Part shown: in pieces, positions 1 to 64,000 of the stretch
Position numbering within the stretch: the stretch's first letter is position 1
Layout: every line of letters starts with the position of its first letter
Assembly (NCBI GenBank): GCA_019634625.1
Contig: JAHCBA010000034.1
Span: forward strand, 1-64,000
Origin: Verrucomicrobiia bacterium
GTDB taxonomy: Bacteria; Verrucomicrobiota; Verrucomicrobiia; Limisphaerales; CAIMTB01
Length of the DNA stretch: 64,000 nucleotides
Direction: 5' to 3'
Notes under the pieces: model-generated
What the model saw: only the letters and a program-made list of their open reading frames with translations
What the model was told of the DNA's origin: nothing
The model's database searches: none
Made by a program: the position numbers and the translations under genes

Positions 1-43
1 ATTATTTCTTCCAAAGCAGCCACTCCAGAATCGCTTTTCAGGT

Positions 44-136
44 TCACGGGGTCTTCGACCGCACCCGGAAGCACCGCGAGGCATCGTCCGCTGCAACGCC
101 CACGGTCTTGAGTCGTCCGGTGCCGAGGAACGCCGC
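44..136 (-). pseudogene. C-terminal remnant of a HAF/choice-of-anchor M-type protein
   Basis: Read on the minus strand, about 30 codons ending in TGA at 44 translate to the tail FLGTGRLKTVGVAADDASRC and then FRVRSKTP. This is nearly the same as the last 30 residues of the large secreted protein ending at 11658 (GTGRLKTVGVAADNASRFFR). Nothing of the rest of that gene lies next to it; the DNA beyond 136 belongs to something else. It is an orphan gene end left by recombination, not a working gene. Confidence 0.75.
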
Positions 137-199
137 AAATAGAAGCGCTGAAGGCAGGGGACGCAGAGAGCCGCCCCGAAGATCAATTACGACTCGATT

Positions 200-882
<683 letters not shown>

Positions 883-883
<1 letters not shown>

Positions 884-1137
884 TACTGGACGAGATCGGC
901 TACCTTCCCATTGACCAGCATGGAGCCGATCTGCTCTTCCAGGTCATCAGCCAGCGCTACGAACGCGGTTCGCTCATCGTCACCACCAACAAGCCCTTCA
1001 AGCAGTGGGCTTCGATCTTCAACAACGACGGCACCCTCGCCTCCGCCGTCCTTGACCGGCTCCTCCACCACGCCGAACCCGTCCTCATCGAGGGTCCGAG
1101 CTACCGGATGAAGGATCGCGACAACCCCGCCACCTGA
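883..1137 (+). pseudogene. istB: IS21 helper ATPase IstB, C-terminal fragment
   Basis: The frame from TTA at 883 to TGA at 1135-1137 translates to LLDEIGYLPIDQHGADLLFQ, then VISQRYERGSLIVTTNKPF and a tail ending in MKDRDNPAT. This is the Walker B to C-terminus part of the IstB/DnaC-like helper of IS21 elements, which loads the transposase at the target. The N-terminal half with Walker A, the IstA transposase and the IS ends are absent, so the element is dead. It begins at the palindromic junction with the sigma-54 fragment. Confidence 0.85.
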
Positions 1138-1227
1138 ACCGCCCACCGCCCATCCCCCTTGAAGCCGCTCCTTCCGCCGGAATTTCAAACCGCCCGTTCT
1201 CCACCACTTTCACGCCGCCGCCCACAC

Positions 1228-1791
1228 ATGTCAGCAATCCTGGAACTTCCCGAGGTCCGTCGGCGCGTCTCCCCGCTCACGGTCGAGGAGTACCACCGGC
1301 TCGACGAGCTCAACGAGCACGGGCGCCGCACGGAATTGATCCGGGGCATCGTCATCGAGAAAATGTCCAAGTCGCCGCTCCATCGCATTGTCGCCTCTCT
1401 CCTCTACAAGCTGATGCTGGCTCGCCTGCCGGAAGGCCACTCGGTGTGGAAGGATGAGCCGCTTGCTTCGGAGGATTCAGAGCCGGAACCGGACATTTCG
1501 GTGACCCGCGGCGGTGATGAGGACTTCTCCTCCGCCCACCCCACCACGGCTGAACTCGTCGTGGAAGTCGCTGTCTCCAGCCCGGCGCTCGACCGGGAAA
1601 ACGCCTCGCTCTACGCCGAAGCCGGGGTGACGGAATACTGGATTGTGTTGGCAACGGAACGACGAGTGGAGGTCTATCGCCGCCCGGAGAATGGCTGTTA
1701 CCAGGAAACGCGGGTTTTCGAGTTCCAGGATACCATCGAATGCTCCGGCGTCCCGTCGTTGCGAATCGCGGTTGCTGAACTGTTCTCGTAA
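1228..1791 (+). CDS. Uma2 family (DUF820) endonuclease-like protein
   Basis: A 187-residue protein with the Uma2 signature: YHRLDELNEHGRRTELIRG near the N-terminus, PEPDISVTRG, then ELVVEVAVSSPALDRENASL followed by YAEAGVTEYWIVLA. The family folds like PD-(D/E)XK nucleases; the cellular role is unknown and members are very numerous in cyanobacteria and Verrucomicrobia. The ATG at 1228 gives the usual family N-terminus; the frame is open further upstream to 1159 but that part looks unrelated. In relatives that I recall, the residue before ASLYAEAGV is usually Lys (DREKASLYAEAGV); here it is Asn, so catalytic competence is doubtful. It stands alone between IS debris and a toxin-antitoxin pair. 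Confidence 0.85.
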   Translation: MSAILELPEVRRRVSPLTVEEYHRLDELNEHGRRTELIRGIVIEKMSKSPLHRIVASLLYKLMLARLPEGHSVWKDEPLASEDSEPEPDISVTRGGDEDFSSAHPTTAELVVEVAVSSPALDRENASLYAEAGVTEYWIVLATERRVEVYRRPENGCYQETRVFEFQDTIECSGVPSLRIAVAELFS

Positions 1792-1844
1792 GACACACTT
1801 TTTCCGCCAACCCCGACAAGTGCTCCGCCTCTGAGGCCGCGATC

Positions 1845-2291
1845 TCAGACTTCATACTTTGGGGTTCGAATCGCGATCTCGGGCGAAAACCGGCTGAAAT
1901 CTTCCGTGTTGAACGTAAGGATTTGCTCCGCGTTGGCGCCCTTGGCGGCCGCAACGATGGCGGCGTCATGCGCTTCCTTGCCAGAAACGGAGTACTTGGT
2001 GACGAGGGCCTGCCAGTTGGCGTGAACTGCCGGAGTGTCTGGGGCGAAGCCGAAGAAATCCTCCCGCCAGTCGCGAAGGCACTTGTGCGCCTCATCAGGC
2101 GTCATCCCTAGCCCGTTCTTAGCCCGTGGCCGGGTGGCGACGACCCAGAATTCCCGCTCGAACTGGGGACAGGCGACAGGCTCCAAGCCGATCTCGATGG
2201 CTCCGCGAACCGCCTGCCTGGCTTCTTCGTGCTGAGGGTCATCTCGCTTGGCGAGCCGACAGAGGATGTTCGAATCGACCAGGAGGCGCAT
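1845..2291 (-). CDS. vapC: PIN-domain ribonuclease toxin (VapC type)
   Basis: A 148-residue PIN-domain protein. Acidic residues of the metal-dependent RNase site are visible in the usual places: LVDSNIL at the start, the Glu in FEREFWVVATR, EAHDAAIVAAA, and NTEDF near the end. VapC toxins cut tRNA or rRNA when released from their antitoxin. The start lies 15 bp after the stop of the small upstream gene (2307-2570), which fits antitoxin-toxin order. It is one of four PIN-domain toxin genes in the window. Confidence 0.85.
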   Translation of the reverse strand: MRLLVDSNILCRLAKRDDPQHEEARQAVRGAIEIGLEPVACPQFEREFWVVATRPRAKNGLGMTPDEAHKCLRDWREDFFGFAPDTPAVHANWQALVTKYSVSGKEAHDAAIVAAAKGANAEQILTFNTEDFSRFSPEIAIRTPKYEV

Positions 2292-2306
2292 TACCTTCGG
2301 CTCCCT

Positions 2307-2570
2307 CTAATCGTAGATGCTCTCGCGGCTGGCATCGACAGGAGGTCCAGGACGTTCCGGCACCTTGGCCATGAGCGCGTCGAACCTTCGGAGGCGTTCC
2401 TGCGGCGAAAGCCTGGAGGCATCGACGAGCGGCGACGCTCCGGTCCTGGCAGCGTCCTCCAAGACGGCAGCGGCAATGCGGGCGCTATCGAGTCCGAGAG
2501 CGCGAGCTTGGTTCTCAAGCCAGCAAGCGGTCTCGGGCGAGACTTGGGTGGCGATCGTCGTGGCGGGCAT
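2307..2570 (-). CDS. Probable antitoxin partner of the PIN toxin
   Basis: An 87-residue protein starting MPATTIATQVSPETACWLEN. The ATG at 2570 follows a strong ribosome binding site (AGGAGG 6 bases upstream). The N-terminus resembles short ribbon-helix-helix DNA-binding antitoxins (an ATTIATQVSPE beta strand followed by two helices, LENQARALGLD and SARIAAAVLEDA), and the acidic C-terminus would wrap the toxin. Its position directly before a VapC gene is the main reason for the call; the fold assignment is inference. Confidence 0.7.
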   Translation of the reverse strand: MPATTIATQVSPETACWLENQARALGLDSARIAAAVLEDAARTGASPLVDASRLSPQERLRRFDALMAKVPERPGPPVDASRESIYD

Positions 2571-2924
2571 GTTGATCCTCCTCTGATTGTAAACTATTGG
2601 ATTCGGGCTATCAGAGTCGCCTCCCAAGGTCAATTCAGTGCGTAACATGGAGGACGTTACCCGAATCCTTGGCGAGCGTATAGGCTTGGAGATTGTTGAG
2701 GGGGTCTGGGTGGTCTCAGGTGTCGAATGACGTCTGTGGGGGAGGTTTGGCGGGGTGCGAGGGGTTGCGGAGAGGCCTTCGACGGGGAGAATCCGGTCCT
2801 GAAGGGCGATTGGCGCCGGCCCGTCCCGCTGGATCGGCGGGGATTGAGAGAGAGGTTGGAGCAATACCGGCACGACAGACACCGTGTCCGATGTTGAGCG
2901 ACGCCAGCGCCAACCACTCCGTCC

Positions 2925-3100
2925 GGGACGCTCCGACCGCATGCGGGACCGGCGTCCATGGCGGGAAATCCGAGCATCTTGCGTTGCACCGTTCGTTCCT
3001 CGAATCCGTCCGTTCTGGGTCCGCAACGACAACACCCGTTGGCCGCCGTCCCGGGCGAACATCAGCCGCGGCTCTCCGCCGATGACGTCGAATCGGAGGG
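2925..3100 (-). pseudogene. Second remnant of the HAF/anchor-M C-terminal module
   Basis: The minus strand reads FDVIGGEPRLMFARDGGQRV then LSLRTQNGRIR, matching FEVIGGEPRLMFARDGGQLV / LSLRTEDGLIH of the large protein ending at 11658. After that the copy is degraded: a deletion removes the middle, and the last part (ending RMRSER) resembles FFRVRSE only loosely. It runs straight into the 75-bp dispersed element. Confidence 0.7.
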
Positions 3101-3167
3101 ACGAGCTCCGCGAGTCCACAACCCAACGCTCCACACCGTTGCGGCCTCGTGGAACTCGGCCCTCCGA
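3093..3167. repeat. 75-bp dispersed element, copy 1
   Basis: It starts TCGGAGGG and ends CCCTCCGA, an 8-bp terminal inverted repeat. The interior contains GGACGAGCTCCGCGAGTCC. A second copy of exactly the same length with about 85 % identity lies at 54439-54513. The structure is that of a small non-coding REP/MITE-like element. Confidence 0.75.
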
Positions 3168-3343
3168 AGCGCCGCTTGGCGGAGTTCGCACCTCTACCGA
3201 CAACTCCGGGATGCACTGCTTACACCACCGATGTCAAAAAGGTGCTTGCCAAGGGATCGTCCGGACCTGCACGCTCCCACGCATCCTGGAAAAGATGGCC
3301 TCAGCGAATTCAAGCCTGGCATCGGGGCATGAGGGGGTCGCCA

Positions 3344-3385
3344 CATCCCTTCGGGCCCATCCCTTCGGGCCCATCCCTTCGGGCA
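3344..3385. repeat. 14-bp tandem repeat, three units
   Basis: Three head-to-tail units of CATCCCTTCGGGCC (the last base of the third differs). Each unit contains the small hairpin CCCTTCGGG. No gene overlaps it. Confidence 0.8.
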
Positions 3386-3572
3386 GGTCAGGATTCGTCG
3401 TCACCCGTCAACCAGCCAGACGTCCGCGCCGCGATCCCTCGTTTGGACGCCGCTGCTTGGAAGCCCTTCCCCGGCCTGATGTTGGAGGGATCGACGGCCC
3501 GAACGCTTGCCGCCGGGTTTGCAAATTGGCCCGCACTCGGGGGGGGGCAGATTCAATGGAAAGGAGCGTCGA

Positions 3573-4373
3573 ATGCGAAGGCGATCTGCCGGTTTCACCC
3601 TGATCGAGCTGTTGGTGGTCATCGCGATCATCGCCGTTCTTGCCTCCCTTCTCCTGCCGGCCTTGTCGCGGGCCAAAGGGCTCGCGCACGGAGCCAAGTG
3701 CCGGAGCAATCTGCGCCAGCTCGGGATCGCCCTGGCGGGGTACACGCTGGATCATGAGCACTACCCGCCCTGGCGCGACTATGCCACGGAACGCGGAGGT
3801 CAGTGGTTGGATGATTATCTGCGACCGTACACGAGTAGCGGGTGGCTCGATCCGCTGTATCGGTGTCCGGGCTATCGCGGCTATGTAAGGGAAGGGATAC
3901 TTATTGCATCAACCCTGCTCGGCACGGTCGAGGCAGTGGGGAGCTACGGCTACAACACGTTCGGCTGGGGACCACCTCTGTCGTTGGGCCTCAACGAGCA
4001 ACTTTACGACGGGAATCCCCGTCCCCTTAAGACGCGCCGAGGTTCAGAAGTCCGGTCTCCCAGCGATATGCTGGCCATAGGCGACGTAGTGGTCACAGTG
4101 CCCCGGGCCGACGGGGTGAGGTCCACCCCTAGTTTTGTCGGCGGCGGGTTTAATCCCCAGGTATTTCACCTAAGCCGCCATAACCCACGCTACGGCGATC
4201 GGTTGGCGGTGGAGCGGGCCCGGCACAACGGTCTCTTCAACGCCGTCTTTTGCGATGGACACGTCCGAGGATTCAAACCCCAGGAGCTCTTTTCCACCAA
4301 GCCAACAGCCGTTAGGCGATGGAATTATGATAACGAAACCCATGAGATCCCGCCATTCATACCTTTGGATTGA
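3573..4373 (+). CDS. Prepilin-like protein, tandem copy 1 (H-X9-DG type)
   Basis: A 266-residue protein starting [20 protein letters not shown]: a class III prepilin leader cut before Phe by a prepilin peptidase, followed by the single hydrophobic helix. After the helix come [20 protein letters not shown] and a globular domain with several aromatic and Gly-rich segments. Near the C-terminus [14 protein letters not shown] gives the H-X9-DG motif of a large planctomycete/verrucomicrobial family related to type II secretion pseudopilins. AAAGGAG stands 7 bp before the ATG. Two further copies follow head to tail at 4428 and 5280. Function is unknown; location in the inner membrane or a pseudopilus is inferred. 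Confidence 0.85.
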
Positions 4374-4427
4374 GCGAAGGGCGCGATGGTTGAGTCTTGT
4401 TCAGACAGCGTCTTAAAGGAGCGTCGA

Positions 4428-5225
4428 ATGCGAAGGCGATCTGCCGGTTTCACCCTGATTGAGCTGTTGGTGGTCATCGCGATCATCGCCGTGCTGGCCT
4501 CCCTTCTCCTGCCGGCCTTGTCGCGGGCCAAAGGCCTCGCGCACGGAGCCAAGTGCCGCAGCAATCTGCGCCAGTTGGGGATCGCACTGGCGGGGTACAC
4601 CCTGGATCACGATCGCTACCCACCCTGGCTCTTCCATGACATGGAACGTGGCGGTCTGCGGCTGGATCATTATTTGCGACCATATACGAGCAGTGGATGG
4701 CTGGATCCGCTGTATCGGTGTCCGGGCTATCGCGGCTATGTGAGCGAAGGGAGACTTCTTGAACCCACCCTCGTGGGCACGACGACCCCAATAGGCAGCT
4801 ACGGGTACAACACGTTCGGCTGGGGGCCGCCTCTGTCCTTGGGCCTCAATGAGAGCGTCTACACTGCGCAGTCCCATCCCCTGAGGACCCGCAGAAGTAC
4901 AGAAGTCAGATCTCCCAGCGATATGCTGGCAATGGGCGACACCGCGATTGCCGCGCCCCGGCCAGACGGGGTGGTCGCATACACTTCCCTATTGGGCGAG
5001 TTTAATCCGCAGGCATTCTACTTGCTCAAGCGGATTCCGTTCCACGGCGAACGGTTGGCTGCGGAGCGGGCGCGTCACACGGGTCTCTTCAACGCCGTCT
5101 TTTGCGATGGACACGTCCGAGGATTCAAACCCCAGGAGCTCTTTTCCACCAAGCCAACAGCCGTTAGGCGATGGAATTATGATAACGAAGCCCATGAGAT
5201 CCCGCCATTCATACCTTTGGATTGA
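4428..5225 (+). CDS. Prepilin-like protein, tandem copy 2
   Basis: A 265-residue paralogue of the preceding gene. The first 60 residues and the last 40 (from the [20 protein letters not shown] motif) are almost identical to copy 1, even at the DNA level; the centre (about residues 90-205) differs much more. AAAGGAG precedes the ATG at 4428. The 54-bp spacer carries the same sequence block (TCTTGTTCAGACAG) as the spacer before copy 3, so each unit was copied together with its leader. Confidence 0.85.
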
Positions 5226-5279
5226 GCGAAAGGCGTGATGCGCAAGTCTTGTTCAGACAGGGCCTTAGAGGGCCGTCGA

Positions 5280-6077
5280 ATGCGAAGGCGATCTGCCGGT
5301 TTCACCCTGATCGAGCTGTTGGTGGTCATCGCGATCATTGCCATTCTTGCCTCTCTTCTGCTGCCGGCCTTGTCGCGGGCCAAGGGCCTCGCGCACGGTG
5401 CCAAGTGTAGGAGCAATCTGCGCCAGCTCGGGATCGCCCTCGCCGGGTACACGCTGGATCATGATCACTACCCGCCCTGGCGCGACTATGACAAGGAACG
5501 CGGCGGTCTGCATCTGGATGATTATCTGCGACCGTACACCAGCAGCGGGTGGCTCGATCCGCTGTATCGGTGTCCGGGGTATCGCGGCCTTGTGAGGGAA
5601 GGACTTCTTCATGAAAGAACCCTTCTGAACACACTGGACCCAGTAGGCAGTTATGGGTATAACACGATTGGTTGGGGGCCGCCTCTGTCACTAGGCCTCA
5701 ACCAGGAACTCTACAGGGCGGATTCCCGTCCCCTTAAGACGCGCCTTACTTCAGAAGTCTGGTCTCCCAGCGATATGCTGGCCATGGGCGACACCCCGAT
5801 TACGGCGCCCCGTGCCGACGGGAAGACGGCGCTGGGATCGACCTTTGGTATGTTTAATCCGCAGTCCTATTTCATGCTCAGGTGGCTTCCTCTCCACGAT
5901 GAACGGCAGGCGGCGGAGCGGGGGCGTCATACGGGTCTTTTTAACGCCGTCTTTTGCGATGGACACGTCAGAGGATTCAAACCCCGGGAGCTCTTTTCGA
6001 CCAAGCCAACGTCCGTGCGGCGATGGAACTATGATAACGAAGCCCATGAGATCGAGATACACGTCCCCGTGGATTGA
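5280..6077 (+). CDS. Prepilin-like protein, tandem copy 3
   Basis: A 265-residue third copy with the same leader ([20 protein letters not shown]), the same central framework ([30 protein letters not shown]) and the same H-X9-DG tail. Its tail has drifted from the shared IPPFIPLD ending to IEIHVPVD. The ribosome binding site is weaker than that of copies 1 and 2 (GAGGG before CCGTCGAATG). It ends close to the start of a TMTC-like membrane gene. Confidence 0.85.
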
Positions 6078-6172
6078 ATGGATGGTACGATAGGGGCGTG
6101 TTGGCTGTCCGCGGCGGGTCTGGCCGCTTGATTGCCGATTGGATACTGGCTTTGAGAAATCGGGAACACGCG

Positions 6173-7677
6173 GTGGCCTCGAAGATACCGTCGCTGGATC
6201 GGGAGGAATGGCGGGACTGGGTGTATCTCGCCCTCGCATTCGTCACCCTCGCGGTCTTTTTTCCCGTGCTTGGGATGGACTTCATCACCCTGGATGATCC
6301 CAGCTACGTGATGATGAACCCTTACGTCAACACCGGGCTCTCGATTGCCAACCTCTCCTGGGCTCTTACAACCCTCCATGCCGATGTCAGCTACTGGCAT
6401 CCCCTGACCTGGTTGTCGCATCAACTGGATTGCGAGGTCTTTGGGCTTCGTTCCGGTGCCCATCATTTTACCAACGTCGTGCTGCACGTTGGCTCAGGGC
6501 TCCTGCTCTTCCGCTTCTTGAGCGAGTCCACGAAGGAATGGCCGCGGAGCGCGCTTGTCGCTGCCTTGTTCTGCCTGCACCCGCTTCATGTCGAGACCGT
6601 GGCCTGGATCGCCGAGCGAAAGGGCGTGCTCAGCGGCCTGTTTTGGATGGCCACTCTGAACGCCTACCTCAGTTGTGCTCGCGCCCCTTCCTTCAGGCGC
6701 TACCTGGTCGTGGTGCTCGCCTTCATCGCGGGACTCATGTCAAAGCCCACGACGGTGGTCCTGCCCACGGTGCTTCTTCTCCTGGACTACTGGCCGTTGG
6801 GACGGTTCACCCAATGGAAGGCCGGAGTGGCTGGCAGCGTTCCGCTGGTACCCCTGTTGGCCGAAAAGATACCCTTGTTGACTCTGAGCCTGCTGCTTGC
6901 CGTGGCGACGTTCGCCGCGCAACGCGAGATCGGCGCGGTGGTGCCGCTGGAGACCCTCCCGCTTGCGGATCGGATGAGCAGCGCCCCGATGGCGTACCTG
7001 GCGTATCTTTGGAAAACCGTCTGGCCGGTGAATCTCTCCGTGATTTACGTCCGTGGCGAGGCCTGGCCGTTGTGGAAGGTGGTTTTGGCCGGGTGCTTTC
7101 TGATCGGGCTGACCTGGTGCTGCTTCCGCTGGCGAGGCCGGCATCCCTATCTTCTGGTTGGATGGTTTTGGTGTCTCATCACCCTGATACCGATGATTGG
7201 AATCGTTCAAGTGGGTTCCCAGTTCATCGCCGACCGCTATACCTATATATCCATCATTGGATTGTTTATCGCGGCGATTTGGCTCGCGGGTGACCTTGCC
7301 GAACGCCGTCCGGTGGTTCATAGGTGCGTGGCCGTCCTGGCCTGCCTGATCCTGATCGCCTCGATAGGGGGCACCCGGCGCCAGCTTCGGTACTGGGAAG
7401 ACAGCGTCACCCTATTCTCTCGCGCCCTGGAGATCGCGCCTGGGAACATCCTGGCCCGCTGCTATCTGGCTGTCGCCTTGACCAACGTGGAGGACTATTC
7501 GGCCGCGGACGAGCATCTGAAGGAAGTGGTCCGAACCAGTCCTAATCACAGTCTGGCCAGGGAGCTCCGTGGCGGCCTGTTGCTGGATCGAGGCCGGGCT
7601 GAGGAGGCCATCGAGTGTTTCAGGGAGGTCCTGGTGCTTAGGTCGAACCATCTGGAGGCGCACTATATGCTTGGCGG
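6173..7677 (+). pseudogene. TMTC-like multispanning membrane protein with TPRs, 3' end lost
   Basis: About 500 residues of a polytopic protein: LDDPSYVMMNPYVNTGLS and YWHPLTWLSHQLDCEVFGL, then AHHFTNVVLHVGSGLLLFRF and LHPLHVETVAWIAERKGVLS, many membrane helices, FIADRYTYISIIGLFIA, and at the C-terminal end tetratricopeptide repeats (ARCYLAVALTNVEDYSAADE). This is the bacterial relative of the DUF1736/TMTC protein O-mannosyltransferase family. The GTG at 6173 gives the cleanest N-terminus; the frame stays open to a TTG at 6074. At about 7677 the homology stops inside a TPR and the DNA switches to a GT2 glycosyltransferase gene in another frame, so the 3' part has been deleted. Confidence 0.75.
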
Positions 7678-7683
7678 TTCTGT

Positions 7684-8010
7684 AACATGGTTGGAAACAA
7701 GTTCTTCAGCCTGGCGCTTGGATTTCTTCTGGGCCAGCCGGTCAAGGACACCCTTTGCGGGACCAAGGCATTGTTCAAGGACGACTATGAGGCCATCGAC
7801 AGGAACCGTTCGTACTTTGGCGATTTCGACCCGTTTGGCGATTTCGACCTCCTCTTCGGCGCCTCCAAGTTGAACCTGCGTATTGTTGACATGCCGGTCC
7901 ACTACCAGGCTCGCAGCTATGGCAGCACAAACATCGCCCGATGGAGGCATGGGTGGTTGCTGCTGAAGATGGTTCTGCATGGGGCCATATTGCTAAGGTT
8001 TACGAGATGA
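7684..8010 (+). pseudogene. GT2 glycosyltransferase, C-terminal fragment
   Basis: The frame reads MVGNKFFSLALGFLLGQPVK, DTLCGTKALF, FGDFDLLFGASKLNLRIVDM and YGSTNIARWRHGWLLLKMVL, which is the C-terminal third of a dolichol-phosphate-mannose-synthase-like GT2 protein. The catalytic GT-A domain is missing; the fragment abuts the truncated TMTC-like gene. Its stop overlaps the start of the FkbM gene (ATGA, 8007-8010), so it was once an operon partner of that gene. Confidence 0.8.
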
Positions 8011-8822
8011 ATCGGCGGATGCAGGCCTCTCTTCTGCGGCTTTACAGGTTGGCGTGTCTCACGGGCTTTCCTTCCACTGGGGCGGGCCGGGCCTTCTCCG
8101 AGTTTTGCTATGACAAATACAAGGCCTGGATGGAGGCTGGGGACGTGGATTATCTGGCCTCTCTGGTCGCATCCGGAGCGACGATTATAGACGTCGGAGC
8201 GAACATTGGCTTTTTCACCATGCGATTCGCGGGTTGGGTGAGCGGTGGCGGACGGGTCCTGGCCATCGAGCCGGAGACCACCAATTTCCAGAGACTGAGA
8301 CACATGGTGCATCGACGCGGACTCAGGTCCATTGTCGAGCCAATCCAGGGCGCTGCCAATGACGAGAACGGCAAGGTCAGGCTGCACGTGGATCCCTTCC
8401 ATCCGGGCGGCCATCGAATGGACGACGCCGGAGTGTTGGTTGACGCCTACACCTTGGATCATCTGCTGGTACAGCGGCCCCATGCAGTCGTCAGCCTGGT
8501 CAAAATCGACGTTCAGGGAGCTGAAGAACGCGTCCTCAAGGGAATGCGCGATACGCTTTGGCGTCACCATCCCGCCTTGTTCATCGAAATCGATCCGCCA
8601 GCGTTAGCCACCATGGGATCAAGCGTGGACCGGATCGTTCACTTTCTGGCCGAATTCGGTTATCGAGTTCATCGCCTTGCCAAGGGGACACGCTCGCCGG
8701 CCTTAAGCCGCGACCAAATGGATGATTACCTGAGAAAGGGTTATGCCGACTTCCTCTTCCTCGCCCTTATCGAATCTGGTGCGCGGCGTTGCCGCAATTC
8801 GAAGGCCCGGTTCACCGGTTGA
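8007..8822 (+). CDS. FkbM family methyltransferase
   Basis: A 271-residue SAM-dependent methyltransferase. The AdoMet motif I is IIDVGANIGFFTMRFA, followed by GRVLAIEPETTNFQRL, and the family motif VSLVKIDVQGAEERVLKGM. FkbM proteins O-methylate sugars or polyketide side chains; with a GT2 gene fused upstream a role in polysaccharide modification is likely. The start overlaps the stop of the GT2 fragment by ATGA. The last 13 residues (SGARRCRNSKARF and on) run into IS66 debris and are probably not original. Confidence 0.85.
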   Translation: MNRRMQASLLRLYRLACLTGFPSTGAGRAFSEFCYDKYKAWMEAGDVDYLASLVASGATIIDVGANIGFFTMRFAGWVSGGGRVLAIEPETTNFQRLRHMVHRRGLRSIVEPIQGAANDENGKVRLHVDPFHPGGHRMDDAGVLVDAYTLDHLLVQRPHAVVSLVKIDVQGAEERVLKGMRDTLWRHHPALFIEIDPPALATMGSSVDRIVHFLAEFGYRVHRLAKGTRSPALSRDQMDDYLRKGYADFLFLALIESGARRCRNSKARFTG

Positions 8823-8909
8823 TCCGCAATATGGCCACCCGGTTCGACAAGCACGGCGAGGCGTATTTCCGGTTCGTCACCGATCCCGGAATCGAACCGA
8901 CCAACCCCC
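8789..8909 (+). pseudogene. IS66 transposase (TnpC) remnant
   Basis: About 40 codons read HRLIRNMATRFDKHGEAYFR and FVTDPGIEPTNP, the conserved stretch just before LAEQAIRFVV of IS66 transposases. Nothing else of the element is left, and it overlaps the end of the FkbM gene in another frame. The sequence from here to 9129 (about 220 bp) shows no gene that I can recognise. Confidence 0.75.
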
Positions 8910-9129
8910 GACTCCTCCTGAGGGAAGGTCCCGTCCTCGCTCTCTCCCAATCCTCCGCAGCACATCGGCGTGGCCCCCCGCTCCGAACGCCTCCGCTCGC
9001 CTTGCCGCTCGGAATCCTGTGAACGGTTACCATGAAAGCCCAAATCGCCGAACAAGTGCCATAGGGTGCAAGCCGGCCGGGAAGGGCGCCTTGCCCCTGT
9101 GAAACCTTGCGGCCGCAATGCGACGCGGC

Positions 9130-10128
9130 TCAGGCGGCGACGAAGACGGTGCCATCGGCGCTGGCCACCGCGAGGCTGCGGTCGTCGGGAGCGAACGCCA
9201 GCGCGGTGATCTCGGAACCTTCGCGGCGTGCGGGCACACCGACTTCGCCGGCGGCAGGGTTCCACAGCCAGAGGGAGCCGTCCTGCGCGCCGGTGGCGAG
9301 CATCTGCCCGCGCCGCTGCCACGCGAGGGCCGTAATCCGCCCTCCGTGACCTTCCAGTTGCAGCGGCCGGGTGCCCGCCGGCCCGCGACCCGCCATGTCC
9401 CACACCGTCACGCTCCCGCCACCGCTGGTGGCGAGAAAGCGGCTGCGGGCGTCGAAGCCGAGCTGCTTCACCTTGGCCGCGTAGCCGCTCATGTGCAGGG
9501 GCTGCTCGTCGCGGAAGGGCAGCGGCCAGTAGATCAGGTTGCTTTCCTGCGTGCCGGCTACGAGGTGCCGTCCGTCTCCGCTCCATGCCAGCGAGATGTA
9601 GGCGGATTTCCAGGCCAATGCCTCCACGGGCGCGGTCTCTCCCGGCCGGCACAGGGTCACCACGCCGTAGCCCGCCGCGGCCAAAGCCACGCCGTCACCC
9701 CGCCAGGCGAGACCCGCCACCGTGCTGCCGAAGGCGGCCGGGGCCGGCAGTGCCGTGCCGTCCGCTTGAAAGAAGCCAAGCTGCTGCCCGACCGCGGCGG
9801 CGAGCACACCGCCCGCAGGCGACCACGCCACGTGTTCGACCCAGCCGCGGCCAAGTCGAACCTCCGTGCGAACCTCGTCACTGGCGGCGTCCCAGAACAC
9901 GAGCCGGCCGTCCTCGCCGCCGGTGGCGAGCGTGCGGCCGTCGGGCGACGCGTCAAGCGCGAGCACCCCGGCCGTGTGGGAAGCCAGGTCCGCGAGGCGT
10001 TCGCCGGATGGGGCGTGCAGCCGCGCAACGCGGCCGTTGGCGAGAGCGATGGCGAGCACGGCGGAGTCCGGTGACCACGCAAGGGCACGGGGAAAGTCTT
10101 CGAGTCGGAACGAGGCGGCAGGCTTCAT
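9130..10128 (-). CDS. WD40 repeat protein
   Basis: A 332-residue protein made of about seven WD40-type blades: LAWSPDSAVLAIALANGRVA, LDASPDGRTLATGGEDGRLV, VAWSPAGGVLAAAVGQQLGF, LAWRGDGVALAAAGYG, LAWSGDGRHLVAGTQESNLI, LGFDARSRFLATSGGGSVTV, LAWQRRGQMLATGAQDGSLW and LAFAPDDRSLAVASADGTVF. No signal peptide, so a cytoplasmic beta-propeller. It lies downstream of a fragment of a COG0523 GTPase on the same strand. WD40 genes next to COG0523 genes are something I recall from other bacteria, which suggests a part in the zinc-starvation response; this is context only. Its start codon is 18 bp from the stop of a small unassigned frame. Confidence 0.85.
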   Translation of the reverse strand: MKPAASFRLEDFPRALAWSPDSAVLAIALANGRVARLHAPSGERLADLASHTAGVLALDASPDGRTLATGGEDGRLVFWDAASDEVRTEVRLGRGWVEHVAWSPAGGVLAAAVGQQLGFFQADGTALPAPAAFGSTVAGLAWRGDGVALAAAGYGVVTLCRPGETAPVEALAWKSAYISLAWSGDGRHLVAGTQESNLIYWPLPFRDEQPLHMSGYAAKVKQLGFDARSRFLATSGGGSVTVWDMAGRGPAGTRPLQLEGHGGRITALAWQRRGQMLATGAQDGSLWLWNPAAGEVGVPARREGSEITALAFAPDDRSLAVASADGTVFVAA

Positions 10129-10146
10129 GAGGAGATCGCGGAGGGG

Positions 10147-10338
10147 TCAGGGCCGGTAGATCGTGACCGGATGCACCCCGACGGCCCCACTCTCACGGCG
10201 CACCCAAGCCTCCACCCGAACCGGCACCCGGGCGCCCGCCAGATCGACCCGCAACGCCTGCCGGTCCGGATTCAGCCGGGTGCCGGCAATGACGCAGCCG
10301 CTGAGGCCGAAGCGCAGTTTCTGGTCAGGTCCAGGCAT
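10147..10338 (-). CDS. Small hypothetical protein (or gene end)
   Basis: A 63-residue frame MPGPDQKLRFGLSGCVIAGT, then RLNPDRQALRVDLAGARVPV and RVEAWVRRESGAVGVHPVTI. It lies between the COG0523 C-terminal fragment and the WD40 gene on the same strand, in good coding style, but I do not recognise it and see no ribosome binding site. It may be the tail of a gene whose front was lost when the GTPase was broken. Confidence 0.35.
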   Translation of the reverse strand: MPGPDQKLRFGLSGCVIAGTRLNPDRQALRVDLAGARVPVRVEAWVRRESGAVGVHPVTIYRP

Positions 10339-10378
10339 GCAAAAGGGATGTCCCCTGCCTTCAAGGAAACGAGCCTCC

Positions 10379-10810
10379 CTACCGCAGACAGGACCGAAAC
10401 CCTTCAACCAGGTCCGTCCGGTCAAGATCGCGCCCGATGAACACCAGTTGATTGCGCCTCGGCTCCCCGGATTTCCACGGACGGTCCGCCTGGGCATCGA
10501 ACAGCATGTGGACTCCCTGAAACACCACCCGGTTCGGCGACCCCTGGACATTGAGGACTCCCTTCATGCGAAAGATATCGACCCCCTTCGCCCGCAGCAG
10601 ATCCCCCATCCAGTCGTTCAGGCGCTGCGGGTCCAGCGCGCCGTCCTCCACAATGCCCACCGACGTGACGGCATTGTCATGGGTGTGGCTTGGCGTGTAC
10701 GCCTCCGTTGCGATCGGCACCACGGTCTCCCCGTCCCGGGTGACCGTCATGCCAAACTCGTCCGGATGATGCTGGGTGAACAGCGCATGGCACCCCTCGA
10801 CCTCCGTCAT
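10379..10810 (-). pseudogene. COG0523 (CobW-like) GTPase, C-terminal domain fragment
   Basis: About 143 residues containing SHTHDNAVTSVGIVEDG, then LNDWMGDLLRAKGVDIFRMK, RVVFQGVHMLFDAQADRPWK and RRNQLVFIGRDLDRTDLVEG. This is the CobW_C domain of a G3E metallochaperone GTPase of the subgroup with His before the VTSV strand. The GTPase half with the P-loop is missing. An antitoxin/PIN module on the opposite strand starts 67 bp from the break. The fragment is not closely related to the intact copy at 18119-19396 (different C-terminal sequence), so the genome once had two types. Confidence 0.8.
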
Positions 10811-10876
10811 ATCGGTGGCGCGCCCGTTGCAACAGCCGCCTCGACTTCGCACGTCTCCGGGACCAAGGTGGCCACC

Positions 10877-11158
10877 ATGACGAAGACGGCGGATGTGAAA
10901 GACGTCGCGGCCCATTTCACCGAGTGGCTGAAGGAGGTCGCCGCCGGCCATGAAGTGCTGGTGACCGAGAACGACAGCCCGGTGGCGCGGCTCGTCAGCC
11001 CCACGACGCGAGTCCGGGACCCCGCCCCACGCAACGTGCCGCGCCCCCCGGAGAATCTCGCAGGCTGGATTCGGGCCAATGCGCACCAGGGACGGCCTCG
11101 CTCGCACTTGCCGGTTTCGCAAAGTGAACTGGCCGACGAAATGTTTGATCGCGAATGA
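10877..11158 (+). CDS. Phd/YefM-type antitoxin, copy 1
   Basis: A 93-residue protein starting MTKTADVKDVAAHFTEWLKE and VAAGHEVLVTENDSPVARLV, the typical Phd/YefM N-terminal DNA-binding fold, with a toxin-binding tail ending SQSELADEMFDRE. The stop overlaps the toxin start by ATGA. The same module occurs at 20346-21043: the first 40 residues are almost identical and the homology reaches about 50 bp upstream of the ATG. Confidence 0.85.
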   Translation: MTKTADVKDVAAHFTEWLKEVAAGHEVLVTENDSPVARLVSPTTRVRDPAPRNVPRPPENLAGWIRANAHQGRPRSHLPVSQSELADEMFDRE

Positions 11159-11586
11159 GCACGGGGCTGGACTGCAACATCCTGGTGCAGCTCGCCATGG
11201 AGGATCACCAGCTTCATGAGCGAAGCGTGCGAGGTTTTGAACAAGAGGCAGCAGCCGATGCAGTTTTCGCGCTGATTCCACTCGTGGCGACCGAATTCCT
11301 CCATGTCGTCACCGATGCAAAACGTTTCGACAAGCCTCGGAACATGGTCGCCGCGTTGAACTGGCTGAATTCCTTGCTGGCCCGCCCGGAAGTCGAAGTG
11401 ATGGAAATCGGCTCGGAAGATCTCCGGCTCACTCAGACCTGGTTGGCGGAGTTCCATCTGGGCCGCAAGCGCATCCTCGACACCCTGCTCGCGGCGACCT
11501 TGCACCGGCATGGCGTGCGCCGCCTGCTCACCTCGAATCCGGATGACTTCCGGGTCTTCGGGGTTTTCGACCTGGTCGTGCCGTGA
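11155..11586 (+). CDS. vapC: PIN-domain toxin (VapC type), copy 1
   Basis: A 143-residue PIN-domain RNase: LDCNILVQLA, VATEFLHVVTD, KRILDTLLAATLHRHGV and LLTSNPDDFRVFGVF carry the conserved acidic positions. It is translationally coupled to its antitoxin (ATGA at 11155). The C-terminal half is about 80 % identical to the second copy at 20615-21043, the N-terminal half much less. Confidence 0.88.
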   Translation: MSTGLDCNILVQLAMEDHQLHERSVRGFEQEAAADAVFALIPLVATEFLHVVTDAKRFDKPRNMVAALNWLNSLLARPEVEVMEIGSEDLRLTQTWLAEFHLGRKRILDTLLAATLHRHGVRRLLTSNPDDFRVFGVFDLVVP

Positions 11587-11657
11587 ATGCCAGCCCGGTC
11601 CGCGCCAGCGCATGGCGCGGACCGAGCCGCATCCCGTCGCGATGCGGTGCCCTGGGC

Positions 11658-14600
11658 TCATGGGGTCTCCGACCGCACCCGGAAGAATCGCGAGGCATTG
11701 TCCGCTGCAACGCCCACGGTCTTGAGTCGTCCGGTGCCGATGAACGCCGCACCTTCGGCCGTCCACGGCCCGTTCAACGCCGTGGCCTGCTCGATCTGGT
11801 GGATCAGTCCGTCCTCGGTCCGCAACGACAGCACCAGTTGGCCGCCGTCCCTGGCGAACATCAGCCGCGGCTCCCCGCCGATGACCTCGAAGCAGAACTC
11901 GACCGCCTCGCTCTCCACCACCGCCCCGCCCTCGACCAGCGTTCCCGCGGCCCGGAACGTCACCCGGTACACGCCAGGTGCGGTGAAGGCCCAGTTCACG
12001 TGCTCATGGGAGCCAGCCTGCAGCGGTTTGATGTCCCCGGCATCGATGCCGTCGCCGGAGTTCATGTGGACGACCGGCTGACCCAGACCGTCCACGCTGA
12101 ACACCGCGAACTGCCCCGGCCCCTCCACTCTGGCGAGCCGCAGTTCCAGGCGGTCGTTCACAAACACGCCGGCGTCCACTTCCTCCGCTCCGAGCCCAAG
12201 GAACAGCAGCTTGGGGTCCTCCGTCTGCGGCAGAATCCACACGGGTGCGCCGGGTGCGCCGAGGAAGGCGAAGGCCGGGCTGGCCGGCACTTCGGTCTGG
12301 CCCAGGGCCGGGACATGGAACACGACGGCGTCCGCCGCATACTCGATGTCAGCGGCATGGTCGTGGGCGTGGAACTCAAGTTCGCCGTCGTGCCATTCCA
12401 GGCCCACGTCCACCTCGCCGCGCTTGAGGCGGGTGGCGGGGCTGAGTCGATATCCCACCCGCCGTCCGTTCATCGCGCCCCATCCGGTGATCTGGCCCGC
12501 GTCGTTGATGCCGGCGGCGCCGTGGAGTTCCAGTCCGCTCATGCGTACCACCAGCTCGTTCAGGTCTCGCAGGCCGGCGCCGGCGCTCCAGACGAAGGCG
12601 TGGCTGTCAAAGTCATCGTTGATCCCCCCATAACCCACCACCTCGCCGGCAGCGTTGATGTCATAGGCGGAACCCGACGGCACACCCAGATCGCCCCCGG
12701 CAAAGAGGTCCATCATCCCTGTTTCGGGGGACCAGTAGAACGGCCGAAATGTCCCATCGGATGCGTCGCTCAGGCCGACGACATGGCCGGCACCATTGAT
12801 GCCGTTGGCGAAGCTGTTGGCGCCGCCGAGTGTGCCAAGGTCGAGCGTTGTGCCGCTGACCGGATCGTACCGCACGGCATGCGTGAGGTTGTCAGGAAGA
12901 CGTCCACTGCCCGCCACAAGGCCGGCATCGTTGATGGCGCTGGCCGAACTGCGGTTTCCGCCAAGGGTCATGGGGAGTTCGGTCATGCCGCCGGCTGCCG
13001 TCCATTGAAACGCCCGCGGTTCGGCGGCAGCGTTCCGGGCCTGACCGACCACCCTCCCGGCAAGGTTCACTGCCCGCGCCTCGCCACGATCTCCTCCCAG
13101 GGTGCCCAAATCGGTCGCCAGGCCGTTGCTCCACATCAACGGGCGCCGCAGTCCTCCGTCGTCCAGACCCCAGCCCACCACGACACCCGCGTCATTGATG
13201 CCACTGGCGTAGGCACCGGCTGAGGTCAGCGGGGCGAGCGGTGTGAATGTCTCGGAGAATCGTCCGGCCATCGGCCTGTTCCCGGCATCGTAGGCACCCA
13301 CCGCCACCTCCCCGAGTTCGTTCAAGTCCTCCCCTGCAATGTACCCCGCATCCGTCACTTCGATGAGGTCCACCTTGTAAACGAAACGGTCATCCGGCTC
13401 CTCCGGCTGGGGCCGTTGTGCCGCCGGAACGTTGAATGTGAAGTGGATCACCTCGCTGGCGACCAACTCACTGCCCTCGATCCGCGTGCCCGTGGCGCGC
13501 AGGCCGATGCGGTAGGTTCCGGGCGCGCCAAACACCCAGTTCACATGCTGGTGACTGCCGGCGGTCAGCGCGAAGAAATCCGCGGAGCCGATGCCGTCGG
13601 CGCTGTTCATGTGGACCTGCGGCGCGCCGAACGGGTCGGTCGTGTAGAGGAAGAACGCGCCCGCGCCCTCGACGCTCACCAGTTCGACCCGCAAGGCGTT
13701 GTTCACGAAGATGCCGCTCTCGATCTCCTCAGCGGCCAGACCCAGGAAGAGCAATGCCTCGTCCTCGACGGCTGGCAGTATCCACACCGAGTGACCGGGA
13801 CGCCCGAGAAACTGGAAGCCCAAGGTGTCCGGGATGGGCTGCTCGGCCGCAGTTCCGACTGCCAGCACCACTCCCGGCGCGCCATATTCCACCCCGTTCA
13901 CCTCATCATGCACATGGAACTCCAGCTCGCCGTCGTGATAGGCCAGACCGATGTCCAGCTCTCCGTGGTCGAAGCGCACGGACGGGCTGAGCAACCAGGC
14001 CTTGCTGCCCGCACCGGCGAAGCTGAACCCGACGATCTGCCCCTGGTTGTTGATGTCCGTCGCAATCTCCAGTGGGTAGTCCAGCCCCGCCGGCCGAAGG
14101 ACCCTCTCATTCAGGTCGAGAATCCGGTTGCCCACCGACAGGAATGCTCGCTGGCCGCTGCTGCTGCCCGACGAGCCAACCACCATATCGGAATCGTTGA
14201 GACCATTGGCCTGGGAGGACGGGCCACCGAGCGACCCCAGATCTGTCATCACTCCGTTCCTCCACAGATAGGGATGCACATGACCGCTGGCATCCTGCGC
14301 TCCCCCCACGATGTGTCCCCGCGCGTTGATCGCCTGGGCGTTGCTGTTGGTTCCGCCGAGCGTGCCCAGGTTCACCCACTCTCCGGTGCCCGCCTGCCGC
14401 ACACTCCCCTGGCGTCCGTCCCCGACCCGCCGTGTGGTGATGACCTCCCCCATGTCGTTGATGCCCCATACTTCGCTCGGCTCCATCCCGGGCGGGCCCA
14501 GATCCGCCATCGCACCGTCACGCCACAGGAATCCATGCTTCTCGCCGGCAGCATTCTCGGCCCAACCGACGACGTGCCCGAGGTGGTTGATGCCGGAAGC

Positions 14601-15989
14601 GAAGCTGTTGGCCCCGCCGAGCGTGCCCAGCGGGAATGGCAATCCGTTCGTGTAAACACATGCCATGGACTTGGACCAGTCCTCGCTCTCACTGTTTCCG
14701 ACCACAGTGCCATGGTTATTGATACCCAGGCCGCTGTTGTTCACCAACTCCCCGCCCAACGGAGCCAGCGGAACCGTCTGACCCGCCTGATGGCGGTAGG
14801 CGTTGTATCCGCCATCCGAGTTGTCAGAACTGCCAGTGACTGCGCCCTTGTCGTTCAGTTTCATGGCTAACGTGATCGGGCCGCCCAGGCCCGAAATCTC
14901 CTCCATGCGATAAACGAGCCGGTCCAGCGACGCTGGATTGAGTTCGGCCGTGCTCGCCAGTCCGCTGAATAGGAGGCCCGGGTTGGTTCCCACAATGCTC
15001 CAGGTGCCGTCGTTGAGATTGAACCGGATCAGTGCTCCAACGACCTGGGGATACGTCTCCGGATCGCCGTCGTGGTCGTGGTAGTTTAAAACCCCGTACA
15101 GCTCATCGAACTGCCCGTCGCCGTTGGAGTCGCGCCCGCTCAGACCGGGAATGCCGAAGTACGCGCCTCCGCCGGAGGTGTTCACCGCATTGGCCGCACC
15201 CATCACCGTGGCCGCTCCCGTATCGGGATCCATGCGAACGAGGTTCGCGAGCGTGCCGTGTCGGACAGCGGCGTAGAGGTGGTCACCCACGCTGGCAAGC
15301 TGGGTGGCGCGCGTGTTGGATGCGGGCTCGCTGCCAAACGCGGCGGCAAAGGCCTCGTTGATCGCACTCGCACTGCCGACCGGCACCGCGGCCCCCGTCT
15401 CCAGGTTCACCAAGTGCAACTGGACAAACGTTCCCTCGCTTGCCAGGGGAATCGTAAAGGCACGCCCGTCGGGCAGGATGTCGAAGCCGTAAGCCTCGAC
15501 CGGCACGGTGGCCAGTTTGGTGAGGAAGCCTGTGTACGGATCGATCTCAACCAGCGCCGATTCCGCCGGGGGCGGTTCCTCACCGTGATGATGGTGATGC
15601 TCGACGTTCAACGCGAGAATCCGACCGTCCGCCGTGGCGGCCAGGCCCGCGGGCTCGGGACCGAAACTGCCGGTCAGGGGCGTCGCCTTTCCCGTGACCG
15701 GATCGAGTTCGTAGATCCGGTGCGGCACCATGCCGGTGTCCTCAGGATCATAGCCGCCCATGGCGTAGAGCCTGCCCGGAGCGGGCGTGAGCAGGAACCC
15801 GCGGGTGTTCCCATCCTTCCGACCCCAGCCCACGATCTGTCCCGCGTTGTTCATGTCGTAGGCGCTCTCCAGGTGATACCTGGGCGGCGGGGTCGGGGCC
15901 GCGGCAACAGCCAATGCGCCCGCAAGCGCCAACGCACCTGCGCCAATCCATCTCAGCAGGGTTCCTGTTTTCATGATTCCTGGTTTCAT
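11658..15989 (-). CDS. Very large secreted protein with HAF repeats and two choice-of-anchor M domains
   Basis: A 1443-residue exported protein (start ATG 15989; ATG 15974 is an alternative with AGGA just upstream). Residues 1-31 form a signal peptide. Residues 70-400 are a repeat region giving DPVTGKATPLTGSFGPEPAG, with a HHHHHGEE patch at 131-138. About 410-700 and 920-1170 are two runs of HAF repeats (LGTLGGANSFASGINHLGHV type). After each run comes a choice-of-anchor M domain (TIGR03769-like), for example GELDIGLAYHDGELEFHVHD, VWILPAVEDEALLFLGLAAE, and HVNWVFGAPGTYRIGLRATG. The C-terminus is the FFRVRSE-type module. In actinobacteria anchor-M domains belong to surface proteins associated with ABC metal importers; here the znu cluster is 9 kb away. 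Binding or storing zinc at the surface is inferred. Confidence 0.85.
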   Translation of the reverse strand: MKPGIMKTGTLLRWIGAGALALAGALAVAAAPTPPPRYHLESAYDMNNAGQIVGWGRKDGNTRGFLLTPAPGRLYAMGGYDPEDTGMVPHRIYELDPVTGKATPLTGSFGPEPAGLAATADGRILALNVEHHHHHGEEPPPAESALVEIDPYTGFLTKLATVPVEAYGFDILPDGRAFTIPLASEGTFVQLHLVNLETGAAVPVGSASAINEAFAAAFGSEPASNTRATQLASVGDHLYAAVRHGTLANLVRMDPDTGAATVMGAANAVNTSGGGAYFGIPGLSGRDSNGDGQFDELYGVLNYHDHDGDPETYPQVVGALIRFNLNDGTWSIVGTNPGLLFSGLASTAELNPASLDRLVYRMEEISGLGGPITLAMKLNDKGAVTGSSDNSDGGYNAYRHQAGQTVPLAPLGGELVNNSGLGINNHGTVVGNSESEDWSKSMACVYTNGLPFPLGTLGGANSFASGINHLGHVVGWAENAAGEKHGFLWRDGAMADLGPPGMEPSEVWGINDMGEVITTRRVGDGRQGSVRQAGTGEWVNLGTLGGTNSNAQAINARGHIVGGAQDASGHVHPYLWRNGVMTDLGSLGGPSSQANGLNDSDMVVGSSGSSSGQRAFLSVGNRILDLNERVLRPAGLDYPLEIATDINNQGQIVGFSFAGAGSKAWLLSPSVRFDHGELDIGLAYHDGELEFHVHDEVNGVEYGAPGVVLAVGTAAEQPIPDTLGFQFLGRPGHSVWILPAVEDEALLFLGLAAEEIESGIFVNNALRVELVSVEGAGAFFLYTTDPFGAPQVHMNSADGIGSADFFALTAGSHQHVNWVFGAPGTYRIGLRATGTRIEGSELVASEVIHFTFNVPAAQRPQPEEPDDRFVYKVDLIEVTDAGYIAGEDLNELGEVAVGAYDAGNRPMAGRFSETFTPLAPLTSAGAYASGINDAGVVVGWGLDDGGLRRPLMWSNGLATDLGTLGGDRGEARAVNLAGRVVGQARNAAAEPRAFQWTAAGGMTELPMTLGGNRSSASAINDAGLVAGSGRLPDNLTHAVRYDPVSGTTLDLGTLGGANSFANGINGAGHVVGLSDASDGTFRPFYWSPETGMMDLFAGGDLGVPSGSAYDINAAGEVVGYGGINDDFDSHAFVWSAGAGLRDLNELVVRMSGLELHGAAGINDAGQITGWGAMNGRRVGYRLSPATRLKRGEVDVGLEWHDGELEFHAHDHAADIEYAADAVVFHVPALGQTEVPASPAFAFLGAPGAPVWILPQTEDPKLLFLGLGAEEVDAGVFVNDRLELRLARVEGPGQFAVFSVDGLGQPVVHMNSGDGIDAGDIKPLQAGSHEHVNWAFTAPGVYRVTFRAAGTLVEGGAVVESEAVEFCFEVIGGEPRLMFARDGGQLVLSLRTEDGLIHQIEQATALNGPWTAEGAAFIGTGRLKTVGVAADNASRFFRVRSETP

Positions 15990-16101
15990 AGTCTTCGACT
16001 CAAAGTGGATTCCGGGATTAAGGGGTCGCTGGGAACGGTCAGGGCCGGCCTCCACCGAATTGTGCCTGACTGACAAATGGGCCCGGTGCGAGGTCGCGCG
16101 T

Positions 16102-17325
16102 TCATGAGCGGTGGAAGGTTGCGCTCTCAGAGACCGCAGGCCGGGGCGACTGGGGCTCAGTGGCCGCTGCCTGCCCGGCGGCCTGCCCCGGTCGCGCCAT
16201 CCTTCGTCCCACCCGGTTCCACCACATGAGTGTTCCTGTCACGCAGAGGAGTCCCGGAGCCAGGCCCAGCACCACCCAGAGAATGCGCGTGCTCAGACCT
16301 CCAAAGCTCCCAACATGCAACGGAAAGAAGGTGCGCAGGATGCGCTGGGCCAATGTGGTCTCCGCATGCAGGTCCGCGCGGATCACCGCCCCGCTCTGGG
16401 GATCCACATGGATGTAGTTCATCCCTTCCAACTGCCACTCCCCGGAAAGACGCTTGCGCACCGAGTACACGTCCTCCGGGCCCTGGGGCAGGCGGATCCA
16501 GTTGGGCGCGACTCCCGGGAGCACCTGCCCAGTGGCCGCCAAGGCCGCGTCCACCGTGATTCGCGGTTGCCCTCGATGGGCAGGATCCGAGACGGGCGAG
16601 TCCTCACGGGCGCTCGACTGTGTCAGCACCTCCGCCATCCACCGGAACGGAGCCTTGAAGGGAAACCAGATGCCGGTGACGACGGTGATCAGAAGGAGCA
16701 CGGCCGTGTAGAACCCGACCACCTTGTGGAGATCGTAGTTGCGTCGCTTCCACCCCGCCCGCCAACGCAGGGTGAGTCCCTGCCCCACAACCCGTCCACG
16801 ACCCGGCCACCAGACCACCAGGCCGGAAAGAAGCAGCAACCCGACCAGCAGGGCAATGATCCCGTTCACCTGCTGGCCCGTCTGCCCGCTCAGCAGATTG
16901 GCATGCAGTTCATAGAGCCACTCGGTCACGTTGTCTCCGGCCAGATCCGAACCCAGCATCCGGCCCGTCCACGGATCGAAATACACGTGAAACGATCGGG
17001 ACTTCGGATCGTGCCCCCAGATCGAAAGCGACCGCCGCGGTTGAGTGGGCAGGTTGACCGTGTGAAATCGTGCCCCGGGAAACGCAACCGCCGCCTCGTC
17101 CAGCATGGGTTGCACCGCCCCCAGTGCCCCGCCCGGACTCACGCGCGTCAACTGCGGTCGCAATGCGTCCTCGATCTCGCCCCGGAAGACGATCAGACTG
17201 CCAGTCAGCCCAATGACGAGGAAATACAGCCCGAGGAGAAGTCCTGACCAGAGATGGACCTGAAAGATCACCCGGCGCCCGGCCCACTGCCGGGGACGGT
17301 CCAGAAACGAATCGGGGGCGTTCAT
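16102..17325 (-). CDS. PepSY-associated membrane protein (PiuB-like)
   Basis: A 407-residue inner-membrane protein starting at ATG 17325, which overlaps the stop of the prepilin-like gene (ATGA). Helices are visible at [51 protein letters not shown] and [20 protein letters not shown]; PepSY-type periplasmic stretches lie between ([37 protein letters not shown]). [16 protein letters not shown] and [13 protein letters not shown] contain the His residues conserved in this family, which is often iron- or metal-regulated and linked to TonB receptors. It is the last gene of a three-gene coupled operon with the COG0523 GTPase. Confidence 0.88.
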
Positions 17326-18122
17326 TGAGCAGGAACAGCAATCACTGCCTGGAGCCGGGAGAGATCCCCATTGCCGGGATGCGACTCTCCCTGGGTCCTG
17401 ATCCGCGACGTGCGCGGATCCCGCCATTTCCAGTACTCCACATGACCGTCGGCAAAGGAAAGCGTCGCTCCCTGGTCATGGTAGGTGGCGGGCCAGTTGT
17501 TCCGCCAGACGGGCCCGTCCACGGTTAGACCGAAATGTCCGTCGTCGATGCTGCTCTCGTGCTCCGTGAGAAAGACCAGTGCCTGGGAAGCCCCGGGATG
17601 GCGGATGTCTATCAGGCGGCGATTGACCACGAACCGCGTCGGGTTGGAATGGCTGCGCCCGTTCATCATGCAATTCATCGAGTAACTGCGGTTGCGTTCG
17701 AACTTCCTGCCGCCCAGGTGGACTCGCCCGACGTCGGCCGGGCTCCGGTAAATGGCCACCGCCTGATTGTACGGAAAGAGCTGGCCCAGACGGATCAGGT
17801 GATCGTTGGTGGCATCCCGCGGGTTCAGCGCCAGATCGCCGGTGATCCATGAGTCCCGTCCGGCTGGATTCGACGGATCGGTGAGCTCCTTGTTGCCCAC
17901 CAGTTCGTCGCGGTGGTCGTCGGCGTACAGTGTCCAGCAAAGCGTCAACTGCTTCAGGTTGCTCAGGCAAACCGACCGGTGCGCCCTCGCCTTTGCCTTG
18001 CTCAACGCCGGCAATAGAAGACTTGCCAGGATGGCGATGATAGCGATGACCACCAGCAGCTCAATCAGGGTGAAGGCCGCCGCGATGCGTCCCGGCTGGT
18101 CGACCGATGGGAAAGTCTTCAT
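17322..18122 (-). CDS. Prepilin-like protein inside the COG0523 operon
   Basis: A 266-residue protein: [20 protein letters not shown], then [20 protein letters not shown], giving a prepilin leader (cleavage here before Phe, preceded by Ala instead of Gly), followed by [18 protein letters not shown]. The C-terminal motif [20 protein letters not shown] is H-X9-DG. GAGGAGG precedes the start, which overlaps the GTPase stop; the stop overlaps the PepSY gene start. Tight coupling to two metal-related genes suggests it serves in exporting or placing the metal proteins. The Ala at position -1 is unusual for prepilin peptidase. Confidence 0.88.
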
Positions 18123-19396
18123 CGTTCCTCCTCCAATCGACCTACGCTGGCCTCGGTGCTCTCCTCCTCGATGACCCGTCGCCATTCCAGAAACGGATCG
18201 GGAAAGGTTGCCGCCCAAGCCTCCGGACCCAGGCCCATCTCTTCCCGCGTCAGCAGGCAGGCATTCAGCCGGGCCGTCAGCGCCTCCTGATCCATGTCCT
18301 GTCCGATGATGACGATTTCCTGACGTCGGTCGCCCCAGGGCTCGACCCAGAGCGCTTCAATCCCGCGCCGCTGATCCTCATCCTCCGGCCATTGGTCCCG
18401 TTCCACCGCTGCCCACCAGAATCCAGCCGCCTCGGTGCGACAGGCGGCTCCGGCCTGGGACAGGTGCCCCGCCCAGTCCATCCGCGTGGCCAGCCAGAAG
18501 TAGCCCTTGCTGCGCAAGACCCCAGGCCATTCCGTCCGCAGGCAGTCCATGAACCGTTGCGGATGCAGCGGTCGCCGGGCCCGGTACACGAAACTGGAGA
18601 TGCCGTACTCCTCCGTCTCCGGGGTGTGTTCGCCCCGCAGTTCCCGCAGCCAGCCGGGCGCCTCCCGCGCCTCCTCCATGCTGAAGCGGCCCGTGTTCAA
18701 CAGGTGCTTCAAGTCCACCCGGCCGAATTCCGAGGTGACCATGGCCGCGCGGGGATTGAGGGCCTTGAGGATTCCGGTGAGTTGAACCAACCGGTCCGGA
18801 TCGACCAGATCGGTCTTGTTGATCACCAGCACGTCGGCGAACTCAACCTGGTCCACCAGGAGATCCACCACACAACGGTCGTCCGCTTCGTCCCGGGCCT
18901 GACGCCGATCCACCAGCGAATCCGGAGAGCCGTAGTCGCGCAGGAAGTTCAGGGCATCCACCACCGTCACCATCGTGTCCAACCGCGCCACCTGCCCCAG
19001 GCTCGCACCGTCTTCACTCTCGAAGGTGAACGTCTCGGCCACCGGCATCGGCTCCGAGATTCCCGTGCTCTCGATGACCAGGTAGTCGAAGCGTCCCTCG
19101 CGGGCCATCGCCGCCACCTCGCGGAGCAGATCCTCCCGCAGCGTGCAGCAGATGCATCCGTTGGTCATTTCCACCAGCTTCTCCTCGGTCCGATGCAGCC
19201 GCGCCCCGCCCCCCTTCACCATCGCGGCATCGATGTTGATCTCACTCATGTCATTTACAATGAGTGCAACCCTCATCCCCTGCCGGTTCTGCAGGATGTG
19301 CTGGAGCAGTGTGGTCTTGCCGGCACCGAGAAAGCCGGACAGGACGGTCACGGGCAGCGGCTTGAAGGACTTGGATCGTGCAGTATTCATCGTCAT
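18119..19396 (-). CDS. COG0523 (CobW-like) zinc metallochaperone GTPase
   Basis: A 425-residue G3E-family GTPase. The P-loop is at residues 21-29 (GFLGAGKTT), the metal-binding CxCC motif at 80-84 (GCICC), Walker B/switch at [17 protein letters not shown], and the guanine-specificity motif INKTDLV near 190. The C-terminal CobW_C domain ends in [20 protein letters not shown] followed by EWRR. Such proteins (YciC, ZagA, ZigA) pass zinc to client enzymes under starvation and are usually Zur-repressed. The start at 19396 matches the conserved [11 protein letters not shown] of the broken copy at 21549. Its stop overlaps the prepilin-like gene. No His-rich linker is visible. Confidence 0.9.
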
Positions 19397-19436
19397 GAAA
19401 AAGGTTGAAACAGGGTTGCTCCGGGATTCGCGACCC

Positions 19437-19709
19437 TCACGAGCGGTCACACCAGTAAGAAAGGGAATGATTGAGGCGGTGCGCCACCAACAGCACCACG
19501 CCCCCCGCCAACGGGAAGAGCCCGCCTCCGACTCCAGCGGAATCCATGGCTCCCCCCGATGCCGCGGGGAGAATGAGAAGCCACCCCGAAATGGCCCACG
19601 ACCACACCCGCCCCTCCCGATGACGCAACCAACCGGGGACAAAAGCCGCCAGACTGCTGACCAGCGCCGCTCCGGTAAGCCAACTGTGCACGACATCGTT
19701 CTCCGCCCA
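19437..19709 (-). pseudogene. MerC-family membrane protein, C-terminal fragment
   Basis: The frame reads WAENDVVHSWLTGAALVSSL, AAFVPGWLRHREGRVWSWAI, two more hydrophobic stretches and LVAHRLNHSLSYWCD at the end. The pattern of H-x-WL, FVPGWxxH and a final AHxLNH is that of MerC-domain proteins, which are frequent in Zur regulons and lie beside COG0523 genes. The N-terminal part is missing: at about 19710-19724 it is joined to a TonB-receptor fragment in another frame. It lies directly upstream of the intact GTPase. Confidence 0.7.
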
Positions 19710-19723
19710 GGAAGCAGCCGAGG

Positions 19724-20142
19724 CCGCGGAACCGTTCGCCATCCACCAGCAGGAGCGTGCGCGGGATGTTGGAGTTGAACCCGCGCATGACCACCTGGCC
19801 GCCCAGACCGCCGGCGCGCGAGTAGGAGACGCCGGGCACATCGTCGAGCAGCGACTGCACGTTCACCGGTGCGCGCATGTCAATCTGCGCCGAGGTCAGC
19901 ACCGACAGCGGCTTGGAGATTCGATCCATCTCCCGCTCCGTGAGCGTAGCCGTAGTCGTCCCACTGACGATGACGGGCGGAAGCTGAACCACGTTCGAGT
20001 CGCCCGCAGGAGACTGGGGATTCAACAGCGGGGGCTGGGTCTGCTCTTGAGCAGTTAGCGACAACTGCAGACAAAGCACGCCCAAAACAAAAACTGGGAG
20101 TCGCCCGGCAGTCCGCCTCCCGCCAGGCCATACAGATGGCAT
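19724..20142 (-). pseudogene. TonB-dependent receptor, signal peptide and plug fragment
   Basis: Starting at MPSVWPGGRRTAGRLPVFVL, a signal peptide is followed by VVQLPPVIVSGTTTATLTER and a TonB plug domain: ISKPLSVLTSAQIDMRAPVN, VQSLLDDVPGVSYSRAGGLG and VVMRGFNSNIPRTLLLVDGE. Homology stops at GERFRG, where the plug would normally continue into the barrel; the whole barrel is gone. Outer-membrane receptors of this kind take up metal complexes across the outer membrane, consistent with the neighbouring genes. It is fused upstream to a FmdB-like fragment and downstream to a MerC fragment. Confidence 0.8.
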
Positions 20143-20147
20143 CGCGT

Positions 20148-20265
20148 CAGTTCCAGTGTGGGAGTCATGCGTCAGCGCGGCGTCCTTCATGGATTGCTTC
20201 ACTTCGAACCGGCGCGGAGGTTTGCTCGCGTCGGCGGGGATGGTTTCGTAAGCGTAAGCAGGCAT
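20148..20265 (-). pseudogene. FmdB-like zinc-ribbon protein, N-terminal fragment
   Basis: About 38 residues, MPAYAYETIPADASKPPRRF then EVKQSMKDAALTHDSHTGT, match the start of small verrucomicrobial FmdB/CxxC regulatory proteins (usually followed by GxPVRRVISGG). The rest is missing and the frame runs into the signal peptide of the TonB-receptor fragment, so the chimera could in principle be translated but would not be useful. Confidence 0.6.
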
Positions 20266-20345
20266 GGTCGGTTATGAATCAAGGTTGAAGGTGGGTTGCA
20301 GATGCCGGGTCGACTTGGCGGCGAGCCGGGACTACGGTGTCGAGC

Positions 20346-20618
20346 ATGACGAAGACGGCGGATGTGAAAGACGTGGCGGCCAACTTCACCCACTGGCTGA
20401 AGGAGGTCGCCGCCGGCCATGAGGTGGTGGTGACCGAAAACGACCGCCCGGTGGCGCGGGTGCTGGCGGCGGCGGAGGAAGCGCGGTCCCTCCCCCAACC
20501 GGCCGGCCAGCCGACCACCCCGGCCCCGCTTGGACTGCCGGTCTTCCACGGCCACAAGGTGCTCACCCCGCACATCACCTCGGCCGAAATCGCCGAGGAG
20601 ATGTTTGACCGCCGATGA
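20346..20618 (+). CDS. Phd/YefM-type antitoxin, copy 2
   Basis: A 90-residue antitoxin, MTKTADVKDVAANFTHWLKE then VAAGHEVVVTENDRPVARVL, closely similar to that at 10877 in the first 45 residues. The second half differs except for the end (SAEIAEEMFDRR). The stop overlaps the toxin start. It lies between the TonB/FmdB fragments and the broken second COG0523 gene, just as the first copy lies beside a broken COG0523 gene. Confidence 0.85.
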   Translation: MTKTADVKDVAANFTHWLKEVAAGHEVVVTENDRPVARVLAAAEEARSLPQPAGQPTTPAPLGLPVFHGHKVLTPHITSAEIAEEMFDRR

Positions 20619-21043
20619 CCGGCGTGGACGCCAACATCCTCGTGGCGCTGGCCATCGGCGGTCATCCACTGCAATCCCGGTCGGTCCAATGGGTGGCCGC
20701 CGAACTGGCCGCCGGCCGGCGTCTGGTCACCACGGCGGCCGTATTGGCGGAGTTCCTTCATGTCTCCACCGACTCGCGGCGGTTCAGCCCGCCGTTGTTG
20801 ATGGAAGAAGCCCTCAGTTGGGTGGAGGCCTGGCTGGCGAAGGAGGAAACGGTGATCCTGGCAGTCGAGGAAACCGATGTGCGGCTGTGCCTTCGCTGGC
20901 TGGGAGAGCGACGCCTCGGCCGCAAGCGCATCCTCGACACCCAGCTCGCCGCGACGCTCCACCGCCACGGGGTGCGCCGGTTGCTCACGTCGAACCCCGA
21001 CGACTTCCGCGTCTTTGGAGTGTTCGAGTTGATCGTGCCGTGA
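20615..21043 (+). CDS. vapC: PIN-domain toxin (VapC type), copy 2
   Basis: A 142-residue PIN-domain RNase: VDANILVALA, AVLAEFLHVSTDSRRF, KRILDTQLAATLHRHGVRRL and LLTSNPDDFRVFGVFELIVP. All acidic positions are present. It is coupled to its antitoxin by overlap. Only 15 bp after its stop the broken COG0523 gene ends on the other strand. Confidence 0.88.
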   Translation: MTGVDANILVALAIGGHPLQSRSVQWVAAELAAGRRLVTTAAVLAEFLHVSTDSRRFSPPLLMEEALSWVEAWLAKEETVILAVEETDVRLCLRWLGERRLGRKRILDTQLAATLHRHGVRRLLTSNPDDFRVFGVFELIVP

Positions 21044-21058
21044 AACGGATCGCATCGG

Positions 21059-21549
21059 TCAGTTCCTGATCAGGGTTTCGCCTTTTTCGGCCGGCCATTC
21101 CTCCGCCGTGACGGGACGCCATTCGGGGAATGGATCGGGAAGCTGGGACCACGCCTTGGGGCCGGCCTTCATCTCGCGCGCGGATTGAGCTTCGTGAGAA
21201 TGGCGCGCAGGGACTTTCGTTCCGCGGCGGTGACGAGGTCGGTCTTGTTCAGCACGATCACGTCGCAGAACTCGACTTGATCAATGAGCAAATCGGTGAC
21301 GGTGCGCTCATCGTCGGCGTTGAGCGCGGCGCGACGTTCCTTGCGCGAGAGCTTCGCGCCGCCGTTGGCCACCAGCGCGTCGTCGATGTTCACCTCGCTC
21401 ATGTCATTGACGATGACGGCCACGCGGAGGCCTTCGCGGATGTGGAGGACGTGGTTGAGGAGAGTGGTTTTGCCGGCACCGGGAAATCCGGACAGGACGG
21501 TCACGGGCAGCGGTTTAAAGGACTTGGATCGTGCAGTATTCATCGTCAT
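21059..21549 (-). pseudogene. COG0523 (CobW-like) GTPase with two internal deletions
   Basis: Begins exactly like the intact copy: [20 protein letters not shown] then [15 protein letters not shown], and [20 protein letters not shown]. It then jumps from LSRKE to [20 protein letters not shown], losing about 110 residues with the CxCC motif, keeps IVLNKTDLV, and at LNPR is joined out of frame to the last 37 codons ([20 protein letters not shown]), losing most of the CobW_C domain. It keeps a P-loop and NKTD but cannot bind metal through CxCC. The 5' end and first 15 residues are nearly identical at DNA level to the gene at 19396, so the two arose by duplication or gene conversion. Confidence 0.88.
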
Positions 21550-21682
21550 GGCAAGGTGCAATGCACCACGCAGACCCCGGAGGTCAGCGCACCGACCGCA
21601 TCCGCCTGCGGTCGGTACGCCAGCAGGGCTCGTCCGGCGCCGTAACTCGCCGGCGGTCGCTGCAGTTCGCTGTCACTCATGT

Positions 21683-22561
21683 TCAAAGGGAATAGCGGGC
21701 ACGCACCCACACAACGCCTTCCGTGCCCAGCGGCAGTTCGCCCTGCCAGAACCCAGCCGCATCAAGCCTCGGCCTTTCGTCCGGTACCGCGGACCACTGG
21801 GCCCACGGACCACCTTCGGCGCTGTGTTCAAACATCACCTCCATGCCAGGTTCCCCCCGCAGCGCGAGCACCCATGCGCCTCGCCCAGCCCGTTCCACCG
21901 CCTCAAACCGCAGCGGCAGAAGCCTCACCTCGAAATGGTAGGCCACCGGTTCGCTCCGGCTGATCTCACCCGTCGCCACCAGACGTCCCGATGCGCCAAG
22001 GAGGACCCGGTACCGGCCCGGAGCTGTGAAGGCCCAGTTCAGGTGCAGATGCCCTCCCACCGCCGGAACGCTCAGCACGTCCGCCTCCGCATCCACTCCA
22101 TCGCGGGTGGCCATCGACACCACCGGCGCCCCGAGGGCCGTCGTGGTGAACAGCGCGAAGTCGCCCGGTCCCTCGAAGGCCTCCAGATGCAGCCGCACCT
22201 GGTTGTTCGCAAACACCCCCGGCCCGATGGCCGACGTTCCCACCCCGAGATCCAGAATCCCTTCCACCGCATGCTGCGGCAGAATCCAAACCGGATCCCC
22301 CGGCGTCCCCAGGAATGCGGCGTAGCGTGGGTCGTCAGCGATGACACCCCTGGCCGCCGGCGACACCACGAGAAGGACGTCGGCCGGGTCGGACCGCCCC
22401 GAATCGAAATCGTACACATGAAGATCCCAGCGCCCCTGCCCATACCCGATCTGGACATGCACATGCGCTGCGGCGGTCACCCCGGCCAGCATGGCCGCGA
22501 ATCCCATCGCCGGGAGTCCTTTCAAACGCCACCTCATTTTCGACCGCACGATTGGAGACAT
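21683..22561 (-). CDS. Secreted choice-of-anchor M domain protein
   Basis: A 292-residue exported protein starting MSPIVRSKMRWRLKGLPAMG, with a hydrophobic signal segment MGFAAMLAGVTAAAHVHVQI. GAGGAA lies 5 bp before the ATG at 22561. One anchor-M domain follows: GRWDLHVYDFDSGRSDPADV, FLGTPGDPVWILPQHAVEGI, GVFANNQVRLHLEAFEGPGD, VSMATRDGVDA and GGHLHLNWAFTAPGRYRVLL. The C-terminus (from LRFEAVERAGRGAWVLALRG) is a beta-rich module common at the end of verrucomicrobial secreted proteins. His-rich spots at AAAHVHVQIG and GGHLHLNW could bind metal. It lies downstream of the All3515-type gene and is separated from it by a terminator. Confidence 0.85.
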   Translation of the reverse strand: MSPIVRSKMRWRLKGLPAMGFAAMLAGVTAAAHVHVQIGYGQGRWDLHVYDFDSGRSDPADVLLVVSPAARGVIADDPRYAAFLGTPGDPVWILPQHAVEGILDLGVGTSAIGPGVFANNQVRLHLEAFEGPGDFALFTTTALGAPVVSMATRDGVDAEADVLSVPAVGGHLHLNWAFTAPGRYRVLLGASGRLVATGEISRSEPVAYHFEVRLLPLRFEAVERAGRGAWVLALRGEPGMEVMFEHSAEGGPWAQWSAVPDERPRLDAAGFWQGELPLGTEGVVWVRARYSL

Positions 22562-22581
22562 CCGTTCCTCTGGAAAATCAC

Positions 22582-22619
22582 GGCGGGTTCCGGCACACAC
22601 GGATTTCCCGGAACCCGCC
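22582..22619 (-). terminator. Intrinsic terminator of the All3515-type gene
   Basis: GGCGGGTTCCGG and CCGGAACCCGCC form a perfect 12-bp stem around a 14-base loop. On the minus strand it lies 25 bp after the stop at 22644 and is followed by GTGATTTTCC. It separates the All3515-type gene from the choice-of-anchor M gene at 22561. Confidence 0.75.
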
Positions 22620-22643
22620 GCCCTTCTCATCGAAGGCGTTTGC

Positions 22644-23687
22644 TTACTGCACCGCCGGCGTCGTCTTCCGAAGCCGGTAGAAGTTTCTCTCCGCCGTCAC
22701 CGGAAGCGTCAGCTCCTTGGTGGTGGTGGTCTGCGTGTGCAGCGTGTCCTCGCCCGCCGGAAACGGAATGTCCGTCCACGGCCCGTCCGCGTTCGGCGCC
22801 GCCTCCAGCACATACCCCTCCGTCACCAGCGGCATCGTCAGGGTCACGGTCCGCGCAATCGCCAGAGTCGCCGGCTCGGGAACGCGCAGATCGAGGAAGA
22901 ACCGGCCCGACGACGGAAACGGGGTGTGTCCATCCGCGTCGTTGATGTCCACGAGCCGAAACTCGGCGTGATACGCACCCGGCGTCGCGTCCGCCGCGGT
23001 CCAGAACACCGGCAGATACTCGAAGCCGGCATCGTTGCCATCGCCCAGGACCTGCCGGTCCCCCGGGTTCGCCAGGATGGGTTCCCCGGCCGCGTTGGCG
23101 ATGTGCAACCCCTCAGACTTGGAGACCAGTTCGAGGGCGATGACGGCATCCGTCATCAGGTTGGTGCGGGTGCCCGCACTGCTGTAGAACATGAAATGCT
23201 CACTCGATCCCGGACCGAACGAGGCGAGGCTGTGCACCGAGCGAAACCGGAAGTCACTGTAATGCTCGACGTGCTTCCTGCTGATCAGCCTGCCCGCCCA
23301 CACGGCGTTGGTGTCGGTGACCAGCGTGATTCCGGGCAGCGCGGTATAGACCTCCGGAATCCGGTTGCCGGCGCTGGTGTCGTTGACGGTCGGGTTGTCG
23401 GCCGGACCGCTGTAGGAGTAGCCGCCAATGCCGTGGTAATGGTTCCCGGCAAATTCGCCGTAGCGATAGTGATGGGCGTAGAGAAGGGTCAATCGCCCGA
23501 AGTTGGGGTTGTCCTTTCCGGCATAGGTTCCCGACGGAAAGACGGCCCGGCCGTCGATGCCGACATAGAGGTTCACCATCTGGGCCGGGGCCGATAGAGC
23601 CAGGCCGCCTCCCGCGGCGAGGATCAGGACCAGGATGCGTTGCGTGAGAGACAATGGACGACGAGTCATTCGATTTCTTTGGATCAT
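22644..23687 (-). CDS. All3515-type secreted protein (Zur-repressed family in cyanobacteria)
   Basis: A 347-residue exported protein (ATG 23687; ATG 23669 possible). After the signal peptide (RILVLILAAGGGLALSAPAQ) come MVNLYVGIDGRAVFPSGTYA, PNFGRLTLLYAHHYRYGEFA, NHYHGIGGYSYSGP, RFRSVHSLASFG, EHFMFYSSAGTRTNL, VIALELVSKSEGLHIANAAG and FEYLPVFWTAADATPGAYHA. This order and wording match the family annotated from Anabaena All3515, a Zur-regulated PEP-CTERM protein. Here the PEP-CTERM anchor is replaced by the FYRLRKTTPAV-type tail. His clusters (AHHYRYGEF; GNHYHG) suggest metal binding. A Zur-like palindrome lies about 50 bp upstream. Function is unknown; zinc scavenging at the surface is inferred. 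Confidence 0.75.
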   Translation of the reverse strand: MIQRNRMTRRPLSLTQRILVLILAAGGGLALSAPAQMVNLYVGIDGRAVFPSGTYAGKDNPNFGRLTLLYAHHYRYGEFAGNHYHGIGGYSYSGPADNPTVNDTSAGNRIPEVYTALPGITLVTDTNAVWAGRLISRKHVEHYSDFRFRSVHSLASFGPGSSEHFMFYSSAGTRTNLMTDAVIALELVSKSEGLHIANAAGEPILANPGDRQVLGDGNDAGFEYLPVFWTAADATPGAYHAEFRLVDINDADGHTPFPSSGRFFLDLRVPEPATLAIARTVTLTMPLVTEGYVLEAAPNADGPWTDIPFPAGEDTLHTQTTTTKELTLPVTAERNFYRLRKTTPAVQ

Positions 23688-23699
23688 GGGTTTCAACAG

Positions 23700-23721
23700 C
23701 CCGCCGGGTTGCCCCGGCGGG
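23700..23721 (-). promoter_or_regulatory. Hairpin in the leader of the All3515-type gene
   Basis: CCCGCCGGG and CCCGGCGGG form a 9-bp stem with a four-base loop, between the candidate operator (23737-23751) and the start codon (23687). No U-tract follows on the minus strand, so it is not an obvious terminator; it may stabilise the leader or limit translation. Confidence 0.5.
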
Positions 23722-23736
23722 AAAGGGGTCTGTAAA

Positions 23737-23751
23737 TGCGAATCGTTTGCA
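23737..23751. promoter_or_regulatory. Candidate Zur-like operator, site 1
   Basis: TGCGAATCGTTTGCA, a near-palindrome TGCnAA-N3-TTnGCA inside the longer AAATGCGAATCGTTTGCAAT. It stands 50 bp upstream of the All3515-type gene. A very similar 15-mer (TGCAATTCGTTTGCA) heads the znu cluster at 30600. The layout resembles Fur-family boxes (Zur, Fur, Mur) of other phyla; binding by Zur is inference. Confidence 0.55.
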
Positions 23752-23800
23752 ATTTGGAGCAAGACCGGTTCTGGCAGGGAGAATTCAGCGCAGAGGTCCG

Positions 23801-23841
23801 GTGCACCCGCCGTCGCAGCCTGCACCGCGGCGGCGGGGCAC
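23801..23841 (-). terminator. Probable terminator after the PEP-CTERM anchor-M gene
   Basis: GTGCACCCGCCG and CGGCGGCGGGGCAC pair with one bulge around a GC-rich loop, 22 bp after the minus-strand stop at 23864. It is imperfect and lacks a clear T-run, so the call is moderate. Confidence 0.45.
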
Positions 23842-23863
23842 CCGAAGAATCAGCCGGCCCGAA

Positions 23864-24622
23864 TCACTGCTGTCCCGCCCGCCGCCGCCACTGGCGCACG
23901 CCCAGGAAGCCGGCCAGGCCCAGGGCCATCGCCAGTCCGATCTCGCCCGGTTCCGGAACGGCCGTCACCCCGAAGGTGAAGGTCTCGCTGGCCGAGATCA
24001 GTCCGTCCACCGTGTGCATTCCGTTCCACTGGAAGGTGACATCGTAGATGCCCGGCTCGGTGAAGCCGAAATTGAAATGGGCATGCCCGCCCGGGGTCAT
24101 GGCGTAGAGATCAGTGCCATCAATGCCGTTGCTGGTCGTCATATGCACAGTCGGACCGAACAACCCGTCCTGCCAGAGTGAGAAATGGCCGCCTGCCGGA
24201 CCGCTGACACTGACCAGTGAGATCGTCAGACTGCTCCACTCGCTGCCGGTGAGTTCCTCGCTGGCAATGCCGAGAAACGGCTTCCCCGAATCCTCGATCT
24301 GCGGCAGGTACCACAGCGGGCTCCCCTCGGCGATCCCCAGAAAATCCCACTGCGACCCGGGCGGACGCGCAATGGACGGATCCGGCACATAGGCCAGCAC
24401 CTCGTGGGCTTCGAACTCACCGTCACTCCCCAGCGGACTTCCGTTGACGACGGCGTCGGAGTGCAGGTGCCAGTGGGGCTCGAAGGCCCCATCCTCGTAG
24501 GCGAGGCCGATGTCGCCGTGGCCGGCGGTGTAGATGAACTGGCCGTGCGCCAGAGGCGCGGCCATCGAGGCCAGCGCCACCGCGGCCGGCGCCCAGAGGG
24601 TAACAGCATTCTTCATTGGCAT
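23864..24622 (-). CDS. PEP-CTERM choice-of-anchor M protein
   Basis: A 252-residue exported protein. Signal peptide MPMKNAVTLWAPAAVALASM; anchor-M domain with YTAGHGDIGLAYEDGAFEPH, WHLHSDAVVNG, WDFLGIAEGSPLWYLPQIED, FLGIASEELTGSEWSSLTIS, GHFSLWQDGLFGPTVHMTTS and GGHAHFNFGFTEPGIYDVTF. The C-terminus VPEPGEIGLAMALGLAGFLG followed by RQWRRR is a PEP-CTERM sorting signal (VPEP, hydrophobic helix, Arg cluster), so the protein is handed to exosortase and probably stays on the surface. His residues are frequent in the strands (HWHLHS, GGHAHF). It lies between the znu cluster terminator and the All3515-type gene. Confidence 0.88.
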   Translation of the reverse strand: MPMKNAVTLWAPAAVALASMAAPLAHGQFIYTAGHGDIGLAYEDGAFEPHWHLHSDAVVNGSPLGSDGEFEAHEVLAYVPDPSIARPPGSQWDFLGIAEGSPLWYLPQIEDSGKPFLGIASEELTGSEWSSLTISLVSVSGPAGGHFSLWQDGLFGPTVHMTTSNGIDGTDLYAMTPGGHAHFNFGFTEPGIYDVTFQWNGMHTVDGLISASETFTFGVTAVPEPGEIGLAMALGLAGFLGVRQWRRRAGQQ

Positions 24623-24667
24623 GTTGGATTCAGGTTGGGTCTGTGTGACAGGGCCCTGCACCAAACT

Positions 24668-24694
24668 CCCCGCCGGCGCCCTGGACCGGCGGGG
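24668..24694 (-). terminator. Terminator of the znu cluster
   Basis: CCCCGCCGG and CCGGCGGGG form a perfect 9-bp stem with a 9-base loop, 11 bp after the stop of the His-rich lipoprotein gene (24706) on the minus strand. It marks the end of the coupled operon. Confidence 0.65.
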
Positions 24695-24705
24695 AAATCG
24701 AACGG

Positions 24706-25182
24706 TCATCGTTCCGGATATTCGAACCGCACATCCGAGAACCTCTGACCCCGGATCTCAATGGCTGGCACCGTGGCGGTGAACCGCTCGAGGCCCTTCA
24801 GCCATTCCGCCTCCGCCCGGAACTGCGAGGTGTTGCCCGCCGTCTCCCCGGTCGCGTCGTTCGCCACCGGAACCAGTGACAATGCGTGGACCTCGCTCCC
24901 TGCCTGTACGGTCAGATCCAGGTTGGCCCAGGGAACCCGCACGAAATGTTCGGCATGCGCATCCATCACCCAGACGCCAAGCACGCCCGCCTCCCGGTCG
25001 TGGAGGACATCGAGATGAAACTGGTGATCGCCCAGTTCGACGGCCACCCCGCCGCGCGGTGACGCATGCCGATGCCCGCCGCCCGAAGGATGGTGGTGGT
25101 GGTGGGACTCCCCGCACCCGGGACCGATCAGGAGGGCGAGCGCGGCGAACAGCAGACTGTTGAGGATTCGATTCATAATCAT
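24706..25182 (-). CDS. Small His-rich putative lipoprotein
   Basis: A 158-residue protein, MIMNRILNSLLFAALALLIG then PGCGESHHHHHPSGGGHRHA. Cys23 after the hydrophobic stretch is a plausible lipidation site although the lipobox (GPGC) is imperfect. A run of five His plus HRH follows directly. The remainder is a beta-type domain (VAVELGDHQFHLDVLHDREA, VLGVWVMDAHAEHFVRVPWA). The start at 25182 overlaps the stop of the upstream anchor-M gene (ATGA), making it the last gene of the znu operon. A zinc-binding lipoprotein that feeds the importer is the natural reading, by analogy with ZinT- or AztD-type helpers, but it is not homologous to those as far as I can see. Confidence 0.8.
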   Translation of the reverse strand: MIMNRILNSLLFAALALLIGPGCGESHHHHHPSGGGHRHASPRGGVAVELGDHQFHLDVLHDREAGVLGVWVMDAHAEHFVRVPWANLDLTVQAGSEVHALSLVPVANDATGETAGNTSQFRAEAEWLKGLERFTATVPAIEIRGQRFSDVRFEYPER

Positions 25183-26423
25183 GGTTTCAGTTGGTACCGG
25201 ACACGGTACAGGGTCGCCCCCCCCTCCGTCAGCGGAACAACGCCGGGCCATCGAAGGGTGACTTTCGCCCCCTCCGGTCCGGGAACCGGCTCGGAAACCT
25301 CGGGTGCCGCTCCGACCGGGCCCCATGCCCCTCCCACAAAGGGACTCCTCAGCAACTCGATCTCCAGGTCGCTCCGATCCGCCAGCACCTCCACTCCCAC
25401 CCACACGCGGACTCCCCCTTCCCCGTGCTCCAACTGGATCCAGGGCTGACCCGTGTCGGGGGCGTCCGCCCGGGTTGGATCCGTCCCCAGGGCGTACTCC
25501 TCGAGATTGCGACGTCCATCGGCGTCAGGGTCCGCGTCGGGCCCGATGACTTCCGGATTCGTCGTTGCCGGCCAGTGACGGGCCTGCCAGAGGGCGAACG
25601 CACCCGGCTCCGGCTCGGGCTCCGGCACCGGCTCGACGTGAAACACGAAGGTAGTGGGCAGGCTTTCCAACGGCGTTGCCATGCCTTGACCCGGCCCGGA
25701 GGCGTGGAAGGTCACCCGATAGACCCCGTTCGAGGTGAATCCCCAGTTCGCGTGCGAATGGCTCCCCACCGCCAGCGGAAACCGATCCCCGGGGTCCAGC
25801 CCATCCCGCGAGTTCATGAAGAACTCGAAGGTCCCGAACCCGGATTGCCACAGGAAGAAATGGCCGGGCCCCTCGATGCCGACCAGACGCACCGCCAGTG
25901 GCCCCGCGAAGACACCGGTCGGGTTGCCTTCCGCAGAGAACCCGAGAAACGGCAGATCGGGCTCCTGCGCCTGCGGCAACACCCACAGGGCCTCGCCCAT
26001 CTGGCCAAGCGGCGGAAAGTCCATGGGCAGTTCCAGCCGCCCGGTCTCACCCACCACCAGGATCACGTCCCCCGCTGCGTACTCACGCCGGGCATCGCCA
26101 TCCGCGATCACCAACTCCAGAGGCGGCGTCCGGTCCGCGTGGTACGCCACCCGAAGATCCAGATGCCCCGACGTCAACCGCACCGGTTCCTCCCCGCTCA
26201 CCCCTCCCCAGGCCAGTGCCCCGGAAAGCAAAAACCCCGCGATCCCCGCTCCGCGACGACCGGCATTCCACCTTCGCCACGCGGGATTGGGCGGACTGCC
26301 ACGCCCCGAGGCGCTGCAGTCCGCCGTCTTCACACCACCCACCCTCCGCTGGCAACGTCGCCAGTCGGAAACCGGTTCCGGCACCCGTGCGCTCACGCTG
26401 ATCCGACCTTCGTCCCGCTTCAT
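25179..26423 (-). CDS. Choice-of-anchor M protein within the znu operon
   Basis: A 414-residue protein whose start (26423) overlaps the ZnuB-like gene and whose stop overlaps the lipoprotein gene. The first 60 residues are Arg-rich before a hydrophobic segment (AGIAGFLLSGALAWGGVSGE), so the true signal peptide may begin at an internal start. Anchor-M domain: LTSGHLDLRVAYHADRTPPL, EALWVLPQAQEPDLPFLGFS, GVFAGPLAVRLVGIEGPGHF, FFMNSRDGLDPGDRFPLAVG and SHSHANWGFTSNGVYRVTFH. Then a proline/glutamate linker (EPVPEPEPEPG) and a calcium-binding TSP3-like stretch (DADPDADGRRNLEEYALGTD). In actinobacteria this domain is known from anchored-repeat ABC transporter loci; here it is truly inside the importer operon. 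Role: surface metal capture, inferred. Confidence 0.85.
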   Translation of the reverse strand: MKRDEGRISVSARVPEPVSDWRRCQRRVGGVKTADCSASGRGSPPNPAWRRWNAGRRGAGIAGFLLSGALAWGGVSGEEPVRLTSGHLDLRVAYHADRTPPLELVIADGDARREYAAGDVILVVGETGRLELPMDFPPLGQMGEALWVLPQAQEPDLPFLGFSAEGNPTGVFAGPLAVRLVGIEGPGHFFLWQSGFGTFEFFMNSRDGLDPGDRFPLAVGSHSHANWGFTSNGVYRVTFHASGPGQGMATPLESLPTTFVFHVEPVPEPEPEPGAFALWQARHWPATTNPEVIGPDADPDADGRRNLEEYALGTDPTRADAPDTGQPWIQLEHGEGGVRVWVGVEVLADRSDLEIELLRSPFVGGAWGPVGAAPEVSEPVPGPEGAKVTLRWPGVVPLTEGGATLYRVRYQLKP

Positions 26424-27256
26424 GCTCCACCTCCGCCTTCGATGCGCGCCATCAGCCACCGTCCGCCCCAGGCCAGCCACAGCATGGCCGCCAGCAACGC
26501 CACGATGACCTGTCCCGGCGGATAGTCCCACGCGTGCGCCAGCACCAACCCCGGGACCAGGGCCAGTCCGCACACCGCGGGGGCCAGCAGGAAAAGGGTC
26601 GAGGCCCGGCGACACCACTGCCGCGCCACCAAGGCCGGCAACGTCAGGCACCCGAAGGTGAACAGCAGCCCCGAGGTGTGAATCGACAGCCCGGTCACCA
26701 ATCCCAGCGCCGTGGCAATGGCCAGCGACCAGACCGCGATCGGGATGCCCACCGCCGCCGCCATCACCGGGTCCCCGAGATACAACACCAGCCGGGCCCG
26801 CAGCACCAAAAGGGTGACCATCGACGCCGCGGCGAGCAGTCCATAGAGCAGGGCATCTCCCGGCGTGGCCCCGATCAGGCTCGAAGCGAGCAACGCCTGC
26901 ACCTGCTTCATCCCCAGCGCCTGGTGCGCCAGCAGCAGAATGGTCAGACTGGACGCCACCAGGAACACCCATGCCGCCGTTTCCTCGCGCCGATGCGCAT
27001 CCCGCGCCCGGCTCCCCGCGGTCAGAAGCGCCGCCCCCACGCTGAACCCCACCGCCAGCACCCACGGCGGTCCCCAACCGGACGCCAGACTCACCGCCAC
27101 GCCCAGCATCGAGGCCTGGGCCACCGCCACCGCCAGAAACACCTGCCCCTGCGCCACCACCAGCACCCCCACCGATGCCAGCAGCAACCCCGAGAACACC
27201 GCCGTCAGGTAGGTGTCCCGGAACATGCCCCACGTCTCGATGAAGGTTTCGATCAT
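26420..27256 (-). CDS. znuB: ZnuB-like ABC-3 family metal permease
   Basis: A 278-residue polytopic protein of the ABC-3 family (ZnuB, MntB, TroC). About eight hydrophobic helices are visible, among them YLTAVFSGLLLASVGVLVVA, FLAVAVAQASMLGVAVSLAS, VWSLAIATALGLVTGLSIHT, GLLFTFGCLTLPALVA and VIVALLAAMLWLAWGGRWLM. It forms the channel of the importer with the ATPase encoded just upstream; both ends overlap their neighbours by ATGA. Zinc rather than manganese is suggested by the COG0523, MerC and All3515-type neighbours; the sequence alone does not decide this. Confidence 0.85.
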   Translation of the reverse strand: MIETFIETWGMFRDTYLTAVFSGLLLASVGVLVVAQGQVFLAVAVAQASMLGVAVSLASGWGPPWVLAVGFSVGAALLTAGSRARDAHRREETAAWVFLVASSLTILLLAHQALGMKQVQALLASSLIGATPGDALLYGLLAAASMVTLLVLRARLVLYLGDPVMAAAVGIPIAVWSLAIATALGLVTGLSIHTSGLLFTFGCLTLPALVARQWCRRASTLFLLAPAVCGLALVPGLVLAHAWDYPPGQVIVALLAAMLWLAWGGRWLMARIEGGGGA

Positions 27257-28206
27257 GCGACCCCCGCGGCCACCAGGTGAAGTTCTCCCACAGCGTCCCG
27301 ACGCACCGCCACCGGCACGCCAAAGGTCCGCGACAAATGCGCCTCGGTCAGCACCGAGGCCTGGGGCCCGCACTGGCATTGGCCCCTCCGAAACAACGCC
27401 GCATGGGTGGCGTGCCGCGCGGCAATCGACAGATCATGGGTCACGAACACGATCGTGATCCCCTTCTCCCGGTTCAATCCGGTCAACGTCCGCAACAGGC
27501 TCGAGGCCGCCGCCAGATCGAGTCCCGCCGTCGGTTCGTCCACCACCAGCAACAGCGGATCCCGCACCAGCGCCCGCGCAATCAGCGCCCGTTGTCGCTG
27601 CCCCCCGGACAACGTCCAGAGACTCCGCTCCCGCAGCAGGGGAATCCCCATCAACTCGAGCGACTGCCGCAGCCGCGCCCGGCGCCGTGCCCGGTCCAGC
27701 CTCAACCCCACGAACCCCCCGGATACGAATTCCTCCACCGTCGTCGGCAGCGACGGGTTCAGTTCCGTCTCCTGCGGCACAAACGCCAGCCGGGTCCGCT
27801 TCTGAAAATCCGGCCGCAGCGCGATGCGGCCCCGCTGCGGCTGGATCGCCCCCAGCAAGGCCTTGATCAAGGTGGTCTTCCCCTCGCCGTTCGGTCCCAG
27901 GAATGCCCAGAACTCCCCGGCCCGGATCTCCAGCGTGACATCCCGCAACACCGTCGTCCGCCCGTACCCCAGCGTCACCTGCTCCGCCACGACGATGGGG
28001 GGCTCGCCGGCCGTTCCGCCCGCCTCCGCCACCTCCGGCTGGCGGTCTTCCCGTTCCCCCGACCCCACAGCCTCCCCCGTCCCTTGCCCGGTGCGGTCTC
28101 CGTTCACTCCCCTGCCCGGCGCACCCGGTCGCAGCGCGGACAGGATCTCGTCCCGCCCGTGCAGCACCCGCCCTGTTCCCCCGACCGGGTCCGGCTCCAG
28201 ACTCAT
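27253..28206 (-). CDS. znuC: ZnuC-like ABC transporter ATPase
   Basis: A 317-residue ATPase. The N-terminal 80 residues are a poorly conserved, charged extension (MSLEPDPVGGTGRVLHGRDE and on). The core has Walker A GPNGEGKTT (Glu in place of the usual Ser/Ala/Cys), Q-loop AFVPQETELNPSLPTTVEEF, signature LSGGQRQRALIARAL, Walker B LLLVVDEPTAGLD and H-loop VTHD. Near the C-terminus FRRGQCQCG offers a CxC pair, possibly for metal sensing. It overlaps ZnuA upstream and ZnuB downstream. The TTVEEFV wording is typical of the ZnuC/MntA group. Confidence 0.88.
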   Translation of the reverse strand: MSLEPDPVGGTGRVLHGRDEILSALRPGAPGRGVNGDRTGQGTGEAVGSGEREDRQPEVAEAGGTAGEPPIVVAEQVTLGYGRTTVLRDVTLEIRAGEFWAFLGPNGEGKTTLIKALLGAIQPQRGRIALRPDFQKRTRLAFVPQETELNPSLPTTVEEFVSGGFVGLRLDRARRRARLRQSLELMGIPLLRERSLWTLSGGQRQRALIARALVRDPLLLVVDEPTAGLDLAAASSLLRTLTGLNREKGITIVFVTHDLSIAARHATHAALFRRGQCQCGPQASVLTEAHLSRTFGVPVAVRRDAVGELHLVAAGVA

Positions 28207-29300
28207 CGCGACGGTCCTCCCGGGTCCGCTCCGCCGAGGCCGCCCAGGCCGCCCAGCAGTTGCTCGAAGTTGTGCCGCAGCATGGCCTCGTAGGTTTCCG
28301 TCCCCGGACGCCCACCCGTCTGGTGGGCCATCGGCAGAATCCGGGCCCCGGTGCGCCCCGCCACAAACCGGGCATGCCGCGCCTCGAAGTAAGGGGCCGA
28401 CAGAATCAACCCGACGCCGTCCCGCTGCATCTCCGTGACCACCCGACGCAGATGCCGGGTGCTGGGCGGAACGCCCGGGCTGGGTTCGAGATAGACCAGC
28501 ACCTCGATCCCGCAGCGCCTCGCGAAGTAGGGCCAGAGATCGTGATCTCCGACCACCTTGCGGCCGCGGAAAGGCACCAGCCGCCCGAGCCACCCCTCCA
28601 GCCCGTGCCGCGCCCGGAACGCCTCCGCCTCGGCCACCGTGCCCAGTCCGGCAAACTCCCGCACCAACGTCTCCAGATCGTCCTCCCGTGCGCACTTCTC
28701 ACCCACCCACGCCACCGCAATCCGCTGCCGGAACGCCTCGTGCCGCTCCCGAAACTCCGCCGCCCACGCCGGGCGCAACGCCGTCAGCCGGTCCCGAATC
28801 GCAGCCGCCACCCGCAATCCCTCGAGGGGATCGAGCAGGTAATGGGGATTCCCGTCCTCATGAAAACTGCCCGGCACGGGCGCCCCTTCCCCGCCTTCCA
28901 GCGCTTCCACCCCCACGCCCGCATTGAGATTCCCAGGGCCGCCCGGCTTCACCGCCTCGTTCCTGACCCGCCGCATCAACCGTTCGAGCCAGGCGTTCTC
29001 CAGCCCCAACCCCACCTGCACGAAGAGTTCGGCGCGGTCCAATGCCACCGCCAGCCCGGGCTTCAACTCGATCTCATGCGGATCCTCCGGGCCGGCACTG
29101 AAGGACATCACGTCCACCCGTGCGCCACCCACCTCCCGCACCAGACCCTCGAGATCCGGAGTCGAGACGCATACCGGCACCGGCCCCACAGGCCTGTCCG
29201 CGGCGACGGCCCGAACACCGCCCCACCCGGCAAGACACGCGAGGATCGTCGCCGAAAGCAGACTCCCCCATCGACCCATCAGGACGTTCAGAGCATTCAT
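28203..29300 (-). CDS. znuA: ZnuA-like periplasmic metal-binding protein
   Basis: A 365-residue cluster A-I binding protein, first gene of the tightly coupled part of the operon. Strong ribosome binding site GGAGGAA before ATG 29300; signal peptide to about residue 34. The metal ligands of the family are in place: His75 (PEDPHEIELKP), His153 (GNPHYLLDP), His253 (VVGDHDLWPYF), and an acidic fourth position probably at Glu306 (SAPYFEARHA). The long His-rich loop of many ZnuA proteins is absent; only SFHEDGNPH precedes His153. Zinc specificity is inferred from context; three His plus an acidic ligand also occurs in manganese binders. Confidence 0.85.
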   Translation of the reverse strand: MNALNVLMGRWGSLLSATILACLAGWGGVRAVAADRPVGPVPVCVSTPDLEGLVREVGGARVDVMSFSAGPEDPHEIELKPGLAVALDRAELFVQVGLGLENAWLERLMRRVRNEAVKPGGPGNLNAGVGVEALEGGEGAPVPGSFHEDGNPHYLLDPLEGLRVAAAIRDRLTALRPAWAAEFRERHEAFRQRIAVAWVGEKCAREDDLETLVREFAGLGTVAEAEAFRARHGLEGWLGRLVPFRGRKVVGDHDLWPYFARRCGIEVLVYLEPSPGVPPSTRHLRRVVTEMQRDGVGLILSAPYFEARHARFVAGRTGARILPMAHQTGGRPGTETYEAMLRHNFEQLLGGLGGLGGADPGGPSR

Positions 29301-29373
29301 CGATACACTTCCTCCAACCCGCCAGGCACACGCCAGGCAGAGACAAGGGTTCAATCCGTTGCTTGAGGGTTGA

Positions 29374-30108
29374 CTACTGCGGCGGTCGCGCCGGGTTGTC
29401 CCCGGCATCGATCCGCGCCTTGAAACGCAGGGCCTGAATGACCTCCACATGCGCATCCACGAAGAGATAGTTCGCCGATCCGCGCGTGTGATCGGGCGAT
29501 GCCCCGCCCACCCGGTGCAGATCCGGTGCGATGTCGCTCACCACCCCGGGCCAGTTGCCCCGCCCGTTCTTCACCCAGTTCCGCGAATGAGTGTGGTCGG
29601 AATACACGCTCGGACTCAGGTCGACCGAACAGGCGAAGACACTGTGCGTCCGCGAAGGAAACCGCAGGCTGTCGATCCGCCGGAACGATTCCACCAGATT
29701 CCCAAACGGGTCGATCGCGTCCACCGCGGTGTACTCGTTGAGGATGTAGCTCGAGGCGTGGTTCGCCAACCGCACCCGGCCCTTCGGATCCGCCGGAGAA
29801 ATCCGCACCTCGTCCGCGTTCCCCAGATACGGCCGCAGGGTGACGATCCACGAACGGTTGGTGTCGGTGGTGCCGTGCGTGGTCGTCGGCAGCCACCCGT
29901 CGTGGTCGTCCGCGTACATCAACAGGGCCAGCCCGATCTGCCGGAGATTCGAGGCGCAACCCGCCTGGCGCGCCTTCGACTTGGCCGACGCCAGCGCCGG
30001 CAGCAGCAGGCTCGCCAGCACCGCCACAATGGCAATCACGACCAGCAGCTCAATCAGCGTGAACCCCCGCGACCCGCGCGCCCTTCCGATCTGGATGCAA
30101 TGCTTCAC
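29374..30108 (-). CDS. Prepilin-like protein upstream of znuA
   Basis: A 244-residue protein with GTG start at 30108 after GGGAGAA. Leader [20 protein letters not shown] (cut after Gly), helix to [18 protein letters not shown], then [20 protein letters not shown]. Motifs in the globular part are [20 protein letters not shown] and a degenerate end motif [20 protein letters not shown] (DG of H-X9-DG replaced by DA). It lies 73 bp upstream of znuA on the same strand. This is one of three places in the window where a prepilin-like gene is beside metal-related genes. Confidence 0.85.
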
Positions 30109-30244
30109 TTCGTTTCTCCCGGGACCTGTGGGTTCCCCCGGATGCGTTCCGGAGGGGATGGTTGGACCGCCCTTCCTGGGGAAGGGCACCGTACCGCGGG
30201 TCGTTCGAAGAGGACGCAGGACACGTCCCGCCCGCGGCGCCAGG

Positions 30245-30280
30245 GGACCGACCCAGGACCGCCCGAATTCGGGTCGGTCC
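30245..30280 (-). terminator. Hairpin between the small Cys protein gene and the prepilin-like gene
   Basis: GGACCGACCC and GGGTCGGTCC form a perfect 10-bp stem, 7 bp after the stop at 30287 on the minus strand. There is no T-run. It could stop part of the transcripts so that the downstream znu genes are made at a lower level, or simply protect the 3' end. Confidence 0.5.
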
Positions 30281-30286
30281 GGGGTC

Positions 30287-30598
30287 CTACACGGGAGGAG
30301 CGCGACCGGGAAGCGGCGGGCAGTCGGTGGCGATCAGAACCGCGGTCACCCCCTGCTCGGGCAGATCCCGAACCCCGGCCACCCGGATGAACTCCGGCAT
30401 CGGCGCGGCCGTCGGGTCCACCTTGCCTTGCGCGAAGGCGACCACCACACAGTCCGGCTGATCGCAACCATGCCCGGCGTGCCACAGGTGATGCACCGCC
30501 GGCACCACCCCGGCGAAGGTGAGCAGCATCACGACGACCAGCAGCCCGGCCCCGATCAGGGACCGCCGCAGACTGTGTCGCTGGAGGGTGCCGCCCAT
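30287..30598 (-). CDS. Small membrane-anchored Cys/His protein at the head of the znu cluster
   Basis: A 103-residue protein starting [20 protein letters not shown] with a single hydrophobic segment ([20 protein letters not shown]). Directly after it lies a likely metal site, [20 protein letters not shown], then AQGKVDP, and a proline-rich end ([12 protein letters not shown]). The pattern (one helix, Cys pair, GK, Pro-rich tail) recalls DUF2946-like proteins and the gene at 53968-54345. The ATG at 30598 lies directly beside the candidate operator, so repressor binding would block initiation. Function unknown; sensing or passing metal in the periplasm is possible. Confidence 0.65.
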
Positions 30599-30599
30599 T

Positions 30600-30614
30600 T
30601 GCAATTCGTTTGCA
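30600..30614. promoter_or_regulatory. Candidate Zur-like operator, site 2
   Basis: TGCAATTCGTTTGCA is a perfect inverted repeat TGCAA-N5-TTGCA immediately upstream of the start at 30598 and so at the head of the whole znu cluster. It differs from site 1 (23737) at only two of 15 positions although the flanking DNA is unrelated. The 100 bp to its right recur at 40935-41038. Confidence 0.55.
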
Positions 30615-30703
30615 GTTTAGGAATCCGGGGCCAGCCGGCAATGGTTTTCGTGGTCGGGTCGCTGTGATTTCTGCCGCACATGTTCCCACCCCTCAGGGAA
30701 CCG
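30600..30703. repeat. 100-bp duplicated segment, copy 1
   Basis: Contains the operator-like palindrome, a stretch TGGTTTTCGTGG, and the block GTGATTTCTGCCGCACATGT followed by TCCCACCCCTCAGGGAACCG. The last part can fold (GTTCCC...GGGAAC on minus). The second copy is at 40935-41038. The interval from here to 30874 holds no gene that I recognise. Confidence 0.75.
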
Positions 30704-30874
30704 CCATGAAACCTTCCCAGTGCGGCGGCTTGAGCACTTCCAGCCGATCCGCCGCCCGAACTGAATTGCCGTACTCGATCTCAGCATCGGCGTTGGCGCG
30801 GAGCACCGTCTCGTCGATCGGCGGGGTGTGCTGCCGCATCTGTCGCCCCGCTCCTGGGTCGTCATGGGCGGGAT

Positions 30875-31297
30875 TCAGGGCTCGCCGGCGGCTGGATTCA
30901 TGGCTTTCAAGCCAGGCCGCGTGTAGTCCGCGATATTGCGCGTGGCAATGATCAGGTCGTGCCGTCGCGCCGTGGCGGCGATAAAGCTGTCGGGCATGGG
31001 CATGGGACAGCCTTTCCGGCTGAACTCCGCCTCCTGTCGCCCCCACACGGTCGCAACGCTGGTATTGAAGTTCAGAATTCGATCTTCCATCGCCTCCACC
31101 AGACGGTTCAGCCAGGCCTGAAGGGCGCGTTTCCTGGACCCTTCGGAGAGAAGAGCGATGCCCGTCTGCAACTCTCCAATGACATGGCTGCTGGTGTAGA
31201 TGGCGTCGGCGTGGGCCTCCAACCAGGTGAGCACCCTGGCGTCGGGATGCGGCTTGGTCCGTTCGCTCAGAATGTCCGTATCAACGAGCCAGTTCAT
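30875..31297 (-). CDS. vapC: PIN-domain toxin (VapC/FitB type)
   Basis: A 140-residue PIN-domain RNase: LVDTDILSERTKPHPDARVL, TSSHVIGELQTGIALL, MPMPDSFIAATARRHDLIIA and TRNIADYTRPGL. The acidic residues D6, E42 (of GELQTG) and D104 (of PDSFIAA) are in place; positions are approximate. It overlaps the end of an AbrB-type gene by 17 bp, the normal arrangement of an AbrB/PIN pair. Confidence 0.88.
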   Translation of the reverse strand: MNWLVDTDILSERTKPHPDARVLTWLEAHADAIYTSSHVIGELQTGIALLSEGSRKRALQAWLNRLVEAMEDRILNFNTSVATVWGRQEAEFSRKGCPMPMPDSFIAATARRHDLIIATRNIADYTRPGLKAMNPAAGEP

Positions 31298-31535
31298 GTT
31301 TCGGGCGGTACATCTGGCGTCGGCGCTGCGGAAGTTCCAGTGAATGCGGGCACTCCATGTAGATGCCGAACCAATCGCCGCCGTCCTTCACCTTCCGCAG
31401 GGTCAGGACCTGGGTTTCCGGATTGTCCTCGACCACGAAATGGTCACCCGCTTGCAGATGGCAGCGCTCGCGGACCGACTGCGGAATCACGATCTGGCCG
31501 CGGCTCGAAAGCGTCGTCGTCACCCCAGTAAGCAA
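31281..31535 (-). CDS. AbrB/SpoVT-type antitoxin
   Basis: An 84-residue protein with the swapped-hairpin DNA-binding motif LSSRGQIVIPQSVRERCHLQ, then AGDHFVVEDNPETQVLTLRK. The C-terminal part would bind the toxin. The toxin start lies inside its 3' end. The gene is 4 bp from the end of the RND pump gene on the same strand. Confidence 0.88.
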   Translation of the reverse strand: MLTGVTTTLSSRGQIVIPQSVRERCHLQAGDHFVVEDNPETQVLTLRKVKDGGDWFGIYMECPHSLELPQRRRQMYRPKHELAR

Positions 31536-31538
31536 TAC

Positions 31539-34500
31539 TTACCGGTCCAACCGCGTCAATCGGCAAACCGGCCCGGGGCTCAGAACGGCACCATGAACCA
31601 GCGAATAGACCGCGGGAACCAGCACCAGGGTGATCACCGTGGATCCCATCAGCCCCCCGATGACCGCCCGGGCCAGCGGCGCCTGGGCGTCCGCTCCCTC
31701 CCCGACCCCGAGGGCCAGAGGCAGCAGGCCCAGGGCGGTGGTCAGGGTGGTCATCAGGATCGGCCGCAACCGGCGGCGCCCCGCCTCCCTGACCGCATCG
31801 GACACGGGCATGCCCTCACGACAAAGCCGGCTGGCCTGGTCCACCAGGAGAATCGCGTTGTTCACCGTGATTCCCGCAAGCATCACGCAGCCGATTCCCG
31901 ATTGCAGATTGAAGGTGGTCTGGGTGAGCAGCAGGGTGAGCACCACCCCGACCGCAGCCATCGGCGCCGCCACCATCACGATGAGCGGGTCGCGCAGCGA
32001 CTCATACTGGCACGCCAGCACCATGAACACCAAAGCCAGCGCGAGACCAATGGCCAGGGTGAAATCCCGGCGCGCGGCCTGCTGCTCCTCGTAGGCGCCC
32101 GCCAGCCGGAACAGGTAGCCCGAAGGCCTCGGGATCGTGTCCAGCGCCGCCAGAATGTCGCGCGCCACGTCGCCCAACGGTCGATCGCCCAAATTGACCC
32201 GGACCGTCACCAGCCGCTGCTGGTCCCGGCGTTCAATCTCGGTGGGCGCCCGGCTGTACAGGTCGGTCACCACGTTGCGCAGGGCCACCAGATCTCCGGT
32301 GGGCGTCCGCAAGGTCAGGTCGAGCACCTGGTCCATGGACAAACTCTGCGCATCGGCGAGTTGAACGAGGATGCGATAGGCCTGCCCTTCGGTCCGATAC
32401 TCACCCGCCTGGGATCCCGCAATCGCGGTCTGCAAGGCCTCAGACACGTCCCGCGCGCTGAGCCCGAGGTTCGCCGCCTTGTCCCGGTCCACCCGCAACT
32501 CCCGCTGCGGCACCCCCTCATCGAACCCCAGGTCCACATCGGCCACCCCAGGAATCGGGGCCACCACTTCCGCCGCCCGCTGCGCCAGCGCGCGCAGCGT
32601 GTCGAGTTCATAGCCGCGCACTTCAATCTCGATCCCGGACTCGCCACCCCCAAGAAGGCGGTTCAGCAGAAACTGCCCCTCCCGGGCCCGCACCCGCACC
32701 TCCATCCCCGGAATCCGATCCCCCAGCACCTCGCGCAAATGGGCGGCAATCTCCGTATTGGAACGCTGCCGTTGCGTCGCCGGGCCCAGGGACAAATCCA
32801 TCTCCACGGTTCCGGGAGCGACTTCGACGACGTTTGCCCGCATCTCGGGCACCGCCTTGACCACCAGTGCCTCCATCCCCCGGGCGACCTCGTCCACCAG
32901 GTCCAGGCGCGTGCCGACCTCCATCTCCCCGTCGATCCGCACTTCCCCTTCATCGCTCGGCGGCATCAGTTCGGTCCCAATCTGCCGGCCCGCCACCACG
33001 CTACCTGCCAGGAGCGCCGCGGCAGCCAGCACGGTGACGGCCCGCCGGTGGACCGCCGCGCCCACGATCGCTGCATATCCCTCCTCAAGGCGCTGGAAGG
33101 CCCGCTCCGCCCCGCCGCCCAGTCGTGACCTCAGGGTGGCCTCCCCCTGGCCACGCACGGCACCGCGACCGGCCAGCAATCGGGCCGCCAGCATGGGGAC
33201 CAAACTCAGCGACACGCCCAGCGAGCAGACCAGCGAGAACGACACCACGTACGCCATCTCACGGAACAACTGCCCCGAGACGCCCTGGATAAAGACCACC
33301 GGCAGGAAGATCACCAGCGTGGTCAACGTGCTGGCGACAATCGCCGCCGCCACCTCGCCCGCCCCCCGGGAAGCGGCTGCCGCGGGCGCCTCGGTCCCGC
33401 TCGAGTGGCGCCGGAAGATGTTCTCCAGCACCACAATCGAACTGTCCACCATCATCCCCACCCCCAGGGCCAGACCCCCCAGCGACATCAGGTTCAGCGA
33501 GAAGCCCGAGAAGTACAGCAACGCGAACGTGGCCACGACCGAGATCGGGATGGACAGCGATATCACCAGCGTGCTCCGCCAGTCCCGCAGAAAGAACAGG
33601 AGCACCAGCACCGACAGCACGCCTCCGTACAGCACCGATCGCGCCACGTTGGCAATCGAGCGTTCGATGAAATTCCCTGAGTTCGACACAGCCAGGATTT
33701 CCAGCTGCGGGTAGTCGGCGTTGACCCGTTCGATCTCCTCCAGAATCGCCCGCGACACCTCGACCGTGTTGGCCTCCGCCTGCTTCCGAATCCCCACCCG
33801 CAGACCGCGTCGTCCGTTGACCCGGTCGATCTCCGTGGGCCGCTCGTAGGTGTCCAGCACGGTCGCGACCTGCCCAAGGGCCACCGGATCGCCATCCCGA
33901 ATCGCGATCACCGTGTTCCGGATCTCGTCCACATCCCGGAAGTGCGCCGGAGCCCGCAGCGCCAGTTCGTGGCGGCCTTCCTCGATCCGCCCGGAAGGAC
34001 GGTCCAGGTTGGCGTCGCGCAACGCCTGCAGGACCTGGTTCAAGGGCAGGCCCAGGGCCTCCAGCCGGATGGGATCCAGTTCCACGCGGATCTCCCGGTT
34101 GAATCCCCCAAATAGATCCACCTGGGCCACGCCGGGAATCCGGGCAAACCGGTACCGGATCTGCCGGTTGATCAGTTCGGTCATCTCGACCGGATCCATC
34201 CCGCTCGATATCCCCAGAATGACCACCGGGAAACCCTGGATGTCGAACTTCCCCACCCACGGCCGCCTCACATCCTCCGGCAGTTCGTTCAGTTCATCCT
34301 CGATCTTCGACTGCACCTCCAGCGCCGCCGCGTCAACGTCCTTCCCCCAGGCGAACTGGATCCGCAGATTGCTCCGCCCCTCCATGGACCTTGACTCGAT
34401 CCGCTCGACCCCGGGCACGGTGGCCACGATCTCCTCCAACATCTGCGTCACCTGGGCCTCGACCACCTCGGGACTGGCCCCGTCGTACCCGGTGCGCACA

Positions 34501-34637
34501 CTGACCGTGGGGAGTTCGATGCTCGGCAACAGGTCCACCTTGAGATGGCTCAACGCCGACAACCCCAGCGCCGTCACGATCAGCATCACCATGCTGGTGA
34601 ACACGGGCCGGCCGACGCTGAAGGCGGGCAGGCTCAT
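31539..34637 (-). CDS. RND efflux pump inner-membrane transporter (HAE-1/AcrB type)
   Basis: A 1032-residue protein of normal RND length. N-terminal helix [20 protein letters not shown]; porter motifs such as [20 protein letters not shown]; the proton relay helix [19 protein letters not shown]; the second half repeats the topology ([58 protein letters not shown]). It pumps drugs or other hydrophobic compounds out by proton exchange. The DSSIVV wording in helix 4 points to the multidrug rather than the heavy-metal (CzcA) group. It overlaps the adaptor gene by ATGA. No outer-membrane factor gene is nearby. Confidence 0.9.
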
Positions 34638-35824
34638 GGGGCCTCCGGTACCACAACGTCCTCCGGCACCACCCGTACCCGCGAACCGTCGTCGATCAGG
34701 TGCTGTCCCAGCGTCACCACCGGACCGGATGGCGTCGGTCCCCGCCATTCGATCCAGCCGTCCGCCTCAAGTCCCGTCCGGGCAGGCTGCCAGGCCACCC
34801 GGTCACCCGGCTCCACCACGACAAAGATCCCCTCCCGCCCGTCACGCCGGGCCAGCGCCCGGGATGGCACAGCCAGCACGTCTTCCACCCCGTCCAGCAC
34901 CAGGGTAACCCGCACGAACATCCCCGGCTTGAGCCTTTGATCAGGATTGGAAAGGGCCACTTCGACCCGCGCCTGGCGACTCGTGGCCCGGAATACCGGC
35001 GCCACCCGCTCGATCCGCCCGACGAAGACCTCACCCGGAAAGGCGTCGGTCTCCACCCTCGCCTCCAGCCCGGCCTGCAGTCGGCTGTAATCCCGCTCCA
35101 CCACCGAGATCACCGCGAGGATCGGATCGAGCTGCACAATCAGGAACAGCGGCTCGTTGGCCGACACGGTCTGCCCTTCGTCCACATACCGCTCGGCGAC
35201 GCGCCGCTCCCTGTCCCCCTCGCTCCAATCCGCGGTCACCCGCGTGTATCCATGCCGGATGCGGGCGGACTCGAGCACGGCGGCCGCCCGCCGGATCTGC
35301 GCCTCGGCCACCTGCACCTGGGATTCCTTCTGCATGAGGTCGGCACGCGCGACGTCATGCTCGGCATCCGAGGCGATGCCGCGTTCGCGAAGCAGTTCGA
35401 TCCGGCCATTCTCCCGGCGCGAGATCTCCAGGGCATTCGCCGCCTGGCTGCGGTTGGCCTCGGCCACCGCCAGTTCCGCTTCCGCCTGTCGTTCGTCCTG
35501 GGCGAACTCCGCCGCATCCAGGAGGGCGACCACCTGGTTGCGACTTACCGGGTCCGCCAAATCGACCGTCAGCCGTTCGATGCGGCCACCCACCTTCGGC
35601 GCCACCACCACCTTGTCCGCCGCTTCCAACGCGCCGCTGAAGGTTCTCCGCAGTTCCAGCGACCTCCTCACGGCCGGTTCCGCCCGAATCGCCGCCACGC
35701 GTTCCTCCTCCCGGGTTCCCCCGCCGCTCCTGCCCCCACCTCCCGACGGCGAACATCCCATCGCCAGGACCATCCACCAGGCCAGCACGCCCACCGCCCA
35801 TCCAATGCAACGGGGCACTGTCAC
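34634..35824 (-). CDS. RND adaptor (HlyD/MFP) lipoprotein
   Basis: A 396-residue periplasmic adaptor starting with GTG (35824). Lipobox LAMGC near residue 24. Barrel-sandwich halves [20 protein letters not shown] and [20 protein letters not shown] surround a coiled coil of about 90 residues ([20 protein letters not shown] and on). Beta-barrel and membrane-proximal parts follow ([40 protein letters not shown]). It joins the transporter encoded directly downstream to an outer-membrane channel. Confidence 0.9.
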
Positions 35825-35980
35825 TCAGTCCAGTCCTCCAGATGGGGCGAACCGTTCATGCCGATGCCCCGGAGTCTAAGCGGATGCCCACGCCTCAAGC
35901 AATCGCAGGCTGACGCGTCGGGATGCCCACAGACCTTTGGGGCCTCGACACCGGGTGGGCCCGGAATAGTCTGCATCGCA

Positions 35981-36245
35981 TGCTCGCGAACCGGCTCGAC
36001 CCACCCCCGCCGCGCCGCCGCATCTCCCGCCCCACGCTCCTCCTGGTCATGAAGCCGTCTGGCAGCCCAAGCCTGTTCCCTACTGGCGCCCGGATTCGGA
36101 TCGCGAAGTCCCCGACGACGAAACGCGCCGCAACGTCGAAGCGGCCCGACTGCCCTTCGCCGAGATCATGACCGAACTCTTTGGCATCCCGATCTGCGAT
36201 GGGGAATTCGGCGGACTGCTGAATGGCACCATGATCGAGGTGGAG
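35981..36245 (+). pseudogene. Broken copy of the anchored protein gene at 44282
   Basis: The sequence from about 35938 matches that from about 44237: the same leader (GGTGGGCCCGGAATAGTCT), the same start MLANRLDPPPPRRRISRPTL, then a 331-bp deletion that shifts the frame, then the block ending FGGLLNGTMIEVE in another frame. It ends by fusion to the promoter-region repeat at 36265. The stretch 35825-35937 holds no gene. Confidence 0.88.
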
Positions 36246-36264
36246 GCAGCGGGACCATGGATGC

Positions 36265-36345
36265 GAGGAGCACCTTCACGCGCCCTCTATATCGCCCCAC
36301 GCGAAGGCAGTTGTCAGGGATATGTAAAGATTCGCCCAGCCGATC
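36265..36345 (-). repeat. Copy of the leader of the ankyrin gene
   Basis: About 80 bp equal to 40455-40535, which carry the first codons and the upstream region of the ankyrin protein gene: CACGCGCCCTCTATATCGCC, and GGCAGTTGTCAGGGATATGT followed by AAAGATTCG. On the minus strand CTTTACATATCCCTGACAAC may be a promoter. Here it lies just downstream of the ATPase gene and drives nothing intact. Confidence 0.7.
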
Positions 36346-37617
36346 TCAGGCATCGATCGCGCTCGCATCGCAGACTTCGAATCGCACGCTTGCGTGCCGG
36401 GCGCTCAGGGAACATCGAGACCATTTGGCTTGAAGTTGGTGCAGTACCTGCGCCCGTTCCGCGGCGGTCAGGCGCCTCCACTTGATCTCGGCCACCAGTA
36501 GCCGCCGATCATCCTCCGGGTCCTGCGCGACCAGGTCCAATTCCACGTCCCTCTCCCAGAATCTCTGGGCTCCGGCAATGCGTCCCCGGCACCAGTCCTC
36601 GAATACCGTCGCGGCGTGATCGCGGACAAGTTTCCGCCTCTCGGGCTTGGTGTAGCCGTGCCACCGGGTCCGGTGTGGCGAGTAAACCCGGAACCAAAAC
36701 CGCAATGCCGGGTCGGCGATGCGGTACAGGGTTCGTTTCGACGTTCGCACGCTCTGCCCGAACGGCAGTTCCCGCTTTAGCAGCGATGCATCGAGCAGTT
36801 GCGTGAGCAGGCGGGACAGGTTGGTTTGCGCGGTTCCCAGCCGTGCGGCGATCTCCGAGGGACGCTCGGCTCCGCGCCCGACCGCCTCCAGCACCGAATT
36901 GGCGTTAAGGCCGCTGACGCCCTCGTCGCGCAGAAGCCGTTGGGGCTCCTGTTCCATGTAGGGCGCAAAGTCGAAGTACAGCGTATGGGCAAGCGTCACG
37001 GGATCCTGCCCCGGCTCCAGGAATTCCCAGTACCTGGGAATGCCGCCCAGGCAGGAGAACATCTCGAACGAATCCATCTCGCGGCGGCGGAGATCACAGG
37101 CGTCGCAGAAGGACGCGTAGTCCATCGGCTGGAGCTGAAGGAGCTTCCGCGCGCGGCCGTACAGGGGGGCGGACCGATGCAGGAAGAGGTCGTGCATCAT
37201 GTGGGTGCTCGATCCCGCCAGGATCATGAGGCAGCCCGCCGGCAGCGAGTGATCGAGCCACCGCTGCAACTGGCTTGGCAACGACGGGTCCACGGCCGCG
37301 AGGTATGGGAACTCGTCCAGGCACAGCGTCCACGGGCGCGCTTGCAGCGTTAGAGTTTCGAGAAGTTCCGGCCAGGTCCGAGGAACGAGCTGGGTTGCGA
37401 GCCGCGGTTGGAGGTCGGCGAACACCTGTTGGATCTGCTGGTCCCGCTGCGCTTCGATGGCCTGGCTGTACAGCCCCCCTCGACCGTCCAGCCAGTGCCG
37501 CAGCAGCCGCGTCTTGCCGATGCGTCGTCGCCCGTAAACCACCAGCAGGCCCCCGTGTTTCGCCGCCAGATCCAGCTCGCGAAGCTCCGCCGCCCGATCG
37601 ACAAACGCCATGCGCAT
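36346..37617 (-). CDS. AAA family ATPase with DUF234-type C-terminus
   Basis: A 423-residue protein (ATG 37617; an upstream ATG at 37656 is possible). N-terminus FVDRAAELRELDLAAKHGGL then LVVYGRRRIGKTRLLRHWLD with Walker A GRRRIGKT; Walker B TLCLDEFPYLAAVDPSLPSQ; sensor region LMILAGSSTHMMHDLF. A winged helix follows (RPSEIAARLGTAQTNLSRLL), then the nuclease-like DUF234 domain with FWERDVELDLVAQDPE and LLVAEIKWRRLT (the D-EIK pattern of PD-(D/E)XK folds). Members are common in archaea and in mobile regions; the function is unknown. A C-terminal fragment of a second copy lies at 40548-40664. Confidence 0.85.
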   Translation of the reverse strand: MRMAFVDRAAELRELDLAAKHGGLLVVYGRRRIGKTRLLRHWLDGRGGLYSQAIEAQRDQQIQQVFADLQPRLATQLVPRTWPELLETLTLQARPWTLCLDEFPYLAAVDPSLPSQLQRWLDHSLPAGCLMILAGSSTHMMHDLFLHRSAPLYGRARKLLQLQPMDYASFCDACDLRRREMDSFEMFSCLGGIPRYWEFLEPGQDPVTLAHTLYFDFAPYMEQEPQRLLRDEGVSGLNANSVLEAVGRGAERPSEIAARLGTAQTNLSRLLTQLLDASLLKRELPFGQSVRTSKRTLYRIADPALRFWFRVYSPHRTRWHGYTKPERRKLVRDHAATVFEDWCRGRIAGAQRFWERDVELDLVAQDPEDDRRLLVAEIKWRRLTAAERAQVLHQLQAKWSRCSLSARHASVRFEVCDASAIDA

Positions 37618-37817
37618 CCGCCCAGCTTCGTCATCCTGATGATGTTTGCCAGACATTATGCTTGCGACGCATCGTTTGTCGGATCCTGGCCGGCGGCAGA
37701 TCTTCCCGGGGGGGGAAATCCGCAGCGGATCGCGATGATCGGCCAGGGCATGGCGTTCCCGAGTCTCCGAGGAGAGGCCCGTCGCCAATTACCGTTCGCT
37801 CGATTCCGGGTGCGGAA

Positions 37818-40469
37818 TTACTCGGGCTTCGCCGGCACCTCGATCCGGTCGTCGTCCAGGAGCCAGAACCGCTTCGCCGCGTCGTCGTTCTGCACGTCGA
37901 GGGTCCATGCCTGTCCGGTGCCCCCGCGGGTGACGCGGACGCGGGTAAGATCCGAGGAGGCTCGGAGACGCTCGGAATCCCGAAGCACCTGCACGAGATA
38001 ACAGGAATGGATTTCGCCAGGCGGTGGACCAAAACGAACAAAGCCAGTGCCAATTTCCCCTGCGCCAACTCGAATTGCCAGCCCTTCGTTTGAGATAGGC
38101 AGATGGGCCGGATGAAGCACGAGATCGACGGACTCTCCGTGGAGGCTTAAGACGACCGTGCGTACGGTGCAGCGGAGAAGGGACTTGCGAGCCGCATCGG
38201 GGAGGCCCGGCCAACCGGCTGCCGCAGGGCGATCGAGGAACTGCGGGATCTCGATCGTATCGCCCCACTCGAGGGCGAGGTTCCATGCGCAGTCGGCGCG
38301 ATCGAACCAGTCCGGGGCAACAGGGACGACGAACTCGTGCGAACCGTCCTGGGCCCAGCGATGGACTCGGAGTTGATCCAGGGCAGGCCAACCTCGGATC
38401 GAATCCACGCCGCCGACGCTGCTGGAAAACAACAGGGTCAGCATATCGCCCAGGGAAGGTGCAGGCTGGTCCTCCGAGGGCCGCCGCCGGAACTGCACCA
38501 GGTCGTCTCCTCGCCGGAAGGATACGTAGGGACGCCGCGCCACATCGTCGCGGGCCCCGGCCTTCCTCAGCAATTTCTCCACGGCCTCGAGGGCGGCGAG
38601 TGGGGGGGCGGACTGGGGGCCCGGACGCCGCCAGACCCGTTGGCTCAATCCGCCACCCCCCAGCCTGCGAATTGGGGGCTTGGAATGCGATTGTCTCAGC
38701 AAGGATTGAACCAGGCTGAGGGGTGTCTCGTCGTCCCGGTTCAAACGATTCGGGTCCGCCCCCGCGTCGAGGAGCATCCGCACCCGATTCGTCTCGCCCT
38801 GCTGCCAGACATGTTCGACAGCCAAGTGCAGGGCCGTCCTGCCGTTCGCGTTGGTCGCGCCAAGATCGGAGCCGGCTGCCAGCAATTGCTCCAAGGCTCG
38901 AGGCGAAGTGCGGGAAACCGTGGACAACCAGAGAGGGCTTCCGTCGGCTCCGACCGCGTTCGGAGACGCGCCGGCGCGTATCAAGGGCGCGATCAACGCG
39001 TCGTGATGGGCCTTCGCCAGCACTTCGACCAGGAGCCCGTTGAGGTTCTCGGGGCCGAGTTGCTCGGAAGGCGTGAGCCGCAGGAGTTCCTCGAACCAAT
39101 CGGGTTCCAGGGACCGGTTCGCCCCGATCAGCCGGGTCAGATCGCCCACATCGAGCGTCGCCCCCAGGCGGATCAACGTCCTGGCGGCGTCCCGTTGGTC
39201 GGCCTTCAGCGCTGCCGTCAGAGGCTTCTGATCGCCGTCGGGTCCGCCACTCCGTACGATATGGGATAGGTCCGCCCCGGCCTGGGCGAGACGCTCGATC
39301 AGGTTGGTGTTTCCGCGGTCGATGGCGGCGAGGAGGGAGGCGGCGCCGGGTTCGTTCCGTGGATCCGCGCCGTGCGACAGGAGCGTATCGAGGACTGCGG
39401 GCACCTCGTTTCGGATGGCCATGGAGAGAGGCGTGAAACCACGTCCGTCGGCGCGGTGCGGATCCGCACCGGCGTTCAGCAGAGCCTCGACGATCGCCTT
39501 GTGGCCTTCACTCGCCGCGGCGTGAAGCGCCGTGAAGCCCGTCGGCTGGGATGGGGAAGTCCGATGCACGTCGGCGCCCCAATCCAGGAGGGCCCGCACC
39601 ACTCCCAGACGTCCTTCGGCGGCAGCGGCGACCAGGGGCAATCGGCCCTCCGAGTCGGGGACGTTCAGGCGATCGGGACTTTGGTCGAGCATGGCCCGCA
39701 ATCGGGCGATCTCGCGTTGCTCGACGTCGAGCGGCGTGGGGGTGACGGGGATCGGCGTCGCGGCGGTGTCGGCGAGGGCCTTCAGCGTCTCCAGGTGGGA
39801 CCGCTGTGCGTTCAACAGGCTCTGGACACGTTCGTCGAGTTGGGTTTCGACGTGCTTGAGCGCGCGCGAATGGAAGACGTGCTCGGGATGATTCTGTCCG
39901 AATTGCCCACTCACCCCGGCCAAACGACGGGAGATCGACATCCGCTCGCTCTCGAGTTCCGCGAGAAGCCGGTCGGGGAACCACTGCTGGATCAGGATCA
40001 ACGCCTCGGGACTCGTCGTGGGCAGGGCATCGAACCGTTCCAACCGACGTTGCAGCAGCCGCAGTTCGCGCTCCGTGGCGGCGAGGTCCGGGATCGGCGT
40101 CGTGGGCGTGTCGGCTCGTTCCGCAACCGAATGCCCGAGCCCGGCAAGGTTCTCTTCGCTCAGCCGGCCCAGGTCGGACTCGCCAGGGAAATCGCGGAGG
40201 AGCCGCTGGTACTGGGCCACGGCGTCGTTGGTGCGACCGAGCTTGCGGTAGCACTCGCCCAGACGGAACACGGCGGTGGCGGCGAGCGCCCGCTGGGCGT
40301 CCACCTGGGCGACCACCGCCTCGTAATCGCGGATCGCCGACACCAGGTCCCGGCGTCCTTCCTCGGCCAGGAGTGCGGATTGAAACAGGCGGTCGATGGA
40401 TTCCGCGGCCCGGACGGCGGGCGAGGCGCAGAGCGACAGCGAAACAATGGCAACGAGGAGCGCTTTCAC
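37818..40469 (-). CDS. Large exported ankyrin/TPR protein
   Basis: An 883-residue protein with GTG start at 40469 and signal peptide VKALLVAIVSLSLCASPAVR. Residues 25-105 form a TPR region (LVSAIRDYEAVVAQVDAQRA, ECYRKLGRTNDAVAQYQRLL). A charged coiled-coil part follows (about 110-230). About ten ankyrin repeats run from 240 to 560, for example GFTALHAAASEGHKAIVEAL, LLNAGADPHRADGRGFTPLS and LDAGADPNRLNRDDETPLSL. The last 250 residues form an unknown domain, ending in RFWLLDDDRIEVPAKPE. It probably acts as a periplasmic scaffold. Its leader is duplicated at 36265. Confidence 0.85.
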   Translation of the reverse strand: MKALLVAIVSLSLCASPAVRAAESIDRLFQSALLAEEGRRDLVSAIRDYEAVVAQVDAQRALAATAVFRLGECYRKLGRTNDAVAQYQRLLRDFPGESDLGRLSEENLAGLGHSVAERADTPTTPIPDLAATERELRLLQRRLERFDALPTTSPEALILIQQWFPDRLLAELESERMSISRRLAGVSGQFGQNHPEHVFHSRALKHVETQLDERVQSLLNAQRSHLETLKALADTAATPIPVTPTPLDVEQREIARLRAMLDQSPDRLNVPDSEGRLPLVAAAAEGRLGVVRALLDWGADVHRTSPSQPTGFTALHAAASEGHKAIVEALLNAGADPHRADGRGFTPLSMAIRNEVPAVLDTLLSHGADPRNEPGAASLLAAIDRGNTNLIERLAQAGADLSHIVRSGGPDGDQKPLTAALKADQRDAARTLIRLGATLDVGDLTRLIGANRSLEPDWFEELLRLTPSEQLGPENLNGLLVEVLAKAHHDALIAPLIRAGASPNAVGADGSPLWLSTVSRTSPRALEQLLAAGSDLGATNANGRTALHLAVEHVWQQGETNRVRMLLDAGADPNRLNRDDETPLSLVQSLLRQSHSKPPIRRLGGGGLSQRVWRRPGPQSAPPLAALEAVEKLLRKAGARDDVARRPYVSFRRGDDLVQFRRRPSEDQPAPSLGDMLTLLFSSSVGGVDSIRGWPALDQLRVHRWAQDGSHEFVVPVAPDWFDRADCAWNLALEWGDTIEIPQFLDRPAAAGWPGLPDAARKSLLRCTVRTVVLSLHGESVDLVLHPAHLPISNEGLAIRVGAGEIGTGFVRFGPPPGEIHSCYLVQVLRDSERLRASSDLTRVRVTRGGTGQAWTLDVQNDDAAKRFWLLDDDRIEVPAKPE

Positions 40470-40535
40470 GCGCCCTCTTTATCGCCCCGCGCGACGGCAG
40501 TTGTCAGGGATTTGTAAAGATTCGCGGATTCGGGC
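40455..40535 (-). promoter_or_regulatory. Leader and possible promoter of the ankyrin gene
   Basis: On the minus strand the upstream DNA reads CTTTACAAATCCCTGACAAC then TGCCGTC, 35-60 bp before the GTG. The TTTACA and CTGACAACTG blocks are the only parts that look like promoter elements, and they are conserved in the displaced copy at 36265-36345. The sigma factor is unknown. Confidence 0.4.
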
Positions 40536-40547
40536 TCGGGAACCGAT

Positions 40548-40664
40548 CGGGCTCGCGTCGCAAACGTCGAAGCGCTCCCCGCGGTGCCGGGCGCTCAGGG
40601 AACATCGGGACCATTGGGCTTCGAGTTGGCGAAGCGCCTGCGCCCATTGGGCTTCGATGGCCTG
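40548..40664 (-). pseudogene. Fragment of a second AAA/DUF234 ATPase
   Basis: The frame reads QAIEAQWAQALRQLEAQWSR then CSLSARHRGERFDVCDASP. It matches two separate parts of the ATPase at 36346-37617: QAIEAQ after the P-loop, and LQAKWSRCSLSARHASVRFE near the C-terminus. More than 300 residues between them are deleted. The relation to the ankyrin leader (directly next to it) is the same as at 36265-36460. Confidence 0.8.
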
Positions 40665-40739
40665 GGTGCACAGACCGGGTCGCCTTCCCGATCGGAGCGC
40701 GGTTCGGCGAGCCATACCAGGCCCTCTCCGTAACTCGAT

Positions 40740-40985
40740 GTGAACGGCGAGGTGATCGAATTCATCAGTTACGAGGGGAGTTTTTCGGCCGTGAATGGCC
40801 AGGCCGCCGGATTGTTCTCCAGGGACATCGGCGTCCTTCAGACCGAGGCGACGCCCCCGGGCAGTTCCCTCGGCCTGATCGGGGAGGGCGTGGCGTTCGC
40901 CAGTGCTGGCGACGCATGCGCCGGCGGTGCTTCCGGCAATTCGATTGCAGGCCAGGGGTTCGGGTCCAGCCAGCTTTGGTTTTCG
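40740..40985 (+). pseudogene. Lamin-tail-like secreted protein fragment
   Basis: The plus strand reads VNGEVIEFISYEGSFSAVNG, then QAAGLFSRDIGVLQTEATPP and GSSLGLIGEG. This recalls lamin-tail-domain secreted proteins and nucleases (typical wording: FVAYEG, GMTSTDIGV, TPVGYSLQL). There is no start, no signal peptide and no C-terminus, so it is a remnant. Recognition is from memory of the motif only. Confidence 0.45.
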
Positions 40986-41038
40986 TGGCCGGCTTGCTGT
41001 GATTTCTGCCGCACATGTTCCCACCCCTCAGGGAACCG
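40935..41038. repeat. 100-bp duplicated segment, copy 2
   Basis: Matches 30600-30703, including a palindrome GGCAATTCGATTGCA in place of the candidate operator and the identical block GTGATTTCTGCCGCACATGT / TCCCACCCCTCAGGGAACCG. Its right end overlaps the stop of the PEP/pyruvate-binding protein gene. No gene lies downstream of the palindrome on the minus strand; only fragments do. Confidence 0.75.
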
Positions 41039-44000
41039 TTCGGAATGTCCCGTCCAGGCCCCAAAGGAAGTGCCAGGCGTCGCCATCGATGCTTCGAAGG
41101 ACGACGATCCCGCGCACGTTGTCCGCGGCGAGTTCGGCGAGGAGATCCGGATCAACGTCCGGTTCCAGCCAGGGATCGAAGAGGAAATCCTCCGAGAAGT
41201 TGTGATGCCCCGGACGATAGGTCTGGGAGAACCCGCCCCGCAGCCGGATCGGCCGCGTGGTGAAGCCTTCGAGTGTGGTCTCGACCCATGCCAGCAGCGG
41301 CGCGGTGTATCCGGCGGTGGGGCCCTTGGGGTGTGGCGGCCAGTAGAACGTGGTCGTGACGCGGCGCCCCCCCCACGCCATGTGCCGTTCCTGCCTCAGA
41401 CTTTCCGAATCGACCCTCCGGATCGGGACCAGCGAGACGGTCTCCTCCTGCACCGGCTCCATCGTGATGGTGCCGTCCGGTCCGAAGTTCGGCCGGTTCC
41501 GTGCCGTGGCGTAGCGCGCGCCGAGTTCCAGGCGCAGATCGTCCAGAATGGCGATCGGCCCGGCCTCCGGCAGGGCGAACCGATCGAGGTTCACCCGCAG
41601 AAAGCGCGTCTCGTCCCCGGAGGTCCAGGCATCCTCCGTCCGGTTCCCCATGCGTTCGAACCGATGGCCCGGAAGATTCGTGATGGAACCGGAGAGACGC
41701 TGCTCCTCGGTGCCTTCGATCCACATCCCGTCGATGTGGCCGAACAGGGTCTCGTCGGGATGTCCCGCCCCGATCCGGGTATGGCGCACCGGGAGGGTCC
41801 AGTACGACTTCAGGCGATGCAGGGAATACACGTTGGCAAACTCGCCCTGAAGCACGCCCCAACGATTGGTCGTGTTCAGCAGCCAGTCGGTGGGCGCCAC
41901 GCCGGACGGCGGCAGGGGAATCGGGCGGATCTGCTTCACGCTCAGTACGCCGTCCGGGGCGATCTTCTTGTATTCGAAATCGAGGATCCAGCGGGAGCGC
42001 CCGGGTGTCCCCGCTTCCCACCGCTGGCTTGCCGCATTGAGCAACCCGTACAGCGCCTCGTATTCCGACGGCCAGCCGAGGACCGTTCCACCCAGGGGCA
42101 CCAGGCTGGACCGGCTTTCCACCATCAGCGTCGGATCCAGGAACGATGCCCATTGCGACACCTTCACCACTTCGGGCACCGCGGTGTTGTCGGGGTTGCT
42201 GACCGAGACGGCGCCAGCCTGGGTCACCAGGGTCGCCTCGATGATCCTCTGCCCGCCCGATCGCTGGATCGACAGTGTGCCGACCCCGTTCGCCAGTTCG
42301 ATCTCGTCCGGAGTCGAGTAATGCACCAGCACCGCCATCCCGACGTCCGCCTCGTTCACGCCGTGGCGCAGGCGTTCGAGCACGGCATTGTCGTTGTAGA
42401 AGCTCGCAAAGACCCGGCGCAGGGCGCGGAACACGCCGCGTTCGTTGTTCTCCGCGGGATTGCAGTGACTCGGTCCCTGCGTGTCCCCGTCGAGGTCGTC
42501 CGCCAGGCACCCGCTGTAACTGTCGTAGAGCCCCGCCCCCGTGAAGTGCTCGCTGTCCTCGACGTTGGTGGAACTGCGGAAGCGGATGCGGCGATGGGTG
42601 TCGAAGCCGGCGTCCTGAAGGATCCCGAGGATGGCCTCCTTCTGCCCGTCGCTGAAGTCGGTGCGGTTGCGAAACAGTTCCCGGAGCTGTGCCAGGGTGG
42701 TCTGCAAGGCCGCCATGTCGGGCGGCCATTGCAGTCCGTCCAGGGCGTCCTCCACCGTCTCGCGAAGGGTTCGCCCGTCCGGCCGGACCTGTCCCAGGTA
42801 CCCGTCCCAAAGGTCGAAGGTGAACGCCATGACCGGCTCGGGGGAATGATCCGGGATGGCCTGTCGCAGGATGCCGAGATTGGCGGCCTTCCCCCCCACG
42901 AAGCGGATGTCGGCCGGGCCCAATCCATCCACGCCGAGGTGGAGCGCCCCGGCGGACTCGATGGGCGCCACGTCGAGTTGGGGCGGGTCCTTGAGAGCCA
43001 GCAGTTCCCCGCGCATCCCGGGATCCAGCGGACTGCCCAGGACCGTCACACTGACCTCGCATCCCAGGAATTGCTCGATGGCCCGCACCAGCACATCGCG
43101 CCCGTCCCACGACCTCAATTCCGTCTCCGCCTCGTCCCCTTCCAGGTGGACGAAAGGTATCCCCGACGCCCGGGACAGCAGGGCGACATGCGAGTTGGGC
43201 GTGGCCGGGCTCAACGACACGATCCCCGCCATCGGCGGCACCTCGGCGGGCACCGCGTCGGTCAGGAGAACGTCACGCGGCCCGATCCGCCCCTGCCGGT
43301 AGGCGTCGGCAATCTCGACGCCCGGCACGAACACCAGCCGCCCAAGGGTCCAGCCCGGCGCGTAGCAGTCGTCCCCGCTCATCCAACGTCCTGCGGACCC
43401 GATGGGAATCCCCTCGCTCTCGAACCAGTCCCGGTTCGCACGCGCCACATCGGCCTGCTCGAAGGTCGGCAGATAAAACGCGCCCATGCCGGAAGGAGCC
43501 ACCACCATCGCGCGCACGGTGTGGAACCACTCCGCCACCCGCTCCCTCGGGTAGGGATCATGCCCGACCAACTGGATGGCGATCTCATTCAAGCCGGGCG
43601 TCGGTGCGAACAGCACGGCGCCCAAGACCGCCCGCTGTCCCGCAATCCGAAGCGTGACCGCATCGAACTCGCTCCGGGTCATGTCCGTGAACCCCGGCAG
43701 CCGCGCCACCGCGAAGTCGTAGTGGAACAGGTACCGGCCGCTGTCCTGGAAGTACACCCGGTGGGGATCGTCGAGCAGGATGGCGAACTTGATCCATCGC
43801 GGTTCCGGCCTCAACCGGGGCACGGGTTCGGACTGGAACGGATCGTTCCCTCCGCCGGACACCACGTTCTTCCAGTCATCGCCTTCCCCGCGCGGCCGGG
43901 CCAGTGCCCGGTAGAAGGCCGCGGGCGCGGCGCCGAAGGTCAGATCCGCGATGTCCTCGAACGGCCCGTGCACCCGCAACCATTCCGTCCAGGATCCCAG

Positions 44001-44189
44001 GTCCGGGGCCGCTTCGACCACCACCACATCCCCGGCCGCGGCCTCCGCCGACAATCGCGGCACCCCCGAGGGGTCGCGGTCGATGGAAAGCCGCGTTGCC
44101 GCACCTGCGGAAGGCGGGATGGACGCACCCGTTCCCAGGACGAGGGCCAGCAGGAATGGAACAACAGCGCGAAGGGCAGGACGTCGCAT
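41028..44189 (-). CDS. Exported PEP/pyruvate-binding (PPDK-like) protein
   Basis: A 1053-residue protein with signal peptide MRRPALRAVVPFLLALVLGT. About residues 30-110 are a beta module common in verrucomicrobial secreted proteins. Then an unknown domain, then a swivelling phospho-histidine-like domain (GIVSLSPATPNSHVALLSRA), then the PPDK_N ATP-grasp (DIRFVGGKAANLGILRQAIP, IRFRSSTNVEDSEHFTGAGL, YDSYSGCLADD, EYKKIAPDGVLSVKQIRPIP). These are the two catalytic domains of PEP synthase and PPDK, in swapped order and without the PEP-binding barrel. The last 250 residues are unknown. An ATP-dependent enzyme outside the cytoplasm is odd; the His in TPNSHVALL is the likely phosphorylated residue. 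Substrate unknown. Confidence 0.8.
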   Translation of the reverse strand: MRRPALRAVVPFLLALVLGTGASIPPSAGAATRLSIDRDPSGVPRLSAEAAAGDVVVVEAAPDLGSWTEWLRVHGPFEDIADLTFGAAPAAFYRALARPRGEGDDWKNVVSGGGNDPFQSEPVPRLRPEPRWIKFAILLDDPHRVYFQDSGRYLFHYDFAVARLPGFTDMTRSEFDAVTLRIAGQRAVLGAVLFAPTPGLNEIAIQLVGHDPYPRERVAEWFHTVRAMVVAPSGMGAFYLPTFEQADVARANRDWFESEGIPIGSAGRWMSGDDCYAPGWTLGRLVFVPGVEIADAYRQGRIGPRDVLLTDAVPAEVPPMAGIVSLSPATPNSHVALLSRASGIPFVHLEGDEAETELRSWDGRDVLVRAIEQFLGCEVSVTVLGSPLDPGMRGELLALKDPPQLDVAPIESAGALHLGVDGLGPADIRFVGGKAANLGILRQAIPDHSPEPVMAFTFDLWDGYLGQVRPDGRTLRETVEDALDGLQWPPDMAALQTTLAQLRELFRNRTDFSDGQKEAILGILQDAGFDTHRRIRFRSSTNVEDSEHFTGAGLYDSYSGCLADDLDGDTQGPSHCNPAENNERGVFRALRRVFASFYNDNAVLERLRHGVNEADVGMAVLVHYSTPDEIELANGVGTLSIQRSGGQRIIEATLVTQAGAVSVSNPDNTAVPEVVKVSQWASFLDPTLMVESRSSLVPLGGTVLGWPSEYEALYGLLNAASQRWEAGTPGRSRWILDFEYKKIAPDGVLSVKQIRPIPLPPSGVAPTDWLLNTTNRWGVLQGEFANVYSLHRLKSYWTLPVRHTRIGAGHPDETLFGHIDGMWIEGTEEQRLSGSITNLPGHRFERMGNRTEDAWTSGDETRFLRVNLDRFALPEAGPIAILDDLRLELGARYATARNRPNFGPDGTITMEPVQEETVSLVPIRRVDSESLRQERHMAWGGRRVTTTFYWPPHPKGPTAGYTAPLLAWVETTLEGFTTRPIRLRGGFSQTYRPGHHNFSEDFLFDPWLEPDVDPDLLAELAADNVRGIVVLRSIDGDAWHFLWGLDGTFRTVP

Positions 44190-44281
44190 GATCGACGAAG
44201 GAGGCACGCACCGGCCCAACCGTCAATTGTGGGGAGCTTCGAGGGCTCGACACCCGGTGGGCCCGGAATAGTCTCCATCGC

Positions 44282-45316
44282 ATGCTCGCGAACCGGCTCG
44301 ACCCATCCCCGCCGTGCCGCCGCATCTCCCGCCCCACGCTCCTCCTGGTCATCGCCCTGTCTCTGGCGCTGAACTTCTTCCTGGGCGCCCGACTGATGCG
44401 CGGAGGGTCTTCTCCGCCTCAGCCCCCCCTGGCCGACGCCAGCCGCGCTCCCAACCAGACCCCCGATTCTTCGACCCCGGTCCCCTTCTCCTTCACGCGC
44501 CAGCCCTTGGAACGGGCCGTCCCCAACGCGGGTGGCGGCCAACCGCCTCCATTCCTTTGGGCGGACATCGAATCCGACCACTATCCCACCTACATCGCCA
44601 ACCTGCGGGCCATCGGCTGCCCCGAAACGTTGATCCAGGACCTGGTGGCCGCCGATCTCGCCCAGGTCCAGCGCCGACGTTTTGAAGCCGTCTGGCAGCC
44701 CAAACCTGTTCCCTACTGGCGCCCGGATTCGGATCGCGAAGTCCCCGACGACGAAACGCGCCGCAACGTCGAAGCGGCCCGACTGCCCTTCGCCGAGATC
44801 ATGACCGAACTCTTTGACATCCCGATCTGCGATCGGGAATTCGGCGGACTGCTGAATGGCACCATGATCGAGGTGGAGGAGAATCTCATGTTCCTGGAGC
44901 CACACCGCCGGGAGGAGGTCCTCGACCGATTGAGTCTCTCCGGACACCTCGCCCGCGAATACGTCATCGCCGCACCCGATGCCAGTCCGGACGACTTCAG
45001 CGATGTCCTTCCCGAGCGGCACCGTCAGTTGACCACCTGGCTCACCCCGGAGGAGGCCGCGGAGTACGAGCTTCGTCACGGGGTCAACGCGATGGGGCTC
45101 CGGTTCCGGTTGGGCGGCTTCGAGCCGACTCCGGACGAGTTTGTCGCCCTGCTCCGGGCTTGGGAGGCCGCCCCTCCCCTCCAGGCCGGTCCCTCCCGGG
45201 GTTCCCCCACCGAACAGGCCGCTCGAATGGCCCAATGGGTGTCCGGCGTCCTGGGCCCATCCAGGGCCGCCGAGTTCGAACGTCGCCAATCTCCCACAGG
45301 CTTCCGAGCACCATGA
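44282..45316 (+). CDS. Membrane-anchored protein of unknown family, first of two paralogues
   Basis: A 344-residue protein. Positively charged start MLANRLDPSPPCRRISRPTL, one hydrophobic anchor (LLLVIALSLALNFFLGARLM), a proline-rich linker, then a helical domain opening with LWADIESDHYPTYIANLRAI and GCPETLIQDLVAADLAQVQR. It is weakly similar to the following gene (WAAIESDDPATFLARLQATG, CPPSIQRDLV). I know this architecture from verrucomicrobial genomes, where such genes often follow sigma-factor genes, but no function. The start of the next gene overlaps its stop (ATGA). A deleted copy is at 35981. Confidence 0.75.
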   Translation: MLANRLDPSPPCRRISRPTLLLVIALSLALNFFLGARLMRGGSSPPQPPLADASRAPNQTPDSSTPVPFSFTRQPLERAVPNAGGGQPPPFLWADIESDHYPTYIANLRAIGCPETLIQDLVAADLAQVQRRRFEAVWQPKPVPYWRPDSDREVPDDETRRNVEAARLPFAEIMTELFDIPICDREFGGLLNGTMIEVEENLMFLEPHRREEVLDRLSLSGHLAREYVIAAPDASPDDFSDVLPERHRQLTTWLTPEEAAEYELRHGVNAMGLRFRLGGFEPTPDEFVALLRAWEAAPPLQAGPSRGSPTEQAARMAQWVSGVLGPSRAAEFERRQSPTGFRAP

Positions 45317-46311
45317 CTCCCCAAGACATGAACCGCGAAAGGCAGGCCGAGGGAACCCTCCCGTTCCGGGACGGACTGAACCTTGGGAATGCCGTGCTGC
45401 TGGTCAGCGTCCTGGCGAATGTCGTCCTCGGACTCCTGCTCGGGTACCGCGCCGCCATATCCGAACCCGTCCCTCCCGCGAATCCTCCCGCCGCCATCGG
45501 GACCCCCCGCATGCCCGTCCCTGCGGCGCGCGTCCGTGTTGAGCCATCGCCTTCCGGCCCGGCCCAGGTTCCGACCCCGTGGGCCGCCATCGAGTCGGAC
45601 GATCCGGCCACCTTTCTCGCCCGGCTCCAGGCCACGGGATGCCCCCCGTCCATCCAGCGGGACCTGGTCACCCGGCGGGTCGCCCGGCAGTACCGGGAGG
45701 GGACCTTCGAGATCGAGCATCAGTTGGCGAAGCTGACGCCGTGGTGGCTTCCCGGCACCACCACCATGGGTTCCGCCGAACGCCAGGCCCTGCGCCGCCA
45801 GCGGATGCTCCTGCGCTGGGAGTGGGAGGAAACCCTCGAAAGCCTGTTCGGAGAACCCGCCTACTGGACTCGCTTCCGGGTCATCGGCCGCAATCCGGAC
45901 CTGGTTCCCGACGGCCTGTCGCCGGACGAACGGCTGCGCCTCGCCCGCGTCTTTCGCGAATTCAACACGCGACGCAACGAACTCAACGAAAGCCATCCGC
46001 CCCAGTTCATGGCTGGGCCGGTTTCCCCCGCCCTCCAGGAAGCCTGGGACGCGTGGCGGACCGAACGCGAGGCGGCCATCGCCGCGGCGCTGTCCCCGGC
46101 CGGTTACCTGGAATACCAAATGCGCCATTCCCGCGAGGCCCGGTACGTTCACCGAAACCTGCCCGACGCCACGTCCGAGGACGAGTTCCGGGGATGGGTT
46201 CTGCGGACCCTCGAGAGCGGCATGCTCCCGGCCCCGACGCCGACGACGCTTGCCGACCGGTACGGAATCAGCACGGCGGCGGACGACCCTTCCTCCACAG
46301 GGGCCCAGTGA
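45313..46311 (+). CDS. Membrane-anchored protein of unknown family, second paralogue
   Basis: A 332-residue protein, coupled to the preceding gene. Hydrophobic anchor AVLLVSVLANVVLGLLLGYR at about residues 27-46, Pro/Ala-rich linker, then the shared domain WAAIESDDPATFLARLQATG and a long helical part rich in Arg, Glu and Trp (RMLLRWEWEETLESLFGEPA). C-terminal EYQMRHSREARYV parallels YELRHGVNAMGLR in the first paralogue. Probably faces the periplasm. No function can be assigned. Confidence 0.75.
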   Translation: MTPQDMNRERQAEGTLPFRDGLNLGNAVLLVSVLANVVLGLLLGYRAAISEPVPPANPPAAIGTPRMPVPAARVRVEPSPSGPAQVPTPWAAIESDDPATFLARLQATGCPPSIQRDLVTRRVARQYREGTFEIEHQLAKLTPWWLPGTTTMGSAERQALRRQRMLLRWEWEETLESLFGEPAYWTRFRVIGRNPDLVPDGLSPDERLRLARVFREFNTRRNELNESHPPQFMAGPVSPALQEAWDAWRTEREAAIAAALSPAGYLEYQMRHSREARYVHRNLPDATSEDEFRGWVLRTLESGMLPAPTPTTLADRYGISTAADDPSSTGAQ

Positions 46312-46371
46312 CGCTCCCCCGACGTAGGGGAAAATGGAGGGACCCCATTCCGGAAGCCTGCGGTTCCACCC

Positions 46372-46536
46372 CACATCCGCTTCATACACCCGGTCACTCA
46401 GAGGCATCATCAGCGGCGACAGCTCGATTCCGCTGCGGGCAAACTCCGCATCGTACTGAAACGCCGCCACGTCGCGCCCTTCCTCGAGGGACACTGCGCC
46501 AATCGTGCGCCCCCAGAGCTGGACCCTCGCAGTCAT
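46372..46536 (-). pseudogene. hipA: HipA-type toxin, N-terminal fragment
   Basis: The frame starts MTARVQLWGRTIGAVSLEEG, continues AAFQYDAEFARSGIELSPLM and MPLSDRVYEADV. This is the N-terminal domain of HipA-type kinases (the part that binds HipB); the kinase domain is missing. The upstream gene-free DNA (46312-46371) shows nothing else. Confidence 0.7.
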
Positions 46537-46576
46537 GCCGGCTCACCCCACGTCCATGGCTTTGGTTCAGCCGCCC

Positions 46577-47302
46577 TCATGGCTCCGCTTCCAGCCCCCA
46601 AACCCCCGCCTCCACCAACCCCCGGGTCGCCGCCGCCGCCCAACCCCGGTTCGCTGCCGGACTGGCCGGACTCGGGTGCAGTATCCGTGCGATCCGAACC
46701 GGCATTCCCTCCAGCGCCTCGGCGGCGCGGTCCGCCGCGAACCCGCCCACACCCACCACCCACGCCGCTCCGGTCCCCTCGACCACCTCCCTCAAGTGCG
46801 CGTCACACGCCGCCCACAAAGGTGCTGTCTCACGTACGGGCAGCTTGTCCGGTGTCAGGTTCGCCCCCGACGCGGCCACAAACAGCAGCGGGCAGTAGTT
46901 CACCACGAAGTGCCCGGCAAAGAACGCATCAGCCGTCCCATACCGCTCCGCAAACAGCCCCCACAACCGCCGTCCGCTCACCTCGCTCCGCCGGCACGCA
47001 AAGCCCTCGACCGCCCGCTTCGGATGCGTCCCGTCGGGCGCCCTGACCTCACCGCCCAAGCCCATCCAATCCCGCACGGCCGCCACTTCCCCGAAGGGAA
47101 CTCCGGTCTGTGCCATGCCGAACGGTCCGGGATTCATCCCGAGGAAGATCACGCGCCGGGGGCCGTCTCCGAACCGCCCGGCGTAGGCGCGATGGATTTC
47201 CCAGGCGTAATCGAGCGGCCTGTAAACCCAGGCCACCGGCTCTCCGAAGGCCAGCCCGCGCGTGGCCTCGCGCAACCGCTCCGCCGCCCGAACAACCGGC
47301 AT
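46577..47302 (-). CDS. SMUG1-type single-strand-selective uracil-DNA glycosylase
   Basis: A 241-residue enzyme with the family motifs: IFLGMNPGPFGMAQTGVPFG (motif 1, catalytic GMNPGPFGM), FVVNYCPLLFVAAS, and RIARILHPSPASPAANRGWA (HPSPASP, motif 2). It removes uracil and hydroxymethyluracil from DNA in base-excision repair. The ATG at 47302 is chosen; a GTG about 50 bases upstream is also in frame. It stands alone, next to a HipA fragment. Confidence 0.9.
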   Translation of the reverse strand: MPVVRAAERLREATRGLAFGEPVAWVYRPLDYAWEIHRAYAGRFGDGPRRVIFLGMNPGPFGMAQTGVPFGEVAAVRDWMGLGGEVRAPDGTHPKRAVEGFACRRSEVSGRRLWGLFAERYGTADAFFAGHFVVNYCPLLFVAASGANLTPDKLPVRETAPLWAACDAHLREVVEGTGAAWVVGVGGFAADRAAEALEGMPVRIARILHPSPASPAANRGWAAAATRGLVEAGVWGLEAEP

Positions 47303-47750
47303 GCCGGCACCATGCCGCGTCGCGGCGCCCGTCGATCCCTGGAGCCCCTTCACCACCGCCTCCCTTCCCCGCACCTCCCGGGCCCGCCCGCCCGCAGCCA
47401 CCCGATCACCCGGGCCGCGTCGCCTGGGTCCAGTTCCAGTGTCGGAACGTCCCCGGCCGGCAGCACAGCCGCCCCAGGAACCGTCCCCGCCGTCCCGATC
47501 CACCCTCCGATGCGCCCCATACGCCCTTCATCCCGCGCGAATCCCGGACCCGTTGTCAATCCGACGCAACGTCCGCCACCGCGTCCCGGCCGCCCCGGGG
47601 ACCTACGCAAGGCTTGGCTGGGCCTCGAAAACGGCGAGACCCTCCGAGCACGACGCGCCAATTCACCTCCAAATCACCGCAAACGGTGTGCATATGCACG
47701 TCGTTTCCGTCCATTTGGGGGGCCAGGGCGCGGCAGGGAGCAGGGCCCCG
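47303..47750. other. 450-bp stretch without a recognised gene
   Basis: A minus-strand frame ending at 47350 reads GGWIGTAGTVPGAAVLPAGD then VPTLELDPGDAARVIGWLRA and looks like coding sequence for 50 residues, but it has no recognisable start or relatives that I know. Nothing else stands out. Confidence 0.4.
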
Positions 47751-48515
47751 TCACTGCGCGATCCAGCCCCCATCCACCACCAGATCGGTCCCCGTGATGA
47801 ACCCCGCCTCGGGCCGGCACAGGAACACCACCAGCCCGCCGATGTCCCGCGGATCCCCCCAGCGCCCCAGCGGAATCCGTTCGAGGAACTGCCGGTTCAA
47901 TTCCGGGTTGTCCAGCAGCGGCCGGTTCATCTCGGTGGCGAACGGTCCCGGACTCAGTGCGTTGACCGTGATGCCCTGCGGCGCCAGCTCCAGCGCCAGC
48001 GCCCGTGTCAGGCCCAGGATCGCCGACTTGCTCGCCGCGTAGGCCGTGCGACCCGGCAACGCCACGTGCGCCATCGTCGAGCCGAGATTCACAATCCGAC
48101 CGTACCCGCGCCCGCTCATCAACGGCACCACTTCCCGGCACATCAGAAACGTCGCCGTGAGGTTGATGTCCAGCACCCCGCGCCACTCCTCCAGCGTGAA
48201 CTCGACCAGCGGCTTCCGCAGGTTCACCCCCGCGTTGTTCACCAGGATGTCCACCCCGCCAAAGCGCGTCCGCACCCGCCCGGCCACCTCACGCACAAAC
48301 GGTTCCCGGGTCAGATCCCCGGCAATCTCCAGCCCGATCCCGCCCGTCTCCTGGATCTCGGCGTGCACCCGGGCCAGCCCTTCCGCGGTCCGCGCCACCA
48401 GTGCCACCCGCGCCCCCGCCCGCGCCAGGGCCAGCGCGATCTCCCGCCCGAAGCCCCGGCTCGCTCCCGTCACCACCGCCACCCGCCCCTCCAGCGGGGC
48501 CGTCGTCGTGCTCAT
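47751..48515 (-). CDS. Short-chain dehydrogenase/reductase
   Basis: A 254-residue classical SDR: cofactor motif VVTGASRGFGREIAL, ILVNNAGVNLRKPLVEFT, catalytic Ser in NLGSTMAHVALPG and the YAASKSAILGL motif, and the C-terminal GFITGTDLVVDGGW typical of FabG/gluconate-5-dehydrogenase-like enzymes. ARTAEGL after the second strand suggests NADP(H). Substrate unknown. It is not in an operon. Confidence 0.9.
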   Translation of the reverse strand: MSTTTAPLEGRVAVVTGASRGFGREIALALARAGARVALVARTAEGLARVHAEIQETGGIGLEIAGDLTREPFVREVAGRVRTRFGGVDILVNNAGVNLRKPLVEFTLEEWRGVLDINLTATFLMCREVVPLMSGRGYGRIVNLGSTMAHVALPGRTAYAASKSAILGLTRALALELAPQGITVNALSPGPFATEMNRPLLDNPELNRQFLERIPLGRWGDPRDIGGLVVFLCRPEAGFITGTDLVVDGGWIAQ

Positions 48516-48650
48516 GGAGGAAGCCTATCCGGCTCGGGAGAAAACCGGAAGCCGTGTCCCCGGTTCCGATACGCGCCTCCCTCACTCCTCGTCCTGCCCG
48601 AAAATCTGCGGCGCCATCGCTTTCCTCCTGACTGCATGGATACGGCTAAA

Positions 48651-48697
48651 AGCCTGTCTGAAAACTGGGAGGGGCCCTTCCAGTTTTCAGACAGGCT
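48651..48697. repeat. Perfect 18-bp inverted repeat (hairpin)
   Basis: AGCCTGTCTGAAAACTGG and CCAGTTTTCAGACAGGCT are exact reverse complements around an 11-base loop. It lies 136 bp upstream of the SDR start and 147 bp after the end of the spermidine synthase-like gene. It could be a bidirectional terminator or a palindromic mobile repeat; the lack of a T-run favours the latter. Confidence 0.85.
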
Positions 48698-48740
48698 CTA
48701 AGAGACACAACCTCCTCAGGCAATGTCAGTCCACCGATTC

Positions 48741-48831
48741 GCCACTCGCCATTCGCCATTCGCCATTCGCCATTCGCCATTCGCCATTCGCCATTCGCCA
48801 TTCGCCATTCGCCACTCGCCACTCGCCACTC
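48741..48831. repeat. Heptanucleotide array, 13 units of GCCATTC/GCCACTC
   Basis: Exactly 13 direct 7-bp units without spacers. The first and the last three read GCCACTC, the nine inside GCCATTC, so variation is at one position and at the edges. The array ends 14 bp before the stop of the next gene (48845). With the hairpin at 48651 it fills the 329-bp gap 48516-48844. Confidence 0.92.
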
Positions 48832-48844
48832 GCCCCCTTCCCCC

Positions 48845-51334
48845 TCACCTCTCCCTTGACCCGGGCTTGACCCGGCCCGGCCACCGGCTCCAATCCACCT
48901 CCGCATCCCGTTGCAGCGCCTCCGGCAACCGGTCGGCCACCTGCGCTCGCAGATTCTCGAAGACAGGCCCGCCCACCACCGCCGCGACTTCGAGGGTCAG
49001 AAAGAACTGCCCCGCATCGTGCGCGCCCCGGAACGTCTCCGGCATCCGTGGCATCGCCGCACGATGCACGTCGCGCGCGTATTCCGCCCAGGGAACCCCC
49101 ACGAACCACGGGCTGCGAAGCCCGACCACATTCCGACCGGCGTCCCATTCCAACCATGCATTGGCCAGTGTGTTGACCGGACCCGGCGGCGGCGGCGGCA
49201 ACGGTCCCAGCAGGCACATGGCCAGTCCCTCCGGGTGCCGCATCAGGGCATCGCGGGTGCCCTGGACCCCCTCCCGCAACGACGCGCACGCCTCCTCGAT
49301 GGCAGACCAGTCCAGTCCTTCCACGCCGCGCCCGTCGGCGAAGGCGGCGATGCCAACGATGGGCAGTTCCGCGTAGAAATCGCCCCGGACGAGAAAGGCT
49401 CCCGGAAACACCTCGTGGAACGTCCGCGCGATGGTCTCGAACTGCGGACGGGTCAACTGGAAGAGCGGCAGCCACTGGCAAAAGAGCCCGCCGGGTCGGA
49501 GGGAACGACGCACCGCCTGAAAATGCTCCCTCGAGTACAACCGGCCCTCTCCGGTCCGCCAGGGCAGAAACAGATCGCCCACCACCCCATCGTATCCGCC
49601 GGCCGTCCGACCGACAGCGATCCGCGCATCGCCGAGGGTCAACGTCAGGCGGGCATCGTCGAGAACGTCGCGGTTCCAGGGCCCGAAATGGTCCCGGGCC
49701 ATTCCCGCCACCAGGGGGCTCAATTCGAAGGCCTCGATCCGCTGCACCCCGGGCACCCGCGCCGCCCCCGCCGCGGTGCTTCCCGTCGCCAGCCCGAGCA
49801 GCGCCACCCTTTCAGCCCGCGCATGGAGCAGCAGCGGGATCAGGGCCTGCCGCTCCTGATTCCCCACGGCCAGGGATCCTCCCAGCGTGTACGTGTTGTT
49901 GAATACGATCCGCCAGTCTTCCGGCCCGCCCTGAACGGTGGCGACCACGCCTTCCCGGCCCACCGCCACCTTGACCAAACGGTCTCCGGGTTCCGGCGAT
50001 ACCTGGGGCAGGCGGCTCCCCACGGTAAACCCACCCACCGCCGCCACCGCCGCCGCCACCAGCAGACCCAAACCCCACCCCGGTCGCCGCCCAACCACCC
50101 CCTCTCCCGCCCACCCGGCACGAACCCACCCGGGCACTCCCAGGACGGCATATCCCAGGCCAATGACCGCCACCGTGGTCCACAGCCCAAAGCCGGGCAT
50201 CAGCAACCCCTGCGCGACCTCCGCGCCCAGCCAGCCGCCCAGTCCATTCCACGCCAGCAATCGGGCCACGACGGACGGCGCGGGTGCCGCACCCTCCGCG
50301 GAACCCGCGCCAGCCGCCGCCCGCAACAGCCAAGGAAACAGCAGCCCGACCCCCACGAACAGGGGCACCACCGCCACGCCTCCCAACACCCCAAGCCGCC
50401 CGAAATACGCCAGCGGCGCCCACTCATACGGGATGCTCCGCAATCCCGGCTGCATCGCCAGAAACACCAGGGGCTGCACGAAGCACATCAGCGCCGCCCC
50501 CACGATCGCCTGGCCCAGGGTGATCCGGCCATACCCCACCAGAAACGAACCCAGCGCCAGTCCGGCCAGCACGAAAGCCAGCACGCCCGCCGCCGAGAAA
50601 TGCGAGTTGATGGTCACCTGGGTGACCTGATGCTGCACGGCCACCTCCAACGCCAGCACCGCAAACCCGGACCAGAACGCCCGCAACGACCAGCCCGGCG
50701 AACCGCCCGACCCTTCCCGGAGGTTCGCCCCTTCCATCCGCCAGGCCGCGTCTCTCGCGTCTGACCCCGGCCGGATCCCCCGCTGACATCCCATCGCCAC
50801 CGCCGCCACCAACAGGTTGGTCCCGCACGCCACCAACCCGGTTGTCATCGGGCCGAACCCAGGCAGCCCCACGAAAAACACCAGCGCCACCCCGAAAAGG
50901 CCTCCCACCGTGTTCCACGCATAGAGGCGCGGCACCCCGGCCACCCTTCGTGCGGCGGGTATCACTCCGGCCACGGCCGGAAACACCATCCCCAGCGCAA
51001 AGGCTGGCGGCCCGATCAGCACCAGCGGCCACAGCAGGCGGGCAACCCCTCCCGTGGCCCACACCGGCGCTCCGGGTTGGGTCAGCGTCTCCACCACCAG
51101 CAGCGGCACCAGCGCCGCCACCGCCACGAATCCCTCCGCCTTCACCACCCGCCGCCAGGCGCGACCCGGCGCGGCCGGACGCCATGCCGCCCAGGCCGCC
51201 CCCAATGCCAGGCCCACGAAGAACGCCCCGATCACCCGCGAGAACGTCTCCGGCCCCGCCCCCAGCAGATCCACCAACCGCCGCGTCCACAGTGTCTGGT
51301 GCGCCAACGCCGCCGCGCCGCTGGCGAACAACAC
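48845..51334 (-). CDS. Fused multispanning membrane / spermidine synthase-like protein
   Basis: About 829 residues from a GTG at 51334 (LVLFASGAAALAHQTLWTRR); the frame is open further upstream into the preceding gene. The first two thirds hold about 14 hydrophobic helices. From about residue 560 comes a spermidine-synthase/methyltransferase domain: LLLHARAERVALLGLATGST, QRIEAFELSPLVAGMARDHF, RLTLTLGDARIAVGRTAGGY, DGVVGDLFLPWRTG and LRPGGLFCQWLPLFQL. Such fused proteins are widespread in Verrucomicrobia and Planctomycetes; a true aminopropyltransferase role is unproven. It follows the secreted-protein pair closely (51388), possibly co-transcribed. Confidence 0.8.
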   Translation of the reverse strand: MLFASGAAALAHQTLWTRRLVDLLGAGPETFSRVIGAFFVGLALGAAWAAWRPAAPGRAWRRVVKAEGFVAVAALVPLLVVETLTQPGAPVWATGGVARLLWPLVLIGPPAFALGMVFPAVAGVIPAARRVAGVPRLYAWNTVGGLFGVALVFFVGLPGFGPMTTGLVACGTNLLVAAVAMGCQRGIRPGSDARDAAWRMEGANLREGSGGSPGWSLRAFWSGFAVLALEVAVQHQVTQVTINSHFSAAGVLAFVLAGLALGSFLVGYGRITLGQAIVGAALMCFVQPLVFLAMQPGLRSIPYEWAPLAYFGRLGVLGGVAVVPLFVGVGLLFPWLLRAAAGAGSAEGAAPAPSVVARLLAWNGLGGWLGAEVAQGLLMPGFGLWTTVAVIGLGYAVLGVPGWVRAGWAGEGVVGRRPGWGLGLLVAAAVAAVGGFTVGSRLPQVSPEPGDRLVKVAVGREGVVATVQGGPEDWRIVFNNTYTLGGSLAVGNQERQALIPLLLHARAERVALLGLATGSTAAGAARVPGVQRIEAFELSPLVAGMARDHFGPWNRDVLDDARLTLTLGDARIAVGRTAGGYDGVVGDLFLPWRTGEGRLYSREHFQAVRRSLRPGGLFCQWLPLFQLTRPQFETIARTFHEVFPGAFLVRGDFYAELPIVGIAAFADGRGVEGLDWSAIEEACASLREGVQGTRDALMRHPEGLAMCLLGPLPPPPPGPVNTLANAWLEWDAGRNVVGLRSPWFVGVPWAEYARDVHRAAMPRMPETFRGAHDAGQFFLTLEVAAVVGGPVFENLRAQVADRLPEALQRDAEVDWSRWPGRVKPGSRER

Positions 51335-51387
51335 AAGCGACGCCCAACGGGCGCCCCCGCTCCCGCCGCCGGATCCCTCCCCGCCGC

Positions 51388-52290
51388 TCAGACCGATGTC
51401 CTCCGAAGCCGGAAGAACCGCGGCCCGGCTTCGAGCGGGACCGTCACCGTCTCCAACCGGTCCGTGCCCTGGACCGGCGCGCCAACCGGCGACCAGGCCC
51501 CGGGATCGCCAAGCCGATCCGCCCGTTCCACCTGGTACACGCTCCTCGCCAACGCCCCGAACGCGATCTGCACCGTGTTCTCCCCAACCTCGATCCACGC
51601 GAGGGTGACCCCCGCCTGGAGCTGAAAGACGTACCGCTCCGAGGGCGGGTGCAACGGCCCCCCGTCCGCCCCGTTCACCGACGTGTCGATCAGTCGCATC
51701 CCCACCCGGTACAGGCCCGGCAGATCCACCGTGAACACCCGCCCGTGAATGTGCCCGTACGGATCGTCACCGGACGCACCGAACGATTCGCTCAATGGAA
51801 AGCGGTGGCTGCCGTCGGTCTCCCCCACGGGCACCTCGAAGGTCAACTCCGTCCCTTCGCTCTCCCCCGCCGTCTCCCAAAACCCGAACCGCCCGCCCGC
51901 CGGCCCAACGACCGTCTCCACCACCAGTTCAAGGCGCGACCCTGGCGCCGCATGTCCAAAGGCCGGTCCCCCGTAGTCCAGGCCCGCCGGCAATGCCGTG
52001 AAGGTGACCGAACCCGCATGCAACCCCGCGCGAGGACCCGCCGTGGCCGGCTGCATCGGCATCACGTACCCGGATTCCGCCACGAACCGGTCGCCGTTCA
52101 CGAAGGACAGCGGCGCGCCCGCCTGCGACCCGAGCGCCCCGGCGTTGATGTGCTGGTGGGAACCCAACGCCGGCATCGACGCCAGGATCAGGCTCACCGC
52201 CAGCACGCGCCTTCGGGCATGACACCACGCGGGCGACCGGTCAGGCCGGCCCGCGGGTGCATGCCTTCCTGAATCAGGAAGGGTGTTCAT
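51388..52290 (-). CDS. Secreted His-containing protein, paralogue without sorting tail
   Basis: A 300-residue exported protein: long basic N-terminus, signal segment VLAVSLILASMPALGSHQHI, then NAGALGSQAGAPLSFVNGDR, FVAESGYVMPMQPA, GPAGGRFGFWETAGESEGTE, GDDPYGHIHGRVFTVDLPGL and YRVGMRLIDTSVNGADGGPL. The same order occurs in the gene just upstream (52303), so they are paralogues. The C-terminus is a FFRLRRTSV-type module instead of PEP-CTERM. The mature N-terminus (HQHIN) and YGHIHG are possible metal sites. Family unknown to me; in overall plan it resembles anchor-M proteins. Confidence 0.75.
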   Translation of the reverse strand: MNTLPDSGRHAPAGRPDRSPAWCHARRRVLAVSLILASMPALGSHQHINAGALGSQAGAPLSFVNGDRFVAESGYVMPMQPATAGPRAGLHAGSVTFTALPAGLDYGGPAFGHAAPGSRLELVVETVVGPAGGRFGFWETAGESEGTELTFEVPVGETDGSHRFPLSESFGASGDDPYGHIHGRVFTVDLPGLYRVGMRLIDTSVNGADGGPLHPPSERYVFQLQAGVTLAWIEVGENTVQIAFGALARSVYQVERADRLGDPGAWSPVGAPVQGTDRLETVTVPLEAGPRFFRLRRTSV

Positions 52291-52302
52291 CCGGTTGGGC
52301 GA

Positions 52303-53133
52303 TCAGGATTGGCGCCGGCCGCCGCGCCGCATCCATCCCATTGCCAGCAGGCCGAGCGTCCCCATCCCCAGCAGGGTTCCCACGCCCGGCTCCGGAACGG
52401 CGTTGAAGGCAATGGTGATCACGTCGGACGGCGTATGGATCGGCCCGCCGCCCGCGCCGTTGCCCGAGAGATCGAACGCCCGGAAGGACACCTCGTACAA
52501 ACCCGGCACGGTGGCCGTGAATCGTCGCCCATGCAGGTGCCCGTACGGATCCGCCCCCGGCGTCCCCGCTCCCAGACTCGCGTCACTCAATGCCCACAAC
52601 CCGGTCGGGATCGCGACGTCATAACCCACCCCATACTCAAAGGTCGGAACCGTCGATCCCGCCTCCCAGAACCCGAACCGGCCCCCTTCCGGACCCGACA
52701 CCGACTGGATCCCGGCCATGACGAAACTGCCCGACGCCGGCGCGTTGGGAACCGGCCCGCCGTTGTCCACCGTGGTGGCCAGCACCGTGAAGGTGATGTT
52801 GCCTTCAAAGAACCCCGCAAAGCGGCCGGAGTCGGCCAGCGGGAGGTCCTTCACATACCCGGATTCCGCCGCGAACAGGTGTCCATTGGCGAACATCAGC
52901 GAGTCCCCCTGGCTCGTGCCCGTTGCCCCGGTGTTGAGGTGCCCGTGCTGGGCCCAGCTTCCCGCCGCCATGCCCATCACCGCGGCGCCCGCCCACACCA
53001 GACGTACCGCCCGGCCCATTCGCGGCCATCGCGGCATCCCGCCAAACCTCCCACCGGGTACCGGTGCCGGGCTGAAAGGCGCTCCGGCGGAGGAGCGGTC
53101 GCTCATTTCCATGTCGTTCATCGGATCCTTCAT
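52303..53133 (-). CDS. Secreted PEP-CTERM protein, paralogue of 51388
   Basis: A 276-residue exported protein starting at ATG 53133. Signal segment VRLVWAGAAVMGMAAGSWAQ, then HGHLNTGATGTSQGDSLMFA, NGHLFAAESGYVKDLPLADS, GPEGGRFGFWEAGSTVPTFE, GADPYGHLHGRRFTATVPGL and YEVSFRAFDLSGNGAGGGPI. C-terminus VPEPGVGTLLGMGTLGLLAM then RRGGRR is a PEP-CTERM signal. The stop is 12 bp before the start of the paralogue. It resembles the anchor-M proteins in its WE/HLHG wording and may also bind metal; this is inference. Confidence 0.8.
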   Translation of the reverse strand: MKDPMNDMEMSDRSSAGAPFSPAPVPGGRFGGMPRWPRMGRAVRLVWAGAAVMGMAAGSWAQHGHLNTGATGTSQGDSLMFANGHLFAAESGYVKDLPLADSGRFAGFFEGNITFTVLATTVDNGGPVPNAPASGSFVMAGIQSVSGPEGGRFGFWEAGSTVPTFEYGVGYDVAIPTGLWALSDASLGAGTPGADPYGHLHGRRFTATVPGLYEVSFRAFDLSGNGAGGGPIHTPSDVITIAFNAVPEPGVGTLLGMGTLGLLAMGWMRRGGRRQS

Positions 53134-53189
53134 CAGTGTCTGCTTTCGTTCTTGTTCAGGTTGGTTGCTGCCTCGATCGGCAGAGAAAA

Positions 53190-53846
53190 TCAGTCGTCCG
53201 CCGGCGCTTCCGGATGCCCGTCCGGTCGCACGAAGCGCGACCCGGTCTGGACCAGGCGCCGCTGAACGGTCGCCCAGGGCACGGACTCCACATGGCTGTC
53301 GGTGAACAGGTAGTTGGCGGCGTGCCGATGCCGCCCGGACGCCACCTGCGTCGCAAAGGCGGGCGGCGTGTACCCGCCCCCGGCCGCATCGGCGAAATGG
53401 AAATGGTCCGACCCCTCGAACTCGGGGTGCGCCTCCGCCAGATGCATCGTCTCCGCGGGCGACGGAATCGCCGTCATCCGGGAGAAGTTCAATTCCGCGG
53501 CCCCATACGGGTGCGGGGTCAGAAAATCGTTGAGCGCGAAACTGGTGAACCGCAGGCGGTGGGGATCCACCGGACACCGGTACACATTGGTCACCCCGTA
53601 CACCGCCAGCCGTCCGATCCACGATGCTCCCTGGTGCGCCGAGCGCGGCAGCGCATCGTCATGGTCGAGCGCATACAGGGCACAGCCGAATCCGATCTGC
53701 CGCAGATTGGAACCGCAATGGATCGCCCGCGCCCGCGCCTTGGCCTGCCCCAGCGCCGGGAGCAGCAGGCTCGCCAGGATCGCCACAATGGCGATCACGA
53801 CCAGCAGCTCGATCAGGGTGAATGCATGGATCTTTCGAGACGGCAC
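53190..53846 (-). CDS. Prepilin-like protein of the second secreted-protein locus
   Basis: A 218-residue protein with a GTG start at 53846 after GGGAG. Leader [20 protein letters not shown], unusual in having Ala before the cleavage site (like the copy at 17322). Then [38 protein letters not shown], and the end motif [19 protein letters not shown] (H-X9-DS variant). It lies 56 bp upstream of the PEP-CTERM gene and 121 bp downstream of a small Cys protein, repeating the order seen at the head of the znu cluster. Confidence 0.85.
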
Positions 53847-53967
53847 AGAACTCCCGCAGGATGGGGGAAGAGCGACACTCCTCCCGGTATGGTATGGACC
53901 GATACGGAACACCCGCCCACGCGGACGACCGTTCACACGCGCCGTCACGGGCGCGCCAGATGGGGAA

Positions 53968-54345
53968 TCAGGCCCTGCGGGGAGGAGGATAGGGCGGCGC
54001 TTCAAGACGCCGTCCGGAAGATTCGAAGGAGAGGAAAACGGGCTCCAGCCGCGGGGGCGGGAACAGCAGGGCCATGGGTTCCAGCGGCTGCCCCAGCTCC
54101 AGCTTGACCTGCTGCACGACCGGCACCTCGGCCTTGCCCTGCGCCTGGCGCCCTTCGCGCACAAACAGGCAGATCCCGCACGCATGATCGCCGTCGAAGG
54201 TCATCGCCAACGCCACCCCCACCGGTTCCGTCCGCACCCGCTCCGCGAACATCGACGCCCACGCCACCGACTGGATCATCCCCCAGTGCCAGCCCAGCGA
54301 CACGCTGAGCATCACCGCCAGGAGGATTCGGGAACAGGCACGCAT
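53968..54345 (-). CDS. Small exported Cys protein (DUF2946-like)
   Basis: A 125-residue protein with N-terminal hydrophobic segment [20 protein letters not shown], then [20 protein letters not shown] with a CxxC pair preceded by His, and a proline-rich C-terminus ([26 protein letters not shown]). The layout equals that of the 103-residue protein at 30287-30598 and of small DUF2946-like proteins found near metal genes. A redox or metal-binding role for HxCxxC is likely; nothing more can be said. Confidence 0.65.
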
Positions 54346-54438
54346 GAACGCCGTTGTGACCTCGGCGGTGTACGTCGTGCCCCCCGCGAAGTCAATGCCA
54401 ACCGCCATGCCAATCGTCCGCTCGGCGCATCCCGTGAA

Positions 54439-54513
54439 TCGGAGGGACGAGCTCCGCGAGTCCGCAATCCATCGCTCCACCCCCCTGCGGCCTCGTGGAA
54501 CCCAGCCCTCCGA
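54439..54513. repeat. 75-bp dispersed element, copy 2
   Basis: Same length, ends (TCGGAGGG...CCCTCCGA) and interior (GGACGAGCTCCGCGAGTCC, GCGGCCTCGTGGAAC) as the element at 3093-3167. It lies in the 313-bp gap between the small Cys protein gene and the haloperoxidase remnant. Confidence 0.75.
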
Positions 54514-54594
54514 TCTCACCATCCCGCTTCACCATGCGATGGCGGTGGACGGCGTGCTGCTACGGCGGGGTGGCAGTCGTGTCGAGCAACGAAA

Positions 54595-54617
54595 AGGGCG
54601 GCGTGGAACGCCGCCCT
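54595..54617 (-). terminator. Intrinsic terminator
   Basis: AGGGCGGCGT and ACGCCGCCCT form a perfect 10-bp stem with a 3-base loop. On the minus strand it is followed by TTTTCG and lies 42 bp after the stop at 54659, so it would end the haloperoxidase transcript. Confidence 0.8.
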
Positions 54618-54658
54618 GGAAGTTTCGGAGGATCGGAATCGGCTGCCGGCGAGCCGCC

Positions 54659-55680
54659 TCACGGGCGAGCGGGGGCGCGTCGCGAATCGAAGCCCGGGAT
54701 CACCCTGGCTTTTTTCGGCTGGAGATGATGGGTATGGACCCATTGCCCGATCCGACGACCGAGACGCTGGCCCTCGCGGACGGCAAAGCGGAAGTGGATT
54801 CCGGCCATGACCCGGGAGTTCCCGTTCTCGTCGGCGGCCTGGGTGAAGGACTCGAACGACCGCGTTCCAGCGACGGGATCCAGCGCGGTGGGCGATTCCA
54901 TTGCGAACGGCGTCCGGTCGCCGAGCACGCGTCCCAGGATTTCGGCGGCCGCATCGCCCAGCACGCTATGGGTGGAGGGATAGTCCTGGATGGGAGGCGT
55001 CGGCAGGAGCGGAGACCAGTTCGCATCCGGTCCGGTGAGCGGATTGCCGTCGGTGTCGCCGGCCCGAATGGCGGTCAGGGGACGCCAGAAGTCGTAGTGA
55101 AGTTTGGAGTCCCAGCCTGCGATGTAGCCGTCGGCCATGGCCATGTTCACAAGGGCGAAGAGTCGGGCCGCCTCCCAGAGGGACAGGCCGGAGCCTTGCC
55201 CGACGAGTCGAGTCACCCGGTTCCAGCCCAGGTCGGAGAACTCGTACCAGTCGAGGCAAGGAGCCAGGCGTCGAGTTGGGACTCATGGTTCGGGAAGAGG
55301 CGCAGAAGGACCCCATGCGCGGCAGCCGCGGCGGCGGCTTCGGGATCGGCGGCGGCATCGCGTCCGTCGAAGGCATAGGATTCGAAGAACGGGAGCACGG
55401 CATTGACCGCATCGTGCATGGCGACGTGGACCATGGCCAAGGTGCGAGTGGCTTGGAGGGGATCGGCGTAACCGTCGTCCGTCGTGATGGCGGCGATGGT
55501 GTGAAGGTTCCAGGTGCGGACGACCTGCGAAGAGTAAGGAGGCACGGGCCCGACTGCGGCGCGGGCCGGGTCGGGTTCGGTCCAGCCTGTCAGTCCAAGG
55601 AGGCCGGCGAGGAGCAGGCATGCCCGTCGTTGTCCGGAACGGAGGGCTGGGGGCGTTTCGTGGGATTTCGTGGATTTCAT
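54659..55680 (-). pseudogene. Vanadium-dependent haloperoxidase-like protein, internally deleted
   Basis: Two frames belong to one gene. The first (from ATG 55680) has a signal peptide, VRTWNLHTIAAITTDDGYAD and LAMVHVAMHDAVNAVLPFFE. The second has LSLWEAARLFALVNMAMADG, YIAGWDSKLHYDFWRPLTAI, YPSTHSVLGDAAAEILGRVL (the PAP2/haloperoxidase motif) and VMAGIHFRFAVREGQRLGRR (the vanadate-binding His region). Around 55215-55255 they are joined out of frame with loss of roughly 100 residues, so no full enzyme can be made. Family members oxidise halides or act as acid phosphatases outside the cytoplasm. Confidence 0.8.
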
Positions 55681-55774
55681 GTTCGATTGAGAGGGAACGC
55701 GACGCGGCCAGTGAACGGCGGCCGGCGAGTTCCGACACCAATGCGCATTCGCGGGGTCCGGGGTGGCCAACTCA

Positions 55775-56503
55775 TTTTGCCGGTCCTGCGGACGTCGCGA
55801 TTCCGGACACGATCGCCGGACTGCCGGTCACCGCCATCGGCGTGCGCGCCTTCTCGAATCGGGAGGACCTCACCCGTGTCACGATCCCCCATGGCGTCAC
55901 GACCCTGGAGAATCAGGCCTTTGCCCGATGCTTCCGGCTCACTGGTGTGACCATCCCGAACACCGTCACGAATCTCGGGGCACTGGCGTTCGAGGGGTGC
56001 GGCAGCCTGTCTTTCGGGAGAGTCCGGGCGCCATTGTCTATTCTCGAGCCGGGACCTCGGGTTGGGGGCCAACCTTCGAAGAACGTCCCACGGCACGATG
56101 GGTGACGCCGCCCCTCTACGCCGATTGGCTGGCATCCAGCGGGCTGCCGACCGCGCACCCCGAGGCCAGCGGGGAGCAAGACGATCCGGATGGAGACGGC
56201 ATGAACAACCGTGCCGAGATGCTCGCAGGGACGGATCCCACGGACCCGGTATCCGTTCTGACCCTTGAGACCGTACCCCGACCGGAGGCTTTGACCGATG
56301 CGGACCGGACGGAGATCGGGCCGGGCCTTCGCGCCGTGTATTTCCGCAGCATTCCGGGCAGGAGCTACGGGGCGCAATTTGCCGAGTCGCCGGAGGGTCC
56401 CTGGAACACCACGGCGGTTGTCACCGCCGGCTCGGGGCAGACGAGACTGCTTTTCGAGGCGTCCGCGTCCGCCACGTTCCACCGGGTGATCCTGGCGCAG
56501 TGA
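55775..56503 (+). pseudogene. BspA-type leucine-rich repeat surface protein, C-terminal remnant
   Basis: The first frame has LRR_5 units, IPDTIAGLPVTAIGVRAFSN, REDLTRVTIPHGVTTLENQA and IPNTVTNLGALAFEGCGSLS. At about 56020 the frame shifts and continues GAIVYSRAGTSGWGPTFEER, PTARWVTPPLYADWLASSGL, a Ca-binding DDPDGDGMNNRAEMLAGTDP and a beta module ending FHRVILAQ. The N-terminus is missing and homology begins inside DNA next to the haloperoxidase gene. It is the end of a long secreted LRR protein, now broken. The following 278 bp to 56781 show nothing. Confidence 0.7.
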
Positions 56504-56781
56504 CCAGCGAGAGCGCGGGTCTGGCGATCTCCTGGATCCAGGAACGCGACTTGCACGGATGAAGCAAGAGGCCGTGATCCGCCCACAACTCCGGGATTCA
56601 CGGCCCACCCAATCCCCCGCGTCTCCATCCTTGTCGCCGCCGCCGCGTCACGGTAGAGCCTTCCCACCACCCCAACCGCCCCACCCGCTTCCCTTTGCCG
56701 GGAACGGAACAGGGCAGCGCCCCCGGGGAATACCCCGGAGGCCGGGGCCCATTCGGAACCCATCGAGGAAAAGGAACTGCC

Positions 56782-58032
56782 ATGGCATGGACATCCACCA
56801 AGGACCTGCTGCTGCCCGCCACCGTCACCGGCTCCTGGCCCCGCCCGCGCTGGTACAACGTGAACCTGTGGGGCCGCCCTCTCGATACGGCCATGATGGA
56901 CCCCTGGTTCCGCGAACAGTTCGCCGACGCTCATGCCGTGGTCGTCTCCGACCAGTGCCGCGCCGGACTCGATATCCTCACGACCGGGGATTATCACCTC
57001 GACGAGGATGTTGCCGGCCGTTCCTGGCACCATTACCCGCTCCAGCGCTGGAAAGGGCTCGAGCACGAGGAATTGCAGACCGAAAAAACCCGCTCCCCCC
57101 TCCTCTCCTACCCGGTCGGCACCATGCTCGACTCGATCTACAAGACCTGGCGCTGGCCCCGCGTCGTCGGCAAGGTCCAGCATGACCCCCGCAATCCCCT
57201 CGAATACGCCAAGATCTGGCGCATCGCCCAGCAGGCCGCCGCCTCCTCCGGACGCCCCATCAAGTTCGGCACCTGCTCCGCCCAGGTCCTCGCCTTCTTC
57301 CTCGATTCCCACACGCCCCATTACTCCCTCGACGACAAACGCGAACTGATCTGGAGTATGGCCGAGGCCATGAACCTCGAACTCCGCCAGCTCGCCGCCT
57401 CCGGCTGCAAGGTCATCCAGGTCGAGGAACCCACCCTCCACTTCATGGCCCGCTACTCCCCCGATCAGAAGGAATTCATCGATTTCCTCGTGGACGCCTT
57501 CAACCGCGAAATCGAGGGCCTCGACGATGTCGAGGTCTGGATCCACACCTGCTGGGGCAATCCCAACATGCAGAAGGTCTTCAAGGACGAGTCCTACGCC
57601 CAGTCCATGGAGATCTACCTCGACCGCCTCAAGGGCGATGTCTGGACCATCGAAGCCACCGAAAACGACCTCCGCGAACTCCCCCTCTTCGACCGCTACC
57701 GCGACCGCCTCTCCAAAAAGATCGCCGTCGGCGTCATCAGCCATCGCACCCTCCAGGCCGACTTCCCCGATGTCGTCGCCGATCGCGTCCGCCGCGCCCT
57801 GCGCCACATCCCTCCCGACAAACTGATCCTCTCCACCGATTGCGGCTTCGGACGCCAGGGCTTCAACCGCCACCTGGCCTTCTACAAAACCGTCGGAATC
57901 TCCATGGCCCGCAATCTCATCCTCAAGGAACTCGGCCTCCCCGAACGTCCCGTCCCCGCCGCCGACGAGGGGCTCGCCTGGGACCAGCTTCCCGACCACG
58001 AACCCCTCACCCACCTCAAGCCCCTGCGGTAA
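56782..58032 (+). CDS. Core-MetE-like cobalamin-independent methionine synthase family protein
   Basis: A 416-residue protein of the MetE C-terminal (COG0620) family: LLLPATVTGSWPRPRWYN at the start, IKFGTCSAQVLAFFLDSHTP, VIQVEEPTLHFMARY, the zinc ligands in VEVWIHTCWGNPNMQKVF (His and Cys), WTIEATENDLRELPLF and the last Cys in LILSTDCGFGRQGFNRH. About half the length of E. coli MetE, so it is the single-barrel type, which transfers a methyl group to homocysteine from a donor that may differ from methyl-folate. AAAGGAA precedes ATG 56782. Nearby genes do not add to the assignment. Confidence 0.85.
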   Translation: MAWTSTKDLLLPATVTGSWPRPRWYNVNLWGRPLDTAMMDPWFREQFADAHAVVVSDQCRAGLDILTTGDYHLDEDVAGRSWHHYPLQRWKGLEHEELQTEKTRSPLLSYPVGTMLDSIYKTWRWPRVVGKVQHDPRNPLEYAKIWRIAQQAAASSGRPIKFGTCSAQVLAFFLDSHTPHYSLDDKRELIWSMAEAMNLELRQLAASGCKVIQVEEPTLHFMARYSPDQKEFIDFLVDAFNREIEGLDDVEVWIHTCWGNPNMQKVFKDESYAQSMEIYLDRLKGDVWTIEATENDLRELPLFDRYRDRLSKKIAVGVISHRTLQADFPDVVADRVRRALRHIPPDKLILSTDCGFGRQGFNRHLAFYKTVGISMARNLILKELGLPERPVPAADEGLAWDQLPDHEPLTHLKPLR

Positions 58033-58050
58033 CGGCGCACCCGCCGCACG

Positions 58051-58803
58051 ATGGACTCCACCTGCCCGGCCCCACCGTCAGCCGCCCCAGCCCCCGCCCC
58101 CCAACCGGTCTTCCGCGTCCGCCATCTGACCCGGACCTACGGTCTCGGTGAGGCTGAGGTCCATGCCCTCGCCGGCGTGGACCTCGACCTTCACGCGGGC
58201 GAACTCGTGGTCCTCCTCGGCCCGTCCGGCAGCGGCAAAACCACCCTCCTCAACAATCTCGGCGGCCTCGACCTCCCCACCTCCGGCGAACTCCGCTACC
58301 GCGATCTCGACCTCACCCACGCCTCCGAAGATCGCCTCACCCGCTACCGACGGGACGCCGTCGGCTTCATCTTCCAGTTCTACAACCTCATCCCCAGCCT
58401 CACCGCCCGGGAGAACGTCGCCCTCATCACCGAGATCGCCCGCGATCCCATGCCCCCGGAGGAAGCCCTCGCCCTCGTTCATCTCCAGGCCCGCCTCGAC
58501 CATTTCCCCGCCCAGCTCTCCGGTGGCGAACAACAGCGCGTCGCCATCGCCCGCGCCATCGCCAAACGCCCCGAAGTCCTCCTCTGCGACGAACCCACCG
58601 GCGCCCTCGATGTTCGTACCGGCGTCGTCGTCCTCGAAGCCATCGAACGCGCCAACCGCGAACTCGGCACCCTCACCGTCATCATCACTCACAACGCCGT
58701 CATGGCCGACATGGCCGATCGCGTCCTCCACTTCTCCGACGGCCGCGTCCTCCGTGAACACCGCAACCCCCGCCGCGCCCTCCCCTCCTCCCTCAACTGG
58801 TAG
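58051..58803 (+). CDS. ABC transporter ATPase (LolD/MacB type)
   Basis: A 250-residue ATPase: 30 residues of Pro/Ala-rich start, Walker [22 protein letters not shown]-loop [20 protein letters not shown], signature [16 protein letters not shown], Walker [13 protein letters not shown] and H-loop ITHN (Asn after His instead of Asp). This is the group that powers FtsX-like permeases in lipoprotein release or macrolide/peptide export. The permease gene follows after 77 bp. Confidence 0.9.
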
Positions 58804-58879
58804 CTCCCCCAAACCCACCCTTCCCCTTCCCCCTTACCTCTTCGCTCTTCCCTCTTCCCCCGCCCCGCCCCGCCCCCCC

Positions 58880-61246
58880 GTGCTCTCCCAACTCGACCGC
58901 AAACTCCTTCGCGACCTCCGTCGCCTCCGCGGCCAGGCCGTCGCCGTCGCCGTCGTCATGGCCTGCGGCCTCGCCATGCTCATCATGGCCCGCAGCCTCA
59001 TCCACTCCCTCGAAACCACCCGCCTCGAATACTACGAGGCCCACCGCTTCGCCGACGCCTTCGCCCACCTCAAACGCGCCCCCGCCTCCCTCGCCCGCCG
59101 CATCGCCGACGTCCCCGGCGTCGCCGCCGTCCAGCCCGGCATCGCCGCCCAGGTCACCCTCGACCTCCCCGAACTCGACGAACCCGCCAGCGGCATGGTC
59201 CGTTCCCTCCCCGATCACGCCCCGCCGCAACTCAACCGCCTCTTCCTCCGGCGCGGACACTGGCTCGACCCGGCCCGCCGCGGCGAAGTGCTCGTCGGCG
59301 AGGCCTTCGCCGACGCCAATGCCCTCCGGCCCGGCGATTCCCTGGTGATGCTCCTCGACGGTCGCCGCCAGGTCCTCCGCATCGCCGGCATCGTCCTGTC
59401 CCCCGAATACATCTTCGAATCCCGTCCCGGTGCCGCCCTTCCCGACAACCGCACCTACGGGATCTTCTGGATGCGGGAGGAGGAGGCCGCGGCCGCCTTC
59501 GACCTCGACGGCGCCTTCAATCATCTCGCCCTCACCCTCGCACCCGGCGCCCCGCTGCGCCCCGTCCTCAACGCCGTGGATCGCCTCCTCGAACCCTACG
59601 GCGGACGCGGCGCCTTTGGCCGGACGGATCATCCCTCCCACATCCGCGTCTCCGACGAAATCCGCGTCCTCGAAACCCTCTCCATCGGGTTCCCCGTGGT
59701 CTTCCTCAGCGTCGCCGCGTTCATGGTCCACTCGGTCCTCTCCCGGCTCCTCACCCTCCAGCGCGAACAAATCGCCATCCTCAAGGCCTTCGGCTTCGAC
59801 AACGGCCGCATCGGCCGCCACTACCTCCGCTTCGCCCTCGCCATGGTCGCCGGCGGCGTTCTCGGCGGCACCCTCGGCGGCGCCTTCCTCGGCACCCGCC
59901 TCGTCGGCATGTACCACCTCTTCTTTCGCTTCCCCAGCCTCGAGTTCCGCCTCGACGCCGGGGCCGTCGCCATCGCCCTCGTCGTCGGCCTCGGCGCCGC
60001 CCTCGCCGGCGCCTGGAATGCCGTCCGCGCCGCCACCCGCCTTCCCCCCGCCGAGGCCATGCGCCCGGAACCCCCCGCCAGCTTCCGCCCCGCCTGGATC
60101 GAACGCTCCGGCATCGCCCCCCTCTTCTCCCACGCCTTCCGCATCGCCGTCCGCAACCTCGAACGCCGCCCCGCCCAGGCCGCCTTCACCGTCGCCGGCC
60201 TCGCCCTCGCCACCGCCCTCCTGATCGTCCCCAACTGCTTCCGGGACAGCGTCCAGGATCTCCTCGGATTCCAGTGGGATGTCGTCCAGCGCCAGGACAT
60301 CAACGTCGGCCTCTTCCAGCCCGGCTCCGTCGCCATCCTCTCCCCCCTCCGCCACCTGCCCGGCGTCCGCCATGTCGAACCCTTCCGCCATGCCCCGGTC
60401 CGCGTCCGCTTCGGACATCGCAGCCGTCAGCTCGCCATCCAGGGCATCCCGGCCGACGCCCGGCACAGCCGCGTCGTCGAAGCCGGCTTCCGGGAAGTCC
60501 CCCTTCCCACCCACGGCCTCGTCGTCTCCCGAATCCTCGCCGACGTCCTCGGCGCCCGCGTCGGCGATGTCGTGACCGTCGAGTTCCTCGAAGGCCGCCG
60601 GCCCGTCCATCACCTCCCCCTCGTCGGGCTCGCCGACGATCTCACCGGCATCTCCGCCTACCTCGAACGTTCCGCCCTCAACCGCCTCCTCCTCGATGGC
60701 GACCTCGTCACCGGCGCCAGCGTCACCATCGACCCCGCCCGCCGCGACGAGTTCCTCCGCGCCCTCAAGGGCGTCCCCCGCATCGGCTGGGTCGGCATCA
60801 AGGAATCCCTCCGCGAGAACTTTCGCCGCACCACCGCCGCCAGCATCAACCTCATCCAGAGCATCTACCTCCTCTTCGCCGTCGTCGTCACCTTCGGCGT
60901 CGTGTACAACAACGCCCGCATCTCCCTCGCCGAACGCGCCCGCGAACTCGCCACCCTCCGCGTCATCGGCTTCTCCCGCCGCGAAGTCGGCGCCGTCCTC
61001 CTCACCGAACTCACCCTCCTCGCCCTCCTCGCCGTCCCCCTCGGCCTCCTCCTCGGCACCGGCTTCGCCACAGCCATCCTCGGCATGGTCAACACCGAAA
61101 CCGTCCGCCTCCCCACCGTCCTCACCCCCCGCAACTACGCCTTCGCCGTCCTCGTCGTCACCGTCGCCTCCACCCTCTGCGCCCTCCTCGTCCTCCGCCG
61201 CGTCCGCCAGCTCGACCTCGTCGCCACCCTCAAGGCCCCCGAGTGA
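58880..61246 (+). CDS. FtsX/MacB-type ABC permease
   Basis: A 788-residue protein with GTG start at 58880 (VLSQLDRKLLRDLRRLRGQA). It has the duplicated FtsX layout: first helix AVAVVMACGLAMLIMARSLI, a periplasmic domain, three helices (GFPVVFLSVAAFMVHSVLSR and on), then a second copy (AAFTVAGLALATALLIVPNC, SIYLLFAVVVTFGVVYNNAR, LTLLALLAVPLGLLLGTGFA, FAVLVVTVASTLCALLVLRR) with ARELATLRVIGFSRREVGAV between helices. It works with the ATPase upstream. No periplasmic adaptor gene is seen in the window. Confidence 0.9.
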   Translation: MLSQLDRKLLRDLRRLRGQAVAVAVVMACGLAMLIMARSLIHSLETTRLEYYEAHRFADAFAHLKRAPASLARRIADVPGVAAVQPGIAAQVTLDLPELDEPASGMVRSLPDHAPPQLNRLFLRRGHWLDPARRGEVLVGEAFADANALRPGDSLVMLLDGRRQVLRIAGIVLSPEYIFESRPGAALPDNRTYGIFWMREEEAAAAFDLDGAFNHLALTLAPGAPLRPVLNAVDRLLEPYGGRGAFGRTDHPSHIRVSDEIRVLETLSIGFPVVFLSVAAFMVHSVLSRLLTLQREQIAILKAFGFDNGRIGRHYLRFALAMVAGGVLGGTLGGAFLGTRLVGMYHLFFRFPSLEFRLDAGAVAIALVVGLGAALAGAWNAVRAATRLPPAEAMRPEPPASFRPAWIERSGIAPLFSHAFRIAVRNLERRPAQAAFTVAGLALATALLIVPNCFRDSVQDLLGFQWDVVQRQDINVGLFQPGSVAILSPLRHLPGVRHVEPFRHAPVRVRFGHRSRQLAIQGIPADARHSRVVEAGFREVPLPTHGLVVSRILADVLGARVGDVVTVEFLEGRRPVHHLPLVGLADDLTGISAYLERSALNRLLLDGDLVTGASVTIDPARRDEFLRALKGVPRIGWVGIKESLRENFRRTTAASINLIQSIYLLFAVVVTFGVVYNNARISLAERARELATLRVIGFSRREVGAVLLTELTLLALLAVPLGLLLGTGFATAILGMVNTETVRLPTVLTPRNYAFAVLVVTVASTLCALLVLRRVRQLDLVATLKAPE

Positions 61247-61383
61247 CCGGACCCTGCCCACGTCGGGACTCGTCCTCGAACCCGCAGGCACACCCTTTCG
61301 AGCGCCGCCCTGGGGCGCCGCCCCGATGGGTTCGATCTTGCCCGGCCCTCCCATTCCGCGTGCGAACTCCATCTCAGGCCTCA

Positions 61384-61740
61384 CGCCTCAGGCCTCAGGC
61401 CTCAGGTCTCAGGCCTCAGGCCTCAGGTCTCAGGCCTCAGGTCTCAGGCCTCAGGCCTCAGGTCTCAGGTCTCAGGTCTCAGGCCTCAGGCCTCAGGTCT
61501 CAGGTCTCAGGCCTCAGGCCTCAGGCCTCAGGTCTCAGGCCTCAGGCCTCAGGTCTCAGGCCTCAGGTCTCAGGCCTCAGGCCTCAGGTCTCAGGTCTCA
61601 GGTCTCAGGCCTCAGGCCTCAGGCCTCAGGCCTCAGGTCTCAGGTCTCAGGCCTCAGGCCTCAGGCCTCAGGTCTCAGGTCTCCGGCCTCAGGCCTCAGG
61701 CCTCAGGCCTCAGGTTTCAGGCTTCAGCCTTCAGCCTCCA
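61384..61740. repeat. Heptanucleotide array, about 48 units of CTCAGGC/CTCAGGT
   Basis: An unbroken run of 7-bp units CTCAGGC or CTCAGGT fills the space between the ABC permease (stop 61246) and aconitase (start 61831). The only variable position is the last base, C or T, in an irregular order; the last few units decay (TTCAGGC, TTCAGCC, TCCAGCC). The 7-bp unit contains no stop, so all frames are open, but no gene is meant. The remaining parts of the gap (61247-61383 and 61741-61830) hold nothing I recognise. Confidence 0.92.
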
Positions 61741-61830
61741 GCCTTCAGATCCCCGCCGCCCGCTTGACTCGCTTTTCCAGCCGCCGCAACGTCCCCGGCC
61801 GCACCCTTTCCGGGCGCGCCTGACCTGTTC

Positions 61831-64000
<2,170 letters not shown>

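Follow-up and report, generated by a model that had tools for sequence, protein, structure and literature searches.

A predicted exported dikinase-like protein with paired extra domains in a Verrucomicrobiia bacterium

The window, a stretch of 64,000 nucleotides from a Verrucomicrobiia bacterium, carries a gene whose product we read, at a probability of roughly 0.55, as an exported ATP-dependent dikinase-type phosphotransferase, the acceptor site of which would be built by two extra domains, here called the N-domain and the C-domain. The protein, as seen in its sequence and model, has a Sec-type N terminus, intact phosphohistidine (His) and ATP-grasp domains, and these paired extra domains. 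Provided that it is active, it would be a phosphate-transferring enzyme of an uncharacterised kind, at work beyond the cytoplasm. To our knowledge, every dikinase of the PPDK/RPH kind characterised so far is an enzyme of the cytoplasm or of plastids, and among the papers listed from one open-access library none, judged by title and opening of the abstract, deals with an exported PPDK-like protein. Proteins of Verrucomicrobiota, Planctomycetota and Myxococcota combine export signals with intact catalytic residues; this would place the passage of phosphate from ATP through a histidine outside the cytoplasm. Such a dikinase would raise the question of its ATP source, and would point to a phosphorylated molecule there.

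The gene and its domains

The open reading frame encodes 1053 amino acids on the minus strand, from an ATG at 44189 to a stop codon at 41028-41030; a TTG at 44219 is an alternative upstream start that would add 10 residues. A plus-strand frame of 1210 amino acids overlaps the gene in antisense. A paralogue in the same genome is 61% identical, and relatives in other genomes align to most of the frame, which is thus no product of chance. Its features are the following.

41028..44189, minus strand: whole gene of the exported dikinase-like protein (open reading frame and translation, PPDK_N match, paralogue)
44100..44189, minus strand: predicted signal peptide, about residues 1-30 (by eye; N termini of relatives, by a simple rule)
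43890..44099, minus strand: Ig-like stretch, residues 31-100 (beta strands in the model; matches of our own HMM in relatives)
43386..43880, minus strand: N-domain, residues 104-268, with K134, Q148 and H156 (alignments; model at pLDDT 96.1)
43026..43385, minus strand: swivelling phosphohistidine domain, residues 269-388, with H334 (2hi6 match; residue counts)
43188..43190, minus strand: codon of H334, the predicted phosphoryl carrier (alignment and residue counts)
41904..42953, minus strand: PPDK-type ATP-grasp domain, residues 413-762, with K434, R538, S557, E739, Q753 and R755 (structure matches 5hv1 and 2ols; residue counts)
42462..42509, minus strand: acidic loop insertion, C561 to C576, with the cysteine pair (alignment counts)
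41031..41888, minus strand: C-domain, residues 768-1053, beta-rich (model and alignments; a separate protein in one clade)

The position given in a preliminary description of this DNA holds in the frame and its translation, the PPDK_N motifs GGKAANLG and FRSSTNVED occur exactly as it quoted them, and the His domain does precede the ATP-grasp (H334, then residues 434-755). That description missed the Ig-like stretch, the N-domain and the C-domain. The Ig-like stretch is of a type common among exported verrucomicrobial proteins. Our own HMM for it hits 44 of the 80 fused rows, in which some loci count twice; it was not found in the planctomycete rows.

The catalytic core

The PPDK-type ATP-grasp proposed earlier is borne out by both sequence and model. 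The Pfam family PPDK_N matches residues 430-670 with 52 bits against a cut-off of 27 (E 8.7e-14), and in VIA comparisons the modelled domain aligns with rifampin phosphotransferase (RPH) 5hv1 (Z 27.1, rmsd 2.7, 288 aligned) and PEP synthase 2ols (Z 27.1, rmsd 2.8, 291 aligned). The His domain is fainter in profiles: the Pfam family PEP-utilizers, for the mobile His domain, stays below its cut-off at residues 321-347 (E 0.075), matches five of eight scanned relatives with E between 0.0004 and 0.08, and has no match at E <= 0.1 in the other three. The profile alignment of the His segment to 2ols, at 4.7 bits, is weak on its own. Residues 272-385 of the model align with the swivel-fold protein 2hi6 (Z 9.6, rmsd 2.7, 103 aligned).

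Absence of the catalytic ATP-grasp residues had been set beforehand as the refuting test: they are present, and unchanged in 90 to 95 rows per site. H334, K434, R538, S557, E739, Q753 and R755 are all invariant in the rows that have a letter there, with 94/94 for H334, 92/92 for K434, and 95/95 for each of R538 and S557. These counts set gap rows aside site by site and leave out L007, L090, L091 and L093-L096 as duplicates; they include L001, which is the copy in the window itself, and a few rows that are nearly identical, 93 of the 95 His rows being distinct, and 98 of the 100 ATP-grasp segments, which come from 95 loci.

The correspondence of the ATP-contact residues to those of PPDK and RPH is set by offsets and spacing. 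Counted by range offsets, the PPDK counterparts of K434 and R755 are K22 and R337, both sites of named mutant structures. RPH activity is reported to require Lys22, Arg117 and Thr136 (PMC4844700), and S557 and R538 are 19 residues apart, as are Thr136 and Arg117. The conservation of E739 says little, since its probable counterpart in RPH, Glu297, is reported to be dispensable (PMC4844700).

A PEP barrel was said to be missing, and indeed no Pfam model for this C-terminal PEP/pyruvate barrel of PEP synthase and PPDK matches the protein at E <= 1. It also falls below the curated equivalog cut-offs: it scores 30.8 bits with TIGR01418 for PEP synthase (cut-off 739.75) and 24.6 bits with NF041857 for rifampin phosphotransferase (cut-off 999). 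By its modelled ATP-grasp, its predicted swivelling His domain and its ATP-contact residues, the protein is placed in the PPDK/RPH dikinase superfamily. The same genome encodes, separately, two other PPDK_N proteins with higher scores.

The N-domain and the C-domain

Three residues of the N-domain are nearly invariant: K134 (88/88 rows), H156 (87/88) and Q148 (86/88). Modelled alone, the domain reaches a pLDDT of 96.1, and its best matches in the PDB are a Foldseek hit at E 0.19 and a VIA hit to 2nmm (Z 4.2, rmsd 4.5, 87 aligned). The latter does not rise above noise and was rejected; that these match lists hold nothing better is no proof of a novel fold. AttH-like, sliding-clamp and kelch-like proteins, which appeared as weak Foldseek rows for the whole model, were also set aside. 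Neither the N-domain alignment nor the C-domain alignment has a recurrent Pfam match at E <= 1. A pLDDT of 96 and no match in the PDB searches make the N-domain an obvious candidate for structural study.

The two domains travel together: across the 146 genomes of the order, the N-domain occurs in 30 and the C-domain in 29, all of them among the 30. In one clade the C-domain is a separate protein, and in two genomes an N/C pair lies in ATGA-overlapping genes with no catalytic core. These core-less pairs retain K134, Q148 and H156, so the three residues serve something besides the phosphate of a histidine on the same chain.

Signs of export

Several signs back the proposed export: predicted signal peptides, relatives that look like lipoproteins or have dockerin-like features, and cysteine pairs of a disulfide-like kind. 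A simple rule finds signal-peptide-like N termini in 60 of the 70 relatives whose 5' end is present; of the other long frames at these loci, it passes 172 of 435. Ten of the 70 relatives fail the rule. Lipobox-like N termini occur in Sorangium relatives, a dockerin-like D.D.D motif lies near the C terminus at 9 of 80 loci, all in Planctomycetota, and the separate C-domain proteins carry, by eye, signal peptides of their own. As two arginines precede the hydrophobic core in just 13 of the 70 chosen N termini, Tat export was rejected and Sec preferred.

C561 and C576 are both cysteine in 62/62 rows of alignment A2, and in 88/88 rows with a letter there, gap rows being set aside; by eye, the acidic loop between them is missing from L005 and L006. 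Other cysteine pairs co-occur (C275/C377, p 9.5e-9; C778/C923, p 7.2e-13; C574/C814, p 3.4e-5), with p-values that overstate, the relatives sharing descent. Alignment A2 consists of the window, L002 and 60 loci, with L055 left out; A3 is A2 minus L002, and A4 and A5 hold 49 and 50 of 61 domain segments. Nineteen of the 80 loci were passed over because they were incomplete, split or masked, or had no start that could be used.

Gene neighbourhood

Clustering of 790 frames from 87 loci revealed no shared theme among recurrent neighbours, nor did Pfam searches of 70 neighbouring proteins (68 of 100 listed, and two longer ones), in which the commonest family, among the 25 of 131 families listed, occurs in 4 of 70. 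A CotH kinase lies 87 bp upstream in L066, and sulfatases and FG-GAP proteins lie near a few loci; all of these look like background. The lack of a theme counts against an exported dikinase.

Proposed mechanism and alternatives

Outside the cytoplasm, the ATP-grasp domain would bind MgATP and phosphorylate H334; the His domain would then swing to a second site that the N-domain provides, where the C-domain may help to hold the target, and hand its phosphate to the acceptor, with AMP and phosphate released. As acceptor, a component of the envelope or the extracellular space (a protein, glycan or lipid-linked molecule) is more probable than pyruvate. The catalytic residues, the fold matches, the export signs, the co-occurrence of the N- and C-domains, the two separate PPDK_N proteins and the reports of ATP in the periplasm and outside cells argue for this reading; against it stand the weak alignment around H334, a signal-peptide rule that fires in 172 of 435 controls, and the core-less pairs that keep K134, Q148 and H156. 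It is tempting, if rather doubtful, to go further and conjecture a family of bacterial ATP-dependent dikinases outside the cytoplasm, with a hitherto unrecognised N/C acceptor pair, that would leave phosphate marks on extracellular or envelope polymers or proteins, the pair alone serving in some genomes as a substrate or decoy in trans.

Periplasmic ATP is probably scarce, which also counts against an exported dikinase. The earlier statement that no ATP should be expected beyond the cytoplasm is too absolute: a review reports ATP in the periplasm and outer membrane vesicles of E. coli (PMC7432876), and many bacterial cultures are reported to contain ATP outside the cells (PMC3882102). The review describes its route across the inner membrane as unknown (PMC7432876), a further point against. 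Extracellular or periplasmic ATP could also feed an exported nucleotide scavenger, in which the acceptor is water and the ATP is degraded to AMP and phosphate so that the cell can take up phosphate or purine. No special acceptor would be needed, and RPH mutants that cannot carry out the second half reaction are reported to retain ATP pyrophosphatase activity (PMC4844700); however, conserved N- and C-domains would seem superfluous, simpler phosphatases do the job, and phosphate or purine genes are absent among the recurrent neighbours listed, and we regard a scavenger as unlikely.

The core-less pairs of two genomes imply that the flanking domains have a role independent of the core, as would be expected if the protein were a pseudo-enzyme, a surface binding or sensing protein whose fold is kept to bind a nucleotide or other ligand. 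Every catalytic position examined is unchanged, and a pseudo-enzyme is a shade less probable than a scavenger. The chemistry might also be the same with another donor (pyrophosphate, polyphosphate or a phosphorylated metabolite), or run in reverse and make ATP, but K434 and R538, counterparts of reported nucleotide phosphate contacts in RPH (PMC4844700), are unchanged, and we think it improbable.

A true bacterial counterpart of glucan water dikinase (GWD), phosphorylating storage or extracellular alpha-glucan, would share the order of His domain and ATP-grasp, and a large exported protein with extra domains would suit it. Polymer phosphorylation of this kind, suggested earlier, is unsupported so far. 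A search with GWD1_pHisD (PF22973) gave two chance-level places at E <= 10, neither of them in either paralogue; no N-terminal starch-binding module or other carbohydrate-binding Pfam domain was found in the protein itself (E <= 1), in eight relatives (E <= 0.1) or in the N- and C-domain alignments (E <= 1). The Streptomyces relatives without signal peptide, flanked by an ATP-grasp gene on one side and an MFS transporter on the other, also speak against this alternative, which is very improbable. Least probable of all is a cytoplasmic protein with a misread N terminus: the signal peptide is judged by eye and by a rule that 10 of 70 relatives fail and 172 of 435 controls pass, but lipobox-like N termini in Sorangium, dockerin-like tails, the signal peptides seen by eye on separate C-domain proteins and the co-occurring cysteine pairs all speak against it.

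Comparison with known systems

RPH is a cytoplasmic enzyme. Our protein, read as an exported dikinase, resembles it (5hv1) in ATP-grasp fold, catalytic residues and swivelling histidine; the ATP-grasp of RPH is reported to be N-terminal and its histidine to lie in the C-terminal region (PMC4844700), whereas here the order is N-domain, His, ATP-grasp and C-domain, behind a signal peptide. With PEP synthase and PPDK it shares the ATP-grasp and His domains and the counterparts of K22 and R337, but it has no PEP barrel and the domain order is reversed. In plant glucan water dikinase, the His domain precedes the ATP-grasp, as here; the flanking domains are others, and identity with that enzyme, whose histidine is reported to be essential (PMC12892837), is not supported.

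Two PEP/pyruvate-binding proteins of Streptomyces plasmids (WP_142270066.1 and WP_331760287.1) have the His-then-ATP-grasp order and the TPLSH motif, with an N-domain-like stretch that is visible by eye and undetected by our own HMM; they differ in having no signal peptide by eye and no C-domain match, and their gene row includes an ATP-grasp gene and an MFS transporter. VadK (Rv1127c) is likewise a PPDK-derived kinase without a PEP domain, reported to autophosphorylate on histidine and said to interact with methylcitrate cycle enzymes, but its ATP-binding domain comes first (PMC13400623). The phaseolotoxin protein PhtS, also PPDK-like, is a further candidate relative. Among the two-component dikinases HpeHI and PpsAB, reported to act on phenolic compounds (PMC12167813), HpeI (9goj) aligns with the ATP-grasp domain (Z 21.1, rmsd 6.1, 288 aligned), and such enzymes too can be split into two proteins: the part that separates is the ATP-grasp in HpeHI, and the C-domain here.

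The gene and its product

The gene at 41028-44189 on the minus strand encodes a protein of 1053 amino acids whose N terminus, MRRPALRAVVPFLLALVLG, is by eye a clean signal peptide. Five parts follow it:

after the signal peptide: Ig-like stretch
residues 104-268: N-domain
residues 269-388: His domain
residues 413-762: ATP-grasp domain
residues 768-1053: C-domain, beta-rich

Residues 430-670 match the Pfam family PPDK_N (E 8.7e-14), and the mobile His domain registers only faintly (E 0.075); the protein falls far under the NCBIfam cut-offs of both the PEP synthase and the rifampin phosphotransferase (RPH) equivalogs. The same genome contains a paralogue, 61% identical, and two further PPDK_N proteins that score higher, in open frames of 901 and 975 amino acids: a housekeeping role is thus unlikely.

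An AlphaFold2 model based on 61 sequences reaches a mean pLDDT of 90.0 and a pTM of 0.85. When this model is compared with known structures, the ATP-grasp part scores Z 27.1 against both RPH (5hv1, rmsd 2.7 over 288 aligned residues) and PEP synthase (2ols, rmsd 2.8 over 291). Residues 272-385 match 2hi6, a swivel-fold protein (Z 9.6, rmsd 2.7, 103 aligned). Run against PDB sequences with a limit of E <= 1, a profile of 62 relatives has two hits, each of them a PEP synthase (2ols, E 3e-9; 9dae, E 5.7e-5); in its alignment with 2ols, the stretch pairing H334, the predicted phosphoryl carrier, with the His segment is weak, at 4.7 bits on its own.

The surroundings of the gene contain several repeats:

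35932-36458, 40437-40648 and 44234-44879: duplicated segments
48737-48834: heptamer tandem array, ATTCGCC x 14
61373-61738: heptamer tandem array, CTCAGGC x 52.4

Segments of 119 nt (93%) and 197 nt (98%) occur both at 36.0 kb and at 44.2-44.9 kb, and 212 nt (81%) are common to 36.2 kb and 40.4 kb; the start of the ORF at 36168 resembles an inner part of gene 44282-45316. The downstream neighbour, 37818-40469 (minus strand), combines TPR and ankyrin repeats with an N terminus that looks exported, and an ankyrin-like protein cluster also occurs in three loci of relatives (L028, L042, L069).

Catalytic residues

When rows gapped at a site are set aside, H334 is unchanged in 94/94 rows of the available loci, K434 in 92/92, R538 and S557 in 95/95 each, E739 in 91/91, and Q753 and R755 in 90/90 each. 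The loss of catalytic residues, which the preliminary description held decisive against its reading, is found at none of the seven sites. The ranges aligned with 1dik end at 414 = 2 and 762 = 344; if the alignment runs ungapped from each of these ends to the residue, K434 corresponds to PPDK Lys22 and R755 to Arg337, the sites of the mutant entries 1jde and 2dik among the same structure matches. RPH requires Lys22, Arg117 and Thr136, Glu297 being dispensable (PMC4844700).

Export and cysteines

The predicted export extends to the relatives: by one simple rule, 60 of the 70 that have a 5' end begin with a signal-peptide-like N terminus. The rule is crude: among the remaining long ORFs of those loci, membrane and secreted proteins included, it also fires in 172 of 435. 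The N termini of the two Sorangium copies are lipobox-like. A dockerin-like D.D.D motif lies within the last 120 residues in 9 of 80 loci, all Planctomycetota, but Pfam reports a dockerin in just one protein, at E 0.088.

C561 and C576 are kept in 62/62 aligned relatives. Among columns with at least 8 cysteines, three pairs co-occur in these 62 sequences: C275/C377 (both in 26; Fisher p 9.5e-9), C778/C923 (18; p 7.2e-13) and C574/C814 (11; p 3.4e-5), relatedness being ignored in these values. To judge from the alignment, such pairs look like disulfides. The acidic loop at 42462-42509, flanked by C561 and C576, is a possible metal-binding loop; the insertion is missing from L005 and L006, shorter relatives with N-domain, His and ATP-grasp domains and no C-domain.

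Distribution

An even draw over the phylum Verrucomicrobiota gives matches in 5 of 387 genomes, including that of the window; the order Limisphaerales has them in 34 of 146 genomes, and in four of these (G406, G457, G521, G526) the sole match is a short divergent form. Scanning genome contigs confirmed at least 552 relatives. The best 80, which were retained, belong to Verrucomicrobiota, Planctomycetota (mostly Phycisphaerae and Sedimentisphaerales), Myxococcota (including Sorangium and Polyangium) and a few other groups. In one locus (L066 4192-7707), a CotH-kinase and lamin-tail protein is encoded 87 bp upstream of the exported dikinase copy.

Two unnamed domains that travel together

Neither flanking domain has a recurrent Pfam match: the best single members reach E 0.0053 (N-domain) and E 0.045 (C-domain), in unrelated families. 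PDB sequences give no convincing relative (best E 0.18 and 1.8, respectively). Folded alone, the N-domain has a pLDDT of 96.1, and its model finds nothing closer among PDB structures than a Foldseek E of 0.19 and a VIA Z of 4.2. Its conserved residues are K134 (88/88 rows), Q148 (86/88) and H156 (87/88). At E <= 0.001, the N-domain profile matches 30 of the order's 146 genomes and the C-domain profile 29, all within the 30; the exception, G525, shows just a fragment close to a contig end. The profiles fail to pick up the diverged counterpart of the N-domain in the short forms, which is visible by eye only.

In eight loci, including one identical pair (L075 and L105), the C-domain is a separate protein with, by eye, its own signal peptide. 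In the C-domain tree these copies group as a single branch (support 98/74): the trait requires one change, and 0/500 shuffles are as low. Two of the eight, from genomes of the window's genus, have an N-domain gene next to a C-domain gene, the pair lacking both the His and the ATP-grasp domain:

L097, 2803-5474: core-less N/C gene pair, ATGA stop/start overlap
L098, 2-2100: core-less N/C gene pair, ATGA stop/start overlap

A full-length copy is present in each of these genomes as well, and the core-less pairs retain K134, Q148 and H156. This suggests that the N/C pair acts in binding in its own right, the core of His and ATP-grasp domains acting on whatever the pair holds. The N-domain might be a mere acceptor site for its own chain; the core-less pairs speak against this too.

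Mechanism and comparison with known systems

The fold of the model, the residues, the export signals and the domain pairing support an exported dikinase. ATP would phosphorylate H334, and the phosphate would then pass to an acceptor at a site made by the N- and C-domains. The statement that ATP is not expected outside the cytoplasm is too sweeping: a review (PMC7432876) reports ATP in the E. coli periplasm and in vesicles, with no known path through the inner membrane, and a further paper (PMC3882102) reports extracellular ATP in many cultures.

Presumably cytoplasmic relatives on two Streptomyces plasmids share the His-then-ATP-grasp order and have, by eye, no signal peptide:

L107, 4514-9341: genes for an ATP-grasp protein, a His-first dikinase-like protein and an MFS transporter
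L108, 4481-9161: the same gene row

Such gene rows resemble those of small-molecule biosynthesis. The acceptor may thus vary between branches and need not be a polymer.

The family is real and, within the dikinase superfamily, forms an exported branch that is apparently uncharacterised, carries two unnamed domains and has a predicted function; none of the papers listed from one open-access library describes it. The histidine-domain profile of the glucan water dikinases, to which the preliminary description likened the protein, does not match it, and what stands is an analogy in domain order.
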